A stretch of 64,000 bases of DNA from Streptantibioticus rubrisoli (GTDB lineage Bacteria; Actinomycetota; Actinomycetes; Streptomycetales; Streptomycetaceae), in NCBI RefSeq assembly GCF_024436055.1, contig NZ_JANFNH010000001.1:186001-250000 (forward strand), in the 5' to 3' direction. The number at the start of each line of letters is the position of its first letter. Position 1 is the stretch's first letter. The notes under the pieces are model-generated. The model saw only the letters and a list, made by a program, of their open reading frames with translations, was not told where the DNA came from and made no database searches. A program made the position numbers and the translations under genes. Below are positions 1 through 64,000 of this stretch, piece by piece.

Positions 1-1
1 G

Positions 2-1222
2 CGCAAGCGCGGATTCCGCAAGGGTGCCATCGCGGCGGCGTCACTGAGCGCCGTGGTCGCCGGTACCTACGCGATCGTCGCCCCGGCGGGCGCGGCGTCC
101 ACCACGTCGACCGCCGCCAGCCAGCCGCACGTCAAGCGGATGTGCTCACAGCCGAGCCAGCCGGGCATGATGTCCTGTCTCGCGCTGGTGCGCACCGACA
201 TCGTCAAGCACAACATGGCGGGCGCCAACGACACCCCGCAGGGCTTCGGCCCCGCCGACCTGCGCAAGGCGTACAACCTCACCGGTGACGGCGCGGGCCA
301 GACCGTGGCCATCGTCGACGCCCAGGACGACCCCAACGCCGCGCAGGACCTGGCCGCCTACCGCAAGCAGTACGGGCTGCCGGACTGCGGCAACGGCTGC
401 TTCAAGAAGATCGACCAGAACGGCGGCACCAACTACCCGTCGGCTGACGCCGGTTGGGCCGGTGAGATCTCCCTCGACCTGGACATGGTCTCGGCCATCG
501 CGCCCAAGGCCAACATCCTGCTGGTCGAGGCGAACTCGGCGAACATGAACGACCTCGGCGCGGCGGTCAACCAGGCCGTCAAGTCCGGGGCGAAGTTCGT
601 CTCCAACAGCTACGGCGGCGGCGAGGACGCCACGGACGCCCAGGCGGACAGCCAGTTCTTCAACCACCCGGGTGTGGTCATCACCGCCTCGGCGGGTGAC
701 TCCGGGTTCGGCGTGGAGTACCCGGCGGCCTCGCCGAACGTCACGGCGGTCGGCGGCACCTCGCTCACCAAGGACTCCAGCCAGCGCGGCTGGAGCGAGA
801 AGGTCTGGGGCACAAGCGCGGGCGGCGAGGGCACCGGCTCCGGCTGCTCCACCGTCGAGGCCAAGCCCAGCTGGCAGAAGGACAACGGCTGTGCCAAGCG
901 CACGGTGGCCGATGTCTCCGCGGTCGCCGACCCGGCGACCGGTGTCGCGGTCTACGACACCTACCAGTCCAACGGCTGGCAGGTCGTCGGCGGCACCAGC
1001 GCCTCGTCGCCGATCATCGCCAGCGTGTACGCGCTCGCCGGTGCGCCGTCCTCGGGCAGCAACCCGGCGTCGTTCCCCTACAAGAACGCGTCCGCGCTGA
1101 ACAACGTGACGTCCGGCTCCAACGGTACGTGCAACCCGTCGTACCTGTGCAACGGCGGCCAGGGCTACAACGGCCCGACCGGGCTCGGCACCCCGAACGG
1201 ACTGAAGGCGTTCACCGGCTGA
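2..1222 (+). CDS. Secreted sedolisin (S53) peptidase, 5' end outside window
   Basis: A secreted acid serine-carboxyl peptidase of the sedolisin family. The frame is open from base 2 and reads a basic n-region (RKRGFRK) and a hydrophobic stretch ending near APAGAAS, so the signal peptide is cut by the window edge and only a few codons are missing; the GTG at 53 lies inside the signal peptide and is not the start. Visible catalytic residues, numbered from base 2, are Glu155 and Asp159 (GWAGEISLDLDM), oxyanion Asp233 (SAGDSG) and Ser near 333 (GGTSASSP). Only a short linker separates signal and catalytic domains, so no long kumamolisin-type propeptide is present. It is closely similar throughout to the protein encoded at 41356-42606. 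A hairpin follows the stop. The family is secure; the substrate is unknown. Confidence 0.93.
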   Translation, partial: RKRGFRKGAIAAASLSAVVAGTYAIVAPAGAASTTSTAASQPHVKRMCSQPSQPGMMSCLALVRTDIVKHNMAGANDTPQGFGPADLRKAYNLTGDGAGQTVAIVDAQDDPNAAQDLAAYRKQYGLPDCGNGCFKKIDQNGGTNYPSADAGWAGEISLDLDMVSAIAPKANILLVEANSANMNDLGAAVNQAVKSGAKFVSNSYGGGEDATDAQADSQFFNHPGVVITASAGDSGFGVEYPAASPNVTAVGGTSLTKDSSQRGWSEKVWGTSAGGEGTGSGCSTVEAKPSWQKDNGCAKRTVADVSAVADPATGVAVYDTYQSNGWQVVGGTSASSPIIASVYALAGAPSSGSNPASFPYKNASALNNVTSGSNGTCNPSYLCNGGQGYNGPTGLGTPNGLKAFTG

Positions 1223-1240
1223 CGCCCCTGATGTGACACC

Positions 1241-1273
1241 GAGCCCCGGTCGCGAGCCACGCGGCCGGGGCTC
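1241..1273 (+). terminator. Rho-independent-type hairpin after first S53 gene
   Basis: A 14-bp stem with one G-T wobble (arms 1241-1254 and 1260-1273, outer sequence GAGCCCCGG/CCGGGGCTC) closes a 5-nt loop 18 bases after the stop codon. There is no U-tract, as is usual in this GC-rich group. Confidence 0.75.
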
Positions 1274-1613
1274 AGTGGTCCCGGCGCGTCGTCGATGCCG
1301 CTGATCCGCGTCGTCGCCAGCGTGGTGCGCACGCTCGGGCAGGTGTACGCGGGGTGCGCGGCGCTGTCCTGGGCCAGCCGGACGGCGGCGGCCGCGCAGC
1401 GCACCGGCGACGGCTATGTGGTCCCCGTCTCCCGGGAGTTGGGGCGGGTGCGCGGCGCACGCAGCCGGACGCCCACGGAGGGAGCGGGCGCGCCGCGCTG
1501 CGCGCGCGCCGAAGAGTTGACGCCCCGTCGGCCTCCGGCGCTCCCGGCGACACGCCGTTACTGATTGCCGATCACCTCCGTACGGGTAGTGGCCTGTTGG
1601 GGCTCCAAGCGAC

Positions 1614-1639
1614 TTGACATCCACCACGCTCAGTGGTGG
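1614..1639 (+). promoter_or_regulatory. TTGACA box followed by an inverted repeat
   Basis: TTGACA at 1614-1619 is followed directly by CCACCA-N7-TGGTGG (1621-1639), which would sit between -35 and -10. The position suits a repressor operator or a small hairpin; no good -10 is visible, so it is only a candidate. Confidence 0.35.
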
Positions 1640-1760
1640 CGGTTGGCGGGGGCGAATGTCCCGCTTCGTAGGTGAATTCCGGTCAAGGTCTGGTCAGTGG
1701 ACGGCAAAGATTCACGCAGGGAGGTAAAGCATTTGATAGTAAAAACCAAACACTCTTGTC

Positions 1761-1774
1761 CAGGTCATGACCTG
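1761..1774. promoter_or_regulatory. Perfect 14-bp palindrome upstream of S53 gene
   Basis: CAGGTCATGACCTG is a perfect palindrome 58 bases before the peptidase start. A related GGTCATGACA lies upstream of the third S53 gene at 42769-42778, which hints at shared control of the peptidases. Confidence 0.35.
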
Positions 1775-1831
1775 CCAGGTGGGATCGCCGCAGTCGTCCG
1801 AGTACGACTTCCCTCCATACAAGGAGAGTTC

Positions 1832-3193
1832 ATGCGAAGAGTTCGTCCCCGGCCGCGCGCCGTGGCCGCAGCCGCAGGGGCCACCGCCCTGGTCGTCGCC
1901 GCGGCGATTTCCCCGCTGAGCGGGACGGCGGCCGCCGCGCCGCAGGTCAAGCCGGTCCCGGCGATCGCCGGTCACTCCCTGATCAAGGGCGTGAGCGCTC
2001 CGCTGACCACGGAGCAGTGCCAGGCGAAGTGGAAGCTCGCCTGCTACACACCGCTGCAGTACCGTCAGGCCTACGACCTGAACCCGCTGTACAAGAAGGG
2101 CGTCACCGGCAAGGGGCGCACGATCGTGATAGTCGACTCGTTCGGCTCGCCGACGGTCCAGCACGACCTGGACGTCTACAGCAAGACGTTCGGCCTGCCC
2201 CACACCCAGGTCCAGATCAAGAAGTGGGGCAACGTCCCGCCGTGGGACCCCAAGAACGCCGACATGACCGGCTGGGCCGGTGAGACCACCCTCGACGTCG
2301 AGATGGCGCACGCCATCGCGCCGGACGCCAAGATCGTCCTGATCGAGACCGCGGTCGCCGAGACCGAGGGCGTCACCGGTCTGCCGGAGATGATGGACGC
2401 CGAGAAGTGGGCGATCGACCACAACATCGGCGATGTCATCACCCAGAGCTTCGGGGCCACCGAGAACACCTTCCCGGGCTTCGACAAGGGTGACTTCTCC
2501 AGCATCAACAACCTGCGCTACGCGTTCAAGGACGCGGCCAAGCACAAGGTGACGGTGCTGGCGTCCTCCGGTGACGGCGGCGCCACCGACAACACCGCGG
2601 ACGGCAAGGGCTACTACAAGTACCGGGTGAACTCCTGGCCGTCCTCCGACCCGCTGGTGACCTCGCTCGGCGGTACGCAGCTGCACCTGAACGACAAGGG
2701 CGACCGCCTCAAGCCGGACAGCGTCTACAACGACCACGGCGCCGGCGGCGGCGGCCAGTCGCACGTCTTCACCCGCCCGGCCTTCCAGGACAGCGTGAAG
2801 AACGTCGTCGGCACCCGCCGCGGCACCCCGGACGTGTCGATGGCCGCCGCGGTCGACGGTGGCGCCTGGGTGTACTCCAGCTACGACCCGACCTCGGTCG
2901 GCTGGGACATCTCCGGCGGCACCAGCGAGGCCAGCCCGCTGTTCTCCGGCATCATCGCGCTGGCCGACCAGGTGGCGGGCCACCGGGTGGGCGACATCCA
3001 CAAGGCGCTGTACAAGCTGAACAGCCTGTCGGCGCACAACCCGTTCACCGGGATCGTGGACGTCAAGGACGGCACCAACAACAGCTACGCGGGCGTCACC
3101 GGCTACACCGCGGTGAAGGGCTACGACATGGCGACCGGCGTCGGCACCGTCGACGCGGCCCGTTTCGTCCCGGCCCTGGCGCGGCTGAGCTGA
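1832..3193 (+). CDS. Secreted sedolisin (S53) peptidase
   Basis: A 453-residue secreted peptidase. The ATG at 1832 is chosen because AAGGAGAG lies 4-11 bases upstream and the protein then begins with a normal signal peptide (MRRVRPRPRA, hydrophobic core to about residue 30, Ala-rich cleavage region near 36). Sedolisin residues are Glu151 and Asp155 (GWAGETTLDVEM), Asp248 (SSGDGG) and Ser365 (SGGTSEASP); the C-terminal GYDMATGVGTVD matches the family calcium-site region. It is clearly diverged from the neighbouring S53 protein and from the one at 41356, so it belongs to a different subgroup. It is monocistronic: its own promoter region lies upstream and a perfect hairpin downstream. Substrate unknown. 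Confidence 0.93.
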   Translation: MRRVRPRPRAVAAAAGATALVVAAAISPLSGTAAAAPQVKPVPAIAGHSLIKGVSAPLTTEQCQAKWKLACYTPLQYRQAYDLNPLYKKGVTGKGRTIVIVDSFGSPTVQHDLDVYSKTFGLPHTQVQIKKWGNVPPWDPKNADMTGWAGETTLDVEMAHAIAPDAKIVLIETAVAETEGVTGLPEMMDAEKWAIDHNIGDVITQSFGATENTFPGFDKGDFSSINNLRYAFKDAAKHKVTVLASSGDGGATDNTADGKGYYKYRVNSWPSSDPLVTSLGGTQLHLNDKGDRLKPDSVYNDHGAGGGGQSHVFTRPAFQDSVKNVVGTRRGTPDVSMAAAVDGGAWVYSSYDPTSVGWDISGGTSEASPLFSGIIALADQVAGHRVGDIHKALYKLNSLSAHNPFTGIVDVKDGTNNSYAGVTGYTAVKGYDMATGVGTVDAARFVPALARLS

Positions 3194-3225
3194 CCCCCTC
3201 CCGGGGGCGCTGAGCGGCTCGAAGC

Positions 3226-3264
3226 GGAAGGCCCGGATCCGTGCACAACGGATCCGGGCCTTCC
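3226..3264. terminator. Perfect 17-bp hairpin between convergent genes
   Basis: Arms 3226-3242 and 3248-3264 pair perfectly (GGAAGGCCCGGATCCGT on the left) around the loop GCACA. It lies between the S53 gene and the oppositely oriented marR and could stop transcription from both sides. Confidence 0.85.
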
Positions 3265-3277
3265 GGCGTTCGCGTGC

Positions 3278-3766
3278 TCACCGCACCCATGGCTCGCCCG
3301 CCCGCACCCGGCGGACGTACCGTTCGACGAGCCTGCGCAGCACCAGCACGGTGGCGTCGATGTCCCGCTCGTCGATGTCGTGCAGCGCCTCCCGCAGCGC
3401 CTCGCGGTTGGAGCGGCGCAGCCGCACCAGCACCGAGGTGCCCATTGGCGTGATCGTGATGTTGCGCGCGCGGCGGTCGGTGGTGTCCGGGGTGCGCTCC
3501 ACCAGCCCCTGGAGCTGGAGTTGGGCCACCTGGCGGGTGACATGGGACGGCTCCACCAGCAGACGAGCGGCCAGGTCGCCGACCCGGCAGGAACCGCCGT
3601 CGTTGTCCAGCGCCATCAGCAGGTGCACGTCCGACCTTCCGATCCGAACGTCCGCCCGGGTCACCGAGTGGTCATGGGTCTGTGGGCGGGTGAGCAGGTA
3701 GGACAGGCTGAGCAGAACGCGTTCGAGGGCCGCGGTGGCGTCGTCGGCATCGGGGGCGTCGGACAT
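3278..3766 (-). CDS. MarR-family transcriptional regulator
   Basis: A 162-residue winged-helix regulator. The MarR core is visible as a recognition-helix region (GDLAARLLVEPSHVTRQVAQLQLQGLV cut short: LLVEPSHVTRQ) followed by the basic wing RTPDTTDRRARNITIT, with helical dimerisation segments at both ends (the first about residues 10-28, the last about 118-155). It is transcribed away from the ferredoxin/P450 pair, the usual arrangement for a repressor of a neighbouring operon, so it may control itself and the P450; that is inference. The ligand is unknown. Confidence 0.88.
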   Translation of the reverse strand: MSDAPDADDATAALERVLLSLSYLLTRPQTHDHSVTRADVRIGRSDVHLLMALDNDGGSCRVGDLAARLLVEPSHVTRQVAQLQLQGLVERTPDTTDRRARNITITPMGTSVLVRLRRSNREALREALHDIDERDIDATVLVLRRLVERYVRRVRAGEPWVR

Positions 3767-3890
3767 GGCGGAACTCTAGTCCCGCGGGGCACCCCGGACA
3801 CCAGGTCGTCGGGAACCGGCCAACTTCCGTCCGGTGGAGCTGACCCCTTGTTTCCCCGCCGGGCGCGGGAGGTAGCGTGTCGACAGCATT

Positions 3891-3918
3891 AATTGCCTTT
3901 GTTAGGTATCTAGTTGCC
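3891..3918. promoter_or_regulatory. AT-rich divergent control region, MarR half-site candidates
   Basis: The otherwise GC-rich gap between marR and the ferredoxin gene contains an AT-rich run with AATTGCC (3891-3897) and CTAGTTGCC (3910-3918). The latter resembles the CTAGTTAGCC element seen at 38025-38034 beside the second MarR-linked locus, so both may be MarR-type recognition half-sites. Confidence 0.35.
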
Positions 3919-3955
3919 CAGACATACGGGTCTACCCCGGTGGAGGACAGAGCCC

Positions 3956-4153
3956 ATGCGAGTCAGTGTCGACACCCACCGCTGCTGCGGCTCCGGCCAG
4001 TGCGTGCTGGCCGTCCCCGAGGTCTTCGACCAGCGCGAGGAGGACGGCATCGTCCGCCTCCTCGATGAGCGACCGTCCGCCGAACTCCACGACGAGATCC
4101 GTACCGCCGCCACCGTCTGCCCGTCCGGAGCCATCGAAGTGCACGAGGCGTAA
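3956..4153 (+). CDS. Small P450-type ferredoxin (3Fe-4S type)
   Basis: A 65-residue electron carrier for the P450 encoded 72 bases downstream. Start ATG 3956 follows TGGAGGA. The sequence has the single-cluster pattern: Cys10, Cys16 (CCGSGQC) and a third Cys in AATVCPSGAI near residue 53, with the typical VFDQ and acidic segment between. The position that is a fourth Cys in bacterial 4Fe-4S forms is not a Cys, so a 3Fe-4S cluster is expected. Unusually, Cys11 directly follows Cys10. The protein should take electrons from a ferredoxin reductase, not encoded in this window, and pass them to the P450. Confidence 0.9.
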   Translation: MRVSVDTHRCCGSGQCVLAVPEVFDQREEDGIVRLLDERPSAELHDEIRTAATVCPSGAIEVHEA

Positions 4154-4225
4154 GCGCGCGGGCGCTACCCATCCGGGGGGCCGCACGCACGCGTTCCGCA
4201 CCTGACCGTGAAGGAGAGATCCGCG

Positions 4226-5425
4226 ATGACGACCGCGCACCCCGTAACCCCGCTGAGCTTCCCCGCCCCCCGCGGCGCCTGCCCCTTCGACCCGCCACCC
4301 GCCTACCAGCGGGCGCGCAGAGAGCAGCCGGTCACCCGGGTCACCCTGTGGGACGGTTCGCAGTGCTGGATGGTCACCCGGCACGCCGATGTCCGCGTCG
4401 TCCTGCGCGACCAGCGGTTCAGCTCCGACGCCCGGCGCCCCGGCTTCCCGTTCGTCACCGACGGCCGACGCGCGCTGGCCAACGAGAGCACCAGCTTCAT
4501 CCGGCTCGACGATCCGGAGCACGCCCGGCTGCGCCGGATGCTCACCGCCGACTTCATGATCAAGAAAGCTGAGGTGTTACGCCCGCGGGTACAGCGCATC
4601 GTGGACGACTTCCTCGACCGGATGGTCGAGCACGGTGCCCCCGCAGACCTCGTCACCGAATTCGCCCTGCCCATACCGTCGTTGGTGATCTGCCTCCTGC
4701 TCGGCGTCGACTACGCCGACCACACCTACTTCCAGGAACGCAGCCGGATCATGCTCAACAACGGCTCGACGGCCGACGAGATCCGGCAGGCACGCGACGA
4801 ACTGACCGAGTACCTCGGCCGGTTGGCGCAGCGCAAGCGGCGAGAGCCGGATGACGGCATCATCAGCCGCCTGGTGGCGCGCGGTGAGCTGACCGACGAG
4901 GAGGTGGCCTCCACGGGCCTGCTCCTGCTGGTGGCGGGCCATGAGACCACCGCCAACATGACCTCGCTGTCCACCCTGGCACTGCTGCGCGACCCGGCCC
5001 AACTGACCAGGCTGCGGGCCGAACCGGCGCTGGTCAAGCCGGCGGTCGAGGAACTGCTGCGGTTCCTCACCATCGTGCACTTCGGGCTGCCCCGTGTCGC
5101 CACCGAGGACCTGGAAGTGGGCGGCCAGACCATCCGCGCGGGCGAGGGCGTGCTGTGCATGCTCTCCGCCGCCAACCGGGACGAGGAGGTCTTCGAGGGC
5201 GCCGACCGGCTCGACATCGGCCGCGAGTCCCGTCGCCATGTCGCGTTCGGCTTCGGCGTCCACCAGTGTCTCGGCCAGCCGCTGGCCCGGGTGGAGTTGC
5301 AGATCGCGTTGGAGACGCTGCTGCGCCGACTGCCCGGCCTGCGGCTCGCCGTCCCGTACGAGGACATCCGGTTCCGTACCGACATGGCGATCTACGGTGT
5401 CCATGAACTGCCGGTGGCCTGGTGA
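4226..5425 (+). CDS. Cytochrome P450, CYP105-like, with a TTA codon
   Basis: A 399-residue soluble haem monooxygenase. Start ATG 4226 follows AAGGAGAG. Landmarks: I-helix AGHETTAN (237-244) with the acid-alcohol pair, ExxR at Glu276-Arg279 (EELLR), and the haem-binding loop FGFGVHQCLG with ligand Cys348. Overall sequence and length resemble the CYP105 group of actinomycetes, which oxidise xenobiotics and secondary metabolites; the substrate cannot be read. It is paired with the upstream ferredoxin, and a hairpin follows. Codon 118 (Leu, 4577-4579) is TTA, the codon read by the bldA tRNA, so translation is probably delayed to development or secondary metabolism. Confidence 0.95.
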   Translation: MTTAHPVTPLSFPAPRGACPFDPPPAYQRARREQPVTRVTLWDGSQCWMVTRHADVRVVLRDQRFSSDARRPGFPFVTDGRRALANESTSFIRLDDPEHARLRRMLTADFMIKKAEVLRPRVQRIVDDFLDRMVEHGAPADLVTEFALPIPSLVICLLLGVDYADHTYFQERSRIMLNNGSTADEIRQARDELTEYLGRLAQRKRREPDDGIISRLVARGELTDEEVASTGLLLLVAGHETTANMTSLSTLALLRDPAQLTRLRAEPALVKPAVEELLRFLTIVHFGLPRVATEDLEVGGQTIRAGEGVLCMLSAANRDEEVFEGADRLDIGRESRRHVAFGFGVHQCLGQPLARVELQIALETLLRRLPGLRLAVPYEDIRFRTDMAIYGVHELPVAW

Positions 5426-5461
5426 CGCCGTCACGGTGACCGGCGGCCCGTGAGGGCCGAC

Positions 5462-5502
5462 GGCCTGGACCGCTCCCGACCGCTCCGGGGACGGTCCAGG
5501 CC
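5462..5502. terminator. Hairpin between P450 and convergent gene
   Basis: GGCCTGGACCG (5462-5472) pairs perfectly with CGGTCCAGGCC (5492-5502) across a 19-nt loop, between two convergent genes. Confidence 0.65.
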
Positions 5503-5552
5503 CGGATACGTCCGGCCGGGCCGATCCCGGCCGAACAGGCCCATGGGGGCGG

Positions 5553-6278
5553 TCAGTTGTGCGCGGCGGCGCCGGTGGCGGCGGGCTTGGCGCCGGGGGC
5601 GCTCGGAGTGCCGGGCTTCGCGGGCGCGGTCGCGGTGCCGGGCGCCGCGGGCTTGACGGTGGCGGTGCTCGGCAGGCTGGGGGTCTGGGCCAGGCTCGGC
5701 AGGCTCACCGGGGGCAGTCCGCTGGCGGTCAGCACGGCGGAGGCCACGTTGACGGTGGAGAGCAAGGCGGCGTTCACCGCGTCCAGGATGTTCGTCGGGT
5801 CGTTCGCTTCCACGGCCTTGACGACGGCGTTCAGCTCCGCCTCAAGCTGGTTGACCGCCTTGGTGATCAGGGCGTCAGTGCTGGACGTGGAGTCCGTGGG
5901 CTGGCCTGAGGCGCTGTGCTTCACGGCCTTGCCGGGCTTGTGGGCCTTGTCCGGCTTCGTGGTCCCGCCGGGTCTGGCGGCCCTGGCCGTGGCGGCGATC
6001 TCGTCGAGTTGCAGCTTCGCCTGGCTGACCAGTCGGCTGACCCTGGCCGGATGCCGTTTGTCGGTCATCGCCGCCTGGAGCGACTCGACGACCTTGCTCA
6101 CCGCGCCGATGTTCGACAACTGGTTGAGGACCACGGTCGGATCGGGCGCCGGTGCCTTGGCGACGCGTCGAGCGGGAGGGTCGGCGGTGACGGCGGCCGC
6201 GGTCCCGGCGGTGCCGAGCGTCATCGCGGTGACGGTGGCGGAAGAGATGAGGATGCCGGTCTTCCGGGATATACGCAT
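5553..6278 (-). CDS. Secreted protein of unknown function with Pro/Ala-rich tail
   Basis: I do not recognise a family. The ATG at 6278 is preceded by GAGGGA and gives a 241-residue protein with a signal peptide (MRISRKTGI, hydrophobic to about residue 30, Ala-rich cleavage site). The middle (about 45-175) is predicted mostly helical, with evenly spaced hydrophobic residues and a Lys/Gly/Pro-rich linker near 105-120. The last 45 residues are a low-complexity Pro/Ala/Thr tail ending AATGAAAHN. A tail of this kind suggests a spacer or wall-embedded segment. No catalytic motif and no sortase signal are visible. Confidence 0.75.
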   Translation of the reverse strand: MRISRKTGILISSATVTAMTLGTAGTAAAVTADPPARRVAKAPAPDPTVVLNQLSNIGAVSKVVESLQAAMTDKRHPARVSRLVSQAKLQLDEIAATARAARPGGTTKPDKAHKPGKAVKHSASGQPTDSTSSTDALITKAVNQLEAELNAVVKAVEANDPTNILDAVNAALLSTVNVASAVLTASGLPPVSLPSLAQTPSLPSTATVKPAAPGTATAPAKPGTPSAPGAKPAATGAAAHN

Positions 6279-6410
6279 GGGGTCCCTCACATACGTGGCG
6301 GGTTCAGACTCGACCACCGTGCGAGAGGCCGCCACACAGCGCAACTTGTGGTCAGCCATACGTGACGACGAGGCGGATCGGCGTCACCCGCCCCATCGTC
6401 AGCACCACCG

Positions 6411-7367
6411 TCAGGCAACCGGTTGACCGCCGCCCGCGGGCGGATCGCCGAGCACCGCGTGGACGTACAGCGCGAGGGTGTCCTTGGTGAAGTACGAACT
6501 GTAGGAGATGTCGGGGGTGTCACCGCCGGTGTGGTAGCCGCCGATGACGCCGATCAGCGCGTAGCCGAACGGGTCCGGTACCAGGAACGGTCCACCGGAG
6601 GTGCCGTCGATGTACGCCGCGCAGGCGATCTCCAGGAAGTCACCGGGCGCGCCCGGGTCGGTGCTGGTGTACTTGTGCGTGGAGGACCAGCAGTCCAACG
6701 GCTTGGGATGGCTGGCGTCGCTGAACCCCGGATATCCGATCAACCGCACATGCGAGTGCGCGTAGCCCGGGTAGACGGCCAGGTCGAAGCCGCCGACCGC
6801 ATCCTGTACCTCGCGCCCGTCCTGCCGCGGCGCCAGCCGTTCCACCGAGTAGTCCCAGCGGGCTCCCTTGCCCGACCCCAGCGCGTAGTACCGGGGATCG
6901 ATGTATATCGCCGTGACCGGGAAGATGCCGTACGGCTTCAGTCCGTCGTGGTACCGCGGGACGAACGACAGATACCTCTTGGGGTCCGGGTGGCTCAGGC
7001 AGTGCCCGGCGCTGACCGCCAGGTCGCGCCCCGGGCTGCGGACCACGGTGGCCCCGCAGAAGCGGCCGACGTTCTTGCCGTCGGTCCAGAAGAACGTGCC
7101 CACCTGCGGTATCCCGTTGAACGGATGGCTCGGCGGCACGGCGTCGGACCGTATGGACGCCTTCAGCGGCTTGCTGTCCGGGACGGGTTGGGCCTCCCGC
7201 ATGCGCTGCGCCGTCCAGTACAAGTCGTCGGTGGCCGCGGACGTCGGCGCCGAGGCGCCGGGCGCGGGCGGCGGCGCGGCCGCGTACGAGGCGGGGCCGC
7301 CGTGGGCGACGGCCAGGGTTGCCAGGAGCAGGGCGGCCAGGGCACGTAGAGCGGTCGATCTGCACAT
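6411..7367 (-). CDS. Secreted trypsin-like serine protease
   Basis: A 318-residue secreted protease of the chymotrypsin fold. ATG 7367 follows GGAGGA, and a signal peptide occupies about residues 1-30. The catalytic triad is visible as His122 (VSAGHCL), Asp172 (WDYSVERL) and Ser257 (DGTSGGPFL). A region of about 70 residues between signal and domain may be a propeptide. It resembles the glutamyl-endopeptidase-like or V8-like secreted proteases of streptomycetes. The gene is divergent from the GH129-like gene and lies head to tail with the next secreted-protein gene, but a 132-base gap makes an operon uncertain. Confidence 0.9.
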   Translation of the reverse strand: MCRSTALRALAALLLATLAVAHGGPASYAAAPPPAPGASAPTSAATDDLYWTAQRMREAQPVPDSKPLKASIRSDAVPPSHPFNGIPQVGTFFWTDGKNVGRFCGATVVRSPGRDLAVSAGHCLSHPDPKRYLSFVPRYHDGLKPYGIFPVTAIYIDPRYYALGSGKGARWDYSVERLAPRQDGREVQDAVGGFDLAVYPGYAHSHVRLIGYPGFSDASHPKPLDCWSSTHKYTSTDPGAPGDFLEIACAAYIDGTSGGPFLVPDPFGYALIGVIGGYHTGGDTPDISYSSYFTKDTLALYVHAVLGDPPAGGGQPVA

Positions 7368-7511
7368 GAGCGGTTCCTCCACGGGAAACGAGGTGCGGGA
7401 CCGGCGACACGAGCGGCACAACGCTGCCATCGTCGTACGAACGGCGGGTAAGTGACGAGTGGTCAGCGCGCGAAAAACCGGGGGAATCGGAACCCAGGGG
7501 TTGCCGGGCCG

Positions 7512-7531
7512 TTCTCAGGAACCGTTCAGGA
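7512..7531. promoter_or_regulatory. Direct repeat YTCAGGA with 11-base period
   Basis: CTCAGGA (7514-7520) and TTCAGGA (7525-7531) repeat one helical turn apart in the 184-base gap between the divergent protease and hydrolase genes. GTTC-TCAG-GAAC at 7511-7522 is also a small inverted repeat. Tandem sites like this are typical of response regulators binding as dimers. Confidence 0.4.
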
Positions 7532-7551
7532 TCGGTCCCTATCAACTCCTC

Positions 7552-9588
7552 ATGGACTCAATGGACTCACCAACCACGCACGTACCGACGACACACCGCA
7601 GGCGCGGCCGGGTCCGGCGTGCCGTACCCTTCCTCGCCGCCGCCACCGCACTGGTGGCCGCGGCCACCGCCGTGGTCGCCAACGCCGGTCCCGCCCGGCC
7701 CGCCACCGCGCCCCGGGTCGACGGCAACCGGGTCGACGTTCCCGTCCAGGGCGGCACCGCCAGCATCGACACCGCGGCACTGCGGGTCATCGCGCGCACC
7801 GACGACGGCCGCACGGTGCGGCTGTCCGACGCACCGGCCACCGCGCCCGGCACCCCCGGCCGCGTCACCGTCTCCGACGGCGCCGCACACTGGAGCTACG
7901 CCGGATCCGGGCTGGACTTCACCGCCCGCGCCGACCACGGACGGCTGAGCGTCACCGCCACCGCGCACCGGGACACCACCTTGAACTGGCCGGTCACCGG
8001 CACCGATCCGGCCGCCGACGCCGTCCAGTTCCCGCGCGGTGAGGGGCTGTCCGTCCCCGTGGGCGACCGCTTCTGGAACTCCTCCGCCGCCGGGCTCGCG
8101 GGCAGCGCCGCCGACATGTCCTCCGACCTGAGCATGCCCATGTGGGGCTACACCCTGCGCGACACCCGGCACGGCGTCAGCTATCTGGTGCCCACCGACA
8201 TCGGCAGCACCCTGCGCTTCAGCTCCGACCAGGGCCGACTGCGCACCACGACCAGCCACCGGTTCTCCCGCACCGGCGCCACCGACGACTACACGGTCAC
8301 CTTCGCGCTGACCGACGGCTCCCTGGTCGCCCCGGCGGTCGACTACCGCGGCTGGCTGTCCCAGCACGGCCAACTCGGCAGCCTGCGCGAGAAGATCGCC
8401 GCCAATCCGCAGAACGCCAAGCTCCTCGGCGCGTTCCACGCCTATCTGTGGGGCGACGCCCGTACCCCCCAGGGTGTGGCCGAGCTGAAGAAGCTGGGCG
8501 TGTCCCGGATGTGGCTCGGCTACGACGCCGACGGCTCGCCGATGAGCGCCGCCGCGGTGGCCGCCGCCAAGAAGGCGGGATATCTGGTCGGGCCGTACGA
8601 CTCATGGGCCAACGGGCAGGACCCGAAGACCTCGGACAGCCCGACCTCCAGCTGGCCAGGCACCGTGTACCCCGACTTCTGCGTACAGGGCGCGGACGGC
8701 AAGCCGGTCCCCGGCTTCCACGACCGCGGCTGCTACCTCAGCTCCCAGGCGTTCGAGCAGGCCGAGCCGGGCCACCACTACCTGGCCGACCGCACCCGGC
8801 AGATGACCGCCAACGGCGTCAACAGCTACTTCCTGGACGTGGACGCCGCTGGCGAGCTGTACCAGGACCACAGCGCCGCGCACCCGATGACCCAGGCCCA
8901 GGACCGGGCCAACCGGCTGGCCCGGATGAAGCGGCTGTCCAGCGGTGACAAGCTGGTCCTCGGCTCGGAGGCGGCAGGCTCCTGGGCCAACCAGGTGCTG
9001 GCCTACGACCATGGTTCCGCCACACCCGTCGCGGACGGCCTGTGGCCGCTGGAGAAGGACAAGCAGGCCTGGGGCGGCTATGCCCCGGCGAAGGCGCCCG
9101 GGGCCTTCTTCAAACCGGTTGACCTGCCCGCCGACCTGGCCACCGCGATGTACGACCCGAAGTACCGGGTGCCGCTCTACGAGACCGCGCTGCACGACTC
9201 CGTGGTCAACGTGGAGCGCTGGGAGCTGCCGTTCGACAAGCTGCCGCAGCAGAAGAACACCCGTGCCCTGCTGGCCATGTTGTACAACGTGCCGCTCAAC
9301 TTCGTGCTGGACGGACCCTCGTTGCGGCAGCACGGCGGCGAACTCGCCGCGCTGCAGAAGTACTTCGCGCCGCTGCACGAGGCCGCTGGCACCCAGCCGA
9401 TGACCTCGTTCCGCTACCTCACCGCCGACCACCAGGTGCAGCGCAGCGAGTTCGGCGACGGAGTGCTGACCGTGACCGCCAACTTCGGCACCACCGCGCA
9501 CGACGGGCTGCCCGGCGGATGCGTGGACGCCGCGTTGCGCGGCGGGCAGGGCAGTCAGCGGCTCTGTCCGGCCAAGGTCACGGGCTGA
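7552..9588 (+). CDS. Exported glycoside hydrolase, GH129/GH101-like
   Basis: About 678 residues from ATG 7552 (a second ATG lies three codons on; no strong ribosome binding site). The N-terminus has a Tat-like or Sec-like basic run (THRRRGRVRRA) and a hydrophobic segment, so the protein is exported. An N-terminal beta-rich region of about 270 residues precedes a barrel-like domain with YFLDVDAAGELY and, about 43 residues later, LGSEAAG. This Asp/Glu spacing resembles the nucleophile and acid-base pair of GH129-type alpha-N-acetylgalactosaminidases. Fold and export are fairly sure; the sugar is inferred. Confidence 0.68.
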   Translation: MDSMDSPTTHVPTTHRRRGRVRRAVPFLAAATALVAAATAVVANAGPARPATAPRVDGNRVDVPVQGGTASIDTAALRVIARTDDGRTVRLSDAPATAPGTPGRVTVSDGAAHWSYAGSGLDFTARADHGRLSVTATAHRDTTLNWPVTGTDPAADAVQFPRGEGLSVPVGDRFWNSSAAGLAGSAADMSSDLSMPMWGYTLRDTRHGVSYLVPTDIGSTLRFSSDQGRLRTTTSHRFSRTGATDDYTVTFALTDGSLVAPAVDYRGWLSQHGQLGSLREKIAANPQNAKLLGAFHAYLWGDARTPQGVAELKKLGVSRMWLGYDADGSPMSAAAVAAAKKAGYLVGPYDSWANGQDPKTSDSPTSSWPGTVYPDFCVQGADGKPVPGFHDRGCYLSSQAFEQAEPGHHYLADRTRQMTANGVNSYFLDVDAAGELYQDHSAAHPMTQAQDRANRLARMKRLSSGDKLVLGSEAAGSWANQVLAYDHGSATPVADGLWPLEKDKQAWGGYAPAKAPGAFFKPVDLPADLATAMYDPKYRVPLYETALHDSVVNVERWELPFDKLPQQKNTRALLAMLYNVPLNFVLDGPSLRQHGGELAALQKYFAPLHEAAGTQPMTSFRYLTADHQVQRSEFGDGVLTVTANFGTTAHDGLPGGCVDAALRGGQGSQRLCPAKVTG

Positions 9589-9721
9589 GGGGGTGAGTTG
9601 ACGCGCGGCGCCACCTGACGCGGCTGACCATGACGATCCGGCCGGACAGGGGGGAAGCGTTTTCGCCATGGACATGGGAGTGTTGTCCCCCGTCCCCCGT
9701 CCTCCGGAAGACAGGAAAACC

Positions 9722-10420
9722 GTGGTCAGAGCAGGCCTGGAGAAGGATCCGGCGGAGGTCTCCGCCATGTTCGACGAAGTCGCGCAGGGCTACGACCGCA
9801 CCCGCGCCCGGCTGTGGCTGGGCCGCATGAACAGCTGGGGCCGGCAGATGGCCGCAAGTGTCTGTGCCGGGCCCGGCCGCCGGATCCTCGATGTGGCGGC
9901 GGGCACCGGCACCTCCGGCATGGCGCTGACCGCCTGCGGCGCGCGGGTCGTGGCCTGCGACTTCTCGGCGAGCATGCTGGCCATCGGCCGCCGTCGGCAC
10001 CCGGCGATGGACTTCGTGGTCGGGGACGGCCACCAACTGCCGTTCGCCGACGGGACGTTCGACGCGGTGACCATCTCCTTCGGGCTGCGCAACGTCGCCG
10101 ACTCCCCTCGGGTGCTGGCCGAGATGCTGCGGGTCACCCGGCCCGGCGGGCTGCTGGCGGTGTGCGAGTTCAGCCTGCCGGTGACACCTGTGCGGCGCGC
10201 CTTGTTCCGCGGCTATCTGCGGCACGTCGTTCCGCTGATCGCCCGCAGGGTGAGCAGCAATCCGGAGGCGTATGCCTACCTGGGTGAGTCCATAGAGGCC
10301 TGGCCGGGTCCGGCGGCCCTCGGGGCGCGGATCGCCGCCGCGGGATGGGACCGGGTGCGCTGGCGCCCGCTGGACGGCGGGGTGGTCCATCTGCACAGCG
10401 GTATCGCCCCGCTGCGCTGA
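9722..10420 (+). CDS. MenG/UbiE-like SAM-dependent methyltransferase
   Basis: A 232-residue class I methyltransferase. GTG 9722 is chosen because the protein then starts MVRAGLEKDPAEVSAMFDEV, matching the usual N-terminus of actinobacterial demethylmenaquinone methyltransferases. SAM motif I is ILDVAAGTGTSG, followed by VVACDFSASML and the UbiE-type FGLRNVAD. The family adds the last ring methyl group of menaquinone or methylates a related quinone-like substrate. No other menaquinone genes lie nearby, so this may be a paralogue with a specialised substrate. A perfect palindrome terminator follows. Confidence 0.82.
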   Translation: MVRAGLEKDPAEVSAMFDEVAQGYDRTRARLWLGRMNSWGRQMAASVCAGPGRRILDVAAGTGTSGMALTACGARVVACDFSASMLAIGRRRHPAMDFVVGDGHQLPFADGTFDAVTISFGLRNVADSPRVLAEMLRVTRPGGLLAVCEFSLPVTPVRRALFRGYLRHVVPLIARRVSSNPEAYAYLGESIEAWPGPAALGARIAAAGWDRVRWRPLDGGVVHLHSGIAPLR

Positions 10421-10424
10421 CCGG

Positions 10425-10456
10425 GCGTCGGGGGGCGGCGCGCCGCCCCCCGACGC
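10425..10456 (+). terminator. 32-base perfect palindrome terminator
   Basis: GCGTCGGGGGGCGGCG (10425-10440) is followed at once by its reverse complement (10441-10456), five bases after the methyltransferase stop. Confidence 0.75.
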
Positions 10457-10503
10457 GCGCTGTCGGAATGCCTGCGCGGGCAGCGGGGGGAAGAATCGGC
10501 AGC

Positions 10504-11079
10504 ATGTCTGAGAAAGAGATCCTGCGCCGACACGAAGAGGCGATCGACTTCTTCACCACCACGGTGCGCGCGGTGCGCGACGACCAGTGGCACGCTCCCA
10601 CTCCCTGCACCGAGTGGTCCGTGCGTGAGCTGGTCAACCATCTGACCGTGGAACAGCTGTGGGTGCCCGACCTGGTGCTCGACGGGTCGACCATCGCGGA
10701 CGTGGGCGACGCGTACGACGGGGACCAGCTCGGTGACGATCCGGTGGGCGCCTGGGACCGTGCCTCGGCCGCGTCCTACGAGGCGTTCCGCATCCCGGGC
10801 GCACTGGAGCGCACCGTCCATCTGTCCTACGGCGACACCTCGGCGAGCGCCTACTGCGCCCAGATGACCACGGACGCCGCCGTCCACGCCTGGGACCTGG
10901 CCCGGGCGATCGGCGCCGACGAGAAGATGCCGGAAGGGCTGGCCGCCGCCTGTCTGCGCGAGGTCGAGCCCTATGCGAAGGGCCTGTCCAGCAGCGGCCT
11001 GTTCGAACAGCCGGTCAAGCCGCCGGCCGGGGCGGATGACCAGACGAAGCTCCTGTGCCTGCTGGGGCGGCGCCCCTAG
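10504..11079 (+). CDS. TIGR03086-type maleylpyruvate-isomerase-like protein
   Basis: A 191-residue four-helix DinB/mycothiol-transferase-like protein. The N-terminus (MSEKEILRRHEEAIDFF), TPCTEWSVRELVNHL and DAAVHAWDLARAIG are characteristic of the TIGR03086 metal-binding family, with histidines in the NHL and VHAWDL motifs placed to bind a divalent metal. Related enzymes use mycothiol as cofactor. The substrate is unknown. The gene stands alone, with hairpins on both sides. Confidence 0.85.
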   Translation: MSEKEILRRHEEAIDFFTTTVRAVRDDQWHAPTPCTEWSVRELVNHLTVEQLWVPDLVLDGSTIADVGDAYDGDQLGDDPVGAWDRASAASYEAFRIPGALERTVHLSYGDTSASAYCAQMTTDAAVHAWDLARAIGADEKMPEGLAAACLREVEPYAKGLSSSGLFEQPVKPPAGADDQTKLLCLLGRRP

Positions 11080-11228
11080 GGCGGCCCAGCGCGGACGGTC
11101 GGGCGTGGACCTCGATCTCGGACTTCATCCGGGCGTCCGCCAGACCGCGCACCGTCATCGCCGCGGCCGGGCGGACCTCGCCGAAGCGTCGACGCAGCGT
11201 CGGCCAGCACGGCTCACCGCTCGGCATG

Positions 11229-11260
11229 CGACGGTCCCCGGCGGTTGCCGGGGACCGTCG
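11229..11260. terminator. 13-bp hairpin between convergent genes
   Basis: CGACGGTCCCCGG (11229-11241) pairs with CCGGGGACCGTCG (11248-11260) around a 6-nt loop. It ends 26 bases before the stop of the convergent His-rich gene. Confidence 0.75.
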
Positions 11261-11286
11261 ATCGACGTGCCGCTGGGGGCGCCGGG

Positions 11287-11496
11287 TCAGGGGCGCTCGA
11301 ACAGGCCCCGGTGGTCGCGCCAGGCCCAGGGGGCTGACCAGCCGTCGTTCCAGAGTTGGCGCATGTTGTGGTGATGGCCGCAGTGGCTGTGGTGGTGCCA
11401 GGCGGGCGTCATCGCCTGGGCCACACCGGACAGCGGCAGGACGACGGCGGCCGACATGAAGGCGACAGCGGCGCCACGGACGAGGGACTTCTTCAC
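11287..11496 (-). CDS. His-rich secreted mini-protein
   Basis: No family recognised. ATG 11496 follows AGGAG at good spacing. The 69-residue product has a clear signal peptide (MKKSLVRG, hydrophobic core, cleavage after AQA near residue 28) and a mature part of only about 41 residues. The mature N-terminus contains HHHSHCGHHH, six His around one Cys, followed by a Trp-rich segment (WNDGWSAPWAW). Such clusters bind Zn, Ni or Cu, so an extracellular metal chaperone or metal-dependent peptide is plausible. It is divergent from a chaplin gene across 324 bases. Existence is well supported by the ribosome binding site and signal peptide; function is open. Confidence 0.75.
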   Translation of the reverse strand: MKKSLVRGAAVAFMSAAVVLPLSGVAQAMTPAWHHHSHCGHHHNMRQLWNDGWSAPWAWRDHRGLFERP

Positions 11497-11820
11497 GTTG
11501 AGCTCCTCGAAACGTGCCAGTGAGACTTTATGGCGCTATGTGGGCAGTGCCGGTCTGTCGCGGTGAGCTGGGTGTCCGCTGCTCCATCGGGGCGGTGGGC
11601 TGTCTGGTGCGTCGTCAAACCGGAGGGGCTCGGATCTGATGGCGGTGCGGTGCGGGGGATTTCGCCGGTTGCGTCACGATTGGGCCGACTGCTGTACGAG
11701 TATTCACCTGTTCGAGGGGCATTGCGCCACAAACGGTGCATCTACGCGTTGGTCAGTGTCCCTGGCCGCTGTCGGCGGGGAGCGTGATCCGCTGTTCTTC
11801 ATGCATGAAAGGAATTGACC
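11497..11820. other. Divergent intergenic region upstream of chaplin
   Basis: Control DNA for the His-rich peptide (minus) and the chaplin (plus). The stretch near 11680-11760 is less GC-rich than its surroundings and should hold the chaplin promoter. I could not match a known developmental sigma-factor box with confidence. An 85-codon frame at 11530-11787 has no ribosome binding site and is not called. Confidence 0.5.
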
Positions 11821-12060
11821 ATGTCGCGAATCGCCAAGGCGCTCGTGGTGACCGCTGTGAGTGGGGCCGCTGTCGCGAGCAGCGCTGGAATGGCCGCGGC
11901 TGACGCCGGTGCGGGGGCCGTCGCGGTCGGCTCTCCGGGTGTCATCTCGGGCAATGCCATCCAGGTGCCGGTCAGCGTCCCGATCAACCTGTGCGGCAAC
12001 ACGATCGACATCATCGGCATCCTCAACCCGGCCTTCGGCAACGCCTGCACCACCAGGTAA
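11821..12060 (+). CDS. Short chaplin
   Basis: A 79-residue secreted hydrophobic surface protein. ATG 11821 follows AAAGGA. After a signal peptide (MSRIAKALVV to about residue 30) comes one chaplin domain with the signature GSPGVISGN, then VPINLCGN and a second Cys in FGNAC. Short chaplins polymerise into amyloid-like films on aerial hyphae and spores. No LPXTG signal or second domain is present, so it belongs to the short (ChpD-H-like) class. A second short chaplin lies at 49848-50096. Confidence 0.95.
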   Translation: MSRIAKALVVTAVSGAAVASSAGMAAADAGAGAVAVGSPGVISGNAIQVPVSVPINLCGNTIDIIGILNPAFGNACTTR

Positions 12061-12105
12061 GCCGTCGCGGGGCGCCCGCCCCGCTCCGGCCGAAGGCTCT
12101 TGCGC

Positions 12106-12142
12106 ACGGCGCCCACCCGTGGTTCCTCCGGGTGGGCGCCGT
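12106..12142 (+). terminator. 14-bp hairpin after chaplin
   Basis: ACGGCGCCCACCCG (12106-12119) and CGGGTGGGCGCCGT (12129-12142) form a perfect stem with a 9-nt loop. Confidence 0.8.
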
Positions 12143-12366
12143 CGTGTGTCGGGGCGCACTGGGTCCTTCGGCGAACTCGCCGCGTGAACCGGTGGGTTGG
12201 CGAACACGTCGCATCAACCGATCGGTGGATGCCGATCAACCACCCGGTGGGCACGCCGCGTCCACCACACCGATCTGCCCGTCCAACCGGTCGGGCGACG
12301 CGTGGGGGCGGGTCCGCACGGGACGCTTTGAGTGGCCTGGGAACAGCGGATGAGGAGTTGATCGGC
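12143..12366 (+). promoter_or_regulatory. Upstream region of ABC/two-component operon with a 20-bp palindrome
   Basis: No gene is seen in this gap. CATCAACCG-ATCGGTGGATG (12212-12231) is an 18/20 palindrome, and further GGTGGG and CAACC repeats surround it. It lies about 135 bases before the first gene of the ABC exporter and histidine-kinase operon and could be the site of the encoded response regulator. Confidence 0.4.
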
Positions 12367-13269
12367 ATGGCGGTCATCGAGGTCGCGGACCTCACCAAGA
12401 CATACGGCGGACACACCGCGCTGGACGGTGTCTCCTTCACCGTCGAGGACGGCGAGATCTTCGGACTGCTCGGTCCGAACGGCGCTGGGAAGACCACGAC
12501 GGTGGAGTGCGTCGAGGGGCTGCGGCGCGCCGATTCGGGCACGGTACGGGTCCTGGGCCTGGACCCGGTGCGGCAGGGGCGTGAACTGCGCCGCCGGATA
12601 GGCGTACAGCTACAGCGGGCGCATCTGCCCGACACCCTGCGGGTCCGAGAGGCGCTCGACCTCTACGCCTCCTTCTACCCGAGTCCTCGGAACCTGGGTG
12701 AACTGCTCGCCGAGTGGGGCCTGGAAGACCAACGCGAGGTGATGTTCGGCAAGTTGTCGGGCGGGCAGAAGCAGCGGCTGTTCATAGCGCTCGCGCTGGT
12801 CGGCGATCCGCGTGTGGTCTTCCTTGACGAACTCACCACCGGTTTGGACCCGCAGGCCCGCCGCGCCATCTGGGAGTTGGTCCGGCAACTGCGAGACGGC
12901 GGGGTGACGGTCGTCCTGGTCTCCCACTTCATGGACGAGGTGGCCGCGCTGTGCGACCGCGCCGCCATCCTCGACCGGGGCCGGATCGTCGCGGAGGGCA
13001 CTCCCGGCGAGCTGATATACGGCTCCGGTGCGCACAGCGCGCTGAGCTTCCGGACCATCGAGGAGCTCGACCTGTCGGCGCTGGCCGAGTTGTCCAGCGT
13101 CACCCGGGTCGAGCGTTGCGCGGAGACGGTGGTGGTCAGCGGCACCGGATCGGTGATCGACGAGGTCACCGCCCTGCTCGCCCGCAACCGGATCGTCGTG
13201 TCCAACCTGCGCATCCACGAGCGCAGCCTCGACGACGCGTATGTCGCCATCACCGGACGCGGCAGGTGA
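12367..13269 (+). CDS. ABC exporter ATP-binding protein
   Basis: A 300-residue ATPase of the DrrA type. ATG 12367 follows GAGGAG. Walker A GPNGAGKTT, signature LSGGQKQR, Walker B VVFLDELTTGLDP and the H-loop His in VLVSHFMDE are all present; the Walker B reads DELT rather than the commoner DEPT. A C-terminal domain of about 80 residues follows the ATPase core, as in drug or lipid exporters. The permease gene follows after 38 bases, and a histidine kinase and response regulator are coupled to it, so the transporter is probably controlled by, or reports to, that two-component system. Confidence 0.93.
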   Translation: MAVIEVADLTKTYGGHTALDGVSFTVEDGEIFGLLGPNGAGKTTTVECVEGLRRADSGTVRVLGLDPVRQGRELRRRIGVQLQRAHLPDTLRVREALDLYASFYPSPRNLGELLAEWGLEDQREVMFGKLSGGQKQRLFIALALVGDPRVVFLDELTTGLDPQARRAIWELVRQLRDGGVTVVLVSHFMDEVAALCDRAAILDRGRIVAEGTPGELIYGSGAHSALSFRTIEELDLSALAELSSVTRVERCAETVVVSGTGSVIDEVTALLARNRIVVSNLRIHERSLDDAYVAITGRGR

Positions 13270-13307
13270 AGTCCACCACCCACCACATCGCCCAGCAGGG
13301 GAAGACG

Positions 13308-14048
13308 ATGTACGCCCTACGTAAACTCACCATCACCGAAGGGCGGTTGTTCCTACGGGATCCGGCCGCCGCCTTCTTCACCCTGGTCTTTCCGGTACTG
13401 CTGCTGGCGGTCCTCGGCGCCGTCCCCGCGTTCCGCAGGACGACGCCGAAACTGCACGGCCTGTCGACCATAGAGGTCTACGCGCCGGTGATGGTCGTCT
13501 TCACACTCGTCATGCTGGCCATGAACGGCATGGCGCCGGTCCTCACCGCCTACCGGGAGAAGGGCGTACTGCGGCGAATATCGGCCAGCCCGGTGCCCGC
13601 GGCGATGATCTTGGCGGCCCTGACCATCCTCTACGCCGTGGTCTCCGTCGTCTCCCTGGCGCTGGTCGCGGTGGTGGGGCGGCTCGCCTTCCACATCGCG
13701 CTGCCCCGGGCGCCGTTGGCCTTCCTGGTCGCCTTCCTGCTGGCCGCGGCCTCACTGTTCGCCGCCGGTATGCTGCTCGCGGCGCTGGCGCCGTCCGCCA
13801 AGGCGGGCAACGCCATCGGCATCGCGTGTTTCTTCCCGCTGATGTTCTTCTCAGGACTGTGGGTGCCGCGCGATCTGATGCCCGGCGTACTGCGCCGCGC
13901 AGGGGACTTCATACCGAGCGGTGCCGCCACCGACGCGGTGCTTGACGCCTGGCACGGTCAATGGCCGCACACCGGTGATCTGGCGATGATGACGGTGTTC
14001 GCCCTGGTCGCCGGGGGCGCGGCGGCCAAACTCTTCCGCTGGGAGTGA
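13308..14048 (+). CDS. ABC-2 type exporter permease
   Basis: A 246-residue integral membrane subunit with about six hydrophobic segments (near residues 20-40, 57-77, 103-125, 130-160, 168-188 and 225-243) and the ABC-2 family pattern SGLWVPRDLMPGVLR. It pairs with the preceding ATPase to make a dimeric exporter, probably for a drug, lipid or peptide. Its stop overlaps a possible GTG start of the histidine kinase gene, showing translational coupling. Confidence 0.92.
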   Translation: MYALRKLTITEGRLFLRDPAAAFFTLVFPVLLLAVLGAVPAFRRTTPKLHGLSTIEVYAPVMVVFTLVMLAMNGMAPVLTAYREKGVLRRISASPVPAAMILAALTILYAVVSVVSLALVAVVGRLAFHIALPRAPLAFLVAFLLAAASLFAAGMLLAALAPSAKAGNAIGIACFFPLMFFSGLWVPRDLMPGVLRRAGDFIPSGAATDAVLDAWHGQWPHTGDLAMMTVFALVAGGAAAKLFRWE

Positions 14049-14095
14049 GCCCGAACCAGCAGGAACAGACAGCGGGGAGAGGGGGGCCGAACGCC

Positions 14096-15436
14096 ATGGC
14101 CGGTGGAAGGGGGGTCAAGCCGACCACGGACGAGGACGCACGGCTGGAGCTGTGGGAGAAGCGGCTGCAGGCCATGCTGGTCTATCTGCCGTACACGGCG
14201 CTGGTGGTCTCCGTCCTGCTGGCGGCGACGGTTCCGGTTCCGACGGCGAAGCCTTTCCCGTACTGCCTCTCCCTGTCCGTGGCGGCGCTCGGTTGGCTGC
14301 TGTTGCGGTCGGTGCTGGACCGCTACGACCACTACGACCGGTTCGCAGGCGACGACCATGGGCGCCTGTGGGTGACGGTGCTGCACTTCAGCGGCCTTAT
14401 CGCGCTGATCTTCCTGATGACCCTGGCTGACCCGGTCTTCGGGTACTTCGGCTTCGCGGGGTATCTGCACGCCATGCGCTATCTGCGCGGGGGCTGGCGG
14501 ATTGTAGGGGGGTTGGTGACGGCCATGCCGGTGTCCGTTTCGCAGACGGGTGGGATGCTGCCGACGACCAGCGCGGCCTTCGTCAACCTGGCGGTGGCGT
14601 TCTTGTTCAACGTGGTCTCGGTCGGCGCGGTGATCGCCCTGGACGGCATCACCGAGCGGCAGAGCAACCGCAGGAAGGCCTCCAACGCGGCCCTGAGCAC
14701 CGCCACCGTACGGCTGGCGGCGATGCTCGCCGAGAACCGCGGGCTGCACGCCCAACTGATCAGCCAGGCCCGGGAGGCGGGTGTGCTGGACGAACGCCAG
14801 CGCATGGCCCGGGAGATCCATGACACCCTGGCCCAGGCGCTCGCCGGGATCGTCACCCAGCTGCACGCCGCCGACCAGGCACGCGAGCGCGGCGGCCCGG
14901 ACGCCGACCGTCGCCATCTGGTGAACGCGGCGCGGTTGGCCAGGGAGGGCCTGGCCGACGCCCGGCGCGCGGTACGCGCGCTGCGGCCCGAGCCGCTGGA
15001 GCAGGCAGGGCTGCCCGCCGCACTGGCCGAGGCGGTCGGCCAGTGGCGCGAACTGCACGGCACCGAGGCGAAGTTGACCATCACCGGCACCGCCCGGCCG
15101 CTCCACCCCGAGGTGGAGATAACGCTGCTGCGGGCGGCACAGGAGGCGCTGGCCAACGTGGCAAAGCACGCGGGGGCGTCCCGCGTCGGACTGACCCTGT
15201 CGTACATGGAGGACGTGGTGACCCTGGACGTACGTGACGACGGCGCGGGTTTCGACCCGCTGACCCTGCCGGAGCCGGGCAGCGCCGGGGCGGAGGGTGG
15301 TGGCTTCGGGCTGACCGTGATGCGCCAGCGGGTGCGGCGGCTCAGCGGGAGGCTGGAGGTCGAGTCGGAGTGCGGCGGCGGTACGGCGGTGTCCGCCACG
15401 CTTCCGGCGATCGGCCGGGATGGCCTCGATGGTTGA
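14096..15436 (+). CDS. Sensor histidine kinase, NarL/DesK type
   Basis: About 446 residues from ATG 14096, which has a G-rich Shine-Dalgarno run; a GTG at 14045 that overlaps the permease stop is an alternative adding 17 residues. Five to six membrane segments fill residues 25-185. The dimerisation and phosphoacceptor motif is MAREIHDTLAQALAGI (His242), of the HisKA_3 class. The ATPase domain shows EALANVAKHAGA (N box), DVRDDGAGFD and GFGLTVMRQRV. Long extracytoplasmic loops are absent, so it probably senses within the membrane, in line with its coupling to an exporter. Confidence 0.93.
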   Translation: MAGGRGVKPTTDEDARLELWEKRLQAMLVYLPYTALVVSVLLAATVPVPTAKPFPYCLSLSVAALGWLLLRSVLDRYDHYDRFAGDDHGRLWVTVLHFSGLIALIFLMTLADPVFGYFGFAGYLHAMRYLRGGWRIVGGLVTAMPVSVSQTGGMLPTTSAAFVNLAVAFLFNVVSVGAVIALDGITERQSNRRKASNAALSTATVRLAAMLAENRGLHAQLISQAREAGVLDERQRMAREIHDTLAQALAGIVTQLHAADQARERGGPDADRRHLVNAARLAREGLADARRAVRALRPEPLEQAGLPAALAEAVGQWRELHGTEAKLTITGTARPLHPEVEITLLRAAQEALANVAKHAGASRVGLTLSYMEDVVTLDVRDDGAGFDPLTLPEPGSAGAEGGGFGLTVMRQRVRRLSGRLEVESECGGGTAVSATLPAIGRDGLDG

Positions 15437-16097
15437 GACCCCCGGGTGCGGCGCTCCGGTTCGGTTGCTGATCGCCGATGACCACCCGGTGGTACGGGAC
15501 GGGTTGCGCGGGATGTTCGCCGGTGACCCCGGTTTCGAGGTGGTGGCCGAGGCGGGGGACGGCGCGGAGGCGGTGGTGCTGGCCGAGCGGTTGGGGCCGG
15601 ACGTGGTGCTGATGGATCTGCGGATGCCGCGACTGGACGGGGTCTGCGCGATCCGCGCCATGGCCGAACGCGGCCTGTCCGCTCGGGTGTTGGTGCTCAC
15701 CACGTATGACACCGACAGCGATGTGCTGCCCGCGGTCAAGGCGGGGGCCACCGGCTACCTGCTCAAGGACACCGCACGGGACGAACTGGTCCGGGCGGTG
15801 CGGGCGGCGGCGCGGGGTGAGTCGGTGCTGTCTCCCACAGTGGCCAGCCGGGTGCTCGGGCAGGTGCGCGCTCCGGAACAAGAGCCGCTCAGTCCACGGG
15901 AGATCGAGGTGCTGGGGCTGGTCGCCGCCGGTTCCACCAACCGGGAGACGGCGGCTCGGCTGTTCATCAGCGAGGCCACGGTCAAGACCCATCTGCTGCA
16001 CATCTACGCCAAGCTCGGCGTGAAGGACCGGGCCGCCGCGGTCGCGGTCGCCTACGAGAAGGGGCTGTTGCGGGCACCCAGTGGTCAACCGCGTTAA
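15420..16097 (+). CDS. LuxR/NarL-family response regulator
   Basis: A 225-residue regulator overlapping the kinase gene by 17 bases (a second ATG at 15429 is also possible). The receiver has DD at 20-21, phosphoacceptor Asp66 (VVLMDLRMP), Thr in VLVLTTYD and Lys in YLLKD. A C-terminal helix-turn-helix starts LSPREIEVLGLVAAG and includes SEATVKTHLLHIY. It is the partner of the preceding kinase, and its likely target is the operon's own upstream region. Confidence 0.94.
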   Translation: MASMVETPGCGAPVRLLIADDHPVVRDGLRGMFAGDPGFEVVAEAGDGAEAVVLAERLGPDVVLMDLRMPRLDGVCAIRAMAERGLSARVLVLTTYDTDSDVLPAVKAGATGYLLKDTARDELVRAVRAAARGESVLSPTVASRVLGQVRAPEQEPLSPREIEVLGLVAAGSTNRETAARLFISEATVKTHLLHIYAKLGVKDRAAAVAVAYEKGLLRAPSGQPR

Positions 16098-16109
16098 TTG
16101 TTAGGAGTA

Positions 16110-16138
16110 TTGACAGTCGCTTGGTCTAGTCCAATCAT
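16110..16138 (+). promoter_or_regulatory. Chitinase promoter with DasR-type (dre) operator
   Basis: TTGACA (16110-16115) is followed by TTGGTCTAGTCCAA (16121-16134). The core TGGTCTAGTCCA differs by one base from the DasR consensus TGGTCTAGACCA and lies between the -35 and the expected -10 (about 16133-16138). In streptomycetes DasR links chitin and N-acetylglucosamine use to development, so GlcNAc-responsive control of the following gene is expected. Confidence 0.85.
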
Positions 16139-16188
16139 GTTTGCCGCACCGAGGCCCCCCACGCCGCCTCACCCTGCTGGGAGCAAAC

Positions 16189-17937
16189 ATGAGACGAATA
16201 CCATCGGTTCGCGCTGCCCTGACGGCGGTGGCGACAGCCGCCGCGTCCGTGGGACTCATCGTGACCGGCGGCGGCGCGGCGCACGCCGCGACCCCGCTTC
16301 CCGCGCACGTCTTCGCCCCCTACTTCGAGGCGTACAACGGCGACAGTCCTGCCGCACTGTCGGCGGCGTCCGGAGCGAAGTACCTGACCATGGCGTTCAT
16401 CCAGGCCGCGTCGAAGGGCTCGTGCACCGCGTACTGGAACGGGGACACCGCGAAGCCGATCGCCGCCTCGTCGTTCGGCTCGGACATCGCCACCATCCAG
16501 TCGAACGGCGGAGATGTCATACCCTCGTTCGGCGGTTACACCGCGGACCACACCGGCACGGAGATCGCGGACAGCTGCACCGATGTCTCCGCCATCGCCG
16601 CGGCGTACGAAAGCGTGATCACCACCTATGGTGTCACCCGCATCGACCTCGACACCGAGGACAACTCGCTGACCGACAGCGCCGGTATCGACCGCCGCAA
16701 CAAGGCGATCAAGCAGGTCGAGGACTGGGCGGCGGCCAGCGGCCGTACGGTGCAGTTCTCCTACACCCTGCCGACCACCACCAGCGGCCTGGCGGACAGC
16801 GGGCTCGCCGTGTTGCGCAACGCGGTGTCCAACGGGGCGCGCATCGACATCGTCAACATCATGACGTTCGACTACTACGATGGCGCGACCCATGAGATGG
16901 CGACGGACACCGAGAACGCCGCCTCCGGCCTGTACGGCCAACTCGCCAGCCTCTACCCGTCGAAGACCCCGGCGCAGTTGTGGGCGATGGTGGGCATCAC
17001 CGAGATGCCGGGCATCGACGACTACGGCGCCGCGGAGACCTTCACCACCGACGACGCGACCACGGTCTACAACTGGGCCGTCCAGAAGGGCATCAGCAGC
17101 CTGTCGTTCTGGGCGCTCCAGCGTGACAACGGCGGCTGCCCGGGCACCGGGGGCTCCGACACCTGCTCCGGTGTCGCGCAGAGCCAGTGGTACTTCAGCC
17201 ACACCTTCGAACCCTTCACCGGCGGCAGCGGTCCGGTGGGCAACGACTTCTCCGTCGCGGTGTCGCCGCCGTCCGCCTCCGTGGCCCCCGGCGGTACGGC
17301 GAGCGCCAACGTGAACACCGCGGTGACCTCGGGCGCCGCGCAGAACCTCACCCTCACGGCGAGCGGTGCGCCCGCGGGGGTGGCGGTCAAGCTCGACCCC
17401 ACGTCGGTGAGGGCGGGCGGCACGGCGACGCTGACGGCGTCGGTCTCCTCGGCGGCCGCGCCCGGCAGTTACCCGATCACCATCACCGGATCCGGCACTT
17501 CCGGTAGCCACACGGTCACCTACACCCTCACGGTGACCGGCTCCGGCGGGGGTTCCGGCGCCATCGTCAACGGCGGCTTCGAAAGCGGCGGTACGAGTCC
17601 GTGGACCTGCCAGCCGGGCGGCACGGTGGTCAGCAGTCCGGTCCACTCCGGAAACCACGCGCTCCAGGTGGCGCCGACCGCGAGCCAGACCGGAGAGTGC
17701 GACCAGTCCCTCACCCTCAGCCCCAACACCGCCTACACGCTGACCGGTTGGGTCCAGGGCGACTACGCGTACATCGGCGTCAAGGGCGCAGCGACCGCCA
17801 GCACATGGGCCTCGTCGAGCGGTTGGACCAAGCTGACGGTGCCGTTCACCACCGACTCGTCGGGCAACGTCACCGTCTACGTGCACGGTTGGTACGGCCA
17901 GAGCGATGTGTACGCGGACGACTTCTCGCTCGGCTAG
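16189..17937 (+). CDS. Secreted GH18 chitinase with C-terminal carbohydrate-binding module
   Basis: A 582-residue exochitinase-like enzyme. ATG 16189 starts a signal peptide (MRRIPSVRAA, cleavage near AHA-AT at 33). The GH18 motif appears as RIDLDTEDN (Asp153, Asp155, catalytic Glu157), supported by MTFDYYDG. The barrel runs to about residue 350, followed by an Ig-like domain (about 360-455, Ser/Thr/Gly-rich beta repeats) and a C-terminal module beginning NGGFESGG with paired Cys, like family 4/9-type carbohydrate-binding modules. The layout resembles ChiC/ChiD-type streptomycete chitinases. Control by DasR is indicated by the upstream operator. Confidence 0.93.
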   Translation: MRRIPSVRAALTAVATAAASVGLIVTGGGAAHAATPLPAHVFAPYFEAYNGDSPAALSAASGAKYLTMAFIQAASKGSCTAYWNGDTAKPIAASSFGSDIATIQSNGGDVIPSFGGYTADHTGTEIADSCTDVSAIAAAYESVITTYGVTRIDLDTEDNSLTDSAGIDRRNKAIKQVEDWAAASGRTVQFSYTLPTTTSGLADSGLAVLRNAVSNGARIDIVNIMTFDYYDGATHEMATDTENAASGLYGQLASLYPSKTPAQLWAMVGITEMPGIDDYGAAETFTTDDATTVYNWAVQKGISSLSFWALQRDNGGCPGTGGSDTCSGVAQSQWYFSHTFEPFTGGSGPVGNDFSVAVSPPSASVAPGGTASANVNTAVTSGAAQNLTLTASGAPAGVAVKLDPTSVRAGGTATLTASVSSAAAPGSYPITITGSGTSGSHTVTYTLTVTGSGGGSGAIVNGGFESGGTSPWTCQPGGTVVSSPVHSGNHALQVAPTASQTGECDQSLTLSPNTAYTLTGWVQGDYAYIGVKGAATASTWASSSGWTKLTVPFTTDSSGNVTVYVHGWYGQSDVYADDFSLG

Positions 17938-18086
17938 GCGCCCCGCTGGGAGTGCGGGCGGTGTGCCGTCGATCGTCCGCGGCGCCATGGTGGCTGGGCG
18001 CGCAGTTCCCCGCGCCTGTTGAGGGCGCCACCGAACCGCAGCGGACCTCGCCCGACCTGCTTAGCGGCCGTAGGACCGCGCCACGA

Positions 18087-18130
18087 CGCGGGAGGCTCAC
18101 GGGGAGAGGCAACCCCGTGGGCCTCCCGCG
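18087..18130. terminator. 18-bp hairpin between convergent chitinase and tetR
   Basis: Arms 18087-18104 and 18113-18130 pair over 18 positions with one G-T wobble and an 8-nt loop, directly against the stop codon of tetR. Confidence 0.8.
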
Positions 18131-18739
18131 TCACGCGCGCCGCGCGGCGGTGAGGGCGGCGACCGTCGCAGCCGCCAGGGCGTCGAGGTCGGCGGCGGGC
18201 GCCGGGGAGCGGAAGACCGCCAGGCGCCAGTAGAGCGGGCCCGCGAGCAGGTCGAGGGCCAGATCGGGGTCGATGTCGGCGGGTAGCTCACCGCGCTGGA
18301 CCGCGCCGCCGACCACGGCCTGCGCGATGCCCTGCTGGATGCCGCGCAGTGCGGTCCGCAGCGCCTCGGCGATCTCCGGGTTGCGGGCCGCCTCGGCCAG
18401 CAGGTCCGGGATGATCTGCGAGGCCATGGGGTGCCCCAGCGCCCGGGCGGTGACCTCCAACAGCGCGCGTACGTCGCCGAGCAAGCTGCCGGTGGCCGGA
18501 ACCGGCAGGCCCTGGACGGCGACCTGCGAGACCACGTCGAGGACCAGCGGAAGCTTCGAGCGCCACCGGCGGTAGACCGCCGCCTTGCCGACCCCGGCGC
18601 GGCGGGCGATGCCCTCGATGGTCATCCGCGCGTATCCCACCGCGGCCAGTTCCTCGAAAACGGCGGTACGGATGGCGGCGGTCACGTCCTCCCGGAGCAC
18701 GGCGGCTCCGGCGGGGGTTCGGCGGGGCGACGGGGTCAT
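18131..18739 (-). CDS. TetR-family repressor
   Basis: A 202-residue regulator. The N-terminal DNA-binding domain reads MTIEGIARRAGVGKAAVYRRW, the TetR recognition helix; the C-terminal part is of the TetR_C ligand-binding class with Pro/Ala-rich turns. It is divergent from the TagGH-like exporter, and the gap holds two copies of a 13-base element, so it probably represses itself and the exporter. The ligand is unknown. Confidence 0.92.
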   Translation of the reverse strand: MTPSPRRTPAGAAVLREDVTAAIRTAVFEELAAVGYARMTIEGIARRAGVGKAAVYRRWRSKLPLVLDVVSQVAVQGLPVPATGSLLGDVRALLEVTARALGHPMASQIIPDLLAEAARNPEIAEALRTALRGIQQGIAQAVVGGAVQRGELPADIDPDLALDLLAGPLYWRLAVFRSPAPAADLDALAAATVAALTAARRA

Positions 18740-18765
18740 GGGCCGAGCCTACTCCGCGTAGCGAC

Positions 18766-18831
18766 GGAACGGTTGCGTTCCATCCTCTTCCGGGATAGCG
18801 TCCCAGTCAAGCGACGAGACGGTCTCGTTCC
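18766..18831. promoter_or_regulatory. Twin TetR operator candidates exactly 50 bases apart
   Basis: ACGGT-TG-CGTTCC (18769-18781) and ACGGT-CT-CGTTCC (18819-18831) are the same 13-mer with two changed centre bases. The first sits in the 16-bp palindrome GGAACG-GTTG-CGTTCC (18766-18781), the second overlaps the palindrome ACGAGAC-G-GTCTCGT (18814-18828). They fill the gap between divergent tetR and the exporter genes. Confidence 0.65.
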
Positions 18832-18886
18832 GACGCCCGTGCCATGTCGCCGCCCTGTGCCCGCCCTCGGACGAAAGCAACCTCAC

Positions 18887-19801
18887 GTGACCGTTGACCT
18901 AGCGCCGCCGCCGGTGGTCGTCACCGCCCCGCTGCGGGAGCCCGACCCAGCGCGACTGGCCGCCGCCCACGGCCTCAGCGCGAGCGGCGTCCGGCCCCCG
19001 CTGCCCGAGTACGTCCGGCAGCTGTGGGCCCGACGGCACTTCGTCGTCGCCTACGCCACCTCGCGGCTGACCGCGATGTACGCCACCGCCAAGCTCGGCC
19101 AGGCCTGGCAGGTGATGACCCCGCTGCTCAACGCGGGCGTCTACTACCTGGTGTTCGGCCTGCTGCTGGGGACCAGCCATGGCATCGCGCACTACATCCC
19201 CTATCTGTGCACCGGCGTCTTCGTCTTCAACTTCACCCAGTCCTCGGCGCTTTCCGGGACGCGGGCGATATCCGACAACCTCGGGCTGATCAGGGTGCTC
19301 CACTTCCCGCGGGCCTGTCTGCCGATCGCCGTCACGCTCATCCAGCTCCAGCAACTGCTGTTCTCCATGGGTGTGCTGGGCGCGATCGTCCTCGCCTGCG
19401 GGGTGCCGCTCACCGCGCACTGGCTGCTCGCGGTCCCGGCGCTGCTCCTGCAGTGCGTGTTCAACGCCGGGATGGCGCTGGCCCTGGCACGGATCGGGGC
19501 GAAGGTCACCGATGTCGCCCAGCTCCTGCCGTTCCTGCTGCGCACCTGGATGTACTTCTGCGGGATCTTCTACGACCTGCGGGTGTTCACGGCGCACGCC
19601 CCGCACTGGGTGGCCGCGGTGCTGGAGGCGAACCCGGGGCTGGTCTACCTGGCGCTGACGCGGTACGCCCTCATCGACACGGTGACCGCGCGGAGCCTGC
19701 CCGCGCATGTGTGGCCGCTGGCGCTGGGCTGGGCGGTGGTCATGGGCGTCGGGGGCTTCGTGTTCTTCTGGAAGGCTGAGGAGCAGTACGGTCGTGGCTG
19801 A
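18887..19801 (+). CDS. TagG-like polysaccharide/teichoic acid exporter permease
   Basis: A 304-residue ABC-2 permease. GTG 18887 is the likely start (MTVDLAPPP); the ribosome binding site is weak. A cytoplasmic N-terminus of about 60 residues is followed by about six membrane segments, with the family pattern GIFYDLRVFT and ALTRYALID near the end. With the overlapping ATPase gene it forms a TagGH/TarGH- or O-antigen-type exporter of a lipid-linked cell-wall polymer. Confidence 0.87.
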   Translation: MTVDLAPPPVVVTAPLREPDPARLAAAHGLSASGVRPPLPEYVRQLWARRHFVVAYATSRLTAMYATAKLGQAWQVMTPLLNAGVYYLVFGLLLGTSHGIAHYIPYLCTGVFVFNFTQSSALSGTRAISDNLGLIRVLHFPRACLPIAVTLIQLQQLLFSMGVLGAIVLACGVPLTAHWLLAVPALLLQCVFNAGMALALARIGAKVTDVAQLLPFLLRTWMYFCGIFYDLRVFTAHAPHWVAAVLEANPGLVYLALTRYALIDTVTARSLPAHVWPLALGWAVVMGVGGFVFFWKAEEQYGRG

Positions 19802-20579
19802 GCGGCAGCAGGGGACCGAGCGGGTTCCCACGGTGATCGTGGACGATCTGCACATCGTCTACCGGGTGCATGGCGCGGGTAGTGGCAAGGGCAGTGCCAC
19901 GGCGGCGTTGAGCCGGATCGTGCAGCGGAAGACCTCGCCGAACGTGCGTGAGGTGCACGCGGTGCGCGGGGTGAGTTTCGTGGCGTACCGGGGTGAGGCG
20001 GTCGGGCTGATCGGTTCGAACGGTTCGGGTAAGTCGACGATGCTGCGGGCGATCGCGGGGTTGCTGCCGCCGGAGCGGGGTCGGGTCTATACCGATGGGC
20101 AGCCGTCGCTGCTGGGTGTTAACGCGGCGTTGATGAATGACCTGACGGGGGAGCGGAACGTCATCCTGGGTGGCTTGGCCATGGGGATGAGTAATTCCGA
20201 GATTCGTGAGAAGTGTCAGGACATTGTGGACTTCTCGGGGATCAATGAGAAGGGTGATTTCATCTCGCTGCCGATGCGGACGTATTCGTCGGGCATGGCG
20301 GCGCGGTTGCGGTTTTCGATCGCGGCGGCCAAGCAGCACGATGTGTTGATGATCGATGAGGCGCTGGCGACGGGGGACCGGGCGTTTCAGAGGCGGTCGG
20401 AGGCGCGGATCCGTCAGTTGCGGGCGGAGGCCGGGACGGTGTTCCTGGTGAGTCACAACAACAAGTCGATCCGGGACACCTGTGATCGGGTGTTGTGGCT
20501 GGAGAAGGGCGAGCTGTGGATGGACGGCCCGACCGAAGAGGTGCTTGAGGCGTACGAGGAGCACACCGGCGGCAAGTGA
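19794..20579 (+). CDS. TagH-like exporter ATP-binding protein
   Basis: A 261-residue ATPase overlapping the permease by 8 bases (GTG 19794). Walker A is GSNGSGKST; the signature YSSGMAARLRFS and Walker B DVLMIDEALATGD are those of teichoic acid and O-antigen exporters (TagH, RfbB/Wzt class), with SHNNKSIRDTCDR as the H-loop. Length matches the short form without an extra carbohydrate-binding domain. Third codon positions hold many more G/T endings than neighbouring genes, so local GC falls clearly over about 19950-20560. A large palindrome follows. Confidence 0.92.
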   Translation: MAERQQGTERVPTVIVDDLHIVYRVHGAGSGKGSATAALSRIVQRKTSPNVREVHAVRGVSFVAYRGEAVGLIGSNGSGKSTMLRAIAGLLPPERGRVYTDGQPSLLGVNAALMNDLTGERNVILGGLAMGMSNSEIREKCQDIVDFSGINEKGDFISLPMRTYSSGMAARLRFSIAAAKQHDVLMIDEALATGDRAFQRRSEARIRQLRAEAGTVFLVSHNNKSIRDTCDRVLWLEKGELWMDGPTEEVLEAYEEHTGGK

Positions 20580-20731
20580 CCGCGCCCGCGCCGCCGTCTT
20601 CACCGGATTCCTACTCACCGGATCCCTACAGAGGGCGGGTATCACCATCTGTGTGCGGCGCTCGCCAGGCCCGCACCCGCCGACGGCGGACAGGTCCGGT
20701 CGCTGATCTCCCGATCGGGCACTGAACGCCG

Positions 20732-20768
20732 CGCCCCCCGTACCGCCGCGGCGGCGGTACGGGGGGCG
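20732..20768. terminator. 18-bp palindromic terminator between convergent genes
   Basis: CGCCCCCCGTACCGCCGC (20732-20749) is mirrored exactly by 20751-20768 around a single central base, between tagH-like and the STAS gene. Confidence 0.8.
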
Positions 20769-20791
20769 ATCCCGTTCCCGAACGCCCCTGT

Positions 20792-21106
20792 TCACGCGTG
20801 TCGTTGGCAGTGCGTGTCGGTGCCGCCGCCGTCCCGTACCACGGTGAACAGGTCGTTCAGCCGAGCCAGGCGCAGCACCCGCTCCAGCCGCGGGTCGGCG
20901 ACCACCAGCGTCATTCGGCCGCCCCGGCCCCGGACCTGGCACGCGGTGCGCGCCAGCGGCCCGAGGCCGGTGGCGTCCATGAAGGTCACCGATCTGAGGT
21001 CGACCACGATGTCCGAGGTGGTGAGCGCCGCGGCGGCGAGCAGGTTGGTGGTGCGTGCGGTGGTGAGCAGGTCCAGCTCACCATCGAGCGTCACAGTGGT
21101 CGCCAT
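20792..21106 (-). CDS. STAS-domain anti-anti-sigma-factor-like protein
   Basis: A 104-residue single STAS domain; ATG 21106 follows GAGAGGAG. The landmark DLRSVTFMDATGLGPLART corresponds to the SpoIIAA phosphorylation loop, where the usual DSSG serine is replaced by Ala-Thr (DATG), leaving Thr as possible phosphoacceptor. Such proteins bind anti-sigma kinases to free a sigma factor. No cognate RsbW-type kinase is encoded nearby. Confidence 0.88.
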   Translation of the reverse strand: MATTVTLDGELDLLTTARTTNLLAAAALTTSDIVVDLRSVTFMDATGLGPLARTACQVRGRGGRMTLVVADPRLERVLRLARLNDLFTVVRDGGGTDTHCQRHA

Positions 21107-21272
21107 GGCGTGCTCCTCTCGCGAGCGCGCCGCCGGAAACGGCGGGGAAGATCAGCGTAGAGGCGTTGGCGTGCGCTTCACCCCGGTTACCGGAAGTAGG
21201 TCACCGCAGCGGGGGGTCGGTACCGCCCGAAGCGCGTTGACCGTGCACCCGTGCGCCGGGCGTGCGCCGTGG

Positions 21273-22439
21273 TCATCCGGCCAGCTCGCGCTCCAGCGGG
21301 GTCCGGAAGCTCGGTGTGACCCGGCTCGCGCCCAGCCATCCGGCCAGCCGCTCGACCTCGCCGTCGACCGCCGCCCGAGCCTGCCGACCGGCGTCGGTGA
21401 GCAGCCGGTAACCGAGGGATCCGTCCCGGCGCTGTGCCCAACCGCCGATCACCCGGCCGTTCCACCACACGGTGGGGCCGATGTTGCCGTACCGGTCGAA
21501 CAGTGGCCGCCGCACGTCCGGGTCCGCGTACCAGTCCCGGTGCCGCCAGCCCATCGCGGTGGGGTCGAGGGCGGGCAGCAACGCCGCCCACGGCTGCGGC
21601 TCGGGAACCGGCTCGGTGTCCTCCGGCAGCAGATAGCCGGTGCCCTCGTCCAGGTCCACGGCGACCGCGCCGGTCGCGGCGACCGCCTTTCGGGTGTCGG
21701 TGAGCGTCCAGCCGGTCCACCACTTCAGGTCGTCGACCGTGGCGGGCCCGAACGACGCCAGATAGCGGCGGGCCAGATCCGCCTTCGCCGCCGCCTCGGG
21801 CAGCTCCGCGAGCGGCGGTGCGGCGGACCACCGGAACTGGTTCGACGTCCAGCCGCCCAGCGGCCTGCCGCGTCGCACCCTGCCCTCCGCGGCCAGCACG
21901 CCCATGATCCTGCTGGCCACCCGTTGCGTGCTCTCGTACGGCTTTCCCGGCGAGACGACTATCCGCTCGCACAGCGCGGGCACGTCCGCCGCGAGTTCCG
22001 CCGTGGTCGCCTGACCGCGTACCCGCAGTGCCGCCAGGGCGGCCTCCTCCGTGGCGGCGATCCACTCGGGGGTGAAACCGCCCGCGCGCAGCAGGAGTTG
22101 GGCGTGGTGGGCGCGCTCCTTCGCCGCGACCCGGCGCGCGGTGGAGGCGTTCACCACCGGCGCGAGTTCCGCCGGGACGACGAACATGGTGCGGCGCATG
22201 CACAGCATCCGGGTCAGCGTCAGGTCGTCGTAAAGTCCCCGCTCGACCTCCGCGACACCCGGCGCGGCCAGCCGGGCGCACGCGGCGAGGTAGACCGTCG
22301 CCGGGTCGGTGGCGTGCAGCCCCACCAGCGCGTGCGCCACCTGCTCCACCGCCGCGCCCTTGCCGCCCGGCAACAGAAGGTGCCGCACGCCCAGCCGAGC
22401 CCGCCGCTGCTGCGCCGTCAGCCGTGGCCGGGCGCTCAC
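21273..22439 (-). CDS. Winged-helix DNA-binding (HTH_42, AlkZ-type) protein
   Basis: A 388-residue protein with the arrangement of the HTH_42/AlkZ family: N-terminal LTAQQRRARLGVRHLLL, the VGLHATDPATVYLAACAR segment and a C-terminal GWAQRRDGSLGYRLLTDAG winged-helix part. Characterised family members are DNA glycosylases that excise alkylated or cross-linked bases, some protecting producers from their own genotoxins. A DNA-repair role here is inference. It is divergent from an MFS drug exporter, which would suit a resistance pair. Confidence 0.82.
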   Translation of the reverse strand: MSARPRLTAQQRRARLGVRHLLLPGGKGAAVEQVAHALVGLHATDPATVYLAACARLAAPGVAEVERGLYDDLTLTRMLCMRRTMFVVPAELAPVVNASTARRVAAKERAHHAQLLLRAGGFTPEWIAATEEAALAALRVRGQATTAELAADVPALCERIVVSPGKPYESTQRVASRIMGVLAAEGRVRRGRPLGGWTSNQFRWSAAPPLAELPEAAAKADLARRYLASFGPATVDDLKWWTGWTLTDTRKAVAATGAVAVDLDEGTGYLLPEDTEPVPEPQPWAALLPALDPTAMGWRHRDWYADPDVRRPLFDRYGNIGPTVWWNGRVIGGWAQRRDGSLGYRLLTDAGRQARAAVDGEVERLAGWLGASRVTPSFRTPLERELAG

Positions 22440-22589
22440 CGGCGGACCGCCGCGCCGGGCAGGGCGGCCGGGAGGATGGGCGGCATAGGGCGACTCCGGG
22501 GGCGGCTCAAGGAACGACCTGAACAGGTGACCACCGTACTGGTGGCGCGCCTCGTGCCCGAAGGCGAGCTGATCGCCGACGATCGACCC

Positions 22590-24083
22590 ATGACGGCGAA
22601 CGCGGCGGACAGCGACGCGGCCGGAGGCGTGCGCCTCGCCGACCCGCGCGGCCGGTGGGTGCTGCTGGCCACGGTCCTCGGCTCCGGGATGGCGCTGCTC
22701 GACAGCACGGTGGTCAACGTCGCGCTACCGCGTATCGGCCGGAGCCTGCACGCCTCACTGGCCGCCCTGCAGTGGACGATCAACGCCTACCTGCTCACCC
22801 TGGCCGGGCTCATCCTGCTCGGCGGATCGCTCGGCGACCGGTTCGGCAGGCGCCGGGTCTTCGTGGTCGGCACGGTGTGGTTCGCGCTCGCCTCGGCGGC
22901 CTGCGGGCTCGCCCCGAACATGGGTGCGCTGATCGCGGCCCGCGCGCTGCAGGGTGTGGGCGGCGCACTACTGACGCCCGGGTCGCTGGCGTTGATCCAG
23001 GCCACCTACGTCGAGCGGGACCGTGCGCGGGCCGTCGGCGCCTGGTCGGGGCTGGGCGGGGTGGCCGCGGCCATCGGACCGTTCGTCGGCGGCTGGCTGG
23101 TGGACGGACCGGGCTGGCGCTGGGTGTTCCTCATCAACTGCCCGGTCGCGCTGGTGGTGGTGGCCGTCGCGGTGCGCTGGATCCCGGAGAGCCGGGAAGG
23201 GCAGCGCACCGGCTCCTTCGACGTGGCCGGGGCCGCGCTGGCGGCGCTGGCGCTGGCGGCCCTCACCTACGCCCTGGTCGAGGCGCCGTCGGGGGGCGCC
23301 TCCGCACCGGTGCTCGGCTGCGCGCTCGCCGCCTGTCTGCTCGGCGCGGCGTTCGTCGCCCTGGAGCGGCGGCTCCCGCACCCCATGCTGCCGCCCGACC
23401 TGTTCCGCTCCCGGATGTTCACCGTCGTCAACGTGATCACCCTGTGCCTGTACGCACCGCTCAGCGGTGTGCTGTTCCTGCTGCCCGTCCAGCTCCAAGT
23501 CGCCTCTGGATACAGCGCGTTGCAGGCCGGTGTCGCCATGCTGCCGATCACCCTGCTGATGCTGGCGCTGTCCGCCCGCGCCGGGGATCTGGCCCGGCGC
23601 ATCGGGCCCCGGCTGCCGCTGACCGTGGGCCCGCTGCTGGCGGCCGTGGGCATCGCGCTGCTGCACCGGGTGGGACCCGCGGGCGCGTACTGGAGCACGG
23701 TGCTGCCCGCCGTCGTGGTGCAGGGGCTGGGCATGGCGCTGTTCGTCGCACCGCTGACCGCCACCGTGCTGGCCGCCGTGCCGGTGCGGCGCGCCGGGAT
23801 CGCCAGCGGCGTCAACAACGCCGCCGCCAGGGCCGCGGGGTTGATCGCCGTCGCCGCGCTGCCGCTCGCCGTGGGGATCTCCGGCACCCAGTACGCCTCC
23901 GGCCCCAGCGTGCACCGGGCGTTCCAGGAGGCGGTGCTCATCTGCGCCGTGGTGATGGCCGCCGGGGGAGCGCTCGCCTGGTTCACCGTACGGGGGCCGC
24001 GCCCGGGAGCGCCCTGCGCGCATCCACAGTGCACGGTGAACTGCGGCGTACCGGCGCCGCCTTTGGACCCGGGCGCGGAATAA
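22590..24083 (+). CDS. MFS drug exporter, EmrB/QacA (14-TM) type
   Basis: A 497-residue exporter with about 14 membrane segments. Motifs are LLDSTVVNVALPRI in helix 1, GDRFGRRRVF (motif A), ARALQGVGGALLTPGSLALI and GPFVGGWLV (motif C of antiporters). ATG 22590 follows a GAAGGCGAG-like site at long spacing, so the start is moderately sure. The C-terminus after the last helix is Cys-rich and short. It is likely a proton-coupled drug or metabolite exporter. An inverted repeat follows. Confidence 0.92.
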   Translation: MTANAADSDAAGGVRLADPRGRWVLLATVLGSGMALLDSTVVNVALPRIGRSLHASLAALQWTINAYLLTLAGLILLGGSLGDRFGRRRVFVVGTVWFALASAACGLAPNMGALIAARALQGVGGALLTPGSLALIQATYVERDRARAVGAWSGLGGVAAAIGPFVGGWLVDGPGWRWVFLINCPVALVVVAVAVRWIPESREGQRTGSFDVAGAALAALALAALTYALVEAPSGGASAPVLGCALAACLLGAAFVALERRLPHPMLPPDLFRSRMFTVVNVITLCLYAPLSGVLFLLPVQLQVASGYSALQAGVAMLPITLLMLALSARAGDLARRIGPRLPLTVGPLLAAVGIALLHRVGPAGAYWSTVLPAVVVQGLGMALFVAPLTATVLAAVPVRRAGIASGVNNAAARAAGLIAVAALPLAVGISGTQYASGPSVHRAFQEAVLICAVVMAAGGALAWFTVRGPRPGAPCAHPQCTVNCGVPAPPLDPGAE

Positions 24084-24121
24084 ACACCTCCGCCGCCACT
24101 GGCCGCGCACCGGCGGGCAGC

Positions 24122-24161
24122 CCGAGGTGTTCACCGGGCCGACGCGCGGCGAACACCTCGG
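24122..24161 (+). terminator. Hairpin after MFS gene
   Basis: CCGAGGTGTTC (24122-24132) and GAACACCTCGG (24151-24161) pair perfectly across an 18-nt loop that itself contains GCC/GGC pairs. Confidence 0.65.
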
Positions 24162-24217
24162 CAACACCGGCGTCCGGCACCCTGCTCGGGTCCTGCCGAC
24201 CGAAAAACGGAACGCTC

Positions 24218-25111
24218 ATGACCACTTCTTCTGTGGACACCGACGAGCAGCTCCCCGCCCCCGCACGACTGGCCGACGTACCCGGCTGGTTCTTCCCGGT
24301 CGACCAACTCCTCTTCGACTGGTTCCTGACCCGGCAGCGCCAACGGGAGGAATCCGGCGACCTGTTGGAGGTGGGCGTCTACCTGGGCAAGAGCGCGATC
24401 TTCTGCGGCTGCTACGTACGCGACGGCGACCGCTTCACCGTGTGCGACCTGTTCGACTCGCCCGCCGAGGACTCCTCCAACAGCGCCGAGATGGCGAAGT
24501 CCTACTCGACCCTGACCCGGCGCGCCTTCGAGGCCAACTACCTCTCCTTCCACGACGCGCTGCCCACCGTGGTACAGGGGCCGTCCTCACGCGTCCCCGA
24601 ACATGTCAGCCAGAACAGCTGCCGCTTCGTCCACATCGACGCCTCGCACCTGTACGACCACGTGCACGCCGACATCGGGTGCGCCCGTGCCCTGCTGCGG
24701 CCGTACGGCATCGTCGCGCTGGACGACTTCCGCGCCGAGCACTGCCCGGGTGTGGCAGCCGCCACCTGGCAGGCGGTCACCAGCGGGGGCCTGAACGCCG
24801 TCTGCATCACCAGCACCAAGTTCTACGGCACCTGGGGCGACCCCGACCCGGTGCGCGACGAACTCCTCGGCTGGCTGCGCGGACGCCGCGACCTGTGGCA
24901 CGAGGTGCAGTCCGTCGCCGGTGCGCCGCTGATCCGGATCGACGGCAGGAAGGCCGTCGCCCCGCCCCATCCCGCGTCCCGGCACCGCTCATCCGGTGCG
25001 CCGCCGCGGCCGCCTGGGGACCGCCCGCAGCCCACGGCGCGCCGACTGGCCGCCCGGGTCCTGCCGTCCTCGGTGGCCAAGGTGGTGGGCGCCGCACGAC
25101 GGCGCGGCTGA
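24218..25111 (+). CDS. Class I SAM methyltransferase (Methyltransf_24 / TylF-like)
   Basis: A 297-residue protein. Residues 40-230 show a SAM fold: LLEVGVYLGKSAIF (motif I), FTVCDLFDSP, FVHIDASHLYDHVHADI (metal and acid region) and GIVALDDFRAEHCPG. This is the pattern of macrocin-O-methyltransferase-like and CmcI-like enzymes, where Asp residues hold a metal. The last 50 residues are an Arg/Pro/Ala-rich, probably disordered tail. It follows the MFS gene but a hairpin separates them. Substrate unknown. Confidence 0.82.
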   Translation: MTTSSVDTDEQLPAPARLADVPGWFFPVDQLLFDWFLTRQRQREESGDLLEVGVYLGKSAIFCGCYVRDGDRFTVCDLFDSPAEDSSNSAEMAKSYSTLTRRAFEANYLSFHDALPTVVQGPSSRVPEHVSQNSCRFVHIDASHLYDHVHADIGCARALLRPYGIVALDDFRAEHCPGVAAATWQAVTSGGLNAVCITSTKFYGTWGDPDPVRDELLGWLRGRRDLWHEVQSVAGAPLIRIDGRKAVAPPHPASRHRSSGAPPRPPGDRPQPTARRLAARVLPSSVAKVVGAARRRG

Positions 25112-25240
25112 GCCGCGGACGACGCTTCCTGCCGTGAAGTCGGCGCGATCCTCCTCAGGTTGGCACGTCCACGTGGCGATCCGGCGTTTCGCCGGGCATG
25201 CTGCGGTGTGCAGACCGCGAACTGGGGGAGGAGGGACACT

Positions 25241-26251
25241 GTGGGAACGGCCTTCGTGCTGCCGCTCGTTGGTGTCGCGTTCGCCATCGCGGCACCGCGG
25301 ATCCTGGCGCGGGTCGACTGGCAGGAGCGCGAACCGGTGGTGGCGCTGTGGGTGTGGCAGTGCGCCGTCGCCGCCGTACTGCTGTGCTTCGCGCTGTCCT
25401 TGCTCGTCACCGTAGCCGCCCTGTGGGCGCCGCTGCGCGAGCGGCTGTTCAGGATCGCGCCGCCCGGTGTGCAGGACTCCTACGACCTGACGGTGGGCGG
25501 GGCCTGGCGCGGGGTGTTCGCCGCGGTGCTGGTGACCGCCGCGATCCACGTCGTGCTGCACCTGGTGCGGGAGGCGCACCTCGCCCGCATCAGCCGTCGC
25601 CGCCGCTACCGCGAACTGCGGCAGGCCGCCCCGCCGCTGCCGTACGAGGCGGACCACGGCTGGCGGGCGCGGCGCGCCGAGCGGCTCCTGGTGATGGAGA
25701 GCCCGCGGCCGCAGGCGTGGTCGCTACCGCTGCCGCGCAAGCCGCTGCAACTCGTGGTGTCCACCGGGGCGATGCGCCGGCTCAGCCGCGAGCAGCTGGA
25801 CGCGGTGCTCGCCCATGAGCGGGCCCACGCCAGGGCCAGGCACCATCTGCTGTTGCAGTCCGCCGGGGCGCTGGCCACCGCGTTCCCCCAGGCGTCGCTG
25901 TTCACCGCCTACGCCGACCACTCCGCGCGGCTGGTGGAGCTGGCCGCCGACGACGCGGCGGCGTACCGGCACGGCCATCTGGCGACCGCCCTGGCGTTGC
26001 TGGACCTCAACGAGACCCGGCTCGGCGCGTCCCGCCCGGTGCCCGCCGCCTGGAGCCCGGGGACGCCCCCGCCACCGCCGGTGGAGGAGGTGGCCGCGCG
26101 GGTCGACCGGCTGCTCACCGGGGCGCCCCGGCTGCGTCCGTTGCAACGGCTCAATCTCACCGCGGTGGGCCTGCTGATGATCCTGGTCCCGGTAGTGGTG
26201 ACGCTCGCGCCCGGGCTCCACACGCTGCTGACGATGGGCTGGCGCGGCTGA
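25241..26251 (+). CDS. Membrane M56/BlaR1-like metallopeptidase
   Basis: A 336-residue integral membrane zinc peptidase. GTG 25241 follows GAGGAGGGA. Hydrophobic segments lie near residues 1-20, 35-62, 92-108 and 310-330. The zinc motif is HERAH (His192, Glu193, His196) with downstream Glu233 in LVELAADDAA. There is no penicillin-binding sensor domain, so it is the protease-only form common in actinobacteria, often paired with BlaI/CopY repressors; no such partner is adjacent. Confidence 0.88.
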   Translation: MGTAFVLPLVGVAFAIAAPRILARVDWQEREPVVALWVWQCAVAAVLLCFALSLLVTVAALWAPLRERLFRIAPPGVQDSYDLTVGGAWRGVFAAVLVTAAIHVVLHLVREAHLARISRRRRYRELRQAAPPLPYEADHGWRARRAERLLVMESPRPQAWSLPLPRKPLQLVVSTGAMRRLSREQLDAVLAHERAHARARHHLLLQSAGALATAFPQASLFTAYADHSARLVELAADDAAAYRHGHLATALALLDLNETRLGASRPVPAAWSPGTPPPPPVEEVAARVDRLLTGAPRLRPLQRLNLTAVGLLMILVPVVVTLAPGLHTLLTMGWRG

Positions 26252-26362
26252 GGCGGGTTCGTCCGGTGAGCCGGACGGGCACGTGTGGTAGGCATGCGTG
26301 GAACTCGCGGTCGCCAGCAGGGGAGTGGGACGCGAGCGGCGCGGTGGACAACGGGAGACGAC

Positions 26363-27106
26363 ATGAACGACACCATGACGGCCGGAACGGTGACCATCAC
26401 CTCCGGAAACGGCGACCCCATCGAGGCGTACCTCGCCCGGCCGGTGGACCGCACCGGGTTCGGCGGCATCGTGGTGATCCACCACATGCCGGGCTATGAC
26501 GAGGCCACCAAGCAGATGGTGCGCGACTTCGCGGTCCACGGCTACGCGGCACTGTGCCCCAACCTCTACTCCCGCCAGGCCCCCGGCGCCAGCCCGGACG
26601 ACGCGGCCGCCGCCGTCCGGGCCGCCGGAGGCGTCGCCGACGACCAGCTGATCGCTGACGTGGAGGGCGCGGTACGCCATCTGAAGTCACTGGACGGCGC
26701 CAACGGCAAAGTCGGCGTGATCGGCCACTGCTCAGGTGGCCGCCAGGCGTTCCTGGCCGCCTGTTCCATGCGGCTGGACGCGGCGGTGGACTGCTACGGC
26801 GCCTTCGTCGTCAACGAGCCGCCGGCCACCATGCCCGCCACCATGAAGCCGGTGCTCGGTCTCGCGCCGCGGCTGTCGTGCCCGCTGCTGGGCCTGTTCG
26901 GCGCCGAGGACTCCTACCCGGCGCCGCAGGAGACCGCCCAACTCGCCGCGGAACTGGACGCTTTGGGCAAGGAGCACGAGTTCCACACCTACGACGGCGC
27001 CGGGCACGCGTTCTTCGCCGTCGACCGCCCCAGCTACCGGCCGCAGGCCGCCGTCGACGGCTGGCGGCGGATCTTCGACTTCTTCGGCCGCCACCTCTCC
27101 GCCTGA
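26363..27106 (+). CDS. Dienelactone-hydrolase-family protein
   Basis: A 247-residue alpha/beta hydrolase. ATG 26363 follows GGGAGA. The catalytic triad is Cys123 (GHCSGGR), Asp183 (GAEDSYP) and His215 (GAGHAFF), the Cys nucleophile being typical of dienelactone hydrolases acting on cyclic esters. No chlorocatechol pathway genes are nearby. The next gene begins 13 bases later with its own AGGAG, so the two probably form an operon. Confidence 0.92.
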   Translation: MNDTMTAGTVTITSGNGDPIEAYLARPVDRTGFGGIVVIHHMPGYDEATKQMVRDFAVHGYAALCPNLYSRQAPGASPDDAAAAVRAAGGVADDQLIADVEGAVRHLKSLDGANGKVGVIGHCSGGRQAFLAACSMRLDAAVDCYGAFVVNEPPATMPATMKPVLGLAPRLSCPLLGLFGAEDSYPAPQETAQLAAELDALGKEHEFHTYDGAGHAFFAVDRPSYRPQAAVDGWRRIFDFFGRHLSA

Positions 27107-27119
27107 TCAGGAGCCCGGT

Positions 27120-27398
27120 ATGTGCACCTACCTGACCGAGAAGGTCTCCGTAGACGGCAGCGGAAAGGGGGCGCGGGGGTGGTTCCCGCTCACCCATGCG
27201 ACGGTCTATGTGGACCACCCGCAGCACGCGCCGCAGGAACACACCCTGAACATCGACTTCATCAACCCCGAGCAGGGACCCGGGGCGCGGGTGGCGGTGG
27301 AGCTGACCGAGGAGTCCGCCCTGGCGCTGGTACGCGCCATCCAGGACGCGTTGGCCGCCGCCCCTCCCGGCCTCGCCTCCGCCGACCCGGCGAAGTAG
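27120..27398 (+). CDS. Conserved small protein, DUF6295-like
   Basis: A 92-residue protein starting MCTYLTEKVSVDGSGKG, with WFPLTHATVYVDHP and EHTLNIDFINP. I recognise the pattern as the actinobacterial DUF6295-type family, whose function is unknown. It is probably cotranscribed with the dienelactone hydrolase. No signal peptide. Confidence 0.82.
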   Translation: MCTYLTEKVSVDGSGKGARGWFPLTHATVYVDHPQHAPQEHTLNIDFINPEQGPGARVAVELTEESALALVRAIQDALAAAPPGLASADPAK

Positions 27399-27435
27399 CC
27401 ACCCGGACAGGCCGCTTCGCCAACCGCCGTGACGC

Positions 27436-28707
27436 TCAACGGTAGTTGCCGGTATGCCCCAGGCTGTAGCGGCCGGGCTGCGGGAAGAACGCGAGCCCGT
27501 GCGGATTGGCGCCGACCGGGATGCGGGCCAGTAGCCGCCCGTCCGCGGTGCCGAACACGTACACCTCGTCGTTGTCCCGGCCGGACAGCCACAGTTGCGT
27601 GCCGTCGGCGCTGACCCCGCCCATGTCCGGTGAGCCGCCGCCCGGTATCCGCCAGGTGGCGGTGGTGGTGCGGGTACGCGGGTCCACCACGCTGACCGAA
27701 CCGTCCTGGCGGTTGGAGACGTACAGCAGCGTCCCGTCGCGGTTGGGGTATATCCCGTGCGCCCCGGCCCCGGTCGGGATCCTGCCCCGCTCGCGCATGG
27801 TGTCGCCGTCGACCAGTATCAGGTTCCCGGTGTGGAAACCGGCGACGTAGAACGTGCGCCCGTCCGGGCCGAGCCGCACGTCCTGCGGCATCACCCGAGG
27901 GCCGAGGTCGAGTTCGCCGAGGATCCGCAGCGTGGCCGTGTCGTACTTCAGCAACTGGCCGGAGAACTCGCAACTGACGATGAAGTAGCCGCCGTCCGCG
28001 GAGAAGTCGGCGTGGTTGATGCCTGAACAGGGCACGGCGACGGTGCGCCGCAGCGCCATGGTGTGCGGATCCCGTACGTCCAGGTGGTCGCGGCGCTCCG
28101 CCATGACGAGGGCGGACCCGCCGTCCGGGGTGAAGTACAGGTTGTACGGGGCGTCGACGGCAACCGGCTTGCCGGGCTTGGCGGTTCGCGGGTCGAGCGG
28201 TACGAGCTGGTTGCTGCCGCTGGCGTCGACCCACAGCGTCCGCAGGTCCCAGGACGGAGTGACGTGCTGGGGCAGGCGGCCGACCGGGAAGTGGCCGACG
28301 ACGCGGAAGGACCTGGGGTCTATCACGGTGACGGTGTCGCGGTCGCGGTTGTGCGAGTTGTTGGTGCCGCCCATTCCGGTCTCGCCGCTGTTGGGCACGT
28401 AGACCAGTTCGGGGTCGTGGGCGACGGTGGGGCTGAGCATTCCGGTTCGGGTGGACGCATAGGCGTCGGCCAGTGCGGGCGGGCGGTTCGCCGGGTTCAC
28501 CGCGCCGCCCTGCGCTATCCAGGGGATCCCGCCGGTCGGGTGGTGGGCACCGGTGACGGCGTGCCCGGCGTGCACCGGCTGCGGGCGGCTGGGGCGGGGG
28601 GACGCGCTGGCGCGGTCCTCGGGGGCGGACAGCGTACTGGCCGCCAGGACACCCGCGGTGAGCGCGAGGCCGCAGGCCAGTGAGATGCGGAGGGGACACG
28701 CACGCAC
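27436..28707 (-). CDS. Secreted YVTN-type beta-propeller protein
   Basis: A 423-residue exported repeat protein. GTG 28707 follows GGGAGA, and a signal peptide spans about residues 1-30. From about residue 100 onward there are six or seven blades of about 42 residues, each with strands ending in patterns such as LYVSNRQDGSVSVVDPRT, TFYVAGFHTGNLILVDGD and LWLSGRDNDEVYVF. Such propellers serve as binding scaffolds or surface proteins; no enzymatic residues can be assigned. Its gene is convergent with the DUF6295-like gene. Confidence 0.88.
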   Translation of the reverse strand: MRACPLRISLACGLALTAGVLAASTLSAPEDRASASPRPSRPQPVHAGHAVTGAHHPTGGIPWIAQGGAVNPANRPPALADAYASTRTGMLSPTVAHDPELVYVPNSGETGMGGTNNSHNRDRDTVTVIDPRSFRVVGHFPVGRLPQHVTPSWDLRTLWVDASGSNQLVPLDPRTAKPGKPVAVDAPYNLYFTPDGGSALVMAERRDHLDVRDPHTMALRRTVAVPCSGINHADFSADGGYFIVSCEFSGQLLKYDTATLRILGELDLGPRVMPQDVRLGPDGRTFYVAGFHTGNLILVDGDTMRERGRIPTGAGAHGIYPNRDGTLLYVSNRQDGSVSVVDPRTRTTTATWRIPGGGSPDMGGVSADGTQLWLSGRDNDEVYVFGTADGRLLARIPVGANPHGLAFFPQPGRYSLGHTGNYR

Positions 28708-29287
28708 CGCTGTTCTCCCGTCGTCGTGGGGACTCGATACGGGACAAACGTAGGCACAGTGCCTTGATGTCGCGACTCGTCATCCGGGGCGTGGGCCAGG
28801 TCCGGACGGACGGATGAAGATCGACTCGCGGAAGCGCGGAGGCGGACGTACGCGTTCCGCGCTGCCGCACGGGAGGGGGAGCCCGCCTGTGGTGCCCGGT
28901 CGATAGTGGGGGGATCGGCCGGGCACCACAGGCGGGGCGTTGCTGTGAGAGTGCACTCCTGTAACGCGCCTGCCCTGAACAACGTCCGGTAAACCACCCC
29001 GGTTCAACCAGGACGCGCGCCGCGGTGGCCGCCCTGGTGAGCCGCGGACCACACCCGCCGCCACGCCGGATCGGCCGCACTGTGCGCCAATTCGGCGGCC
29101 CACCAGTGTCGTTGACGACGCGGCTGATCGTTCCGGTTCCGCCGAGCGGGATCGTGACCAGGTGGTGGATAGCTGGACGGCGGTGATGCGGCGTCAAGCC
29201 CCTTGGTTCGCCCGGGCTGTATGGGGCAGCCGCCGCGTAGGATGGGCGGCGTAGCGATTCCGCTGGGGCGACCGAGGAGCCGCGGGA
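28708..29287. other. Gene-free interval containing a large hairpin
   Basis: 580 bases between divergent genes without a convincing coding region. A minus-strand 107-codon frame (28780-29103) has no ribosome binding site or family features. The region includes promoters for both flanking genes and a strong hairpin that serves no adjacent gene. Confidence 0.55.
28882..28936. terminator. 23-bp terminator-like hairpin without an adjacent gene end
   Basis: Arms 28882-28904 and 28914-28936 pair over 23 positions with one G-T wobble (core CCTGTGGTGCCCGG) around a 9-nt loop. It lies in the gap between two divergent genes, where no terminator is needed. Confidence 0.6.
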
Positions 29288-30052
29288 ATGAGTGTGCGCG
29301 TCGAGCGCGACGGTCCGGTCACCACGGTCGTGCTGTCCCGGCCGGAGTGCCGCAACGCGGTCGACGGGGCGACCGCCGCCGCGCTCGCCGAGGCGTTCCG
29401 CGCCTTCGACGCGGACCCTCAGGCGCGGGTGGCCGTGCTGTGGGGCGAGGGCGGAACGTTCTGCTCCGGCGCCGACCTCAAGGCGGTCGGCACCGAGCGC
29501 GGCAACCGGGTCGAGCCGGACGGCGACGGGCCCATGGGTCCCACCCGGCTGCGGCTGACCAAGCCCGTGATCGCCGCGGTCAGCGGCCACGCCGTGGCGG
29601 GCGGTCTGGAACTCGCCCTCTGGTGCGACCTGCGGGTAGCCGAGGAGGACGCGGTGTTCGGCGTCTTCTGCCGCCGCTGGGGCGTACCGCTGATCGACGG
29701 CGGCACGGTACGGCTGCCGCGGCTGATCGGCACCAGCCGCGCCCTGGACCTGATCCTCACCGGCCGACCGGTGGACGCCGCCGAGGCGCACGCCATCGGC
29801 CTGGCCAACCGCCTTGTGCCGCACGGCCGTTCACGCGCCGCCGCCGAGGAACTCGCCGCCCAGATCGCCCGGTTCCCGCAGACCTGTCTGCGCGGTGACC
29901 GGGCCTCCGTCCTCGCCCAGGACGGTCTGACGGAGGAGGCGGCGATGGCCGTGGAGCTGCGGCACGGCCAGGCGGCCATGGCCGAGGCGGTCAGCGGCGC
30001 CGCCCGGTTCGCCGCGGGCGCCGGACGCCACGGGGACTTCTCCCGGCTCTGA
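29288..30052 (+). CDS. Enoyl-CoA hydratase/isomerase-family protein
   Basis: A 254-residue crotonase-fold enzyme; ATG 29288 follows GAGGAG. Oxyanion-hole motifs are FCSGADLKAVG and AAVSGHAVAGGLELAL. At the positions of the two catalytic Glu residues of classical hydratases the sequence reads GVFCRRWGVPLIDGG, so one acid is replaced and Asp (IDGG) may serve. This suggests an isomerase or a variant activity. No acyl-CoA pathway partners lie beside it. Confidence 0.9.
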   Translation: MSVRVERDGPVTTVVLSRPECRNAVDGATAAALAEAFRAFDADPQARVAVLWGEGGTFCSGADLKAVGTERGNRVEPDGDGPMGPTRLRLTKPVIAAVSGHAVAGGLELALWCDLRVAEEDAVFGVFCRRWGVPLIDGGTVRLPRLIGTSRALDLILTGRPVDAAEAHAIGLANRLVPHGRSRAAAEELAAQIARFPQTCLRGDRASVLAQDGLTEEAAMAVELRHGQAAMAEAVSGAARFAAGAGRHGDFSRL

Positions 30053-30185
30053 AGCCTGCCCCGCCGCCCCCGGCCGCCAGCGCTTGCGCCCGCGCACCTG
30101 GCGGGCAACGGTGGGTTACAGGGGGAGGGCCACGGGCGGTGCCCGCTGTCCGCGGCGGTCGCTGCGCACCCGGAGGAAGACCGCC

Positions 30186-30827
30186 ATGACCTCGCGAAAC
30201 CCGCTGGCGGAGTACCGCCGCAAACGCGACTTCTCCCGGACCTCGGAGCCCCGGGGCGACCAGGGCGACGAGTCGGGCGAGGGCCGGTTCGTGGTGCAGT
30301 TGCACGACGCCAGTACCCGCCACTTCGACTTCCGCCTGGAGGTCGACGGGGTGCTGAAGTCCTGGGCGATTCCCAAGGGTCCGTCCACCGACCCGCACGA
30401 CAAGCGGCTGGCGGTGCCCACCGAGGACCACCCGCTGGAGTACCGCGACTTCGAGGGCGTCATCGGCGACGACCAGTACGGCGCCGGAACCGTACTGGTG
30501 TGGGACTCCGGGACCTACCGCAACATGAGCGAGCGCCACGGCAAACAGGTCCCGTTCGCCAAGGCACTGGCCGACGGCCATGCCTCGTTCTGGCTGGACG
30601 GCAGGAAGCTACACGGCGGATTCGCCCTCACCCGGATCCGTTCCGAGGCCTGGCTGCTGGTGAAGAAGGACGACCAGCACGCCTCCCGCCCGGGCACGCC
30701 GGAGCCGAGCCGCGCCAAGTCGGTGCGCACCCACCGCACCCTGAAGCAGGTCGCGGCCGACGCCAGGGCGGGCCGCAAGGGACGCAGACGCACCGATGAC
30801 GCGCACCGGCACGGCAGCCGGTCATGA
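30186..30827 (+). CDS. LigD-type 3'-phosphoesterase domain protein
   Basis: A 213-residue stand-alone phosphoesterase as found inside bacterial LigD. ATG 30186 follows GGAGGA. Signature residues are HDASTRHFDFRLEVDGVLKSWA with the metal-binding histidines, then the RLAVPTEDHPLEYRDFEG loop. It trims 3'-phosphate or ribonucleotide ends during non-homologous end joining. The C-terminus is a basic tail. It overlaps the ligase gene by 4 bases (ATGA), so both are made together. Confidence 0.92.
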   Translation: MTSRNPLAEYRRKRDFSRTSEPRGDQGDESGEGRFVVQLHDASTRHFDFRLEVDGVLKSWAIPKGPSTDPHDKRLAVPTEDHPLEYRDFEGVIGDDQYGAGTVLVWDSGTYRNMSERHGKQVPFAKALADGHASFWLDGRKLHGGFALTRIRSEAWLLVKKDDQHASRPGTPEPSRAKSVRTHRTLKQVAADARAGRKGRRRTDDAHRHGSRS

Positions 30828-31831
30828 ACGACGAACTGCGGCGCCTGCCCAAGGACCAGCGCGATCTGCTGCGCCCCGCCCCGAGCCCGCGCGGTATGCG
30901 CCCGATGCTGGCCGTCCTCACCGATCAGCGGTCCTTCGGCGGCGGCTGGATCTTCGAACGCAAACTGGACGGAGTGCGGGCGCTGGGCTACCGCGACGGC
31001 GGACGCACCGGGCTGCTGTCCCGTACCGGACGGCATGTGGACGCCACCTACCCCGAGATCATCGAGGCCCTGGACCGGCAGGAGTGCCAGGACTTCCTGG
31101 TGGACGGCGAGATCGTCGCCCTGGAGCACGGGCGCACCAGTTTCGCCCTGCTGCAGCGGCGGATGGGCCTGACCAGGCCGCATGACGTGCGGATGAGCGG
31201 CGTGGCGGTGACGTACTACCTCTTCGACCTGCTGCGGCTGGACGGCCAGGACCTCACCCGGCTGCCGTTGCGCACCCGCAAGTCACTGCTGCGCGGCACC
31301 ATCGACTTCCGGCCACCGCTGCGCTTCACCACCCACCGCAATGCCGGAGGCCCCGAGCTGCTGCGGCAGGCGTGTGAGCGGGGCTGGGAGGGACTGATCG
31401 CCAAGCGGGCCGACGGGCGCTACGCACAGGTGCGGTCCAGGGACTGGCTGAAGCTCAAGTGCGCGGCCGGGCAGGAGATGGTGGTCGGCGGCTTCACCGA
31501 ACCGTCCGGCAGCCGCATCGGCCTGGGCGCGCTGCTGGTGGGCTACTACTCCGGCGGTGAACTGCGCTACGCGGGCAAGGTGGGCACCGGCTTCGACACC
31601 GCCACCCTGCGCCGCCTCAGGGCGCGGCTGGAGGAGCTGGAGTTGGGCCGCTCGCCGTTCGCCGAACAGGTCGGGGAGCGCACCGCGCACTGGGTGCGCC
31701 CCGAACTGGTCGCACAGGTCGGCTTCACCGAGTGGACCCGGGACGGCAAGCTGCGGCACCCCCGCTTCCTCGGCCTGCGCGACGACAAGAGCGCCCGCGA
31801 AGTGGTGCGCGAACGGCCCGGCGGGACGTAA
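30824..31831 (+). CDS. ATP-dependent DNA ligase (LigD ligase domain)
   Basis: A 335-residue ligase. Adenylation motif I is ERKLDGVRA with nucleophile Lys47; VDGEIVAL (motif III), GWEGLIAKR (motif IV) and WLKLKC (motif V) are present, followed by an OB domain (about 210-320). It corresponds to the ligase domain of LigD. Together with the upstream phosphoesterase it gives two of the three LigD activities; the polymerase domain and Ku are not in this window. Probable role: end joining of double-strand breaks in non-growing cells or spores. Confidence 0.94.
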   Translation: MNDELRRLPKDQRDLLRPAPSPRGMRPMLAVLTDQRSFGGGWIFERKLDGVRALGYRDGGRTGLLSRTGRHVDATYPEIIEALDRQECQDFLVDGEIVALEHGRTSFALLQRRMGLTRPHDVRMSGVAVTYYLFDLLRLDGQDLTRLPLRTRKSLLRGTIDFRPPLRFTTHRNAGGPELLRQACERGWEGLIAKRADGRYAQVRSRDWLKLKCAAGQEMVVGGFTEPSGSRIGLGALLVGYYSGGELRYAGKVGTGFDTATLRRLRARLEELELGRSPFAEQVGERTAHWVRPELVAQVGFTEWTRDGKLRHPRFLGLRDDKSAREVVRERPGGT

Positions 31832-31844
31832 GGGGTGCGTGCGC

Positions 31845-33482
31845 ATGGAGCAACCCGCGGTCACCCACGTGACACCCAGCAACCCGGGGCTGCGGCGGGA
31901 CATCGGACTGATCGGCCTGGTGTGGGCCTCTGAGGGGTCCATCATCGGCTCCGGCTGGCTGTTCGGCTCGCTCTACGCCGCGCAGGCCGCCGGAACCGCC
32001 GCACTGCTGTCCTGGGGGATCGGCGCGCTGGCCATCATCGTGCTGGCCTTCGTCCACGCCGAGCTGGGCGCGATGTATCCGGTCGCGGGCGGGACCGCGC
32101 GGTTCCCGCACTACGCCTTCGGCAGCGTCGCGGGAGCCTCCTTCGGCTGGTTCTCCTGGCTGCAGGCGGTCACCGTGGCGCCCATCGAGGTCATGGCATC
32201 GCTCAACTACCTCAGCGTGCACGTCAGTTGGGTGCAGACCGGCAAGAACCACCTCACCCCGCCCGGCTACGGCCTGGCGGTCGCCTTCATGGCGTTCTTC
32301 GTCGTCGTCAACTTCCTGGGCGTCAGATGGCTGGCCCACACCAACAGCGCCGCCACCTGGTGGAAGATCGCCGTCCCCCTGTTCACCGTCGCGGTGCTCG
32401 CCGCCACCAGGTTCCACGGCGGCAACTTCGCCTACCAGGGCTTCGCCCCGTTCGGCGCCAAGGGCGTGCTCTCCGCGGTGAGCACCAGCGGTGTCATCTT
32501 CGCGCTGCTCGGCTTCGAGCAGGCCGACCAACTGGCCGGTGAGAGCCGCCACCCGGCCAGGGACATCCCGCGCGCGGTGATCGGCTCGATCCTCATCGGC
32601 GCCCTGGTCTACGTCGCCCTGCAGGTGGTCTTCATCGCCGCCCTGCCGCACAGCGCCTTCGTACACGGCTGGGCCAACCTGACGTTCAGCGGCAAGGCCG
32701 GACCGTTCGCCGGGCTCGCCAGCTCGATCGGGCTGGGCTGGCTGGCCGCCCTGCTGTACATCGACGCGGTCGTCTCACCCACCGGCACCGGGCTGATCTA
32801 TGTGACGGCCACGTCCCGCGTCTCCTACGGCCTGTCCCGCAACGGCTATGTGCCGGAACTGTTCGAACGGACCAGCAGGCGCGGGGTGCCGTGGTTCAGT
32901 CTGCTGTTCGCCTTCGCCATCGGACTCATCGTCTTCCTGCCCTTCCCCACCTGGCAGAAGCTCGTCGGATTCATCACCTCCGCCAGCGTGTTGATGTACG
33001 CCGGTGCGCCGCTGGCCTTCGGCTGCCTGCGCAGACAGGACCCCGACCGGCTCCGCCCTTATCGGCTGCCGGGCGGTGGCTTCTGGGCGCCGGTGGCGTT
33101 CGTCGTGGCGAACCTGATCATCTACTGGGCGGGCTGGGACACCCTGTGGCGCCTCGGCGTGGCGATCGTGCTCGGCTACCTGCTGCTGGGCTGCTCCGCC
33201 GCGCTCAGGCTCAACCCGAGGACGCCGCGCATGGACTTCAGGTCCGCCCAGTGGCTGCCGGTGTACCTGATCGGGATGGGCGTCATCTCCTGGCAGGGCG
33301 GGTTCTGCAGCACCGGCCCCGCGTCCCGGGTGGCCTGCGGTGCCACCGACCGCATTCCGCTGTGGTGGGACATCGCCGTCATCGCGGCGCTCAGCCTGGT
33401 GATCTACTACTGGGCACAGCTCGTCCGGCTGCCCGCCGAGCGGACCCTGGAGTACGTCGGGGCCGTCGAGCCGGTTCGATAA
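31845..33482 (+). CDS. APC-superfamily amino-acid permease
   Basis: A 545-residue transporter with about 12-14 membrane segments. ATG 31845 (GTG 31839 is also in frame) begins MEQPAVTHVTP. The first helix carries EGSIIGSGWLFGS, the substrate-binding loop of APC permeases, and later GFEQADQLAGESRHPARDIPRAVIGS is diagnostic. The long form with extra C-terminal helices resembles aspartate:proton or YjeM-type carriers. It follows the ligase gene by 13 bases and may be cotranscribed, although the functions look unrelated. Confidence 0.92.
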   Translation: MEQPAVTHVTPSNPGLRRDIGLIGLVWASEGSIIGSGWLFGSLYAAQAAGTAALLSWGIGALAIIVLAFVHAELGAMYPVAGGTARFPHYAFGSVAGASFGWFSWLQAVTVAPIEVMASLNYLSVHVSWVQTGKNHLTPPGYGLAVAFMAFFVVVNFLGVRWLAHTNSAATWWKIAVPLFTVAVLAATRFHGGNFAYQGFAPFGAKGVLSAVSTSGVIFALLGFEQADQLAGESRHPARDIPRAVIGSILIGALVYVALQVVFIAALPHSAFVHGWANLTFSGKAGPFAGLASSIGLGWLAALLYIDAVVSPTGTGLIYVTATSRVSYGLSRNGYVPELFERTSRRGVPWFSLLFAFAIGLIVFLPFPTWQKLVGFITSASVLMYAGAPLAFGCLRRQDPDRLRPYRLPGGGFWAPVAFVVANLIIYWAGWDTLWRLGVAIVLGYLLLGCSAALRLNPRTPRMDFRSAQWLPVYLIGMGVISWQGGFCSTGPASRVACGATDRIPLWWDIAVIAALSLVIYYWAQLVRLPAERTLEYVGAVEPVR

Positions 33483-33711
33483 CGCCTCCGGCTGACGCCC
33501 GGCGTGGGGTGCGGGCGCGCGGCTGACGGCATGCCTATGGTGAGGCTCCGCCCGAGGCGCGCGGGGCGTCGCGTCAATCGGTGACGTTGGGTTACCTCTC
33601 GGTGACCGTGAGTCAAGAAGCCGTGCTCCGCGCGGGGTTGGCTCGTTGAACCCGAACGACCGCGCCGATCGCACGCGCGCAGTACGCAGCCGCAGACCCG
33701 AAGGAGGAGGC

Positions 33712-34647
33712 GTGCCCCCATACGCTCCTGCCGCCGGACCGGAGCCCCGGTCACGCAGCGCGCCCGCCGCCCCGCAGCAGCGCACCCGGTACGCCTCCCA
33801 GCGGCCGGACGGGACGCACGACGACCCGGGCGCCGCCCCGCCGCACCCGCGGCCGCCCCGGCACCGGACAGCGGAACGGGACCGGCTGACCTGGCTGATC
33901 TGCGCGGGTGTCGGTCTGGGGGTGCTGGGCACCACCGCCTTGTACGCCAGCCCGGGCGCGGTGTTCCGGTCCACTCGGCCGACGTCCGTCGCGGTGCGCC
34001 CGGCGCGCCATCCGGCCGCCCCGTCCGCCGGTCCCGCCGCACAACCACTGCCGTCCGTACGGCGGTTGCCCGGTATCGGCGCGCGGCTCGGCGCGGCGAT
34101 CCCGGCGAACGCCCGGCAGGCGCTGGTGGTCGTCGGCCAGGGACCGGACTCCTGGATGTCGAGTGCGACCCTGTGGAGCCGCGACGACCACGGCAACTGG
34201 CACCCGGGCCAGACCTGGACCGCGCACAACGCACTGCGCGGCTGGACCTCCTTCCACCGGGTGGACGACCTGCGCAGCCCGGTCGGCGTCTTCTCCCTCA
34301 CCGCCGCCGGGGGCCTCGCCCCGAACCCCGGCACCAGGCTCCCGTACGACCACTCCTCGGCGTTCCGCGCGGTGGGGGCGGGCTTCGAGGGGGAGCCGCT
34401 CACCGGTTCCTTCGACTACGTGGTGGCGATCGACTACAACCGCGTCCCGGGCAGCTCACCGCTCGACTCGCGCACACCGCTCGGCCGGGGACGCGGCGCG
34501 GGCCTGTGGGTGCACGTGGACCACCAAGGCCCGACCCACGGCTGTGTGGCGCTCTCCCGGGAGCACATGATCGAACTGCTGCGCAGGCTGGACCCGGCCG
34601 CCCACCCGGTGATCGTCATGGGCGACCGGGCGGCGCTGCGCCAGTGA
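33712..34647 (+). CDS. Membrane-anchored L,D-transpeptidase-like (YkuD-fold) protein
   Basis: About 311 residues from GTG 33712, chosen for AAGGAGG directly upstream; a TTG at 33646 is an in-frame alternative. An N-terminal disordered Pro/Arg-rich segment of about 55 residues precedes one membrane helix (about 59-79). The catalytic domain carries WVHVDHQGPTHGCVALSREHM, matching the HXX...HGC signature of YkuD enzymes with nucleophile Cys278. These enzymes form 3-3 cross-links in peptidoglycan. Tandem repeats begin six bases after the stop. Confidence 0.87.
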   Translation: MPPYAPAAGPEPRSRSAPAAPQQRTRYASQRPDGTHDDPGAAPPHPRPPRHRTAERDRLTWLICAGVGLGVLGTTALYASPGAVFRSTRPTSVAVRPARHPAAPSAGPAAQPLPSVRRLPGIGARLGAAIPANARQALVVVGQGPDSWMSSATLWSRDDHGNWHPGQTWTAHNALRGWTSFHRVDDLRSPVGVFSLTAAGGLAPNPGTRLPYDHSSAFRAVGAGFEGEPLTGSFDYVVAIDYNRVPGSSPLDSRTPLGRGRGAGLWVHVDHQGPTHGCVALSREHMIELLRRLDPAAHPVIVMGDRAALRQ

Positions 34648-34652
34648 CGGCC

Positions 34653-34780
34653 GTTGAGGGTGGCGGGTGACGGGTGGGCGCAGCGGCCCGGAGGGTCTCC
34701 GTTGAGGGTGGTGGTGGGTGACGGGTGGGCGCAGCGGCCCGGAGGGTCTCCGTTGAGGGTGGTGGTGGGTGACGGGTGGG
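34653..34780 (+). repeat. Tandem repeat, two and a half units of about 50 bases
   Basis: Unit 1 (34653-34700, 48 bases) and unit 2 (34701-34751, 51 bases) are identical apart from a 3-base GTG insertion; a truncated third copy covers 34752-34780. Each unit starts GTTGAGGGTGG and ends GGAGGGTCTCC. It lies just after the L,D-transpeptidase gene and upstream of the SUKH-like gene. Confidence 0.9.
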
Positions 34781-34856
34781 AGGCAGGCGGGCGGGCGGGT
34801 GGCCAACTGCCCGGCGGCCGAAGCGTGTTGTCAGTGGCGCACGGCATGATGGCGGC

Positions 34857-35537
34857 ATGGAAGATCCGTCACGCCACGACGAACTCCTGGCCCGGGTGGC
34901 CGCCCGTGCCAAGGAGCGCTGTGCTCCACTACGACCGCCGGTGACCGACGACGAGCTGGCGGCGGCGCAGGAGACTTTGGGGTTCCCGCTGCACCCACTG
35001 CTGAGCCGTCTGTACCGGGAGGTCGCCGATGGCGGGTTCGGCCCCGAATACGGTCTGTTCCGGCTGTCCGCGTCCGACGGCGGTCAGCCGAGCGAGACGG
35101 CGGGACCGCTCACCGCCGCCTATCTGGACCGCCGGGCGCCCGACCGGTCGGACGCGGGCTGGTTCTGGCCGGAGGGCGTGGTGCCGATCATGACCTATGG
35201 GTGCGGCATGCTGGCCTGCGTGGACTGCCGCAGCCCGTGGGGAGCCGTGCTGCTGTTCGAGCCCAACGCGGCCGAGGACGACTGGGCGCACGCCTGGTTC
35301 GTCGACTCGCCAAATCTGGCCGACTGGCTGGAGGCCTCCCTCGACGGCACCGGCTGGTACAGCGATCCGGACGCCGACGACGACTGGGCCGCGGCGGACC
35401 CCGCCGCCGAGCCCATACAGCCGCGCCCCTGGGGCGCGCAGGCCAGAGCCCGTGGGGCGGCGGCTCAGCCCGGGGCGGTCAGGGACCTGCGCGGATGTGT
35501 CTCCGGCTCGGTCGAGGAGGTGGTCATCACCACATAG
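34857..35537 (+). CDS. SMI1/KNR4 (SUKH)-like protein
   Basis: A 226-residue cytoplasmic protein starting at ATG 34857. VTDDELAAAQETLGFPLHPLLSRLYREVADGGFGP is the typical SUKH entry (cut here to LGFPLHPLLSRLYREVADGG as the key part), followed by WFWPEGVVPIMTYGCGMLACVD and a WLEASLDG end. SUKH proteins are often immunity proteins against contact-dependent toxins, but many single copies are housekeeping. No toxin gene is adjacent. Its 3' end overlaps the convergent asparaginase gene by 73 bases. Confidence 0.8.
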   Translation: MEDPSRHDELLARVAARAKERCAPLRPPVTDDELAAAQETLGFPLHPLLSRLYREVADGGFGPEYGLFRLSASDGGQPSETAGPLTAAYLDRRAPDRSDAGWFWPEGVVPIMTYGCGMLACVDCRSPWGAVLLFEPNAAEDDWAHAWFVDSPNLADWLEASLDGTGWYSDPDADDDWAAADPAAEPIQPRPWGAQARARGAAAQPGAVRDLRGCVSGSVEEVVITT

Positions 35538-36424
35538 GTGCTGCCCGGTTGTCCGGCCGCGCCACCGTGCCTGCCGTCCGGGGTGAGGGCCAGCGCCCGT
35601 AGCTCGGAACGGAACGCGTCGGGCAGCGTGGCCGCGTCCCGCAGCGCGATCTGGCAGGCCCCACCGGGATCGCGCCCGGTGGCCAGCAGGTCCACCACGG
35701 TACGCGCGGTGCCGCCGCGCATCGCCAGCTCACCGCGCCCGGTGCACGCCGCGCCGCCCGCCCGCAGGTCACACCAGTTGCCCGCACCCGGAACAGCCGA
35801 ATCGCCCACCCGCCCGGGGTACTTGTACGGGAAACCGGATGTCGACACGCCCACGCACATCTCACCGGAGGAGTCCAGGGCGATGATGTTGATGGTGCCC
35901 CACGGCTCGGCGTGCGGGGCCAACCGGCGGATCAGCTCAACCGCGTTGGCGCGGTAGTGGTGGTCGCCGGAGAGCGCCGGGGTGTTCTCGCCCTCGACCG
36001 ACGCGGTGGACCACGCGACCTGCTCCCGCCACATCGTCCGGGACTTCTCGGTGATCAACTCCGCCTTTTCGAAACCGCATTCGCGGGCGAAGAGCGCGGC
36101 CCCCTCGCCCACCAGCAGGCAGTGCTGCGGCAGTTGCTCCAGCACCGCCCGGGCCACCGAGATGGGGTGCGGGTAGTCGCGCAGCGCCGCCACCGCGCCG
36201 AAGCGCCGGGTGGAGCCGAGCATCATCGACGCGTCCAGCTCCACCACGCCCTGGGCGTTGGGCAGTCCGGCGGTGCCCACGTAGTGGTCGTTCGGGTTGT
36301 CCTCGCAGCGGTGCATCGCCGCCTCCACCGCGTCAGGGGCGGAGCCACCGCGCCGTAGCACGTCCATCCCCGCTGGCAGGCCGATCTCGCTGCGCTCGCT
36401 TCCGATGATGACTGCGTCCGCCAT
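35465..36424 (-). CDS. N4-glycosylasparaginase/isoaspartyl peptidase-family Ntn hydrolase
   Basis: A 319-residue enzyme; ATG 36424 lies close after GGAGGG. The N-terminal GMDVLRRGGSAPDAVEAAM is typical of asparaginase_2 proteins. The autocleavage site is PWGTINIIALD, with Thr177 as the N-terminal nucleophile of the beta subunit; GTARTVVDLLATG and ACQIALRDA follow. The family removes Asn-linked sugars or cleaves isoaspartyl peptides after self-processing. No signal peptide. The C-terminal 20 residues are read over the neighbouring gene. Confidence 0.9.
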   Translation of the reverse strand: MADAVIIGSERSEIGLPAGMDVLRRGGSAPDAVEAAMHRCEDNPNDHYVGTAGLPNAQGVVELDASMMLGSTRRFGAVAALRDYPHPISVARAVLEQLPQHCLLVGEGAALFARECGFEKAELITEKSRTMWREQVAWSTASVEGENTPALSGDHHYRANAVELIRRLAPHAEPWGTINIIALDSSGEMCVGVSTSGFPYKYPGRVGDSAVPGAGNWCDLRAGGAACTGRGELAMRGGTARTVVDLLATGRDPGGACQIALRDAATLPDAFRSELRALALTPDGRHGGAAGQPGSTYVVMTTSSTEPETHPRRSLTAPG

Positions 36425-36506
36425 GGCCCTCCGTACGTAGGACGTGCAGGTGCTGGGGCGCAGTCTGGCACCGCACACCACGTCCGTTCCAGAACGCCTT
36501 GCAGGC

Positions 36507-37958
36507 TTATGGGTGATACATGTCGGAGTCGAGGTGGCGCAGGGTGACCGGCGGCAGGTACTCATGGATCAACGTGCGCTCCCACCACGCTCCGGTGCGC
36601 CGCAGCTCCCGCCAACTGGTGAACCGGTACTCGTACAGCCGGGCGCGGACGTAGGTCGGAGGGGTGCCGGGGAACGGGTTGGAGCGCAGCAGTTTGAGGG
36701 TCGAACGGTCGTTGTGCAGCAGCTTGGCGGTGAACGGCACGAACCAGGACTCGGCGTAGATGGACGACATTCCGGCGAACCACATCAACCAGTCGAGCCG
36801 CAGATGGTAGGGCGCCCACTGGCGCGGCAGCCGTCGCGGATCGCCTGGTTTGCCCTTGAAGCCGTACTCCCGCCACACCGTGTCGGGGGTGATCTCCGGC
36901 TCGTCGGTGCCCTCGACCACGATCTCGGTGCGGATCCGGTTGATACTGCCGAACGCGCCGTAGGCGTTGACCAGATGGAACCGGTTGAACGAGTAGTTCA
37001 TGACCTGGCCGCGCGAGACCAGATTGCGCGCGGGCCAGTAGCTCAGGACGGCCACCCCCGCGACGAAGGCCAGCACCAGCGCCTCGAACCACAGCGGCGT
37101 GGCGGGCTGCGCGGGCGGTTTGGGCAGCCCCAGCACGTCCGCGGCCCGTGAACCGTCCACGGCGGCGAACGCGGCGACGATCGTCAACCAGTTCAACCAG
37201 GCGAAGTTGCCGGACGCGACCAGCCACAACTGGGTGACGATGATGAGTCCCGCGGCCACGCTGGCGACCGGCTGTGGGGTGAACAGGGCCACCGGCACGG
37301 CGAGTTGGGCGACGTGGTTGGCCGCCACCTCGGCACGGTGCAGTGGTTTGGGCAGATGGTGGAAGAACCAGCTCAGCGGCCCCGGCATGGGCTGGGTCTC
37401 ATGGTGGTAGTACAGGCAGGTCAGATCGCGCCAGCACGGGTCGCCGCGCAGTTTGATCAGACCCGCGCCGAACTCGACCCGGAACACCAGCCACCGGAAC
37501 AGCCACATCACCAGCACCGGCGGGCCGGTGCTGCTGTTGCCCAGGAAGACGGCCAGGGCACCGGTCTCCAGCAGCAGCGACTCCCAGCCGAAGCCGTACC
37601 AGAGCTGACCCACGTTGACGATCGACAGGTACAGCGCCCACAGCACCAGCCACAGCAGCACGGCGGCCCAGAGCGGAACGAGGTCGGCCGCGCCCACCAG
37701 GATCGCGGCCGAGATCACCGCGCCGGTCCAGGCGGTGAGGGCGAAGAAGCGGTCCGAGTAGTGCAGGTGGAACAGGCTGGGCGCACGGCGGAACGGCGCC
37801 CAGGCCAGGAAGCGCGGAATCGGTAGCAGCCCACGTTCGCCGAGCAGTGCGCGGAACTGGTTGGCCGCCGCCAGGAACGCGACCAAGTACAGCGCGGCCA
37901 GCGCCCGTTGGACGACCAGGCGGGTCAGCCAGTACTCCGGCGCGGTGAACCACTGCAT
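36507..37958 (-). CDS. Lipase-maturation-factor (LMF1)-like membrane protein
   Basis: About 483 residues from ATG 37958 (MQWFTAPEYWLTRLVVQRA, the usual family start); a GTG at 38003 would add 15 residues. Eight or so membrane segments fill residues 10-330, with the family pattern FGWESLLLETGALAVFLG and RWLVFRVEFGAGLIKLRGDPCWRDLTCLYYHHETQP (key part RWLVFRVEFGAGLIKLRG). The C-terminal domain has WFAGMSSIY. Eukaryotic LMF1 helps fold lipases in the ER; the bacterial role is unknown. Confidence 0.87.
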   Translation of the reverse strand: MQWFTAPEYWLTRLVVQRALAALYLVAFLAAANQFRALLGERGLLPIPRFLAWAPFRRAPSLFHLHYSDRFFALTAWTGAVISAAILVGAADLVPLWAAVLLWLVLWALYLSIVNVGQLWYGFGWESLLLETGALAVFLGNSSTGPPVLVMWLFRWLVFRVEFGAGLIKLRGDPCWRDLTCLYYHHETQPMPGPLSWFFHHLPKPLHRAEVAANHVAQLAVPVALFTPQPVASVAAGLIIVTQLWLVASGNFAWLNWLTIVAAFAAVDGSRAADVLGLPKPPAQPATPLWFEALVLAFVAGVAVLSYWPARNLVSRGQVMNYSFNRFHLVNAYGAFGSINRIRTEIVVEGTDEPEITPDTVWREYGFKGKPGDPRRLPRQWAPYHLRLDWLMWFAGMSSIYAESWFVPFTAKLLHNDRSTLKLLRSNPFPGTPPTYVRARLYEYRFTSWRELRRTGAWWERTLIHEYLPPVTLRHLDSDMYHP

Positions 37959-38010
37959 GCCCCATTGTGTGAACAACCCGCCCCCTTGCGCACACCCAAC
38001 CACGGCCGCA

Positions 38011-38034
38011 TAGTTGTTTTACGTCGGCTAACTA
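38011..38034. promoter_or_regulatory. AT-rich imperfect inverted repeat, MarR-operator candidate
   Basis: TAGTTG-N12-TAACTA spans 38011-38034, the only AT-rich site upstream of the MFS-MarR operon and of the divergent LMF1-like gene. GGCTAACTAG (38025-38034) reads CTAGTTAGCC on the other strand, a typical MarR half-site. Confidence 0.4.
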
Positions 38035-38035
38035 G

Positions 38036-38055
38036 CTGGCTGGCTGGCTGGCTGG
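38036..38055 (+). repeat. (CTGG)5 tetranucleotide repeat
   Basis: Five uninterrupted CTGG units. It is non-coding and could vary in length between strains. Confidence 0.9.
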
Positions 38056-38291
38056 GCACGTCGCAGACACCTAGGCGGACGAGCCCCACGCGTTCGGACG
38101 CGAGGTGCGCCCGCCAAACGGCCTTTGCGGCGCAGCTCCCAAGACCACCGCCCAGCAGACGGACCGCCGGGTCCACCCCGGCCACCAGGGACACGGTCCC
38201 GAAACACGCCCGAGGGGCGGAGCAGCATAAGGAGCCTGGGGCGCAGCCCTCGGAGCACCCGCCCGCGGGCGCGCCACCAGAGCGGGGGCCT

Positions 38292-38337
38292 GGGGACGCA
38301 GCCCCCGAAAGCCCGGGGCACGGGGACGCAGCCCCCG
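38292..38337 (+). repeat. Two direct copies of GGGGACGCAGCCCCCG, 30 bases apart
   Basis: Copies at 38292-38307 and 38322-38337; a weaker relative (GGGGCGCAGCCCTCGG) lies at 38238-38253. Each copy can form a 4-bp GC hairpin. It belongs to a class of GC-rich intergenic repeats seen in actinomycetes and may end just before the MFS ribosome binding site. Confidence 0.8.
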
Positions 38338-38363
38338 CCCCCTGACCCGCGCGGGAGGCGAAC

Positions 38364-40082
38364 GTGCGTTGGACCGCCCAGGACCACCCCCGCGCCAAGT
38401 GGGTGGTGCTGTCCAACACCACCCTCGGCACGCTGATCGCGATGATCAACAGTTCCATCGTGCTGATCTCGCTCCCCGCGATCTTCAACGGACTGCGCCT
38501 CGACCCGCTCCAGCCCACGAACATCAGCTATCTGCTGTGGATGCTGATGGGCTACATGCTGGTCACCGCGGTCCTGGTGGTCACACTGGGTCGTCTGGGT
38601 GACATCTTCGGCCGGGTCAGGATCTACAACGCCGGATTCCTGATCTTCACCCTGACGTCGGTGGTGCTCTCGCTCGACCCGTTCCACGGCGGTGCCGGGG
38701 CGTGGTGGCTGATCGGCTGGCGGGTGGCGCAGGCGGTCGGCGGATCGATGCTGATGGCCAACTCCGCGGCGATCATCACCGACGCCTTTCCGGTCTCGCA
38801 GCGCGGAATGGCGCTGGGCGTCAACGTGGTCGCCGGAATCTCCGGCTCGTTCATCGGCCTGCTGCTGGGCGGGCTGCTCGCCGAGTGGAACTGGCGGTCG
38901 GTCTTCTGGGTCAACGTGCCGATCGGCCTGCTCGGCACCGTATGGGCGTACCGCTCGCTGCACGACACCGGGGTCCGCGGCCGGGCCCGGATCGACTGGT
39001 GGGGCAACATCACCTTCGCCGTCGGCCTGACCGCGCTGCTCGCCGCGATCACCTACGGCATCCAGCCCTACGGCGGCTCCACGATGGGCTGGGGCAACCC
39101 ATGGGTACTGGCCGGGCTGGTCGGCGGGGCCGCGGTGCTGGCGCTGTTCTGCGTCATCGAGGTCAGGTCGGCGGAGCCGATGTTCCCGCTGGGGCTGTTC
39201 CGTAACGCGGCCTTCGCGGGCGGCAGCGCGGGCACCCTGCTCGGCGCGATAGCGCGCGGCGGACTGCAGTTCATGCTGATCGTCTGGCTCCAGGGCATCT
39301 GGCTGCCGCTGCACGGCTATGACTACGCCGACACCCCGCTGTGGGCGGGCATATACCTAATACCGCTGACGGTCGGCTTCCTGGCGGCCGGGCCGATCGC
39401 CGGGCATCTGTCGGACCGGTTCGGGCCGAGGCCGTTCGCGGCGGGCGGGCTGGTGGTCATCGCGGTCTCGTTCGGCGGGCTCCTGCTGCTGCCCACCGAC
39501 TTCGGCTACACCCCGTTCGCCCTGCTGGTGTTCCTCAACGGGCTGGGCAGTGGACTGTTCTCCGCGCCCAACACCTCGATGATCATGTCGAGCGTGCCAG
39601 CCCAGGCCCGTGGCGCCGCCTCCGGTATGCGGGCCACGTTCCAGAACGCCGGGATGGTGCTGTCCATCGGCGTGTTCTTCTCGCTGATGGTGGCCGGTCT
39701 GTCGGGCTCGCTGCCGGGCGCGCTGAGCGGCGGCCTCACCGCGCAGGGCGTGCCCGCCGGTTCCGCGCACGCCATCGCCGCGCTGCCCCCGGTCGGCACG
39801 CTGTTCGCCGCGTTCCTCGGGTACAACCCGGTCCAGCAACTGCTCGGACCCCATGTGCTGACCCAGCTACCGCCGGGCCACGCAGCAGTGTTGACGGGGC
39901 GTCAGTTCTTCCCGCATCTGATATCCGGGCCGTTCCACGACGGCCTGGTGGTGGTCTTCTGCCTGGCGATCGCGATGTCCCTGGTGGCCGCGCTGGCCTC
40001 CCTGGTACGCGGCCGCGCGGAGCAGGCGCGGGGCGCGGACGCGGTGAGCGAACAGCACTCCATGCGGGCACCCACCCGCTGA
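38364..40082 (+). CDS. MFS drug exporter, DHA2 type
   Basis: A 572-residue transporter with about 14 membrane segments. GTG 38364 follows GGGAGG. Motifs include NSSIVLISLPAIF in helix 1, GRLGDIFGRVRIY (motif A), AQAVGGSMLMANSAAIITDAF and GGLLAEWNWRSVFWVNVPIG. It is followed after 31 bases by a MarR regulator on the same strand, the common layout of self-regulated efflux operons. Substrate unknown. Confidence 0.93.
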   Translation: MRWTAQDHPRAKWVVLSNTTLGTLIAMINSSIVLISLPAIFNGLRLDPLQPTNISYLLWMLMGYMLVTAVLVVTLGRLGDIFGRVRIYNAGFLIFTLTSVVLSLDPFHGGAGAWWLIGWRVAQAVGGSMLMANSAAIITDAFPVSQRGMALGVNVVAGISGSFIGLLLGGLLAEWNWRSVFWVNVPIGLLGTVWAYRSLHDTGVRGRARIDWWGNITFAVGLTALLAAITYGIQPYGGSTMGWGNPWVLAGLVGGAAVLALFCVIEVRSAEPMFPLGLFRNAAFAGGSAGTLLGAIARGGLQFMLIVWLQGIWLPLHGYDYADTPLWAGIYLIPLTVGFLAAGPIAGHLSDRFGPRPFAAGGLVVIAVSFGGLLLLPTDFGYTPFALLVFLNGLGSGLFSAPNTSMIMSSVPAQARGAASGMRATFQNAGMVLSIGVFFSLMVAGLSGSLPGALSGGLTAQGVPAGSAHAIAALPPVGTLFAAFLGYNPVQQLLGPHVLTQLPPGHAAVLTGRQFFPHLISGPFHDGLVVVFCLAIAMSLVAALASLVRGRAEQARGADAVSEQHSMRAPTR

Positions 40083-40113
40083 CCAGGCGGTCAAGGCTCC
40101 AGAAAGGGTCGCG

Positions 40114-40584
40114 GTGGACATGACCGACATACAGACGACCAATCCGAACGCGCCGAGCAGAATCGATCCGGCGATGATCTCCCGGCTGCGTCTCGCGATC
40201 GCCCGTATCCACCGGCAGATGGCTCAGGCCTCCAGCGGGCAGGGCCTGACGTTCGCCCAGTTGTCCGCGCTCGCCCGGGTGGAACAGCACGGTCCGCTGC
40301 GCCTGGGGGAACTGGCCGCCCGCGAACGGGTGGCGGCTTCCTCGATGACCAGGACCCTGGCTCCGCTCACTGGGGCCGGTCTGGTCCGCAGGGCACCCGA
40401 TCCGCGGGATGGCCGCTCCTGGCTGATCGAGATCACCGCACACGGCCGTGAGGTACTGGCCGACATCCGCCGGGAGCGCTCGGAGATGCTCGCGGCGCGC
40501 GTCGGCAGGCTCACCGCCGAACGGCGAGCGGCCCTGTACGCGGCGATCCCGGTGCTGGAGGCGCTGTCGGACGAGCCCGAGTAG
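40114..40584 (+). CDS. MarR-family regulator of the MFS operon
   Basis: A 156-residue winged-helix protein; GTG 40114 or ATG 40120 after AGAAAGGG. Core sequence LGELAARERVAASSMTRTLAPLTGAG then wing RRAPDPRDGRSWLIEIT. It probably represses the efflux pump until bound by its substrate, acting at the AT-rich site upstream of the MFS gene; this is inferred from layout. Confidence 0.9.
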   Translation: MDMTDIQTTNPNAPSRIDPAMISRLRLAIARIHRQMAQASSGQGLTFAQLSALARVEQHGPLRLGELAARERVAASSMTRTLAPLTGAGLVRRAPDPRDGRSWLIEITAHGREVLADIRRERSEMLAARVGRLTAERRAALYAAIPVLEALSDEPE

Positions 40585-40732
40585 CCCGCCCGGGGGAGAG
40601 CATTTGGTACCCGGGTGCCCGCTGAAGGGGCGTGGCCGCGGGTAGCAGGGCAGAGTAGGAGGAGCAAACAGGGAGGAACGCGGGATACCCCCACCCCTCA
40701 CCCGTGCGGTGACGCAGATGTGGAGCGCAGCG

Positions 40733-41089
40733 ATGTTCGAGGCCCGCGACATCCGGGAGTGGCGCGGCCATGACGTGGTCGACGCCGAGGGTAAGAAGAT
40801 CGGCTTCCTGGAGTCGGTCTATGTGGACACGGCCACCGACCAGCCCGCCTTCGCCACGGTGACGACCGGCCTCCCCACCCGGCGCCGCCTGGTCTTCGTA
40901 CCCCTGGACGGAGCCACGGTCGGACCGGCGTACCTCCAGGTCAGATATTCCAAGGCCCAGGTCAAGGACGCCCCGTGGATCGATACCGACGGCGAACTAC
41001 TGGCCGCACAGGAAGCGGCGGTCTTCGCGCACTACAAGCTGGCGTACCAGACCGGGGCCGGTGGCGAACGGCGGCTGGCCCGCCGGTGA
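40733..41089 (+). CDS. PRC-barrel domain protein
   Basis: A 118-residue protein. ATG 40733 follows GGAG. The PRC-barrel pattern is IREWRGHDVVDAEGKKIGFLESVYVDTATDQPAF (key part HDVVDAEGKKIGFLESVYVD), followed by RLVFVPLDGATVGPAYLQV. Stand-alone PRC-barrels in actinobacteria are stress-associated or RNA-linked proteins of unclear role. A tiny membrane-protein gene follows after 22 bases, probably in the same transcript. Confidence 0.88.
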   Translation: MFEARDIREWRGHDVVDAEGKKIGFLESVYVDTATDQPAFATVTTGLPTRRRLVFVPLDGATVGPAYLQVRYSKAQVKDAPWIDTDGELLAAQEAAVFAHYKLAYQTGAGGERRLARR

Positions 41090-41111
41090 CCGGGTCTGGA
41101 AGGAGGATGGG

Positions 41112-41276
41112 ATGGCACTGTTCCTGCTGATCGTCATCCTGGCGATCGCGCTGGGCATCATCGGCTCCGTGATCAAGGGACTGTTCTACCTGCTGGTCAT
41201 CGGCGTGATCGTGTTCCTGGTCGACCTGGTCTACCTGCGCGCCCGGGCGCGCAGGCGTCGACGTTCACCGCGCTGA
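41112..41276 (+). CDS. Small hydrophobic membrane protein
   Basis: A 54-residue protein from ATG 41112 with GGAGGA 7-12 bases upstream. Two contiguous hydrophobic segments (about residues 2-20 and 22-42) are followed by a strongly basic tail (RARARRRRRS). Proteins of this kind often accompany PRC-barrel or stress genes in streptomycetes; the role is unknown. Confidence 0.82.
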   Translation: MALFLLIVILAIALGIIGSVIKGLFYLLVIGVIVFLVDLVYLRARARRRRRSPR

Positions 41277-41293
41277 ACATGTTGCCGACAATG

Positions 41294-41337
41294 GCACCGG
41301 GCCCCGGCCGCGCTTCGCGCAGCGGCGGGGGCCCGGT
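41294..41337. terminator. Hairpin between convergent genes
   Basis: CACCGGGCCCC (41294-41304) pairs with GGGGCCCGGTG (41327-41337); an inner GGCCGC/GCGGC stem extends it. Confidence 0.78.
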
Positions 41338-41355
41338 GTGCTTTACGGGTGGGCG

Positions 41356-42606
41356 TCAGCCGGTGAAGGCGGCGGTGCCGTTCGGCGTGCCGAGCCCGGT
41401 CGGGCCGTCATAGCCCTGGCCCGCGTTGCACAGGTAGGACGTGTCGCAGCTTCCGTTGGAGCCCGAGGTCACGTCGTTCAACGCGGAGGTGTTGTTGTAC
41501 GGGAACGAGGCGGGGTTGCTGCCCGAGGACGGGGTGCCGGCCAGGGCGTAGACGCTGGCGATGATCGGCGACGAGGCGCTGGTGCCGCCGACGACCTGCC
41601 AGCCGTTGGACTGGTAGCTGTCGTAGACCGCCAGGCCGGTGGCCGGGTCGGCGACCGCGGCGACATCGGCGACCGTACGGCCGGAGCAGCCGGTGTCGGT
41701 CTGCCAGCTGGGCTTGGGCTCGACGGTGGAGCAGCCGGAGCCGGTGCCCTCGCCGCCCGCGCTGGAGCCCCACACGGTCTCGGACCAGCCGCGCGAGCTG
41801 GAGTCCTGGGTGAGAGAGGTGCCGCCGACCGCGGTGACGTTCGGTGAGGCGGCCGGGTACTCCACGCCGTAGCCGGAGTCACCCGCGCTGGCGGTGATCA
41901 CCACGCCGGGGTGGTTGAAGTACTGGCTGTCGGCCTGGGTGTCCGAGGGGTCCTCGGAGCCGCCGTAGCTGTTGGAGACGTATCCGGCGCCGAGGCTGAC
42001 CGCCTCGTTGACCGAGGTGCCCAGGTCGCTCATGCTCGCAGAGTTCGCCTCGACCAGGATGATGTGCGCGTTGGGCGCGATCGCCGAGACCATGTCGAGG
42101 TCGAGGGATATCTCACCGGCCCAACCGGAGTCGGCCGACGGGTAGTTGGTGCTGCCGTCCTGGGCGACCTTGCTGAAGCAGCCGTTGGCGGTGGAGCACT
42201 CGGGCAGGCCGTACTGCTGGCGGTAGGTGGCCATGTCGGCCTCGGCGTTGGGGTCGTCCTGCGCGTCGACGATGGCGATCGTCGCACCGGCGCCGCCGTT
42301 GGCGGGCAGGTTGTAGGCGCTGAGCAGGTCGGACGGGCCGTAGCCGGAGGGCGTGGCGTTCGCACCGAGCGAGCGGTGCTGCATGATGTCGGTCCGCACG
42401 AGCGCGTTGCAGGCCATCATGCCGGGCTTGGTCGGGGCGGAGCACAGCCGCTTGACATGGGGGTGGTGGGCGGCCGGGGTCGCCACCGCGGCGCCCGCCG
42501 GGGCGGCGGTGGCCAGGCCCGCGGCGACCAGCGCCGCGGCGGACAGGGACGCGGCGGCGGTACGTCTGACCGCGCGTCTGTTCAGCGAGAAGGACAGGGT
42601 GCGCAA
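41356..42606 (-). CDS. Secreted sedolisin (S53) peptidase, third copy
   Basis: A 416-residue secreted peptidase and close paralogue of the first gene of the window. The best start is TTG at 42606, 8 bases after GGAGG, giving a signal peptide (RTLSFSLNRRAVRRT, hydrophobic to about residue 38). Earlier ATG starts would bury the signal. Catalytic Glu165 and Asp169 (GWAGEISLDLD), Asp243 (SAGDSG) and Ser343 (GGTSASSP) are intact. Cys residues in HVKRLCSAP, MMACNAL, ECSTANGC and SYLCNAG match those of the paralogue and may form disulfides. No separate propeptide domain is evident. Confidence 0.93.
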   Translation of the reverse strand: MRTLSFSLNRRAVRRTAAASLSAAALVAAGLATAAPAGAAVATPAAHHPHVKRLCSAPTKPGMMACNALVRTDIMQHRSLGANATPSGYGPSDLLSAYNLPANGGAGATIAIVDAQDDPNAEADMATYRQQYGLPECSTANGCFSKVAQDGSTNYPSADSGWAGEISLDLDMVSAIAPNAHIILVEANSASMSDLGTSVNEAVSLGAGYVSNSYGGSEDPSDTQADSQYFNHPGVVITASAGDSGYGVEYPAASPNVTAVGGTSLTQDSSSRGWSETVWGSSAGGEGTGSGCSTVEPKPSWQTDTGCSGRTVADVAAVADPATGLAVYDSYQSNGWQVVGGTSASSPIIASVYALAGTPSSGSNPASFPYNNTSALNDVTSGSNGSCDTSYLCNAGQGYDGPTGLGTPNGTAAFTG

Positions 42607-42957
42607 AGTACGGCCCTCCAGTGGGGGTTGGGACGACTCACGGTGGCGTCGATGTGGGGTCGCACGCCGTCGTGCGCGTCCCGGTGCAGGGAAGTGGAGC
42701 GTGAAGTGCGCTGCGCGAAAGGTTCTCGGCAGATGCGGGGCGACGGCGGCCAGGGGGAAGTAAGTCATGGTCATGACATTCCGGCGGGCCTGCCACCCCG
42801 CAGAGTGGTGTCTAACGAGGAGCAAAGTAGCCGACATCCTCCCTGGTCCACAAGGGAGTTGGCGTAGCCGAGCATGGTGAACCCGCGCTTATGGGCGGGT
42901 GAGCATTGGTTGGTCAGAGAGGGACGAGGCCGCTGGGGAGCCGCCCCGAGCCCGCGA
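42607..42957. other. Intergenic region upstream of third S53 gene
   Basis: No gene. It holds the peptidase promoter region, including GTCATG-GTCATGAC (42764-42777), related to the palindrome upstream of the second peptidase, and a small hairpin ACCCGC-N8-GCGGGT (42881-42900) that could end transcription of the LCP gene. Confidence 0.5.
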
Positions 42958-44625
42958 TCAGGGCGCGGAGACGGGCACGTCGGGGCTGTCGGAGAAGGCC
43001 TGGATCGGCGTCATGGCAACGCCGCCCAGGCTCACCGTCTTGAACGTGCTGACCTGGGCGCACGTCTTGGCCTGGTCGGCGGTCTGGGCGTGCGCGTTGT
43101 TGGTGGCCGCCGCTGTGTCGGCCGGAACCGGGGTCGAGTTGGGCGCGGCGGGGTAGGTGTCGCCGGTGGTCCAGTCGGTGCCGATGACCAGGGTCACGTC
43201 GGAGACCGCGTCGTCCTGCTTCAGGCGTGCGGCGGGCAGATGCAGCGCCCGCGCCACCGTCTGGGCCTCGGAGCGCTTGCCCGCGGGGTAGCGCAGGGTG
43301 GTGGAGGAGGCGGGGGAGGGGGCGTTGCTGGAACTGGTGGAGGGGCTGAAGCCCTTGTCCACCAGGGAGGTTGCCACTTCCGAGGCGCGGCCGGTGACCG
43401 CGCTGCCGTTCTCCACCGCCACGGCTATCTGGTCGTCCGGCACACTGCTGGCCGACGGGGAGGGCGAGGCGGTCGCGGTCGAGGTCGCGGCGGCCGCGGC
43501 CGAGGACTTGTCGCCGTTGCCGGTGGTCAGCGACTGGTCGTTGGCTATCGCGTCGAACAGGTTCTGCGCGGCGGGGGAGACCAGCACCCGGGAGTCGTCC
43601 TGCGGGTCCGGGATGTTCTGCATCGTGGTGAACGTGATGCGGTTGGACGGCACCTTGTTGAGGTCGCCTGCCAGGCCGAGCAGCTTGGGGATGCTGTCCA
43701 GGCCGTTGTCCACGGTCAGCGCCTTGGTCGCCGCGTCGGCCAGCCCGTACAGGGCGCCGGGGTTGGTCAGCGTGCCCGCGCCCTTCAGCGTGCGGATCAT
43801 GGACGACAGGTATATGTGCTGGCCGTAGGTGCGCCCGAGGTCGCTGCCGTCACCGAAGCCGTGCCGCGAGCGGACGAACTCCAGCGCGGACAGGCCCTTG
43901 AGGGTGTGGGTCCCCTTGGCCAGCTTCAGGTGCGAGTACGGGTCGTAGACGTTGTTGTCCACGCACACCGGAACGCCGCCCACGGCGTCCGACATGTTCA
44001 CCACGCCCTGGAAGTCGATCATCATGAAGTGGTCGATGGGTATCCCGGTGAGCTGGTGCACGGCTGCCACCGTGCACCCCGGGCCGTACTGCAGGGTGCT
44101 GTTGATCTGGTCCCGGTGCGCGGCCATCACCGCGCCGTTCTGCGGATCCTTGCAGGAGGGCAGGTTCGTCATGGTGTCGCGCGGCACGCTCATCACGGTC
44201 GCGTTGGAGCGGTCCGCCGAGACATGGACCACCATCTCCACGTCGGCGTTCTGCCCGCCGCCGCCGCAGTCGCCGCCCAGCTTGCAGTCGGCGGCGTTGT
44301 TCCGGCCGTCGGAGCCGATCACCAGGATGTTGATCGGCGTGCGGCCGAAGGCGTCCGGCTTCTCCTTGCCCGCGTCCCCGCTGGTGCCGCCGAACAGCGG
44401 CACGCCCTTGATGTTGCCGTTGAGGTGCTCGTAGAGCACGGCCACCCCGCCCGCCGTCACCAGCACCAGCACTGAGGCGGTGATCGCTACCGTGCGCCCG
44501 ACCCGGCGCTTGCGCCGGGCCCGCCGCTGGACCTTCCTGCCGCCTCGCGCCCGGCCGCCGCGCCCGCTCACTGAGGCCTCGTCCTCCGCCACGGCGGCGT
44601 CCGTGTTGTCCGTTGCGTCAGTCAT
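42958..44625 (-). CDS. LytR-CpsA-Psr (LCP) family cell-wall ligase with LytR_C domain
   Basis: A 555-residue membrane-anchored phosphotransferase. ATG 44625 follows GAGGGTG. A basic cytoplasmic segment (about 20-43) precedes one helix (about 45-66). The LCP domain (about 95-300) shows INILVIGSDGR, TVMSVPRDTM, GIPIDHFMMIDF and FVRSRHGFGDGSDLGRT. A Ser/Thr/Ala linker leads to a LytR_C domain (about 410-555). LCP enzymes move polymers from lipid carriers to peptidoglycan. An ArsR-type palindrome sits in its upstream region. Confidence 0.94.
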   Translation of the reverse strand: MTDATDNTDAAVAEDEASVSGRGGRARGGRKVQRRARRKRRVGRTVAITASVLVLVTAGGVAVLYEHLNGNIKGVPLFGGTSGDAGKEKPDAFGRTPINILVIGSDGRNNAADCKLGGDCGGGGQNADVEMVVHVSADRSNATVMSVPRDTMTNLPSCKDPQNGAVMAAHRDQINSTLQYGPGCTVAAVHQLTGIPIDHFMMIDFQGVVNMSDAVGGVPVCVDNNVYDPYSHLKLAKGTHTLKGLSALEFVRSRHGFGDGSDLGRTYGQHIYLSSMIRTLKGAGTLTNPGALYGLADAATKALTVDNGLDSIPKLLGLAGDLNKVPSNRITFTTMQNIPDPQDDSRVLVSPAAQNLFDAIANDQSLTTGNGDKSSAAAAATSTATASPSPSASSVPDDQIAVAVENGSAVTGRASEVATSLVDKGFSPSTSSSNAPSPASSTTLRYPAGKRSEAQTVARALHLPAARLKQDDAVSDVTLVIGTDWTTGDTYPAAPNSTPVPADTAAATNNAHAQTADQAKTCAQVSTFKTVSLGGVAMTPIQAFSDSPDVPVSAP

Positions 44626-44744
44626 GCGTCACCCTCACGCGGTCAAGCCGGGCGGCTCCGGCACTGGCTACCAGGCGACGGCACGATGGCAGGCGTGCGT
44701 CGCGGTGCATCCCTGGCCGGATAGACGAACGAGGTCGAACACAG

Positions 44745-44770
44745 GTTGCACAGTTGCGCAATCTAGCAAG
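44745..44770. promoter_or_regulatory. Palindromic operator copy 2 (upstream of LCP gene)
   Basis: GTTGCA-N3-TTGCGCAA-N3-AGCAAG, the same 26-base layout as the element at 45238-45263. It lies 120-145 bases upstream of the LCP start, between the arsR stop and the LCP gene, so ArsR may regulate LCP expression as well as its own. Confidence 0.65.
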
Positions 44771-44817
44771 GCTCGCCGTGCCGCCGCACCGCCCTTGGGC
44801 TGGGGCGATACGTTACG

Positions 44818-45156
44818 TCAAGCACCCAGCGTGACCGGCGCGGCGTCCTGCGTGAGCCGCTCCACCATGAGCGTGGCGGCGGTGACGAGGTGCGGGTCGA
44901 CCGCCCGGTACACGCTGTGGCGACCCTGTCTGCGGACCTGGACCACGCCCGCCAGCTTGAGTTTTGCCAGATGCTGACTGACCGCCTGCGGCGTGCCGCC
45001 CACCCGGCGGGCCAACTGCGAGACATCGTTTTCCTGCTGGGCGAGGGCCCACACGATGTGCAGACGCATCGGAGACGACAAGAGTGCGAACGTGGCCGCC
45101 GCCAGGCCCAGGGCCCGCGCCGGGGGATCCTCGCGTCTCGCAGCCGGTGCCGCCAT
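44818..45156 (-). CDS. ArsR-family winged-helix repressor
   Basis: A 112-residue regulator from ATG 45156. The DNA-binding core reads PMRLHIVWALAQQENDVSQLARRVG then TPQAVSQHLAKLKLAGVV, with wing VRRQGRHSVYRAV. No CXC metal-binding pair precedes the helix; the only ligand candidates are His in DPHL and acidic residues, so it may respond to a signal other than soft metals, or to Zn/Ni at an alpha-5-type site. Matching palindromes lie on both sides of the gene. Confidence 0.9.
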   Translation of the reverse strand: MAAPAARREDPPARALGLAAATFALLSSPMRLHIVWALAQQENDVSQLARRVGGTPQAVSQHLAKLKLAGVVQVRRQGRHSVYRAVDPHLVTAATLMVERLTQDAAPVTLGA

Positions 45157-45237
45157 CTGTCCCGGACCCCTCCGTCGCCAAGGTGCGCGTCCGTGTACCC
45201 GCCACGGTCGGCGAGTGGCTCCAGAGTAGCCGAATAG

Positions 45238-45263
45238 CTTGCTACATTGCGCAACTAAGCAAG
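45238..45263. promoter_or_regulatory. Palindromic operator copy 1 (arsR promoter)
   Basis: CTTGCT-N3-TTGCGCAA-N3-AGCAAG is symmetric about 45250/45251. It lies in the divergent gap between arsR and the DUF6542 gene, suited to control both. Confidence 0.75.
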
Positions 45264-45376
45264 TAGCGATCCGTTGCGAGAGGTGCCACGACCGTAGCCG
45301 GGTCGCCTTGCCCTGCCCACAGGGCAAGCCCAGGACGCTGCCGGACTCCACCGGCCGATCGATTGAGGGATTGCGT

Positions 45377-45961
45377 ATGGCGGGCCGCCCAGCCGATGCC
45401 TTGGGGGAGAACGCGGAGCGGTGGCAGGACGGGAACGGATCGGGAGCCGAGCCGCTCTCGGCACGGCTGCCGCAGCAGGCGGCGAGCCGGATGCGCGCCG
45501 GGCGGGTCGGCGCGGCCGCCGCGCGGACCCGGGCCGTACGCGGCGCGGCCGTCAGAGCGCGTAAGGGGGAACGTCGTGCCTCTCGCGCCCGGGGCGTGGC
45601 ACTGCTGCTGACGTTGCCGGTGATGGGGGCGGCACTGGACGAGGCGCTCGGCGCCCGGCTCGGCTGGGCCTTCCTGCTCGCCGCGGTCGGCGCCGCCGGG
45701 GCCGGCGCGGTCTCCTGCCCGCGGTCGGCGCTGTGGTGGCTGGTCCCGGCGCCGCCGCTGGTGGTGGCGTTGGTCACGGTCGGCGCCGAGGTGCTGTGCG
45801 GCCCGGCCGCCTTCCGGGGCGGCAAGGGGCTGACCACCGGGGCGGTGCGCTGGGGCGTCGACGCGTTCCCCGCCATGGCGGCGGCGCAGACGGCCGTACT
45901 GGCGGTGCTGCTGGTCCGGTACCTACGGACCCGGCGTGGTGGGAGGGCCGGGAGTGCCTGA
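45377..45961 (+). CDS. DUF6542-type membrane protein
   Basis: A 194-residue protein; ATG 45377 follows GAGGGA. A basic, Arg/Ala-rich N-terminus (about 1-75) precedes four hydrophobic segments (about 78-92, 97-113, 117-135, 163-183). The membrane part has the character of the DUF6542 domain often found beside LCP genes in streptomycetes. It overlaps the next LCP gene by 8 bases. Probable role in envelope assembly, by association only. Confidence 0.78.
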   Translation: MAGRPADALGENAERWQDGNGSGAEPLSARLPQQAASRMRAGRVGAAAARTRAVRGAAVRARKGERRASRARGVALLLTLPVMGAALDEALGARLGWAFLLAAVGAAGAGAVSCPRSALWWLVPAPPLVVALVTVGAEVLCGPAAFRGGKGLTTGAVRWGVDAFPAMAAAQTAVLAVLLVRYLRTRRGGRAGSA

Positions 45962-47567
45962 GCGGTACGGCGTGGACCGGTCGCGGTCGGGCGGCCACGG
46001 CATGCGGCGGCTCGCACAGCGGGACGCCGGGGCCCGCAAGCGGCAGCGGCCGGGGTCGCCTTCGGCGTTGACCGTGGCGTGCCGGGTGCTGCTGTGCTGT
46101 GCCTCGGCGCTGGTGCTGGTGGCCAGCGGCATGGCCTGGGCCGCGTACCACTATCTGACCGGAGGACTGAACACCTCCGACGCGCTGGACGCGGTGCGCG
46201 GCCGGGCGCCCGCGCATCTGGACAACTCGGTCAACCTGCTGCTGATCGGCCTGGACAGCCGCAAGGACATGGACGGCAACGACCTGCCGAAGCAGTTCGT
46301 GGAGGACGAACTGCACGCCGGATCCAGCGACATCGGCGGCTACAACACCAACACCCTGATCCTGATGCACATCCCGGCGAACGGCGGCAAGGTCACCGCC
46401 TTCTCCGTGCCCCGGGACGACTACGTCGAGGTGCTCGGCGGTGACGGCACCCCCGGTGGGATGCACAAGATGAAGGAGGCCTACGGGCTGGCCAAGGCCT
46501 CCGCGGAGAACCGGCTGGCCGCGCGGGGTGTCAGCGGCGCCGATCTGGAGCGGCAGAGCCGCGAGGTCGGCAGGGAGGCCACCTTGGCCACCGTCCAGCA
46601 GTTCCTCGGCGTGCCGATCGACCACTTCGCCGAGGTCAACCTGCTCGGCTTCTACGACATCGCCAAGGTGCTGCAGCCGGTCCAGGTGTGCCTCAAGCAC
46701 CCGGTCCACGACCGCTACTCGGGCGCCGACTTCCCCGCCGGGTACCAGGACCTCAACCCCCGGCAGGCGCTCGCCTTCGTACGCCAGCGGCACGGTCTGA
46801 CCGGCGGCGACCTGGACCGTACCCACCGGCAGCAGGCGTTCTTGTCCTCCGTCACCCACAAGCTCAAGGCCGAGGGGATCTTCGGCGACCTGGGCAAGAT
46901 GCAGGGGCTGCTGGACGTGGTCAAGAAGGACCTGGTCATCGACAGCAGCTGGAACGTACTGGACTTCGCCCAGCAGGCGCCCAACCTCACCGGCGGGAAC
47001 GTGGAGTTCCACACCCTGCCGATCGCCGGGTTCGCCGAGCGCGGCGGGGAGTCGGTCAACCTCGTCGATCCACAGCAGATCCGGTCCATCGTCGGCCGGA
47101 TGATCGGCCGGGACTCCTCCGCCGACGCCGCGCGCCGACCGTTCCCGCACGGCGCGCCCGCGGTGGTCGACGTGCGCAACGGCTCCGGGGTCGCCGGTGC
47201 CGCCGCCGCGGAGTCCAGGGCGCTGACCGCACTGGGGTACCTCGCGGGCGCCGTCAGCAACGCCCCCGCGCGGGCCACGACCACGGTGGTCTACGGCGCC
47301 GGTGCGCAGGAGGCGGCACGGCAGATCGCGGCCGAGGTGGCGGCGGCGCCGCTGAGCAGCAGCGCCGTACCGGCCGGGCATGTCGTGGTGACCCTTGGCG
47401 CCGGGTTCACCCCGCGGGATGCGGACACCTCGCAGTCCGACGGCAAGGCGCCGCACGAGCCCGCGACCGGCGAGCAGGCCGCGGCGCGAGACGCCCCGGA
47501 CCCGGTGCCCGCCTCGGCGTTCCAGGGCCAGACGGTCAAGATGGGCGGCATTCCCTGCGTCGACTAG
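45954..47567 (+). CDS. LCP family cell-wall ligase with LytR_C domain
   Basis: About 537 residues from GTG 45954 (GGGAGGGCCGGGA upstream; GTGs at 45936 and 45939 are alternatives). One membrane helix (about 40-60). LCP motifs are SVNLLLIGLDSRKD, FSVPRDDYVEVLGG, GVPIDHFAEVNLLG and the canonical AFVRQRHGLTGGDLDRTHRQQAFL. A LytR_C domain covers about 390-480 (VVDVRNGSGVAG). The sequence differs strongly from the other LCP here, so they are not a recent duplication. Likely an operon with DUF6542. Confidence 0.94.
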   Translation: MPERYGVDRSRSGGHGMRRLAQRDAGARKRQRPGSPSALTVACRVLLCCASALVLVASGMAWAAYHYLTGGLNTSDALDAVRGRAPAHLDNSVNLLLIGLDSRKDMDGNDLPKQFVEDELHAGSSDIGGYNTNTLILMHIPANGGKVTAFSVPRDDYVEVLGGDGTPGGMHKMKEAYGLAKASAENRLAARGVSGADLERQSREVGREATLATVQQFLGVPIDHFAEVNLLGFYDIAKVLQPVQVCLKHPVHDRYSGADFPAGYQDLNPRQALAFVRQRHGLTGGDLDRTHRQQAFLSSVTHKLKAEGIFGDLGKMQGLLDVVKKDLVIDSSWNVLDFAQQAPNLTGGNVEFHTLPIAGFAERGGESVNLVDPQQIRSIVGRMIGRDSSADAARRPFPHGAPAVVDVRNGSGVAGAAAAESRALTALGYLAGAVSNAPARATTTVVYGAGAQEAARQIAAEVAAAPLSSSAVPAGHVVVTLGAGFTPRDADTSQSDGKAPHEPATGEQAAARDAPDPVPASAFQGQTVKMGGIPCVD

Positions 47568-47626
47568 CCCGGCAGCGACACCAGCGAACCCCGGATATGA
47601 GAAGAAGGAAAGGACGGTCGCCCAGC

Positions 47627-47923
47627 ATGCCGCAGGGGGAGATACGACAGCGGCGGGAGGTCAACCTGCGCGTCGGCGCGGCCGTGGCCGAGATAGAGGG
47701 CCTGTACGCCGCGCTGTTACGCACCACCCAGCCGCGCCAACGCGCCCGCCTGCTCACCGAGTTGGCCCGGGCGGGCCGCCGACTCACCGTCCTGGCGGCG
47801 CTGCCGCCCGAACGCCTGCCGCCCACCCCGGCTTCCGGTTCCCGGCGTCGGCGCCGCCGGATGCTGGCCGAGCGCGGTGCCGCCTGGGTCATGGACCGGT
47901 TCACGGGCCGCGGCCGTGGATGA
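47627..47923 (+). CDS. Small hypothetical protein with TTA codon
   Basis: Unrecognised. ATG 47627 lies 14 bases after AGGAAAGGA (ATG 47597 is an alternative adding 10 residues), giving 98 residues. The N-terminal half is helical (VNLRVGAAVAEIEGLYAALL), the C-terminal third very basic (SRRRRRRML). Codon 31 (47717-47719) is TTA, implying bldA dependence if real. It starts 59 bases after the LCP gene and may be the last gene of that operon. Codon usage is normal. Confidence 0.55.
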   Translation: MPQGEIRQRREVNLRVGAAVAEIEGLYAALLRTTQPRQRARLLTELARAGRRLTVLAALPPERLPPTPASGSRRRRRRMLAERGAAWVMDRFTGRGRG

Positions 47924-47935
47924 CCGCGGGCCCGG

Positions 47936-49159
47936 TCACCGGTTGAACGGCCGCCGCAACCGGCCCCTGGTGGTACGGGCGCCGCGGCGCAGCCGGTGAC
48001 CGAGCGCCGACTCGGCCGGAACGGTCCTGGCCAACTGGCTTGCCAGCCACTGGGACCGCTTCTCCACGTCCAGTTCGTCCAGCAGCCGGTCGATGGCGGC
48101 GATCAGCGCTCCGTGCAGTTGCCAGCGCTCCCAGTGCTGTTGCGCCTCGGCGTGCAGCAGTGCGGAGATGTGGTCCCGGTCCTCGCGGGCGTCGCGTAGC
48201 GCCTGCTCCAGTTGGGCCTCAGCGCGCTCGGCGCCCTCGGTGATCTGGGCGCTGATCAGTTGGCCGAAACTGTGCACCGCGTCGGCGATATGGGTTAGCA
48301 GGTGGTCGAGTTCGGCCGAAAACTCATCGTCGTAGACCGACTCCTGCTGACTGCGCTCCATCGACAGATCGCTCAGCGAACGGCACAGCGTGCGCAGCAC
48401 GACGACACACACCTCAAGGGTGTCCAGGCCGCTGCGCAGGATCAACCGGGCCATCGCGCCCTGGCGGACCCGTGGGTTGAGCCGGGTGCTCTCCTCCGCC
48501 CGGCGCAGCAACTCGTCGAACCGGGCGATGTCGTTGTCCAGCCGACGTGCCTCGTACAGCCAGGCGACGGTCTGCTCGGAGCTGGCACCGGCGCGCAGTT
48601 CGACACCGATGCGGAGCAGGAACTGCCGGACGTTGTCGGCCAGTTCGGCCACCGCCTCACCGGCGGGTTGGACGAACACCGGAGGTGCGACCAGCAGGTT
48701 GAGCAGCACCCCGACCACGGCGCCGATCACCGTCTCCAGTACCCGGTCCAGCGCCTGGCTCTGCGGGGTGGACACACCGAGGATCAGCATGCCGCTGATG
48801 GCGACCTCCGCGACGAACTCGTCCACCCGGATCAGATGGCCGATGACCAGCGAGGCCAGGATGATCAGCCCGAGGCTCCACCAGGTCAGCCCGAACAGCG
48901 CGCTGAACGCCACCGCGATCAGTACCCCGGCCACCACGCTGCCTACCCGGCGGATGCCGGTGGTCAGCGTGGTGTAGAGGGTGACCTGGACGACCAGCAG
49001 CGCGGTGAGGGGTGCGGTGAGCGGAGACGGGTTGTTCGACAGCCGGACGGCGGCGATGTAGCTGATGACCGCGGCGGCCGTGGACCGCAGCATCTGTACG
49101 ACGATGGGTTCGTTGCGCAGCCTGATCAGGCCGGTGAGCGGAGCGGGGACTGCGGGCAC
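47936..49159 (-). CDS. FUSC / aromatic-acid-exporter-like membrane protein
   Basis: A 407-residue protein from GTG 49159 (GGGGA upstream; the frame remains open farther upstream). Six membrane segments occupy about residues 20-160, with the FUSC-type SNNPSPLTAPLTALLVVQVTLY and TLTTGIRRVGSVVAGVLIAV. The remaining 230 residues are a helical cytoplasmic domain with many Glu/Arg/Gln residues. Related proteins export aromatic acids or act in envelope stress. Substrate unknown. Confidence 0.87.
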   Translation of the reverse strand: MPAVPAPLTGLIRLRNEPIVVQMLRSTAAAVISYIAAVRLSNNPSPLTAPLTALLVVQVTLYTTLTTGIRRVGSVVAGVLIAVAFSALFGLTWWSLGLIILASLVIGHLIRVDEFVAEVAISGMLILGVSTPQSQALDRVLETVIGAVVGVLLNLLVAPPVFVQPAGEAVAELADNVRQFLLRIGVELRAGASSEQTVAWLYEARRLDNDIARFDELLRRAEESTRLNPRVRQGAMARLILRSGLDTLEVCVVVLRTLCRSLSDLSMERSQQESVYDDEFSAELDHLLTHIADAVHSFGQLISAQITEGAERAEAQLEQALRDAREDRDHISALLHAEAQQHWERWQLHGALIAAIDRLLDELDVEKRSQWLASQLARTVPAESALGHRLRRGARTTRGRLRRPFNR

Positions 49160-49282
49160 CTTGCAGCTATCCCCGCCGTGCGCGGCGCGGACACCGTACG
49201 GCTGGGCCACCGGGGTGAATCGGGACGAAAACGGTCCTGGTGCGGTCAAAAAGGCGCCGGACTGCATCGCCTTGACGACGCG

Positions 49283-49702
49283 TCAGGGAAGTACGGCTGT
49301 CGCCTCCAGCTCGACCAGTGCCTCGGGGTCCCACAGCCGACTCACGCCGATGACCGCCATCGCCGGGTAGTCGCGGCCGACCAGTCGGTGCCAGACGCGT
49401 CCCAGGTCGGCGGCGTGTGCCCGGTAGTCGTCGATGTTGACGCAGTAGACGGTCAGTTTGGCCAGGTGGTCCGGCTCGCCACCGCTGGCGCGCAGCGCGG
49501 ACAGCAGGTTGGCCAGGGCCAGTTCGAACTGCGCCACGATCCCCTCGCCGACGATCACGCCCTGGGCGCACAGCGCGGTCTGGCCCGCGAGGAAGACCAG
49601 GTTGCCACCGGTCGCGCGGACCGCGTGGCTGAAGCCGGTGTTGGGCGGCAACTGCGGTGGGTTGATCCGCTCCAGCCCGCCCTGCGTACCGTCCGTGCCC
49701 AT
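49283..49702 (-). CDS. RidA/YjgF-family protein
   Basis: A 139-residue protein; ATG 49702 follows GGGAGG. Fold landmarks are INPPQLPPNTGFSHAVRATGGNLVFLAGQTA, AQFELALANLLSALRASGG and LVELEATAVLP. RidA hydrolyses reactive enamine/imine intermediates using an Arg in a PAR motif; here that segment reads YPAMAVIGVSRL, so the catalytic Arg is missing or shifted. This suggests one of the Rid subfamilies without imine deaminase activity. Confidence 0.9.
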   Translation of the reverse strand: MGTDGTQGGLERINPPQLPPNTGFSHAVRATGGNLVFLAGQTALCAQGVIVGEGIVAQFELALANLLSALRASGGEPDHLAKLTVYCVNIDDYRAHAADLGRVWHRLVGRDYPAMAVIGVSRLWDPEALVELEATAVLP

Positions 49703-49800
49703 GTCGTTGCCTCCCACCGTCGGTGCCGGATGCGATCGCCCGGTACATCTATCCGTTGACCGGTCGGCCGGGGAAGACCGCGCGCGGGCCGTGGCACGCC

Positions 49801-49835
49801 GACGGACCCCGACCAGGTGATGGTCGGGGTCCGTC
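49801..49835 (-). terminator. 14-bp hairpin after chaplin
   Basis: GACGGACCCCGACC (49801-49814) and GGTCGGGGTCCGTC (49822-49835) form a perfect stem with a 7-nt loop, 12 bases past the chaplin stop. Confidence 0.82.
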
Positions 49836-49847
49836 GACCGCTGGCGG

Positions 49848-50096
49848 TTACTTGCTGGCGCAGGCGTTGCCCGCGGTCGGGTTCAGCAGCGCGATGAGGT
49901 TGATCGAGTTGCCGCACAGGCTGACCGGAAGGTTGATCGGAACCTGGATCACGTTCCCGGACAGTACGCCGGGGGAGCCCACGGTGGCACCGTTCGCGGA
50001 CGCGCCGCCCTGCTGGGCCGAAGCGGCACCGGCGGCGCCGACGACCACCGCACACGAGGCCGCGGCCAGGGCGGTGGCCTTGATGATTCGCTTCAT
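49848..50096 (-). CDS. Short chaplin
   Basis: An 82-residue secreted surface protein. ATG 50096 follows GAGGAGG. Signal peptide MKRIIKATALAAAS to about residue 29, a short Gln/Gly/Ala spacer, then one chaplin domain: GSPGVLSGN, VPINLPVSLCGN and a second Cys in AGNACASK. Same class as the gene at 11821-12060 and probably a functional partner in the aerial surface layer. Confidence 0.95.
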   Translation of the reverse strand: MKRIIKATALAAASCAVVVGAAGAASAQQGGASANGATVGSPGVLSGNVIQVPINLPVSLCGNSINLIALLNPTAGNACASK

Positions 50097-50497
50097 TTTC
50101 GTCCTCCTCATTCAGGTGGTAGAACGGAGTCCGTCATACCCGGCGAAAGGGACGATAAGTAGTATTTCGTGCCATTTGCCACGGGAGTGCACCCGGAGTG
50201 CTTAATGTGACGGTCCGTTGGGACACGGATGAGGGCCGGGCGGACGCCGTCGCCTGCGTCTGCCCGGCCCAGGTACGGCGACCTGCCGGGAGGAATGGCG
50301 GAAGGCCGCCGGGTCTATGGTCCAGCCGTCTGAAAAATCGATTCCTCAAACCGAATTCGGCACGGCTGTAAGCATGCACCCATGTGCGAGTGCTACGCCC
50401 GGTGAACGATCTCCCGACCCGATCGGCAACGCTCCAGGCCCCCCGATCACCCCTCCGGGCGACGACCGGGGGGAATGACTCCAGGCCGCCCCGCCCA
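50097..50497. other. Intergenic region upstream of chaplin
   Basis: No gene. Locally AT-rich around 50140-50210 (chaplin promoter) and near 50330-50370, where the perfect palindrome CCGAATTCGG occupies 50351-50360. A GGCGG/CCGCC hairpin lies near 50290-50310. Confidence 0.5.
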
Positions 50498-51310
50498 TCA
50501 CCCGGTGGGCCCGCGCCGTGACCGCCAGCCGCCCGCCACATCGTCGGCGCACCGCACCCGTGCGTGTGGCACCCGGCTGACGGCCGGTGAGGAGGCGGCG
50601 CGGCACACGGTCGACGCCGACGCGGCGACCCCGGGCGTCGTGGGTACCCGGCACGGCCCGTCGCCCAGCCGCGTACCGCACGGCTCCGCGGCGCGCGGCT
50701 CGCTGCCGCGCGGAGGGGATAACACCAGCCGTGGCAGCAGGCCCGGCACGGCGAGCCCGGGAAGCAGGTACTTCCACATCCTGGTCACCCGGGACGTCAG
50801 GTCCCGCCGCTCCTCGTAGACCTGGGAGAGCAGTTGGATTCCGGTGAACGACCCCACGATCAGCTGGGCGACCTCGCCCGGCTCCGCCGTGGCGAGCAGT
50901 TCGCCGCCCTCCGCGGCCTCTCGTAGCAGTGCGCGGATGACGTCCGTCGAACTGCGGTACGGCAGCGTGTCCGGCCGCATGAACGATGACTGGCCCATCG
51001 TCAGCCGTACCGCCGCGCGCAGGACCGTGTCGTGCTGTAGCCGGTCCGCGAAGCGCAGGGTGAGGTCGATCGCCGCCTGGAGCTTCACCGCCCGCTCCGG
51101 CGGGACCAGCGCCTCCGCCTGCGCGGCCACCACCGCCTGGGCGATCGCCTCCTTGGACGGGAAGTGGAAGTACAGGGCGCCTCTGGTGAGTCCGCACCTG
51201 GCGAGGATCTCGGTGGTGCTCGCACCGTCGTAGCCCAACTCGTCGAAGACGGCCGCCGCCGTCTCCACGATCACTCGCCGGGTCCTCGCGGCCCGGTCCT
51301 GCTGTCCCAT
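50498..51310 (-). CDS. Gamma-butyrolactone-receptor-like TetR regulator with long C-terminal tail
   Basis: About 270 residues from ATG 51310. The first 60 residues (RAARTRRVIVETAAAVFDEL, then TEILARCGLTRGALYFHFPS) are close to ScbR/ArpA-type receptors, which hold antibiotic genes repressed until a butyrolactone appears. Similarity runs to LLPGLAVPGLLPRLVLSPPRG near residue 200, where such proteins normally end; here about 70 Arg/Ser/Ala-rich residues follow. Codon 197 (complement of 50720-50722) is TTA. No butyrolactone synthase gene is nearby, so it may be a pseudo-receptor. Confidence 0.85.
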   Translation of the reverse strand: MGQQDRAARTRRVIVETAAAVFDELGYDGASTTEILARCGLTRGALYFHFPSKEAIAQAVVAAQAEALVPPERAVKLQAAIDLTLRFADRLQHDTVLRAAVRLTMGQSSFMRPDTLPYRSSTDVIRALLREAAEGGELLATAEPGEVAQLIVGSFTGIQLLSQVYEERRDLTSRVTRMWKYLLPGLAVPGLLPRLVLSPPRGSEPRAAEPCGTRLGDGPCRVPTTPGVAASASTVCRAASSPAVSRVPHARVRCADDVAGGWRSRRGPTG

Positions 51311-51666
51311 CCCGTCCCCCGCGCGCCTTGCCCCTGTCATCCCGATCCCGGTTCGGCCGCCGCACGTCCGTCGGTCGTGCCCGTCCGGCCGCGGCGGTGC
51401 TCGTCTGGTTGTCCTGTCTGGTGGCCCTGCTGTCCGGGCATCGTGTCGGTCCGCGGACGGCTCCGGCAAGTACGGATCTTCAGCCACAGTGGCAACATCC
51501 TTGGCCAACGCGGCATCGACAGACGAAATCCGGCCCAGAACAGTGCTGCTGAGGGATCGTCATATCACCCGTAGCCTGCCACACTGGTTGAATCAGGAAT
51601 CGCCATGTCGGTCCGCGGATTCCGCCCACCGACGGGCTCGTCGACCCCAACGAAGGGGGCGTCGCC
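51311..51666. other. Divergent intergenic region
   Basis: Between the receptor-like gene (minus) and the papain-fold gene (plus). A 74-codon frame from TTG 51328 reads a signal-anchor-like segment but has no ribosome binding site. I saw no palindrome matching a butyrolactone-receptor operator with confidence. Confidence 0.45.
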
Positions 51667-52197
51667 GTGATACACACCGATCCCCTGCCCGGCGACATCG
51701 GGCTCACCCAAATCCCCGGATCCTGCGGCGTGTTCATCCGAATCGGCCAGTGGGTGAACGGCAACGGGTTCGCCGACTACGAACACGCCTTTCTGGTACT
51801 GCCCGACGGTCGTCTGCTGCAGGCGGAGCCGGGCGGCGCTCGGATGGCGTCGCTGGAGGAGTACTCCGGCAAGCACACCCTCTACGCCTATCCGGCGGGC
51901 CTGACCGACCAGCAGCGAGCGGCGATCTGCGCGGCCGCCGCGGCTTACGTCGGTGTGCCGTACAGCTTCCTGGACTACGCGGCGATCGCCGCGCACCGGT
52001 TCCAGCTACCGGTACCCGGACTGCGCCGGTACGTGGCCTCGACCCGGCATATGATCTGCTCCCAACTGGTCGACCAGTGCTACCAGGACGCGGGCGTCCA
52101 CCTGTTCAACGACAACCGCTGGCCGGGCTACGTCACTCCCGAGGCCCTCTACGACCTGCTGGCGAGGGGGCAGCAGGAGCAGCGCGCGGCGGCCTGA
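51667..52197 (+). CDS. Permuted NlpC/P60-type papain-fold protein
   Basis: A 176-residue cytosolic protein from GTG 51667, after AGGGGG. It starts LPGDIGLTQIPG, has His40 in DYEHAFLVL early and Cys131 in MICSQLVDQCY late. This reversed order (His before Cys) is the mark of the circularly permuted NlpC/P60 (YiiX/YebB-like) families, which include peptidases and acyltransferases. YVGVPYSFLDY before the Cys supports the call. No signal peptide. Confidence 0.8.
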   Translation: MIHTDPLPGDIGLTQIPGSCGVFIRIGQWVNGNGFADYEHAFLVLPDGRLLQAEPGGARMASLEEYSGKHTLYAYPAGLTDQQRAAICAAAAAYVGVPYSFLDYAAIAAHRFQLPVPGLRRYVASTRHMICSQLVDQCYQDAGVHLFNDNRWPGYVTPEALYDLLARGQQEQRAAA

Positions 52198-52385
52198 CGA
52201 CCCCTCACATCGGTGATTGGGCGTTGTCCGGCGTCAGTGGCCAGGCGGTGGGCGGTGTTCCGGATCGGCGCTGACCGCGTCGAACAGCGGCTGCGGACAG
52301 AGACGCCGCGCCCAACTCCCGGGCTGGCGCCTGCGGTTCGGTGTCGGCACGGCCCTGCCGCGCCCCCGGCAGCGCCGCGGTTGCT

Positions 52386-52793
52386 TCAGTGCCGACGGGC
52401 GTATGAGTAGTAGAAGGTGGTCGCGCCCATCGCGAGGCCGAAGGCCAGTCCCATCAGCACGGATCTGAGCCACCCGTGGCCGCCGAGGTTGATCAGATAG
52501 CCCATCGCGATGCCGAAGACCACGCCGTAGGCGAGCGCCTGGCTCTCCGCCTGCATCCAGCGCTGCCGCCTGCCGATCAGGAAGCACACCACGCCCATGA
52601 CCACCCAGGCGACCAGTCCGTGCCATGCCGCGGTACCGGCGTCGACGCCGTTGTCCTGTTCGAGGTAGAGGGCCCAGCCGCCGAAGACGAGACCGATGAT
52701 CGCCGGTACCACCCAGGCCCTGCGCTGGCGCGGCCGGACGCGCGGGTGCGGCCTTTCGTTCCGAGCCGTCGGGACGGGTTGCGTCATGCTCAT
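52386..52793 (-). CDS. Four-helix membrane protein of unknown function
   Basis: A 135-residue protein; ATG 52793 follows GGAGG. A basic N-terminus (about 1-25) precedes four hydrophobic segments (about 27-42, 55-72, 82-100, 107-125). GGHGWLRSVLMGLAFGLAMG is Gly-rich. No family recognised. It lies downstream of, and on the same strand as, the ABC exporter operon, separated by 123 bases. Confidence 0.72.
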   Translation of the reverse strand: MSMTQPVPTARNERPHPRVRPRQRRAWVVPAIIGLVFGGWALYLEQDNGVDAGTAAWHGLVAWVVMGVVCFLIGRRQRWMQAESQALAYGVVFGIAMGYLINLGGHGWLRSVLMGLAFGLAMGATTFYYSYARRH

Positions 52794-52916
52794 GGCGGGC
52801 CTCCCTTCCGCCGCGTCATGGACCCCGCTCCCAGGCCACACCCGTGTGGCGGAGACGGCAAGTCGATCACCGGCGAGCGGACGCCGCCGGTCGCCGCCCG
52901 CCCGCTCCGGGATGGC

Positions 52917-54719
52917 TCAACCGCCGTCCGCGGGCCGTGCGTTGACCGGGTCGCGGGGGTCGGCCAGCAGTGGGCCGCCGCCCAGCGGGACGCCCGGGGG
53001 CGCCTTGTGGCGGGCGCTGTCCGCCGCGGTCAGCCGGACCTCGCGGGTCGCCATGCGCAGCAGCGCGGGCCGGTGGGTGGTCATCACCACGGTCCGGTCG
53101 GTGACCAGTCGGCGCAGTGCGGCGACCACCAGCCGCTCGGCCTCCATGTCGAGCCCGGAGGTCGGCTCGTCCAGCAGCACGATCGGCGCGTCGGCGAGCA
53201 GTGCCCGGGCGATGCCCACCCGCTGCCGCTGCCCGCCGGACAGTCCGGTGCCGCCGTCGCCGAGCCGGGTGCGCAGGCCGTCGGGGAGGGCCTGGGCGAA
53301 GTCGGTGACCAGCGCGGCCTCGGCGGCCTCGGCCACCTCGCGGGGTGAGGCGTCGGGCCGGGAGTAGCGGATGTTGTCCGCCAGGGTGCCGGAGAACAGG
53401 AAGGTGTCCTGGAGTACCACGGCCACCTGGCGGTGCAGCCAGTGCTCCGGGAGCTCGGTGGTGGCGTGGCCGTCGATGCGCACCGAGCCCCGGGTCGGCC
53501 GGTACAACCCGGCGACCAGCGCCAGCGCGGTGGACTTGCCGACCCCGTTGGGACCGGTCAGCGCCACCCGTTCGCCGGGTTCCACGGTCAGGTCGAGGCG
53601 GCGCAGGGCGGGCCGCCGTCCGTAGGCCATGGTGACGCCGTGGAACTCGATCCGGCCGCGGGCGCGGGCGGGCAGCCGCTCGGTGGTGCCGCCGGACGGG
53701 CGCGGCTCGTCCAGGATCGCGATGATCCGCTCGGCGGAGGCCTGCCCCTGGCTGAAGGTGATGGACAGCTTCGACAGCGACCGGATGGGGTTGACCATTC
53801 CGGCGAGGTAGCTGAGGGCAACCACCAGATGGCCCACGCTCCACCAGCCGTGCGTCACCCCCGTTCCGCCGACCCACAGCAGCGACGCGGTGCCGACCGC
53901 CGTCGCCACCTCCAGCATCGGCACCCGGCGGGCCTGGATGTCGGTGGCGTCCAGGCCCGCCCGCAGGGTGCCGTCGCTCTCCACCGCGAAATGCTGGTCG
54001 TGCAGGTCCTGTCGGCCGAAGGAGTGCACGGTCCTGATGCCGCGCAGCGACTCGGTGACCAGACCGGCCAGCCGTCCCTCGGCCTCCCGCTGCCGCCGCG
54101 CCGCCCGGTGGCCGAGCCGGCGGATGCGCGCCCCGGTGACCAGCACCAGCGGAATGCAGCCCAGGCCGATCAGGCCGAACCGCCAGTCCAGCAGCAACAG
54201 GGCGAGGGCGAAGCTGGCGATCGACAGCAGCCCCGGGAACAGGGTGGAGAACAGCGCCACCAGAGAGTCCTTGATCCGGCCGCAGTCGGTGATGATCCTG
54301 CTGGTCGACTCGCCCACCGCCTGCCGGTCGTGGTAGCTCATCGGCAGCCGCTGCAGATGGGCGTACGCGTCCGCGCGGATCGCCACGCTGATGCGTTCAC
54401 CGGTGCCGTTCATCACCCGGTCGCCCGCGTAGTCGAACGCCCCCGACACCACGGCCAGCAGCACCACGGCGGCCGCGGCGGTGGTCAGCATCGCGGTCTT
54501 CCCGGTGCCGAACAGATCGAGCAGCGAGCTGAGCGGATTGTGCGAGGAGCTCATTCCCAGCACCCGGTCGATCACCGCGGCGACCGGCCACGGAGTCGCC
54601 AGGTCAGCGGCCATCTCGCAGATGCGCAGACCGAATCCCAGCGAGAGCATCCGCAGATACGGCGTGCCGTAACCGCGGAACCGCCACAGTGCGCGCTCGG
54701 TCTTGCGGGTGCCGCTCAT
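52917..54719 (-). CDS. ABC exporter with fused membrane and ATPase domains
   Basis: A 600-residue type IV (MsbA-like) half-transporter. Six membrane helices fill about residues 25-305. ATPase motifs are GPNGVGKST (Walker A, near 388-396), TGLSGGQRQRVGIARALL, IVLLDEPTSGLD and TTHRP. There is no N-terminal C39 peptidase domain, so any cargo maturation would need a separate protease. It overlaps the metalloprotease gene by 4 bases (ATGA) and is the last gene of that operon. Confidence 0.94.
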   Translation of the reverse strand: MSGTRKTERALWRFRGYGTPYLRMLSLGFGLRICEMAADLATPWPVAAVIDRVLGMSSSHNPLSSLLDLFGTGKTAMLTTAAAAVVLLAVVSGAFDYAGDRVMNGTGERISVAIRADAYAHLQRLPMSYHDRQAVGESTSRIITDCGRIKDSLVALFSTLFPGLLSIASFALALLLLDWRFGLIGLGCIPLVLVTGARIRRLGHRAARRQREAEGRLAGLVTESLRGIRTVHSFGRQDLHDQHFAVESDGTLRAGLDATDIQARRVPMLEVATAVGTASLLWVGGTGVTHGWWSVGHLVVALSYLAGMVNPIRSLSKLSITFSQGQASAERIIAILDEPRPSGGTTERLPARARGRIEFHGVTMAYGRRPALRRLDLTVEPGERVALTGPNGVGKSTALALVAGLYRPTRGSVRIDGHATTELPEHWLHRQVAVVLQDTFLFSGTLADNIRYSRPDASPREVAEAAEAALVTDFAQALPDGLRTRLGDGGTGLSGGQRQRVGIARALLADAPIVLLDEPTSGLDMEAERLVVAALRRLVTDRTVVMTTHRPALLRMATREVRLTAADSARHKAPPGVPLGGGPLLADPRDPVNARPADGG

Positions 54720-55798
54720 GTCGTCACCGCCGGGGTGGACGTGCCTCTCATCCGGGCCCGCAACTGGGCGTTGCTGCCTTCGGTGTGGATGCCGTGGTCG
54801 GCCATGGCGGCGCGGACGACCGGGGCGAGCTCGGCGTCGGCGGCGAGCAGTTCGCCCAGCAACTCGCCGAAGCGGTTGCGCCGGTCCTGCTCCCGCTCCA
54901 CCGGTCCGTCGCAGCTGCCCAGGCCGGACAGCGCGCGCATCAGCATCCGGTCGAAGCGTTCACCGTCGCCGCCGTGCGCCAGCACCCGGCCGCGCGCCGT
55001 CCACAGAGCGGAGGCCCAGATCGTTCCGTTGGCGTGCGCGTGCCCGCCGGACTTGGGCCGCAGGTAGGCCATGGTCCAGCGGGCGTCGAGCTGGCGGCGG
55101 CGCGGATCCCACTGCGGGATGTGCCTGCGGTGCCAGCCGTAGATGTCGGGGGTGCCCAGCAGCAGCGCGGTCAGGAAGTCGGCGGTGCCCTCGTCCAGGG
55201 CGACCTTGCCGCTGTGCTGGTCGTCCGGTGGGCGCAGCCGGTTCGCCCGGAAGTCGGCGGTGTGCCGGCAGATGTGGTGGCCCACCTCGTGGTAGACGAT
55301 CGCCGCGTTGTGCGCCGGGGCGTGGAAGTACGGCGTCCCGGTGCCCGGGACGAAGGCCCGTCCGCCGCCGAGGTGCACCTCGCCGGTCTCCGCCACCGGG
55401 TACGGCTCAGGCGGGTCGGTGTCGCCGGGCAGCCGGTAGTGCCCGCCGCCCCAGCGGCTGGCGGAGGAGTGGGCGCCGACCCGTACCACCAGGTGGGGCA
55501 GCGGTGCGCCCAGCAGGTCGGCGGCGAAGCGCAGTGCGCGGCGCGCATGGTACGCCACGTTGGCGAGACCGAACGCCCGTGCCTGTCGCTCCGCCTCGAC
55601 GCCGGCCAGTGGGCCGCCGCCCGCCGCCGGCTCGTACACCAGGTCGGGGCGGTGCAGCAGCTCACCGCCGCGCTCGTCGCGCACCGTCACCTCGGGCAGT
55701 GCGAGCTCGGCGGGCCCGGCGACCTCGGCCGCCAGTTCCACCTCAGCCAACCGGCCCGGCCCGATGCCGCCGTCCGGCAGGTAAACGGCGGCCCGCAT
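54716..55798 (-). CDS. HExGH zinc metalloprotease-like protein
   Basis: A 360-residue soluble protein without signal peptide. ATG 55798 shares a base with the stop of the DUF1611 gene. The zinc motif is IVYHEVGHHICRH (His170, Glu171, His174), with LDEGTADF 27-33 residues later supplying Glu203 as third ligand, the gluzincin layout. An N-terminal beta-rich region of about 110 residues has no clear relative. Coupling to an ABC exporter on one side and a P-loop protein on the other suggests processing of an exported product; the substrate is unknown. Confidence 0.85.
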   Translation of the reverse strand: MRAAVYLPDGGIGPGRLAEVELAAEVAGPAELALPEVTVRDERGGELLHRPDLVYEPAAGGGPLAGVEAERQARAFGLANVAYHARRALRFAADLLGAPLPHLVVRVGAHSSASRWGGGHYRLPGDTDPPEPYPVAETGEVHLGGGRAFVPGTGTPYFHAPAHNAAIVYHEVGHHICRHTADFRANRLRPPDDQHSGKVALDEGTADFLTALLLGTPDIYGWHRRHIPQWDPRRRQLDARWTMAYLRPKSGGHAHANGTIWASALWTARGRVLAHGGDGERFDRMLMRALSGLGSCDGPVEREQDRRNRFGELLGELLAADAELAPVVRAAMADHGIHTEGSNAQLRARMRGTSTPAVTT

Positions 55799-56826
55799 CA
55801 CTGTGCGAGGGCGTGGTCGGCCAGTAGGTCGAGCGCCGCCCCTTCGGCGAGCTGGGCCGGGGAGAGCACCGGCAGACCGGTGACGGCGGCGGCCTCCCGG
55901 GCGGCCAGCGGGCTGGCCGTCACCAGGCCGCTGACCGCCACCACCGGCACGCCCGTGGACCGGAGCAGTTCCACTCCGGCGTGGGCGGCGAGCGCGTCGC
56001 CCACCGCGAGCACCGTGCCCTGGCACACCTCGGACAGCGAGGCGGTCAGCAACCGGGTCTCGTCCTGCAGCAGCCCGTCCGCGATCTCCAGCACGATCGC
56101 GTTCGCCCCGTCGTGCACCAGGGTGTCCCGCATGGTGATCATCGTGGTGCGGAGCCGGTCGGTGGGGTAGCCGAAGGTGGAGGACATCCCGAAGTCCAGG
56201 AAGTCGACCACATGGGCCGCCCCGGCGTCGAGGTACGTCCACCGGTCCTTGCCGCTGCCGGAGCCGGTCACCTTGGCGGCGCCCGGCACCAGTCCCGCGC
56301 GGGCCCAGCCGCTGATCAGCCCGGCGGCGGTGGTGGTCTTGCCGGAGTTCATCGAGGAGCCCACCACGGCGATGGCGTGCGGCCCGGCCTGCGGCGCGCG
56401 GACCGGCGACGGGGGGCGCGGTCTGGCGAAGTGCTCCAGGGACAACGGCAGGTTGTCCTCGTTGGTGAGCGCGCCCACGATCTCCAGGTCGGTCGGGGCC
56501 TGGCAGCTGGTGTGCCAGGAGACCGCGGTGCCGATCACGCCGCCCGCGGTCAGCAGGTGAGCGCGGGGGCCGGGGCGGTGGTAGCCCTCGTAGAAGTCGG
56601 TCGCGTACCGGTTGCCGCACGCGCCGACCACCAGGTCACCCTTGTGCAGCCGCACACCGCGGCCGTGGGCGTCCTCCAGCCGCTCATGGCCGCCCACCCG
56701 GGTGACCTCCGCCACGACCAGGTCGCCCAGCTGCGGCGGCGAGGACAGGCCGCCCAGCCGACACCGTCTCATGTCGGGGATCCGGCGGGTCACATGACTC
56801 CATTTAGCCGTGGACAAGTCCCTCAT
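55798..56826 (-). CDS. DUF1611-family P-loop protein
   Basis: A 342-residue protein; ATG 56826 follows GGGAG. The N-terminal domain (about 20-130) is beta-rich. A P-loop (VVGSSMNSGKTTTAAGL, 154-170) opens the C-terminal domain, with VLEIADGLLQDET and VLAVGDALAAHAGVE further on. This is the DUF1611/DgcN pattern; some members are reported D-glutamate N-acetyltransferases. Here it is coupled to a metalloprotease and an exporter, a context unlike D-glutamate catabolism, so it may modify an amino-acid or peptide product. Confidence 0.85.
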   Translation of the reverse strand: MRDLSTAKWSHVTRRIPDMRRCRLGGLSSPPQLGDLVVAEVTRVGGHERLEDAHGRGVRLHKGDLVVGACGNRYATDFYEGYHRPGPRAHLLTAGGVIGTAVSWHTSCQAPTDLEIVGALTNEDNLPLSLEHFARPRPPSPVRAPQAGPHAIAVVGSSMNSGKTTTAAGLISGWARAGLVPGAAKVTGSGSGKDRWTYLDAGAAHVVDFLDFGMSSTFGYPTDRLRTTMITMRDTLVHDGANAIVLEIADGLLQDETRLLTASLSEVCQGTVLAVGDALAAHAGVELLRSTGVPVVAVSGLVTASPLAAREAAAVTGLPVLSPAQLAEGAALDLLADHALAQ

Positions 56827-56942
56827 CGGTACTCCCAATAGGCCCAAAGCCTCGACCGGCGAGGAGCCTTTCGTAGATTTCGCAAAGCCGCAGCCGTCGC
56901 GGTCCCGGCCGGTAACGAGGGCGTTTCGCGCGGGCATTGCGG

Positions 56943-57005
56943 CTACGCCGGAATCGGGCTGGTGGAAAGCTGCGGCACTGCCATCAGCACTATCAGCACT
57001 ATCAT
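56943..57005 (-). CDS. 20-residue hydrophobic small ORF upstream of DUF1611 operon
   Basis: GGGGAGGA lies 7-9 bases before ATG 57005, one of the best ribosome binding sites in the window. The frame reads MIVLIVLMAVPQLSTSPIPA and ends in TAG, 116 bases before the DUF1611 start. It uses rare codons (ATA twice, CTT, ATT). It could be a precursor peptide for the downstream protease/exporter genes or a leader that couples translation to their expression. No similar peptide is known to me. Confidence 0.5.
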   Translation of the reverse strand: MIVLIVLMAVPQLSTSPIPA

Positions 57006-57703
57006 CGTGATTCCTCCCCGATGTGCTTGCAATCCGGCACGCCAGTCCGGTGAGCCAGCCGGGTAACGGCCCGGTTTTCCCGGGCTCCTGACGGCGCGCC
57101 GGGTGCTGTTCTGACGCTGGATCGGACATCGTCCGATCGCGCGGCCCGGATGTGCTTGTCGGCCATATGGGCCATGCCGCGCGGTAGTTCGAACGGGGGC
57201 GATCCGTGGAATCTCCGGATTCGGCAGCCAGCCGTCGCTCCGCTGGCGGATCACCGGACTGGCCGCGCGGTTCGGTCCGAGCTGGCGTGGTCGCGGCCGT
57301 GCGGGGCGTTTCCTGATCGGCTGTGTCGGCGCTGTGAGTTGACTGTGCGCTTGATGAGCCGCCGTACTCCGGCAGCGCCTGACGTAAACAGAAATTCTTG
57401 GTAAATTTCCGGCCTCGACCGGTCGCTGTGGCCGCCACCGGGTGCGAATCCGGGACGGCGTTCGGGCCGCCGCCACCGGGGGATGTGGGGGGATGTGCGT
57501 AGTTGCCGACCGCGGCTGGTCCGGGGGGCCGAAGGTTACCCGCGGTCCGGGAACCGAATCCTCGCGAATCGCATTCTTGTACAACGGATAACCTCTGCGA
57601 GTGCGGGAGGGGGCGCGGCGCGAGCTGCCGGTGTCACCTTGCCGTGCCCAGGCCGGACCGGTGTCCGGCGGGTGCCAAGACGACAAGCAATTCCCGAGGG
57701 ACC
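57006..57703. other. Divergent control region of DUF1611 operon and FHA-ABC gene
   Basis: About 700 bases. A 55-57 codon minus-strand frame (ATG 57175 or 57166) ends in TGA overlapping the ATG of the 20-codon ORF, but has no ribosome binding site. An AT-rich inverted repeat lies at 57391-57409, and a second relatively AT-rich stretch at 57555-57595, 110-150 bases before the FHA-ABC start. Confidence 0.5.
57391..57409. promoter_or_regulatory. AT-rich inverted repeat GAAATT-N7-AATTTC
   Basis: The most AT-rich site of the neighbourhood, symmetric and 386 bases from the 20-codon ORF. A promoter or operator is likely; which side it serves is not clear. Confidence 0.4.
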
Positions 57704-59752
57704 ATGACAGACACGAGCCGGCTGCTGCACTCCAAACGGACTGTCAGGATCGGTCGTGCCCCGGACAACGACATCGTCGTCAAGGACCTCATGGCCTCCA
57801 GACACCACGCCGAACTGCGCACCACGGAAACCGGTGAGTTCGAGGTCGTGGACCTGGACAGTTCCAACGGAACATACGTCAACGGCCGTGCGGTCGAACG
57901 ATGCGTGATAGGTCCGACCGATCTGGTGGGCATCGGCCAGACCTCGTTCCAACTCGAGGGCGACCGGTTGGTGGAGCGCGGGGACGCCCAGTCCGGCGCG
58001 TTCACCGCCCACGACCTGACCGTGAGAGAACGGCACCGCGGCGAGTACAAGACCCTGCTGGACTCGGTCAGCATCGACCTGCCGGAGAAGTCACTGGTCG
58101 CGATCGTCGGCCCGTCAGGATCCGGTAAGTCCACGCTGCTGCGCGCGCTCACCGGCTACCGGCCCGCCGACTCCGGTGAGGTGCTGTACGACGGACGCGA
58201 CCTCTACCAGCAGTTCGCCGAGCTGCGGCACCGCATCGGCCTGGTGCCGCAGGACGACATCCTGCACCCGCAGCTCACCGTGATGAAGGCACTGCGCTAC
58301 GCCGCCCGGCTGCGCTTCCCGCAGGACACCGACGCCGCCGAGAGGGACGCCCGAGTCACCGAGGTACTGGCCGAGTTGGGACTGTCCCACCGCGCCGACA
58401 ACCGCATCACCGCGCTCTCCGGCGGGCAGCGAAAACGCGTCTCGGTCGCCCTCGAACTGCTCACCAAACCCGCGCTGCTACTGCTCGACGAGCCGACCTC
58501 CGGGCTCGACCCGGGGCTGGACCGGCAGGTGATGCAGATGCTGCGCGGCCTCGCCGACGGCGGCCGCAGGATCGCGGTGGTCACCCACAGCGTGGCCAAC
58601 CTGCACATGTGCGACCGGTTGCTGGTACTGGCCCCCGGCGGCCGTACCGCCTACTTCGGCCCGCCGCAGTACGCGCTGGAGTTCTTCGGCCACGACGACT
58701 GGGCCGACGTCTTCCGTGACTTCGACCAGTACCCCGACCGCGACTGGGCCGCCATCTACCGCGGGTCGATCCACCACCGCACCTACACCGCGGGCAAGGC
58801 GGAGGAGGCGGCCAGCCCCGCCGCGGACGACGCCGCCGAACGGCAGAGCGCGCCCGCGGTACGGCCGCCCAGGCCGCCGAGCTGGGTCTCCCAACTGGTG
58901 ACCTTGGTGCGCCGCAACTTCTCGGTGATCGTGGCGGACCGGGGGCACGTCGGACTGCTCGCCGCGCTGCCCCTGATCATGGGGGTGCTGAGCGCCGCGG
59001 TACCCGCCGCGTACGGCTTCATGGCGGCCGCCCAGCCCGCCGGACGTCCGCTCGCCTGCGGTCCGATCGCCAACGTCGACGCGCAGTGCGTCCTGCTGGT
59101 GCTGGCCATCGGCGCCTGTCTGACCGGCACCGCCAACTCGGTGCGCGAGCTGGTGCAAGAACGCGTGATCTACCAACGCGACCGTGCCACCGGGCTGTCC
59201 AGATCGGCGTACGTGGTCTCCAAGGTCACCGTCCTCGGCGTGATCACCGCGACCCAGGGCCTGATACTCGCCGTGATAGGTCTGGCGGGGCGCAAGCTGC
59301 CCTCCGCCGGGCTGGTCAGCCAACCCTCCGCGGTGGAGCTGGTGTTGGTGGTGGTGCTGCTCGCCATCACCTCGATGATGCTCGGCCTGATCATCTCCGC
59401 GCTGGTGCGCACCGCAGAGAAGACCATGCCGCTGCTGGTGGTCTCCACCGTGGCGCAGGTGATGTTCACCGGCGCGATCTTCCCGATGTTCAACGACACC
59501 GGGCTCGCCCAGCTCTCCTGGCTCTCCCCGTCCCGCTGGGCGGTCGCCGCGCAGGCCGCGACCATCGACCTGACCCGGATCGGGCCGCCCGCCGACGCCG
59601 CGCGCCCCAAGCTGGCCGACCCGCTGTGGGCGCACACCGCCACCCAGTGGTACCTGGACGTCAGCGTGCTGGTCGGGCTCGCCGTGGTGGGCGTGGCAGT
59701 GGTGACCGTAATGCTGCGGCGGCACGAGCCCCAGGTCATGCGCCGCCGCTGA
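57704..59752 (+). CDS. FHA-domain ABCG-type transporter
   Basis: A 682-residue fusion; ATG 57704 follows GAGGG. An FHA domain (about 10-85: RIGRAPDNDIV, SRHHAEL, DSSNGTYVNG) binds phosphothreonine. The ATPase (about 105-330) has GPSGSGKST at 136-144, LSGGQRKRV and LLLLDEPTSGLDP. A 70-residue linker, then about six membrane helices (about 410-680). The layout matches mycobacterial Rv1747-like exporters, which are controlled by Ser/Thr kinases. Cargo is unknown, probably a lipid or lipid-linked molecule. Confidence 0.93.
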   Translation: MTDTSRLLHSKRTVRIGRAPDNDIVVKDLMASRHHAELRTTETGEFEVVDLDSSNGTYVNGRAVERCVIGPTDLVGIGQTSFQLEGDRLVERGDAQSGAFTAHDLTVRERHRGEYKTLLDSVSIDLPEKSLVAIVGPSGSGKSTLLRALTGYRPADSGEVLYDGRDLYQQFAELRHRIGLVPQDDILHPQLTVMKALRYAARLRFPQDTDAAERDARVTEVLAELGLSHRADNRITALSGGQRKRVSVALELLTKPALLLLDEPTSGLDPGLDRQVMQMLRGLADGGRRIAVVTHSVANLHMCDRLLVLAPGGRTAYFGPPQYALEFFGHDDWADVFRDFDQYPDRDWAAIYRGSIHHRTYTAGKAEEAASPAADDAAERQSAPAVRPPRPPSWVSQLVTLVRRNFSVIVADRGHVGLLAALPLIMGVLSAAVPAAYGFMAAAQPAGRPLACGPIANVDAQCVLLVLAIGACLTGTANSVRELVQERVIYQRDRATGLSRSAYVVSKVTVLGVITATQGLILAVIGLAGRKLPSAGLVSQPSAVELVLVVVLLAITSMMLGLIISALVRTAEKTMPLLVVSTVAQVMFTGAIFPMFNDTGLAQLSWLSPSRWAVAAQAATIDLTRIGPPADAARPKLADPLWAHTATQWYLDVSVLVGLAVVGVAVVTVMLRRHEPQVMRRR

Positions 59753-59893
59753 GCCCAGCCGCTCCCCGGGCACCGGCGCTCCCGGAAATATCCGGAACAG
59801 CACGTGGACCGGCTGGAACACCCTTATGCTGCCGTCACCTTGCAACGGCGCGTGACGCCTCATCAGCGCACGCGCATCCGATGAGGAGACGCA

Positions 59894-61987
59894 GTGGGGG
59901 AGCGACTCTACGGGCAGGAGGCACTGCTCGACGGCCTGGTACCGCGGCTGGTCGGCCTGGAGCGGACCCGCGAGCGCCTGGTCCGCCTCGAACATCCCAA
60001 GGGTGGCCCTGTCGTGCAGGTCCTCGGCGTCCAGGGCAGCGGCAAGAGCGCCGCCCTGGACGCCCTCTACCACGGGTACAACGGCCGCTTACCGCTGGCC
60101 CGGGTGGACTTGGCGGCGGCGGGGTTCGGCGAGAGGGACCTGGCCGACCTGCCGGACCGGCAGGCACCCAACGCCTCGCCGGTGACGCATCTGCTCTATC
60201 TGCTCTCGTACAAACTGGGGTTGCGCACCCACCGGCTGTTCAACCGGCCGCCGAAGTTCCCCCGGTTGCTCCTCGGCCTGCTGGTGATCACCGCCTCGCA
60301 GCCCGGCGACACCGGCGAGGCCGACCGGCCGGTGGACCCCGCCGAACTGCGCGACGCGGAGAGCCGACTACGTGCCGTCATCGCCGAGGACCGGCCCGAA
60401 ACCAAGCGCCGCAAGGAACTGCTCACGCAGTGGCTCGACGCGCTGATACCGAGTCTGCCCACCGTGTTCGCCGGGCTCCCCGGCTTTGACGCCATGATCC
60501 AGGCGGCACTCACCACCGCACGCGACCAACTGCTCAAGTCCGGCCCGGCCCACCGCACGCTGCGCTGGTGGGGATCGCGGCTCACCCTGTACCAAGGCGA
60601 CGACGTACAGCGGCTGTTCACCTTCGTCCGCGACTTCCGCCAACCCGGCGACGGCCGGGACAGCGCCGAGGCGCTACTGGTGGCCGCGTTCCTCGACGAC
60701 ATCGCCCACCACTACTGCCTGCTGCGCCGGATCAACCGGAAACCGCGCCCGCTGATCCTGCTGGACAACGCCCACACCCCGCTCGGCAGACGAGTGATCG
60801 CGACGCTGTTAAGTGGGTACGACGTGCCGCTCGGCTCGGGCTCACCGCCGACCCGCCCTGTCGTGGTCACCACCGCGCTCGGGGACGGCCGCGAGCACCG
60901 GCCGTTGAGCGACGTGGCGCACTCCTCGCACTGGTCGCCGGAGCCCGACGGTCCACCGGATCGCTGGCTGCTGCGCCTCGGCATCCACCCGGTCACCACA
61001 ACCGATATCCGGGGCATGCTCGGTGGGGCCGTCCAGCCGTCGCAGCTGACGCAGCTGACGCCGCTGGTCAAACGGCTCAGTGGCGGCCGGGCCAGCAGCG
61101 CCAGCACGATGTGCGACGCCGTCGCCCGGCACCTGCGCTCCGGGGCGACGCTGCGCGCGGCGGACGTGCTGGACCTGCGCGAGCCGGACGGCCGGGACGT
61201 CGCCGAGCACATGCTCGAATCACTGGTGCCCGATGAGGAGGTCCGTGATCGGCTGACGTTGATGTCGGCCGCTCTGGACGAGCCCGCGGCGGTTCGGCTG
61301 TGGGCGCTCCTCCGCCCCGATGAGGACGCCCGCGCACGGGTTGCCGAGGCCATCTCGTACGCGGCGCGGGGGCGTTGCTTCCGCGAGCCGTGGCCCGGTG
61401 CGAACGGCTCCCGGCCGCTGATCGCCGACCGTGCGCTGCGCACGCTGCTGCTGCGCCGACTGCGCGGCGGCGACCGCTGGGACCAGACGCACAAGCTGCT
61501 GCGCGCCGGATACGATCCGCCGGGCCTGGACTCCCGGTACCCGGCGTACAGCACGCCCTATCTGCACCACAGCCTGGCGCTCGGCGAAGACCACCTCGTC
61601 GTACGCTGCCTGCACCACCGGTTCGCCCTGGAGCCGCCCGAGGAGTGGCTGGCCACGGTGAACCTGGTGTGTGCCGCGCCGCGGCCGCCCGACGGGTTCC
61701 CCGATCCGGCCACCGCCGGGCTCTGCCGGGCGTGCCAGGACGCCGAAGGCAAAGCCGTGCACCGGGCGATCAACCGGCTGACGCACACGCTGTGGCGGCT
61801 GTCTGATCCGCTGGCCATCGCCCCCGCGGAGGACGACCTCGCCCGGGTCGCCGCGACGCTGAAGACGCTGTACCAGCACAGCGACGACGGCCAGGCGTTC
61901 CTGACGGCCGGCAGTCAGTGGCCGCAGCGGCTGCGTGACCGGACGCAGGCACCTGATCTACCGGTACCGGGAGGGGTCGGCTCGTGA
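59894..61987 (+). CDS. Large STAND-like P-loop NTPase with two TTA codons
   Basis: A 697-residue cytoplasmic protein; GTG 59894 follows GAGGAG. Walker A is GVQGSGKSA (45-53) and Walker B RPLILLDNAH (Asp291), followed by a sensor-like VVVTTALGDG. The C-terminal half (about 430-697) is helical, as in STAND signalling ATPases, but no named domain is recognised. Leu66 and Leu306 are TTA codons (60089, 60809), suggesting bldA control. It overlaps the next gene by 4 bases, so it should work with that extracytoplasmic receptor-like protein. Confidence 0.78.
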   Translation: MGERLYGQEALLDGLVPRLVGLERTRERLVRLEHPKGGPVVQVLGVQGSGKSAALDALYHGYNGRLPLARVDLAAAGFGERDLADLPDRQAPNASPVTHLLYLLSYKLGLRTHRLFNRPPKFPRLLLGLLVITASQPGDTGEADRPVDPAELRDAESRLRAVIAEDRPETKRRKELLTQWLDALIPSLPTVFAGLPGFDAMIQAALTTARDQLLKSGPAHRTLRWWGSRLTLYQGDDVQRLFTFVRDFRQPGDGRDSAEALLVAAFLDDIAHHYCLLRRINRKPRPLILLDNAHTPLGRRVIATLLSGYDVPLGSGSPPTRPVVVTTALGDGREHRPLSDVAHSSHWSPEPDGPPDRWLLRLGIHPVTTTDIRGMLGGAVQPSQLTQLTPLVKRLSGGRASSASTMCDAVARHLRSGATLRAADVLDLREPDGRDVAEHMLESLVPDEEVRDRLTLMSAALDEPAAVRLWALLRPDEDARARVAEAISYAARGRCFREPWPGANGSRPLIADRALRTLLLRRLRGGDRWDQTHKLLRAGYDPPGLDSRYPAYSTPYLHHSLALGEDHLVVRCLHHRFALEPPEEWLATVNLVCAAPRPPDGFPDPATAGLCRACQDAEGKAVHRAINRLTHTLWRLSDPLAIAPAEDDLARVAATLKTLYQHSDDGQAFLTAGSQWPQRLRDRTQAPDLPVPGGVGS

Positions 61988-63504
61988 GGTACGGAAGTTG
62001 GGGCCCGCTGACCAGATGGCTGGCCGCGACCGTGGCACTGGTGGCCCTGCTGGCCGCCGGGTGGGGCGTCTACCTCGTGCTGCGCCCCGACCTGTCCTGC
62101 GGGCCCGGTGTGGTCAAGCGGGGACCGGCCCATGAGTGCACCGGCGTCAGCGACGGCCGGGTCAGCTTCGGGCGCTACCTGGACCAGGTCACCGACCGGA
62201 TCAGGGCGGAGAACGACAGCCCCGCCGTGGCGCGCGGACCGCATGTCACGGTCGCCATGATGGTGCCGATGAGCTCCACCGGCCCGGCCGACCAGCAGCA
62301 GGTGCTGCACGAGGTGCAGGGGGCGTACCTGGCGCAGTACCGGGCCAACCACGACGACAACGGGCGGGCTCCGGCGATCCGGCTGGTCCTGGCCAACCCC
62401 GGGCGCGACAGCGGCAGTTGGCCCCCGGTCGCCGCCGAGCTGGCCCGGATGGCCGCCTCCACCCAGGACAACCTGCGGGCCGTCGTCGGGTTCGACATCA
62501 GTGTGCCCAACACCCAGGCCACCATCGACGAGTTGACGAACACCTATGGCGTTCCGGTGGTGGAGGGCCCGATGACCGCCGACGACATCGCCAACAGCCC
62601 CAGCACGCCCGCCAAGTACAAGGGACTGGCCCGGATCGCGGCCACCAACAGCGACCAGGCCGCGGCGCTCGCCTCGTACGATCGCAGTGTGCGGCCCCAG
62701 CAGACCCTGGTGGTCGAGGACGTGCGCGGTGGCGACAACTACGTCAGGACGCTCAGGCAGGCCTTCGAGTCACGGACGAAGGGCGCACCGCTCGCCCCGG
62801 AGCAGTTCCGCTCCCCGCCGGACACCAACTCCGAGGGCAGCACGGCAAACGACTTCCAGCAGATGGTCTCCACCATCTGCGAATCCCCCGCGAAGGTCAT
62901 CTACTTCGCCGGACGACCGGTCCAACTACGCCAGTTCGTCAACGCGCTTGGCGCCCGCGGCTGCACCGACCACGACTACACCGTGATCAGCGGCTCCGGC
63001 GCCTCCACCATCGCCCTTGACCCGCTGTTCGACTGGGACGCGCTGCGCCGCGGCGTCACCCTGCTGTACGCCTCCGACGGGCACCCGGACGCCTGGACCA
63101 GCGCCGGTGCGCCCGCGACCGGCGGCTCCGCCGACGCGTACCGCACCCTCACCAAGGTGATCGGCGAGGCCGGTGCGGGCGCCGTCGACCTGACCGACTC
63201 CCGGGCGATCAGCGTCTACGACTCGGCCTGGACGGCGATCACCGCGATCCGTGACGCCACGCACGGCGGGAGCGGCCTGCCCACGACCACCGATGTCGCC
63301 GACGAATGGCTGAGACTGCACGGTGCCCAGAAGGTGCTCGGCGTCAGCGGCTGGATCTGCCTGGACAACTACGGCAACCCGTACGACAAGGCGGTCTCCG
63401 TGGTACGGCTCAGCCCCGCCACGGGCCGCGCCGACTTCGCCGGGCTGGCCTGGCCCACCGGCCATCCGCCCACCGCCGACTGCACCGCGCCGAACGGCGG
63501 CTAG
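61984..63504 (+). CDS. Membrane-tethered periplasmic-binding-type protein
   Basis: A 506-residue protein starting with GTG 61984. A short cytoplasmic N-terminus (MRYGSWGPLTRW) and one uncleaved-looking helix (about 13-33) precede an extracytoplasmic region with paired Cys (LSCGPGVVKRGPAHECTGVSDG). Residues 85-490 resemble a type I periplasmic-binding fold (VTVAMMVPMS, AVVGFDISVPNTQATIDELTNTYGVPVVEG in part). There is no lipobox and no ABC permease nearby. With the coupled NTPase it looks like a sensor rather than a transporter. Confidence 0.8.
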   Translation: MRYGSWGPLTRWLAATVALVALLAAGWGVYLVLRPDLSCGPGVVKRGPAHECTGVSDGRVSFGRYLDQVTDRIRAENDSPAVARGPHVTVAMMVPMSSTGPADQQQVLHEVQGAYLAQYRANHDDNGRAPAIRLVLANPGRDSGSWPPVAAELARMAASTQDNLRAVVGFDISVPNTQATIDELTNTYGVPVVEGPMTADDIANSPSTPAKYKGLARIAATNSDQAAALASYDRSVRPQQTLVVEDVRGGDNYVRTLRQAFESRTKGAPLAPEQFRSPPDTNSEGSTANDFQQMVSTICESPAKVIYFAGRPVQLRQFVNALGARGCTDHDYTVISGSGASTIALDPLFDWDALRRGVTLLYASDGHPDAWTSAGAPATGGSADAYRTLTKVIGEAGAGAVDLTDSRAISVYDSAWTAITAIRDATHGGSGLPTTTDVADEWLRLHGAQKVLGVSGWICLDNYGNPYDKAVSVVRLSPATGRADFAGLAWPTGHPPTADCTAPNGG

Positions 63505-63812
63505 CCGACCCTGTTCACCAGCTCCTGGCGCTGCCGGTCGCCCAGGCCACCGGCCCGGCGGTTGTCGTCGATGCCGATCTCCTCCATCAGCGCGGCCACC
63601 TTCGCCGGACCCATGCCGGGAACGGCTCGCAGCAGCTGGGAGACCTTGGTCTTGGCGGCGACCGGGTTGTCCTTGGCTTCCGCCAGCACCTCACTGAGGC
63701 GCTTTCGGCCCGAGCGGACCGCGTCCAGCAGCTGGGTCCTGGCCTTCCTGGCCTCGGCGGCCTTCTGCAGCGCGGCCTTGCGCTGCTCCGGAGTCATCTG
63801 GGGCAGGGGCAT
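63501..63812 (-). CDS. Integration host factor (sIHF)-like nucleoid protein
   Basis: A 103-residue DNA-binding protein; ATG 63812 follows AAGGAG. The pattern MPLPQMTPEQRKAALQKAAEARK, then KVSQLLRAVPGMGPAKVAALMEEIGIDDNRR (key part LLRAVPGMGPAKVAALM) is the actinobacterial IHF: an N-terminal long helix and a helix-two-turn-helix. It is more diverged than the housekeeping copy I know from streptomycetes and may be a paralogue. Its stop overlaps the stop of the convergent binding-protein gene by 4 bases. Confidence 0.87.
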   Translation of the reverse strand: MPLPQMTPEQRKAALQKAAEARKARTQLLDAVRSGRKRLSEVLAEAKDNPVAAKTKVSQLLRAVPGMGPAKVAALMEEIGIDDNRRAGGLGDRQRQELVNRVG

Positions 63813-63984
63813 GCGGGCTCCTTCGCTCGGGGCGGACATCGTCTCGGGGCGGACACCGTGAATACGTGCCCTCTCGCCGGTGCCGGTTTGACCTCGATCA
63901 CCCGAAGGGGTCCCTGGACCGACAGGCGGTCGCGACCGGTCGGAGATACCGTGTGATCACTGGGAGGGAGGAGGTGGAGACACC

Positions 63985-64000
63985 ATGGCGCATGCGGTCT
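63985..64000 (+). CDS. Start of a gene running off the window
   Basis: ATG 63985 is preceded by GGGAGGAGGTGGAG; only MAHAV is visible. The product cannot be named. It is divergent from the sIHF-like gene. Confidence 0.55.

What the first reader, a model, noticed from the sequence alone, without database searches (positions are those of the whole stretch)
59894..63504. Coupled STAND-like NTPase and membrane-tethered binding protein: a candidate sensory module
A 697-residue cytoplasmic NTPase with two TTA codons overlaps by 4 bases a protein with one N-terminal helix and an extracytoplasmic periplasmic-binding-like domain, without any permease. The paired Cys and ECTGVSDG segment next to the membrane look like a conserved joint. 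A receptor signalling to a STAND ATPase across one helix, limited to development by bldA, would be a distinct signalling type.
Basis: inference. Interest (0 to 1): 0.58.

Follow-up and report, generated by a model that had tools for sequence, protein, structure and literature searches.

The report
Surface sensor paired with STAND-like NTPase
Many soil actinobacteria carry a two-gene unit in which a surface protein shaped like an amino-acid-binding receptor is tied to an internal ATPase that resembles the switches of immune and cell-death proteins, which points to an unstudied way of passing outside signals into the cell.

Summary
Two genes (59894-61987, 61984-63504; 4-nt overlap) encode a soluble STAND-like NTPase and a protein with one N-terminal helix, a conserved two-Cys juxtamembrane loop and a Leu/Ile/Val-binding-protein fold outside. 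Pairing is tight: 80 of 80 named loci found with the binding protein alone have the NTPase gene directly upstream, and 28 of 29 full-length NTPase homologues in 394 class genomes have the binding protein directly downstream. Liv-type permeases flank only 2 of 145 pair loci, never adjacent, yet sit beside the ordinary relatives. In distant relatives the parts are one chain: degenerate NTPase core, helix, binding domain (hhalign 95-98.6%; controls at most 0.2%). Four relatives carry kinase, TIR or DUF4062 domains instead. A same-genus genome lost the pair, keeping a binding-protein scar. This supports outside-in signalling and argues against transport. The bldA idea is weak: 63/80 NTPase homologues have no TTA codon, although TTA is enriched (17/80 against 14/802 neighbours). 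Ligand, output, contact and ATPase activity are untested; the STAND assignment is probable, not proven. New variant of a known kind; no paper on it in ten searches.

The parts
59894..61987 (+). STAND-like NTPase gene, 697 aa, GTG start
   Evidence: AlphaFold2 model pLDDT 88.0, pTM 0.90; VIA-align top rows are plant NLRs, CED-4, Cdc6/ORC and MalT
60026..60049 (+). Walker A motif GVQGSGKS (residues 45-52)
   Evidence: Lys at this position in 104 of 121 homologues, Arg 13, Ala 2, Gly 2
60752..60769 (+). Walker B motif LILLDN (residues 287-292)
   Evidence: D291 in 121/121, N292 in 111/121
60089..60091 (+). TTA codon, residue 66
60809..60811 (+). TTA codon, residue 306
61984..61987 (+). 4-nt overlap of stop and start (GTGA)
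   Evidence: same overlap in 14 of 51 and 28 of 80 relatives
61984..63504 (+). membrane-tethered binding-protein gene, 506 aa, GTG start
   Evidence: AlphaFold2 model pLDDT 92.8, pTM 0.91
62005..62082 (+). single transmembrane helix (residues 8-33)
   Evidence: secondary structure; hydropathy 2.16 at residues 15-33
62098..62157 (+). juxtamembrane two-Cys loop, C39...ECTGVSDG (residues 39-58)
   Evidence: C39 120/121, C52 121/121, G54 121/121; a loose two-Cys pattern also matched in 25 of 32 single-chain relatives
62239..63465 (+). Leu/Ile/Val-binding-protein-like extracytoplasmic domain (residues 86-494)
   Evidence: LivK 3td9 Z 35.3, rmsd 2.9, 345 aligned; profile matches LIVBP and mGluR5

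Best explanation
The two genes make one outside-in signalling unit. The second protein is a single-span receptor: short cytoplasmic N-tail, one helix, a loop probably closed by a C39-C52 disulfide, then a LIVBP-type ligand domain outside the membrane. The first protein is a soluble STAND-like ATPase switch that docks on the inner end of this receptor. Ligand binding, or a change of dimer arrangement outside, would be passed through the helix to the docked NTPase and change its nucleotide state or assembly; the NTPase then acts on a cytoplasmic target. SHOWN here by computation: pairing, order, predicted folds, conserved joint, absence of an adjacent Liv-type permease, natural single-chain versions, exchange of the cytoplasmic part in a few members, one loss of the pair together. 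INFERRED: docking, disulfide, direction of signalling, ATP cycling. UNKNOWN: ligand and output. An amino-acid-like or small carboxylate ligand is my guess, because T198 aligns with LIVBP T102 (the role of T102 is recalled).
For: 80 of 80 named loci found with the binding protein alone have an NTPase-family gene directly upstream on the same strand (in 9 of the 80 the NTPase call is shorter than 600 aa, some at a contig end). Of 20 further loci fetched around a binding-protein match (19 without any NTPase match there, one with a weak one), 20 have it too. 51 of 51 loci with both called have them adjacent. 28 of 29 full-length NTPases in 394 class genomes have the binding protein directly downstream. 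Permeases: none adjacent in 145 pair loci, two loci with one 4.7-4.8 kb away, while four ordinary relatives lie beside LivH and LivM. Single-chain relatives carry the NTPase core before the helix: HMM hits on L125 and L273, L276, L290; hhalign 98.6, 96.6, 95.0, 95.6% for four sub-groups against 0.2 and 0.1% in two controls. Four others have Pkinase (L256), TIR_2 (L286) or DUF4062 (L283, L287). Folds. A same-genus genome lost the NTPase and nearly all of the binding protein. Distances of the two proteins correlate, Spearman 0.81 against at most 0.22 in 200 shuffles over 121 pairs (11 pairs with a short NTPase call were dropped; vertical descent alone would also give this).
Against: No interaction, ligand or ATPase data. 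The Walker A Lys is replaced in 17 of 121 NTPases and no Walker A was found in the first 150 residues of any of 32 single-chain relatives (a laxer pattern matched one, L282), so nucleotide switching cannot be essential to the whole superfamily. Five binding-protein genes have neither an NTPase neighbour nor a fusion (L259, L260, L261, L263, L288). Two intact-looking NTPases lack the binding protein (G039; G245 = L106). The receptor has only 14 residues before its hydrophobic core, so the docking surface is unclear. The STAND fold is not firmly shown: plain Foldseek is weak (best E 9e-4, to HslU), and the VIA-align Z of 10.5 is below what the tool warns mostly helical models can reach by common arrangement (about 13-14). 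The one documented loss of the pair is a single deletion, so it need not reflect function.
Confidence: 0.68

Rival explanations
1. It is a conflict or cell-suicide system: the STAND-like NTPase is the executioner or its trigger, and the ectodomain senses an invader or rival product outside the cell, as may hold for the caspase-TM-binding-protein variants of the EACC1 systems.
For: STAND-like fold (with the caution above); TIR, DUF4062 and kinase domains in four relatives; patchy presence (37 of 249 family genomes by the NTPase query); matches only in one class of the sampled phylum; published TM + periplasmic-binding domains in a two-gene conflict system (PMC7159879 section 33, read).
Against: No PADLOC match. 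No nuclease, protease or pore domain recognised in the NTPase by Pfam. Shared fixed sites (beside a cytochrome c assembly/ResB cluster in 19 of 60 fetched stretches; beside aminotransferase and citrate synthase genes for single-chain forms) look more like a regular sensor than a defence island; defence islands themselves were not tested.
Confidence: 0.2
2. The second protein is an ordinary ABC-importer binding protein that has lost its lipobox and uses a permease encoded elsewhere; the NTPase is an unrelated chaperone or ATPase.
For: The closest solved folds are ABC binding proteins. BPD_transp_2 permeases exist elsewhere in 20 of 20 genomes; two pair loci have one 4.7-4.8 kb away.
Against: No adjacent permease in 145 pair loci, in contrast to ordinary relatives beside LivH/LivM (only profiles from 12 BPD_transp_2 seeds were used). 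Joining to NTPase-like, kinase and TIR domains does not fit transport. The NTPase has no ABC_tran match.
Confidence: 0.04
3. The NTPase serves the membrane protein only, as a folding or insertion factor or an inert scaffold, and no ligand signal passes inward.
For: Translational overlap and strict order; Walker A decay in some members and its absence in the single-chain forms.
Against: Conserved LIVBP-like architecture and pocket Thr; signalling domains in place of the NTPase part in four relatives.
Confidence: 0.06

Closest known systems
Leu/Ile/Val-binding proteins (type I periplasmic binding proteins; LivK 3td9, LivJ 4gnr)
   Same: Fold of residues 86-494 (3td9 Z 35.3, rmsd 2.9, 345 aligned)
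   Different: Tethered by a helix, no lipobox, no adjacent permease, extra Cys loop; the Tyr202 position is Arg (R311, invariant in 36 of 36)
STAND NTPases (NLR resistosomes, CED-4, MalT, STAND-TPR 6mfv)
   Same: Top VIA-align rows Z 10.5-8.6 over the first ~600 residues (not decisive for a helical model); Walker A and B
   Different: No other domain recognised in the NTPase; partner is a separate surface receptor; the residue after the Walker B Asp is Asn in 111/121; only sub-threshold Pfam matches in the window's own protein
EACC1 'System 4' two-gene conflict system (eLife 2020, PMC7159879; one passage and section 33 read)
   Same: Two genes, prevalent in actinobacteria, single TM helix; some members carry TM + extracellular periplasmic-binding domain; STAND domains among the variable parts
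   Different: That system has an EACC1 gene plus a caspase-type protein; no caspase-type match here, and no EACC1 profile was at hand
GlnH-GlnX-PknG of Corynebacterium/Mycobacterium (PMC9769921 abstract and outline; PMC6069109 listing with start of abstract)
   Same: An extracytoplasmic binding protein controls a cytoplasmic enzyme, not transport
   Different: There the binding protein is a lipoprotein and a separate four-span protein passes the signal to a kinase; here helix and binding domain are one chain and the partner is STAND-like
Atrial natriuretic peptide receptor and other single-span receptors with this ectodomain (1dp4, 1t34)
   Same: Ectodomain fold (Foldseek ranks 5-8); one helix and an inner signalling domain (recalled)
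   Different: Animal proteins; cyclase/kinase-like cytoplasmic part (recalled), not STAND
Inactive STAND (iSTAND) modules of bacterial conflict systems (eLife 2021, PMC8195603; 12 passages read)
   Same: Degenerate STAND domains proposed as receptors, compare the single-chain forms
   Different: Those were proposed to sense nucleic acid; 'periplasmic' and 'PBP' do not occur in that paper's main text

Membership tests
STAND NTPase | Walker A P-loop | tested here: met
   GVQGSGKS in the window protein; Lys in 104 of 121 homologues
STAND NTPase | Walker B hhhhD with a second acidic residue (typical rather than universal; recalled) | tested here: not met
   D291 121/121 but N292 in 111/121, Asp in 5/121. 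For this reason I call it STAND-like and place it in no named STAND family
STAND NTPase | nucleotide-binding domain followed by helical and winged-helix domains | tested here: inconclusive
   Helical segments follow the core; VIA-align Z 10.5 at rmsd 7.1 over 318 residues to NRC4, Cdc6 close behind at 9.8, and the tool warns that mostly helical models reach such Z without kinship; plain Foldseek weak
STAND NTPase | nucleotide-controlled oligomerisation | not testable with these tools
   needs biochemistry
Type I periplasmic binding protein (LIVBP/ANF receptor) | two-lobe LIVBP fold | tested here: met
ABC-importer binding protein | encoded beside an ABC permease | tested here: not met
   none adjacent in 145 pair loci; LivH/LivM-like genes do occur 4.7-4.8 kb away in L175 and L177
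ABC-importer binding protein | lipobox, as usual in Gram-positive hosts (recalled) | tested here: not met
   no lipobox pattern in the first 60 residues
ABC-importer binding protein | cleavage by signal peptidase I | not tested
   no signal-peptide predictor was used
EACC1 System 4 | EACC1 gene followed by a caspase-type or cyclase-type gene | tested here: not met
   no caspase or cyclase Pfam match in either protein; an EACC1 profile itself was not available
GlnH-GlnX-PknG type cascade | separate multi-span transducer between binding protein and cytoplasmic enzyme | tested here: inconclusive
   only the two genes are conserved together; a transducer encoded elsewhere is not excluded
Known anti-phage defence system | match to a PADLOC model | tested here: not met
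   0 families for both proteins at E up to 1

The most novel reading that the evidence does not exclude
The pair and its single-chain relatives are a large family of surface receptors of Actinomycetes in which an extracellular small molecule, read by a binding-protein ectodomain, directly gates a STAND ATPase through one helix: an outside-in counterpart of the intracellular NLR-type switches. In the single-chain branch the STAND core has decayed into a non-catalytic coupling domain, and in a few members it has been exchanged for kinase, TIR or DUF4062 domains.
Probability: 0.4. Interest if true: 0.8.

Novelty: new variant of a known kind. Interest (0 to 1): 0.62.

Why it matters
STAND proteins are best known as switches whose trigger is sensed inside the cell (recalled). 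A widespread, strictly paired unit with the sensor outside would show how such a switch can be driven by an external metabolite, and it comes with natural fusions and domain exchanges that make the coupling testable by simple chimeras. It would also give a function to binding-protein genes of antibiotic-producing bacteria that have no transporter beside them.

Tried and rejected
Ordinary ABC importer: rejected (alone was a cut listing). Known defence system: no PADLOC match. bldA restriction as a family trait: rejected (63 of 80 NTPases without TTA), though enrichment over neighbours remains (17/80 against 14/802; Fisher p 3e-11, not corrected for relatedness). CTA is hardly enriched (0.23 against 0.18 per 1000 codons) but TTG and AGA are, so relaxed codon use explains part of it. 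TTA positions are mostly not shared (two alignment columns shared by three sequences each). Promoter, terminator and Rfam scans gave nothing useful. Plain Foldseek of the NTPase was weak; VIA-align is a second look at Foldseek's own list, so absent families are not excluded, and NTPase residues beyond about 600 are barely tested. The named set is biased to close relatives, because the wider alignment could not be used for scanning and only the best 80 of 234 confirmed stretches are kept. Some of the 93 family genomes owe their match to single-chain forms or to ordinary LivJ-like proteins (L128, L129, L133, L134). The gene caller is my own and missed or cut some genes (the binding protein of G100 in L109; that of G363 in L254). 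Literature: ten searches ran; none of the listed papers was on this pair by title or abstract start, but a listing is not a reading, two of the searches matched hundreds of papers of which 8-10 were shown, and most subscription journals are missing.
Full report
OBSERVATION. My own GC-frame gene caller picks the same two genes, with an FHA-ABC transporter gene upstream (57704-59752, +) and a small H2TH-domain gene downstream on the other strand. Each has a single match in this 7.26-Mb genome. Pfam, NCBIfam and PADLOC give the two window proteins only sub-threshold or no matches (AAA_22, nSTAND_NTPase5 and ANF_receptor among the best).

PAIRING. In 249 genomes of the family, the NTPase query found matches in 37 and the binding protein in 93, own genome included. 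I fetched 60 stretches (two are the window's own genome). Of 20 stretches around a binding-protein match (19 without an NTPase match there, L092 with a weak one), 20 have a member of the NTPase family directly upstream. Where both were called, 51 of 51 loci have them adjacent, same strand, NTPase first; 14 overlap by 4 nt. A scan of named genomes with the binding protein only gave 80 loci (79 Streptomyces, one Kitasatospora); 80 of 80 have an NTPase-family gene directly upstream, though 9 of these NTPase calls are shorter than 600 aa, some at a contig end. One search also counted 30 short stretches from the class search: 104 of 110 paired in all. Of the six unpaired, three are true singles (G342, G506, G284), one is the kinase fusion (G500), one is paired when the profile search over the whole genome is used (G100), and in one no gene was called (G363). 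In reverse, of 29 full-length NTPase matches in 394 class genomes, 28 have a binding-protein match directly downstream; the exception is G039. Of six partial matches four have one. Losses or decay exist: L103 to L106 and L111 have fragments or no called partner. Of the two same-genus genomes shown, neither has an intact pair; in G013 the flanking DNA is 82-93% identical to the window, the NTPase is gone and only an 86-nt piece and the last ~40 nt of the binding-protein gene remain.

NEIGHBOURHOOD. Nineteen of the 60 stretches share a site beside a cytochrome c assembly cluster (ResB, Cytochrom_C_asm, DsbD_TM); elsewhere neighbours vary and only the pair recurs. BPD_transp_2 permeases exist in 20 of 20 genomes tested, none of the listed matches within 10 kb of a pair (listing cut). 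A direct test: profiles from 12 permease seeds (12 of 12 recovered) against 2502 called proteins of the loci found no permease adjacent to any of 145 pair loci; L175 and L177 have one 4.7-4.8 kb away. Four ordinary LivJ-like relatives (L128, L129, L133, L134, 370-409 aa) lie beside LivH- and LivM-like genes. So the test can see a transporter where there is one. Flank lengths differ between loci.

THE BINDING PROTEIN. AlphaFold2 (45 sequences) gives pLDDT 92.8 with a helix at 8-33. Residues 86-494 match LIVBP-type proteins (3td9 Z 35.3, rmsd 2.9, 345 aligned); Foldseek also lists the natriuretic peptide receptor and glutamate receptors. Of 121 aligned homologues 121 keep C52, G54, C299 and C327, and 120 keep C39. 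C459 never occurs without a C-terminal Cys (98 both, 15 neither, 8 C-terminal only). This suggests three disulfides and fits an extracytoplasmic location. Charges around the helix fit N-in. LIVBP T102 aligns with T198 and Tyr202 with R311, invariant in 36 of 36 (the roles of the LIVBP residues are recalled), so the ligand may be amino-acid-like but probably not a plain branched-chain amino acid (inference).

THE NTPase. AlphaFold2 (54 sequences) gives pLDDT 88.0. VIA-align puts NLR resistosomes, RPP1, CED-4, Cdc6/ORC and MalT on top (Z 10.5 to 9.4, rmsd 4.2-7.9), but the tool warns that mostly helical models reach such Z by common arrangement, and plain Foldseek is weak. Walker A Lys is present in 104 of 121, Arg in 13, Ala or Gly in 4; Walker B Asp in 121 of 121. 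Of 54 members scanned, AAA_22 matched 33, AAA_16 23, nSTAND_NTPase5 1 and NACHT 1 at E up to 0.01. I call it STAND-like, not a member of a named STAND family.

SINGLE-CHAIN RELATIVES. More distant binding-protein homologues are long proteins, about 700-1200 aa, with helix and binding domain towards the C-terminal end. Their N-terminal parts match the NTPase profile directly in L125 (8e-18), L273 (3.9e-12), L276 (9.9e-17) and L290 (7.5e-18). By profile-profile comparison 18 of 32 N-termini, in four sub-groups, match with 98.6, 96.6, 95.0 and 95.6%; two controls gave 0.2 and 0.1%. The other 14 were not compared; four of them carry other domains: Pkinase with a sub-threshold TIR fragment (L256), TIR_2 (L286), DUF4062 (L283, L287). 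None of 32 has a Walker A motif in the first 150 residues; a laxer pattern over 300 residues matched one, L282. Eight single-chain genes lie between an aminotransferase-like and a citrate-synthase-like gene by the N-terminal sequences of the neighbours; Pfam was run on these in L271 only. On a binding-domain tree of 84 rows, 31 of 33 fusions lie together, with one single (L288), on one side of a supported branch, and two (L137, L256) lie inside the paired side (midpoint root, quick method). Of 185 binding domains of at least 350 residues, 145 were paired, 33 fused and 7 neither; one of the 7 is the window itself cut at a locus edge and one a tandem second copy, leaving five exceptions.

TTA CODONS. 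Present in the window gene at residues 66 and 306. Of 80 named NTPase homologues 17 have at least one; of their 80 partners 2; of 802 other genes in the same loci 14. Normalised to Leu codons: 2.47 against 0.58 per 1000. Positions are mostly not shared. So bldA control may recur in some members but does not define the module.

RANGE. The binding-protein profile matched 82 of 394 genomes of the class at E up to 1e-6 (this includes single-chain forms and probably some ordinary binding proteins) and 6 of 296 of a phylum sample at E up to 1e-20, all six of the same class. The first look scores few candidates per genome, so these are lower bounds.

MECHANISM. The simplest reading of strict pairing, natural fusion with fixed topology, a kinase or TIR domain in place of the inner part in a few relatives, and no adjacent permease is a receptor whose inner partner is the STAND-like NTPase. 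Loss of Walker A in the single-chain branch says that the core can couple without nucleotide; in the split form, where the NTPase usually keeps its P-loop, a nucleotide switch is likely but not shown. Whether the output is metabolic, developmental or a conflict response cannot be decided from sequence.

LITERATURE. Nearest published idea: EACC1 System 4, where some caspase-type proteins carry TM plus extracellular periplasmic-binding domain (PMC7159879, one passage and section 33 read). GlnH-GlnX-PknG shows a binding protein controlling a cytoplasmic kinase (PMC9769921 abstract and outline; PMC6069109 in a listing with the start of its abstract). Ten searches listed no paper on this pair (numbers in Tried and rejected).

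CHANGES AFTER CHECKING. The permease test was added; the importer rival went from 0.06 to 0.04 for that reason.

Noticed in passing
57704-59752: FHA domain joined to an ABC ATPase and an ABC-2 membrane domain, directly upstream of the pair; kept in the same-genus genome that lost the pair.
   Followed up: partly
63501-63839 (- strand): Small protein with an S13-like H2TH domain (PF22525, 1.2e-20), convergent with the pair.
   Followed up: no
L108, about 8369-8872: Deletion scar in a same-genus genome: NTPase gone, two small pieces of the binding-protein gene left between the same flanking genes.
   Followed up: yes
L265-L268, L271, L273-L275: Single-chain NTPase-like/TM/binding-domain gene between an aminotransferase-like and a citrate-synthase-like gene (N-termini; Pfam on L271 only).
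   Followed up: partly
L256, L283, L286, L287, L137: The same ectodomain joined to Pkinase plus a sub-threshold TIR fragment, DUF4062, TIR_2, DUF4062, and in L137 to an N-terminal part without Pfam match that looks like a coiled coil by eye.
   Followed up: partly
L259, L260, L261: Stand-alone binding protein beside a gene of peptidase family M3 (Pfam run in L259 only; the others by their N-terminal sequence), without the NTPase.
   Followed up: no
NTPase genes of L141-L220: TTA codons about four times more frequent per Leu codon than in neighbouring genes, at differing positions.
   Followed up: partly
52917-56793 (- strand): Three co-directed genes: an ABC exporter-like protein, a protein with an HEVGHH motif, and a P-loop protein (read by eye).
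   Followed up: no
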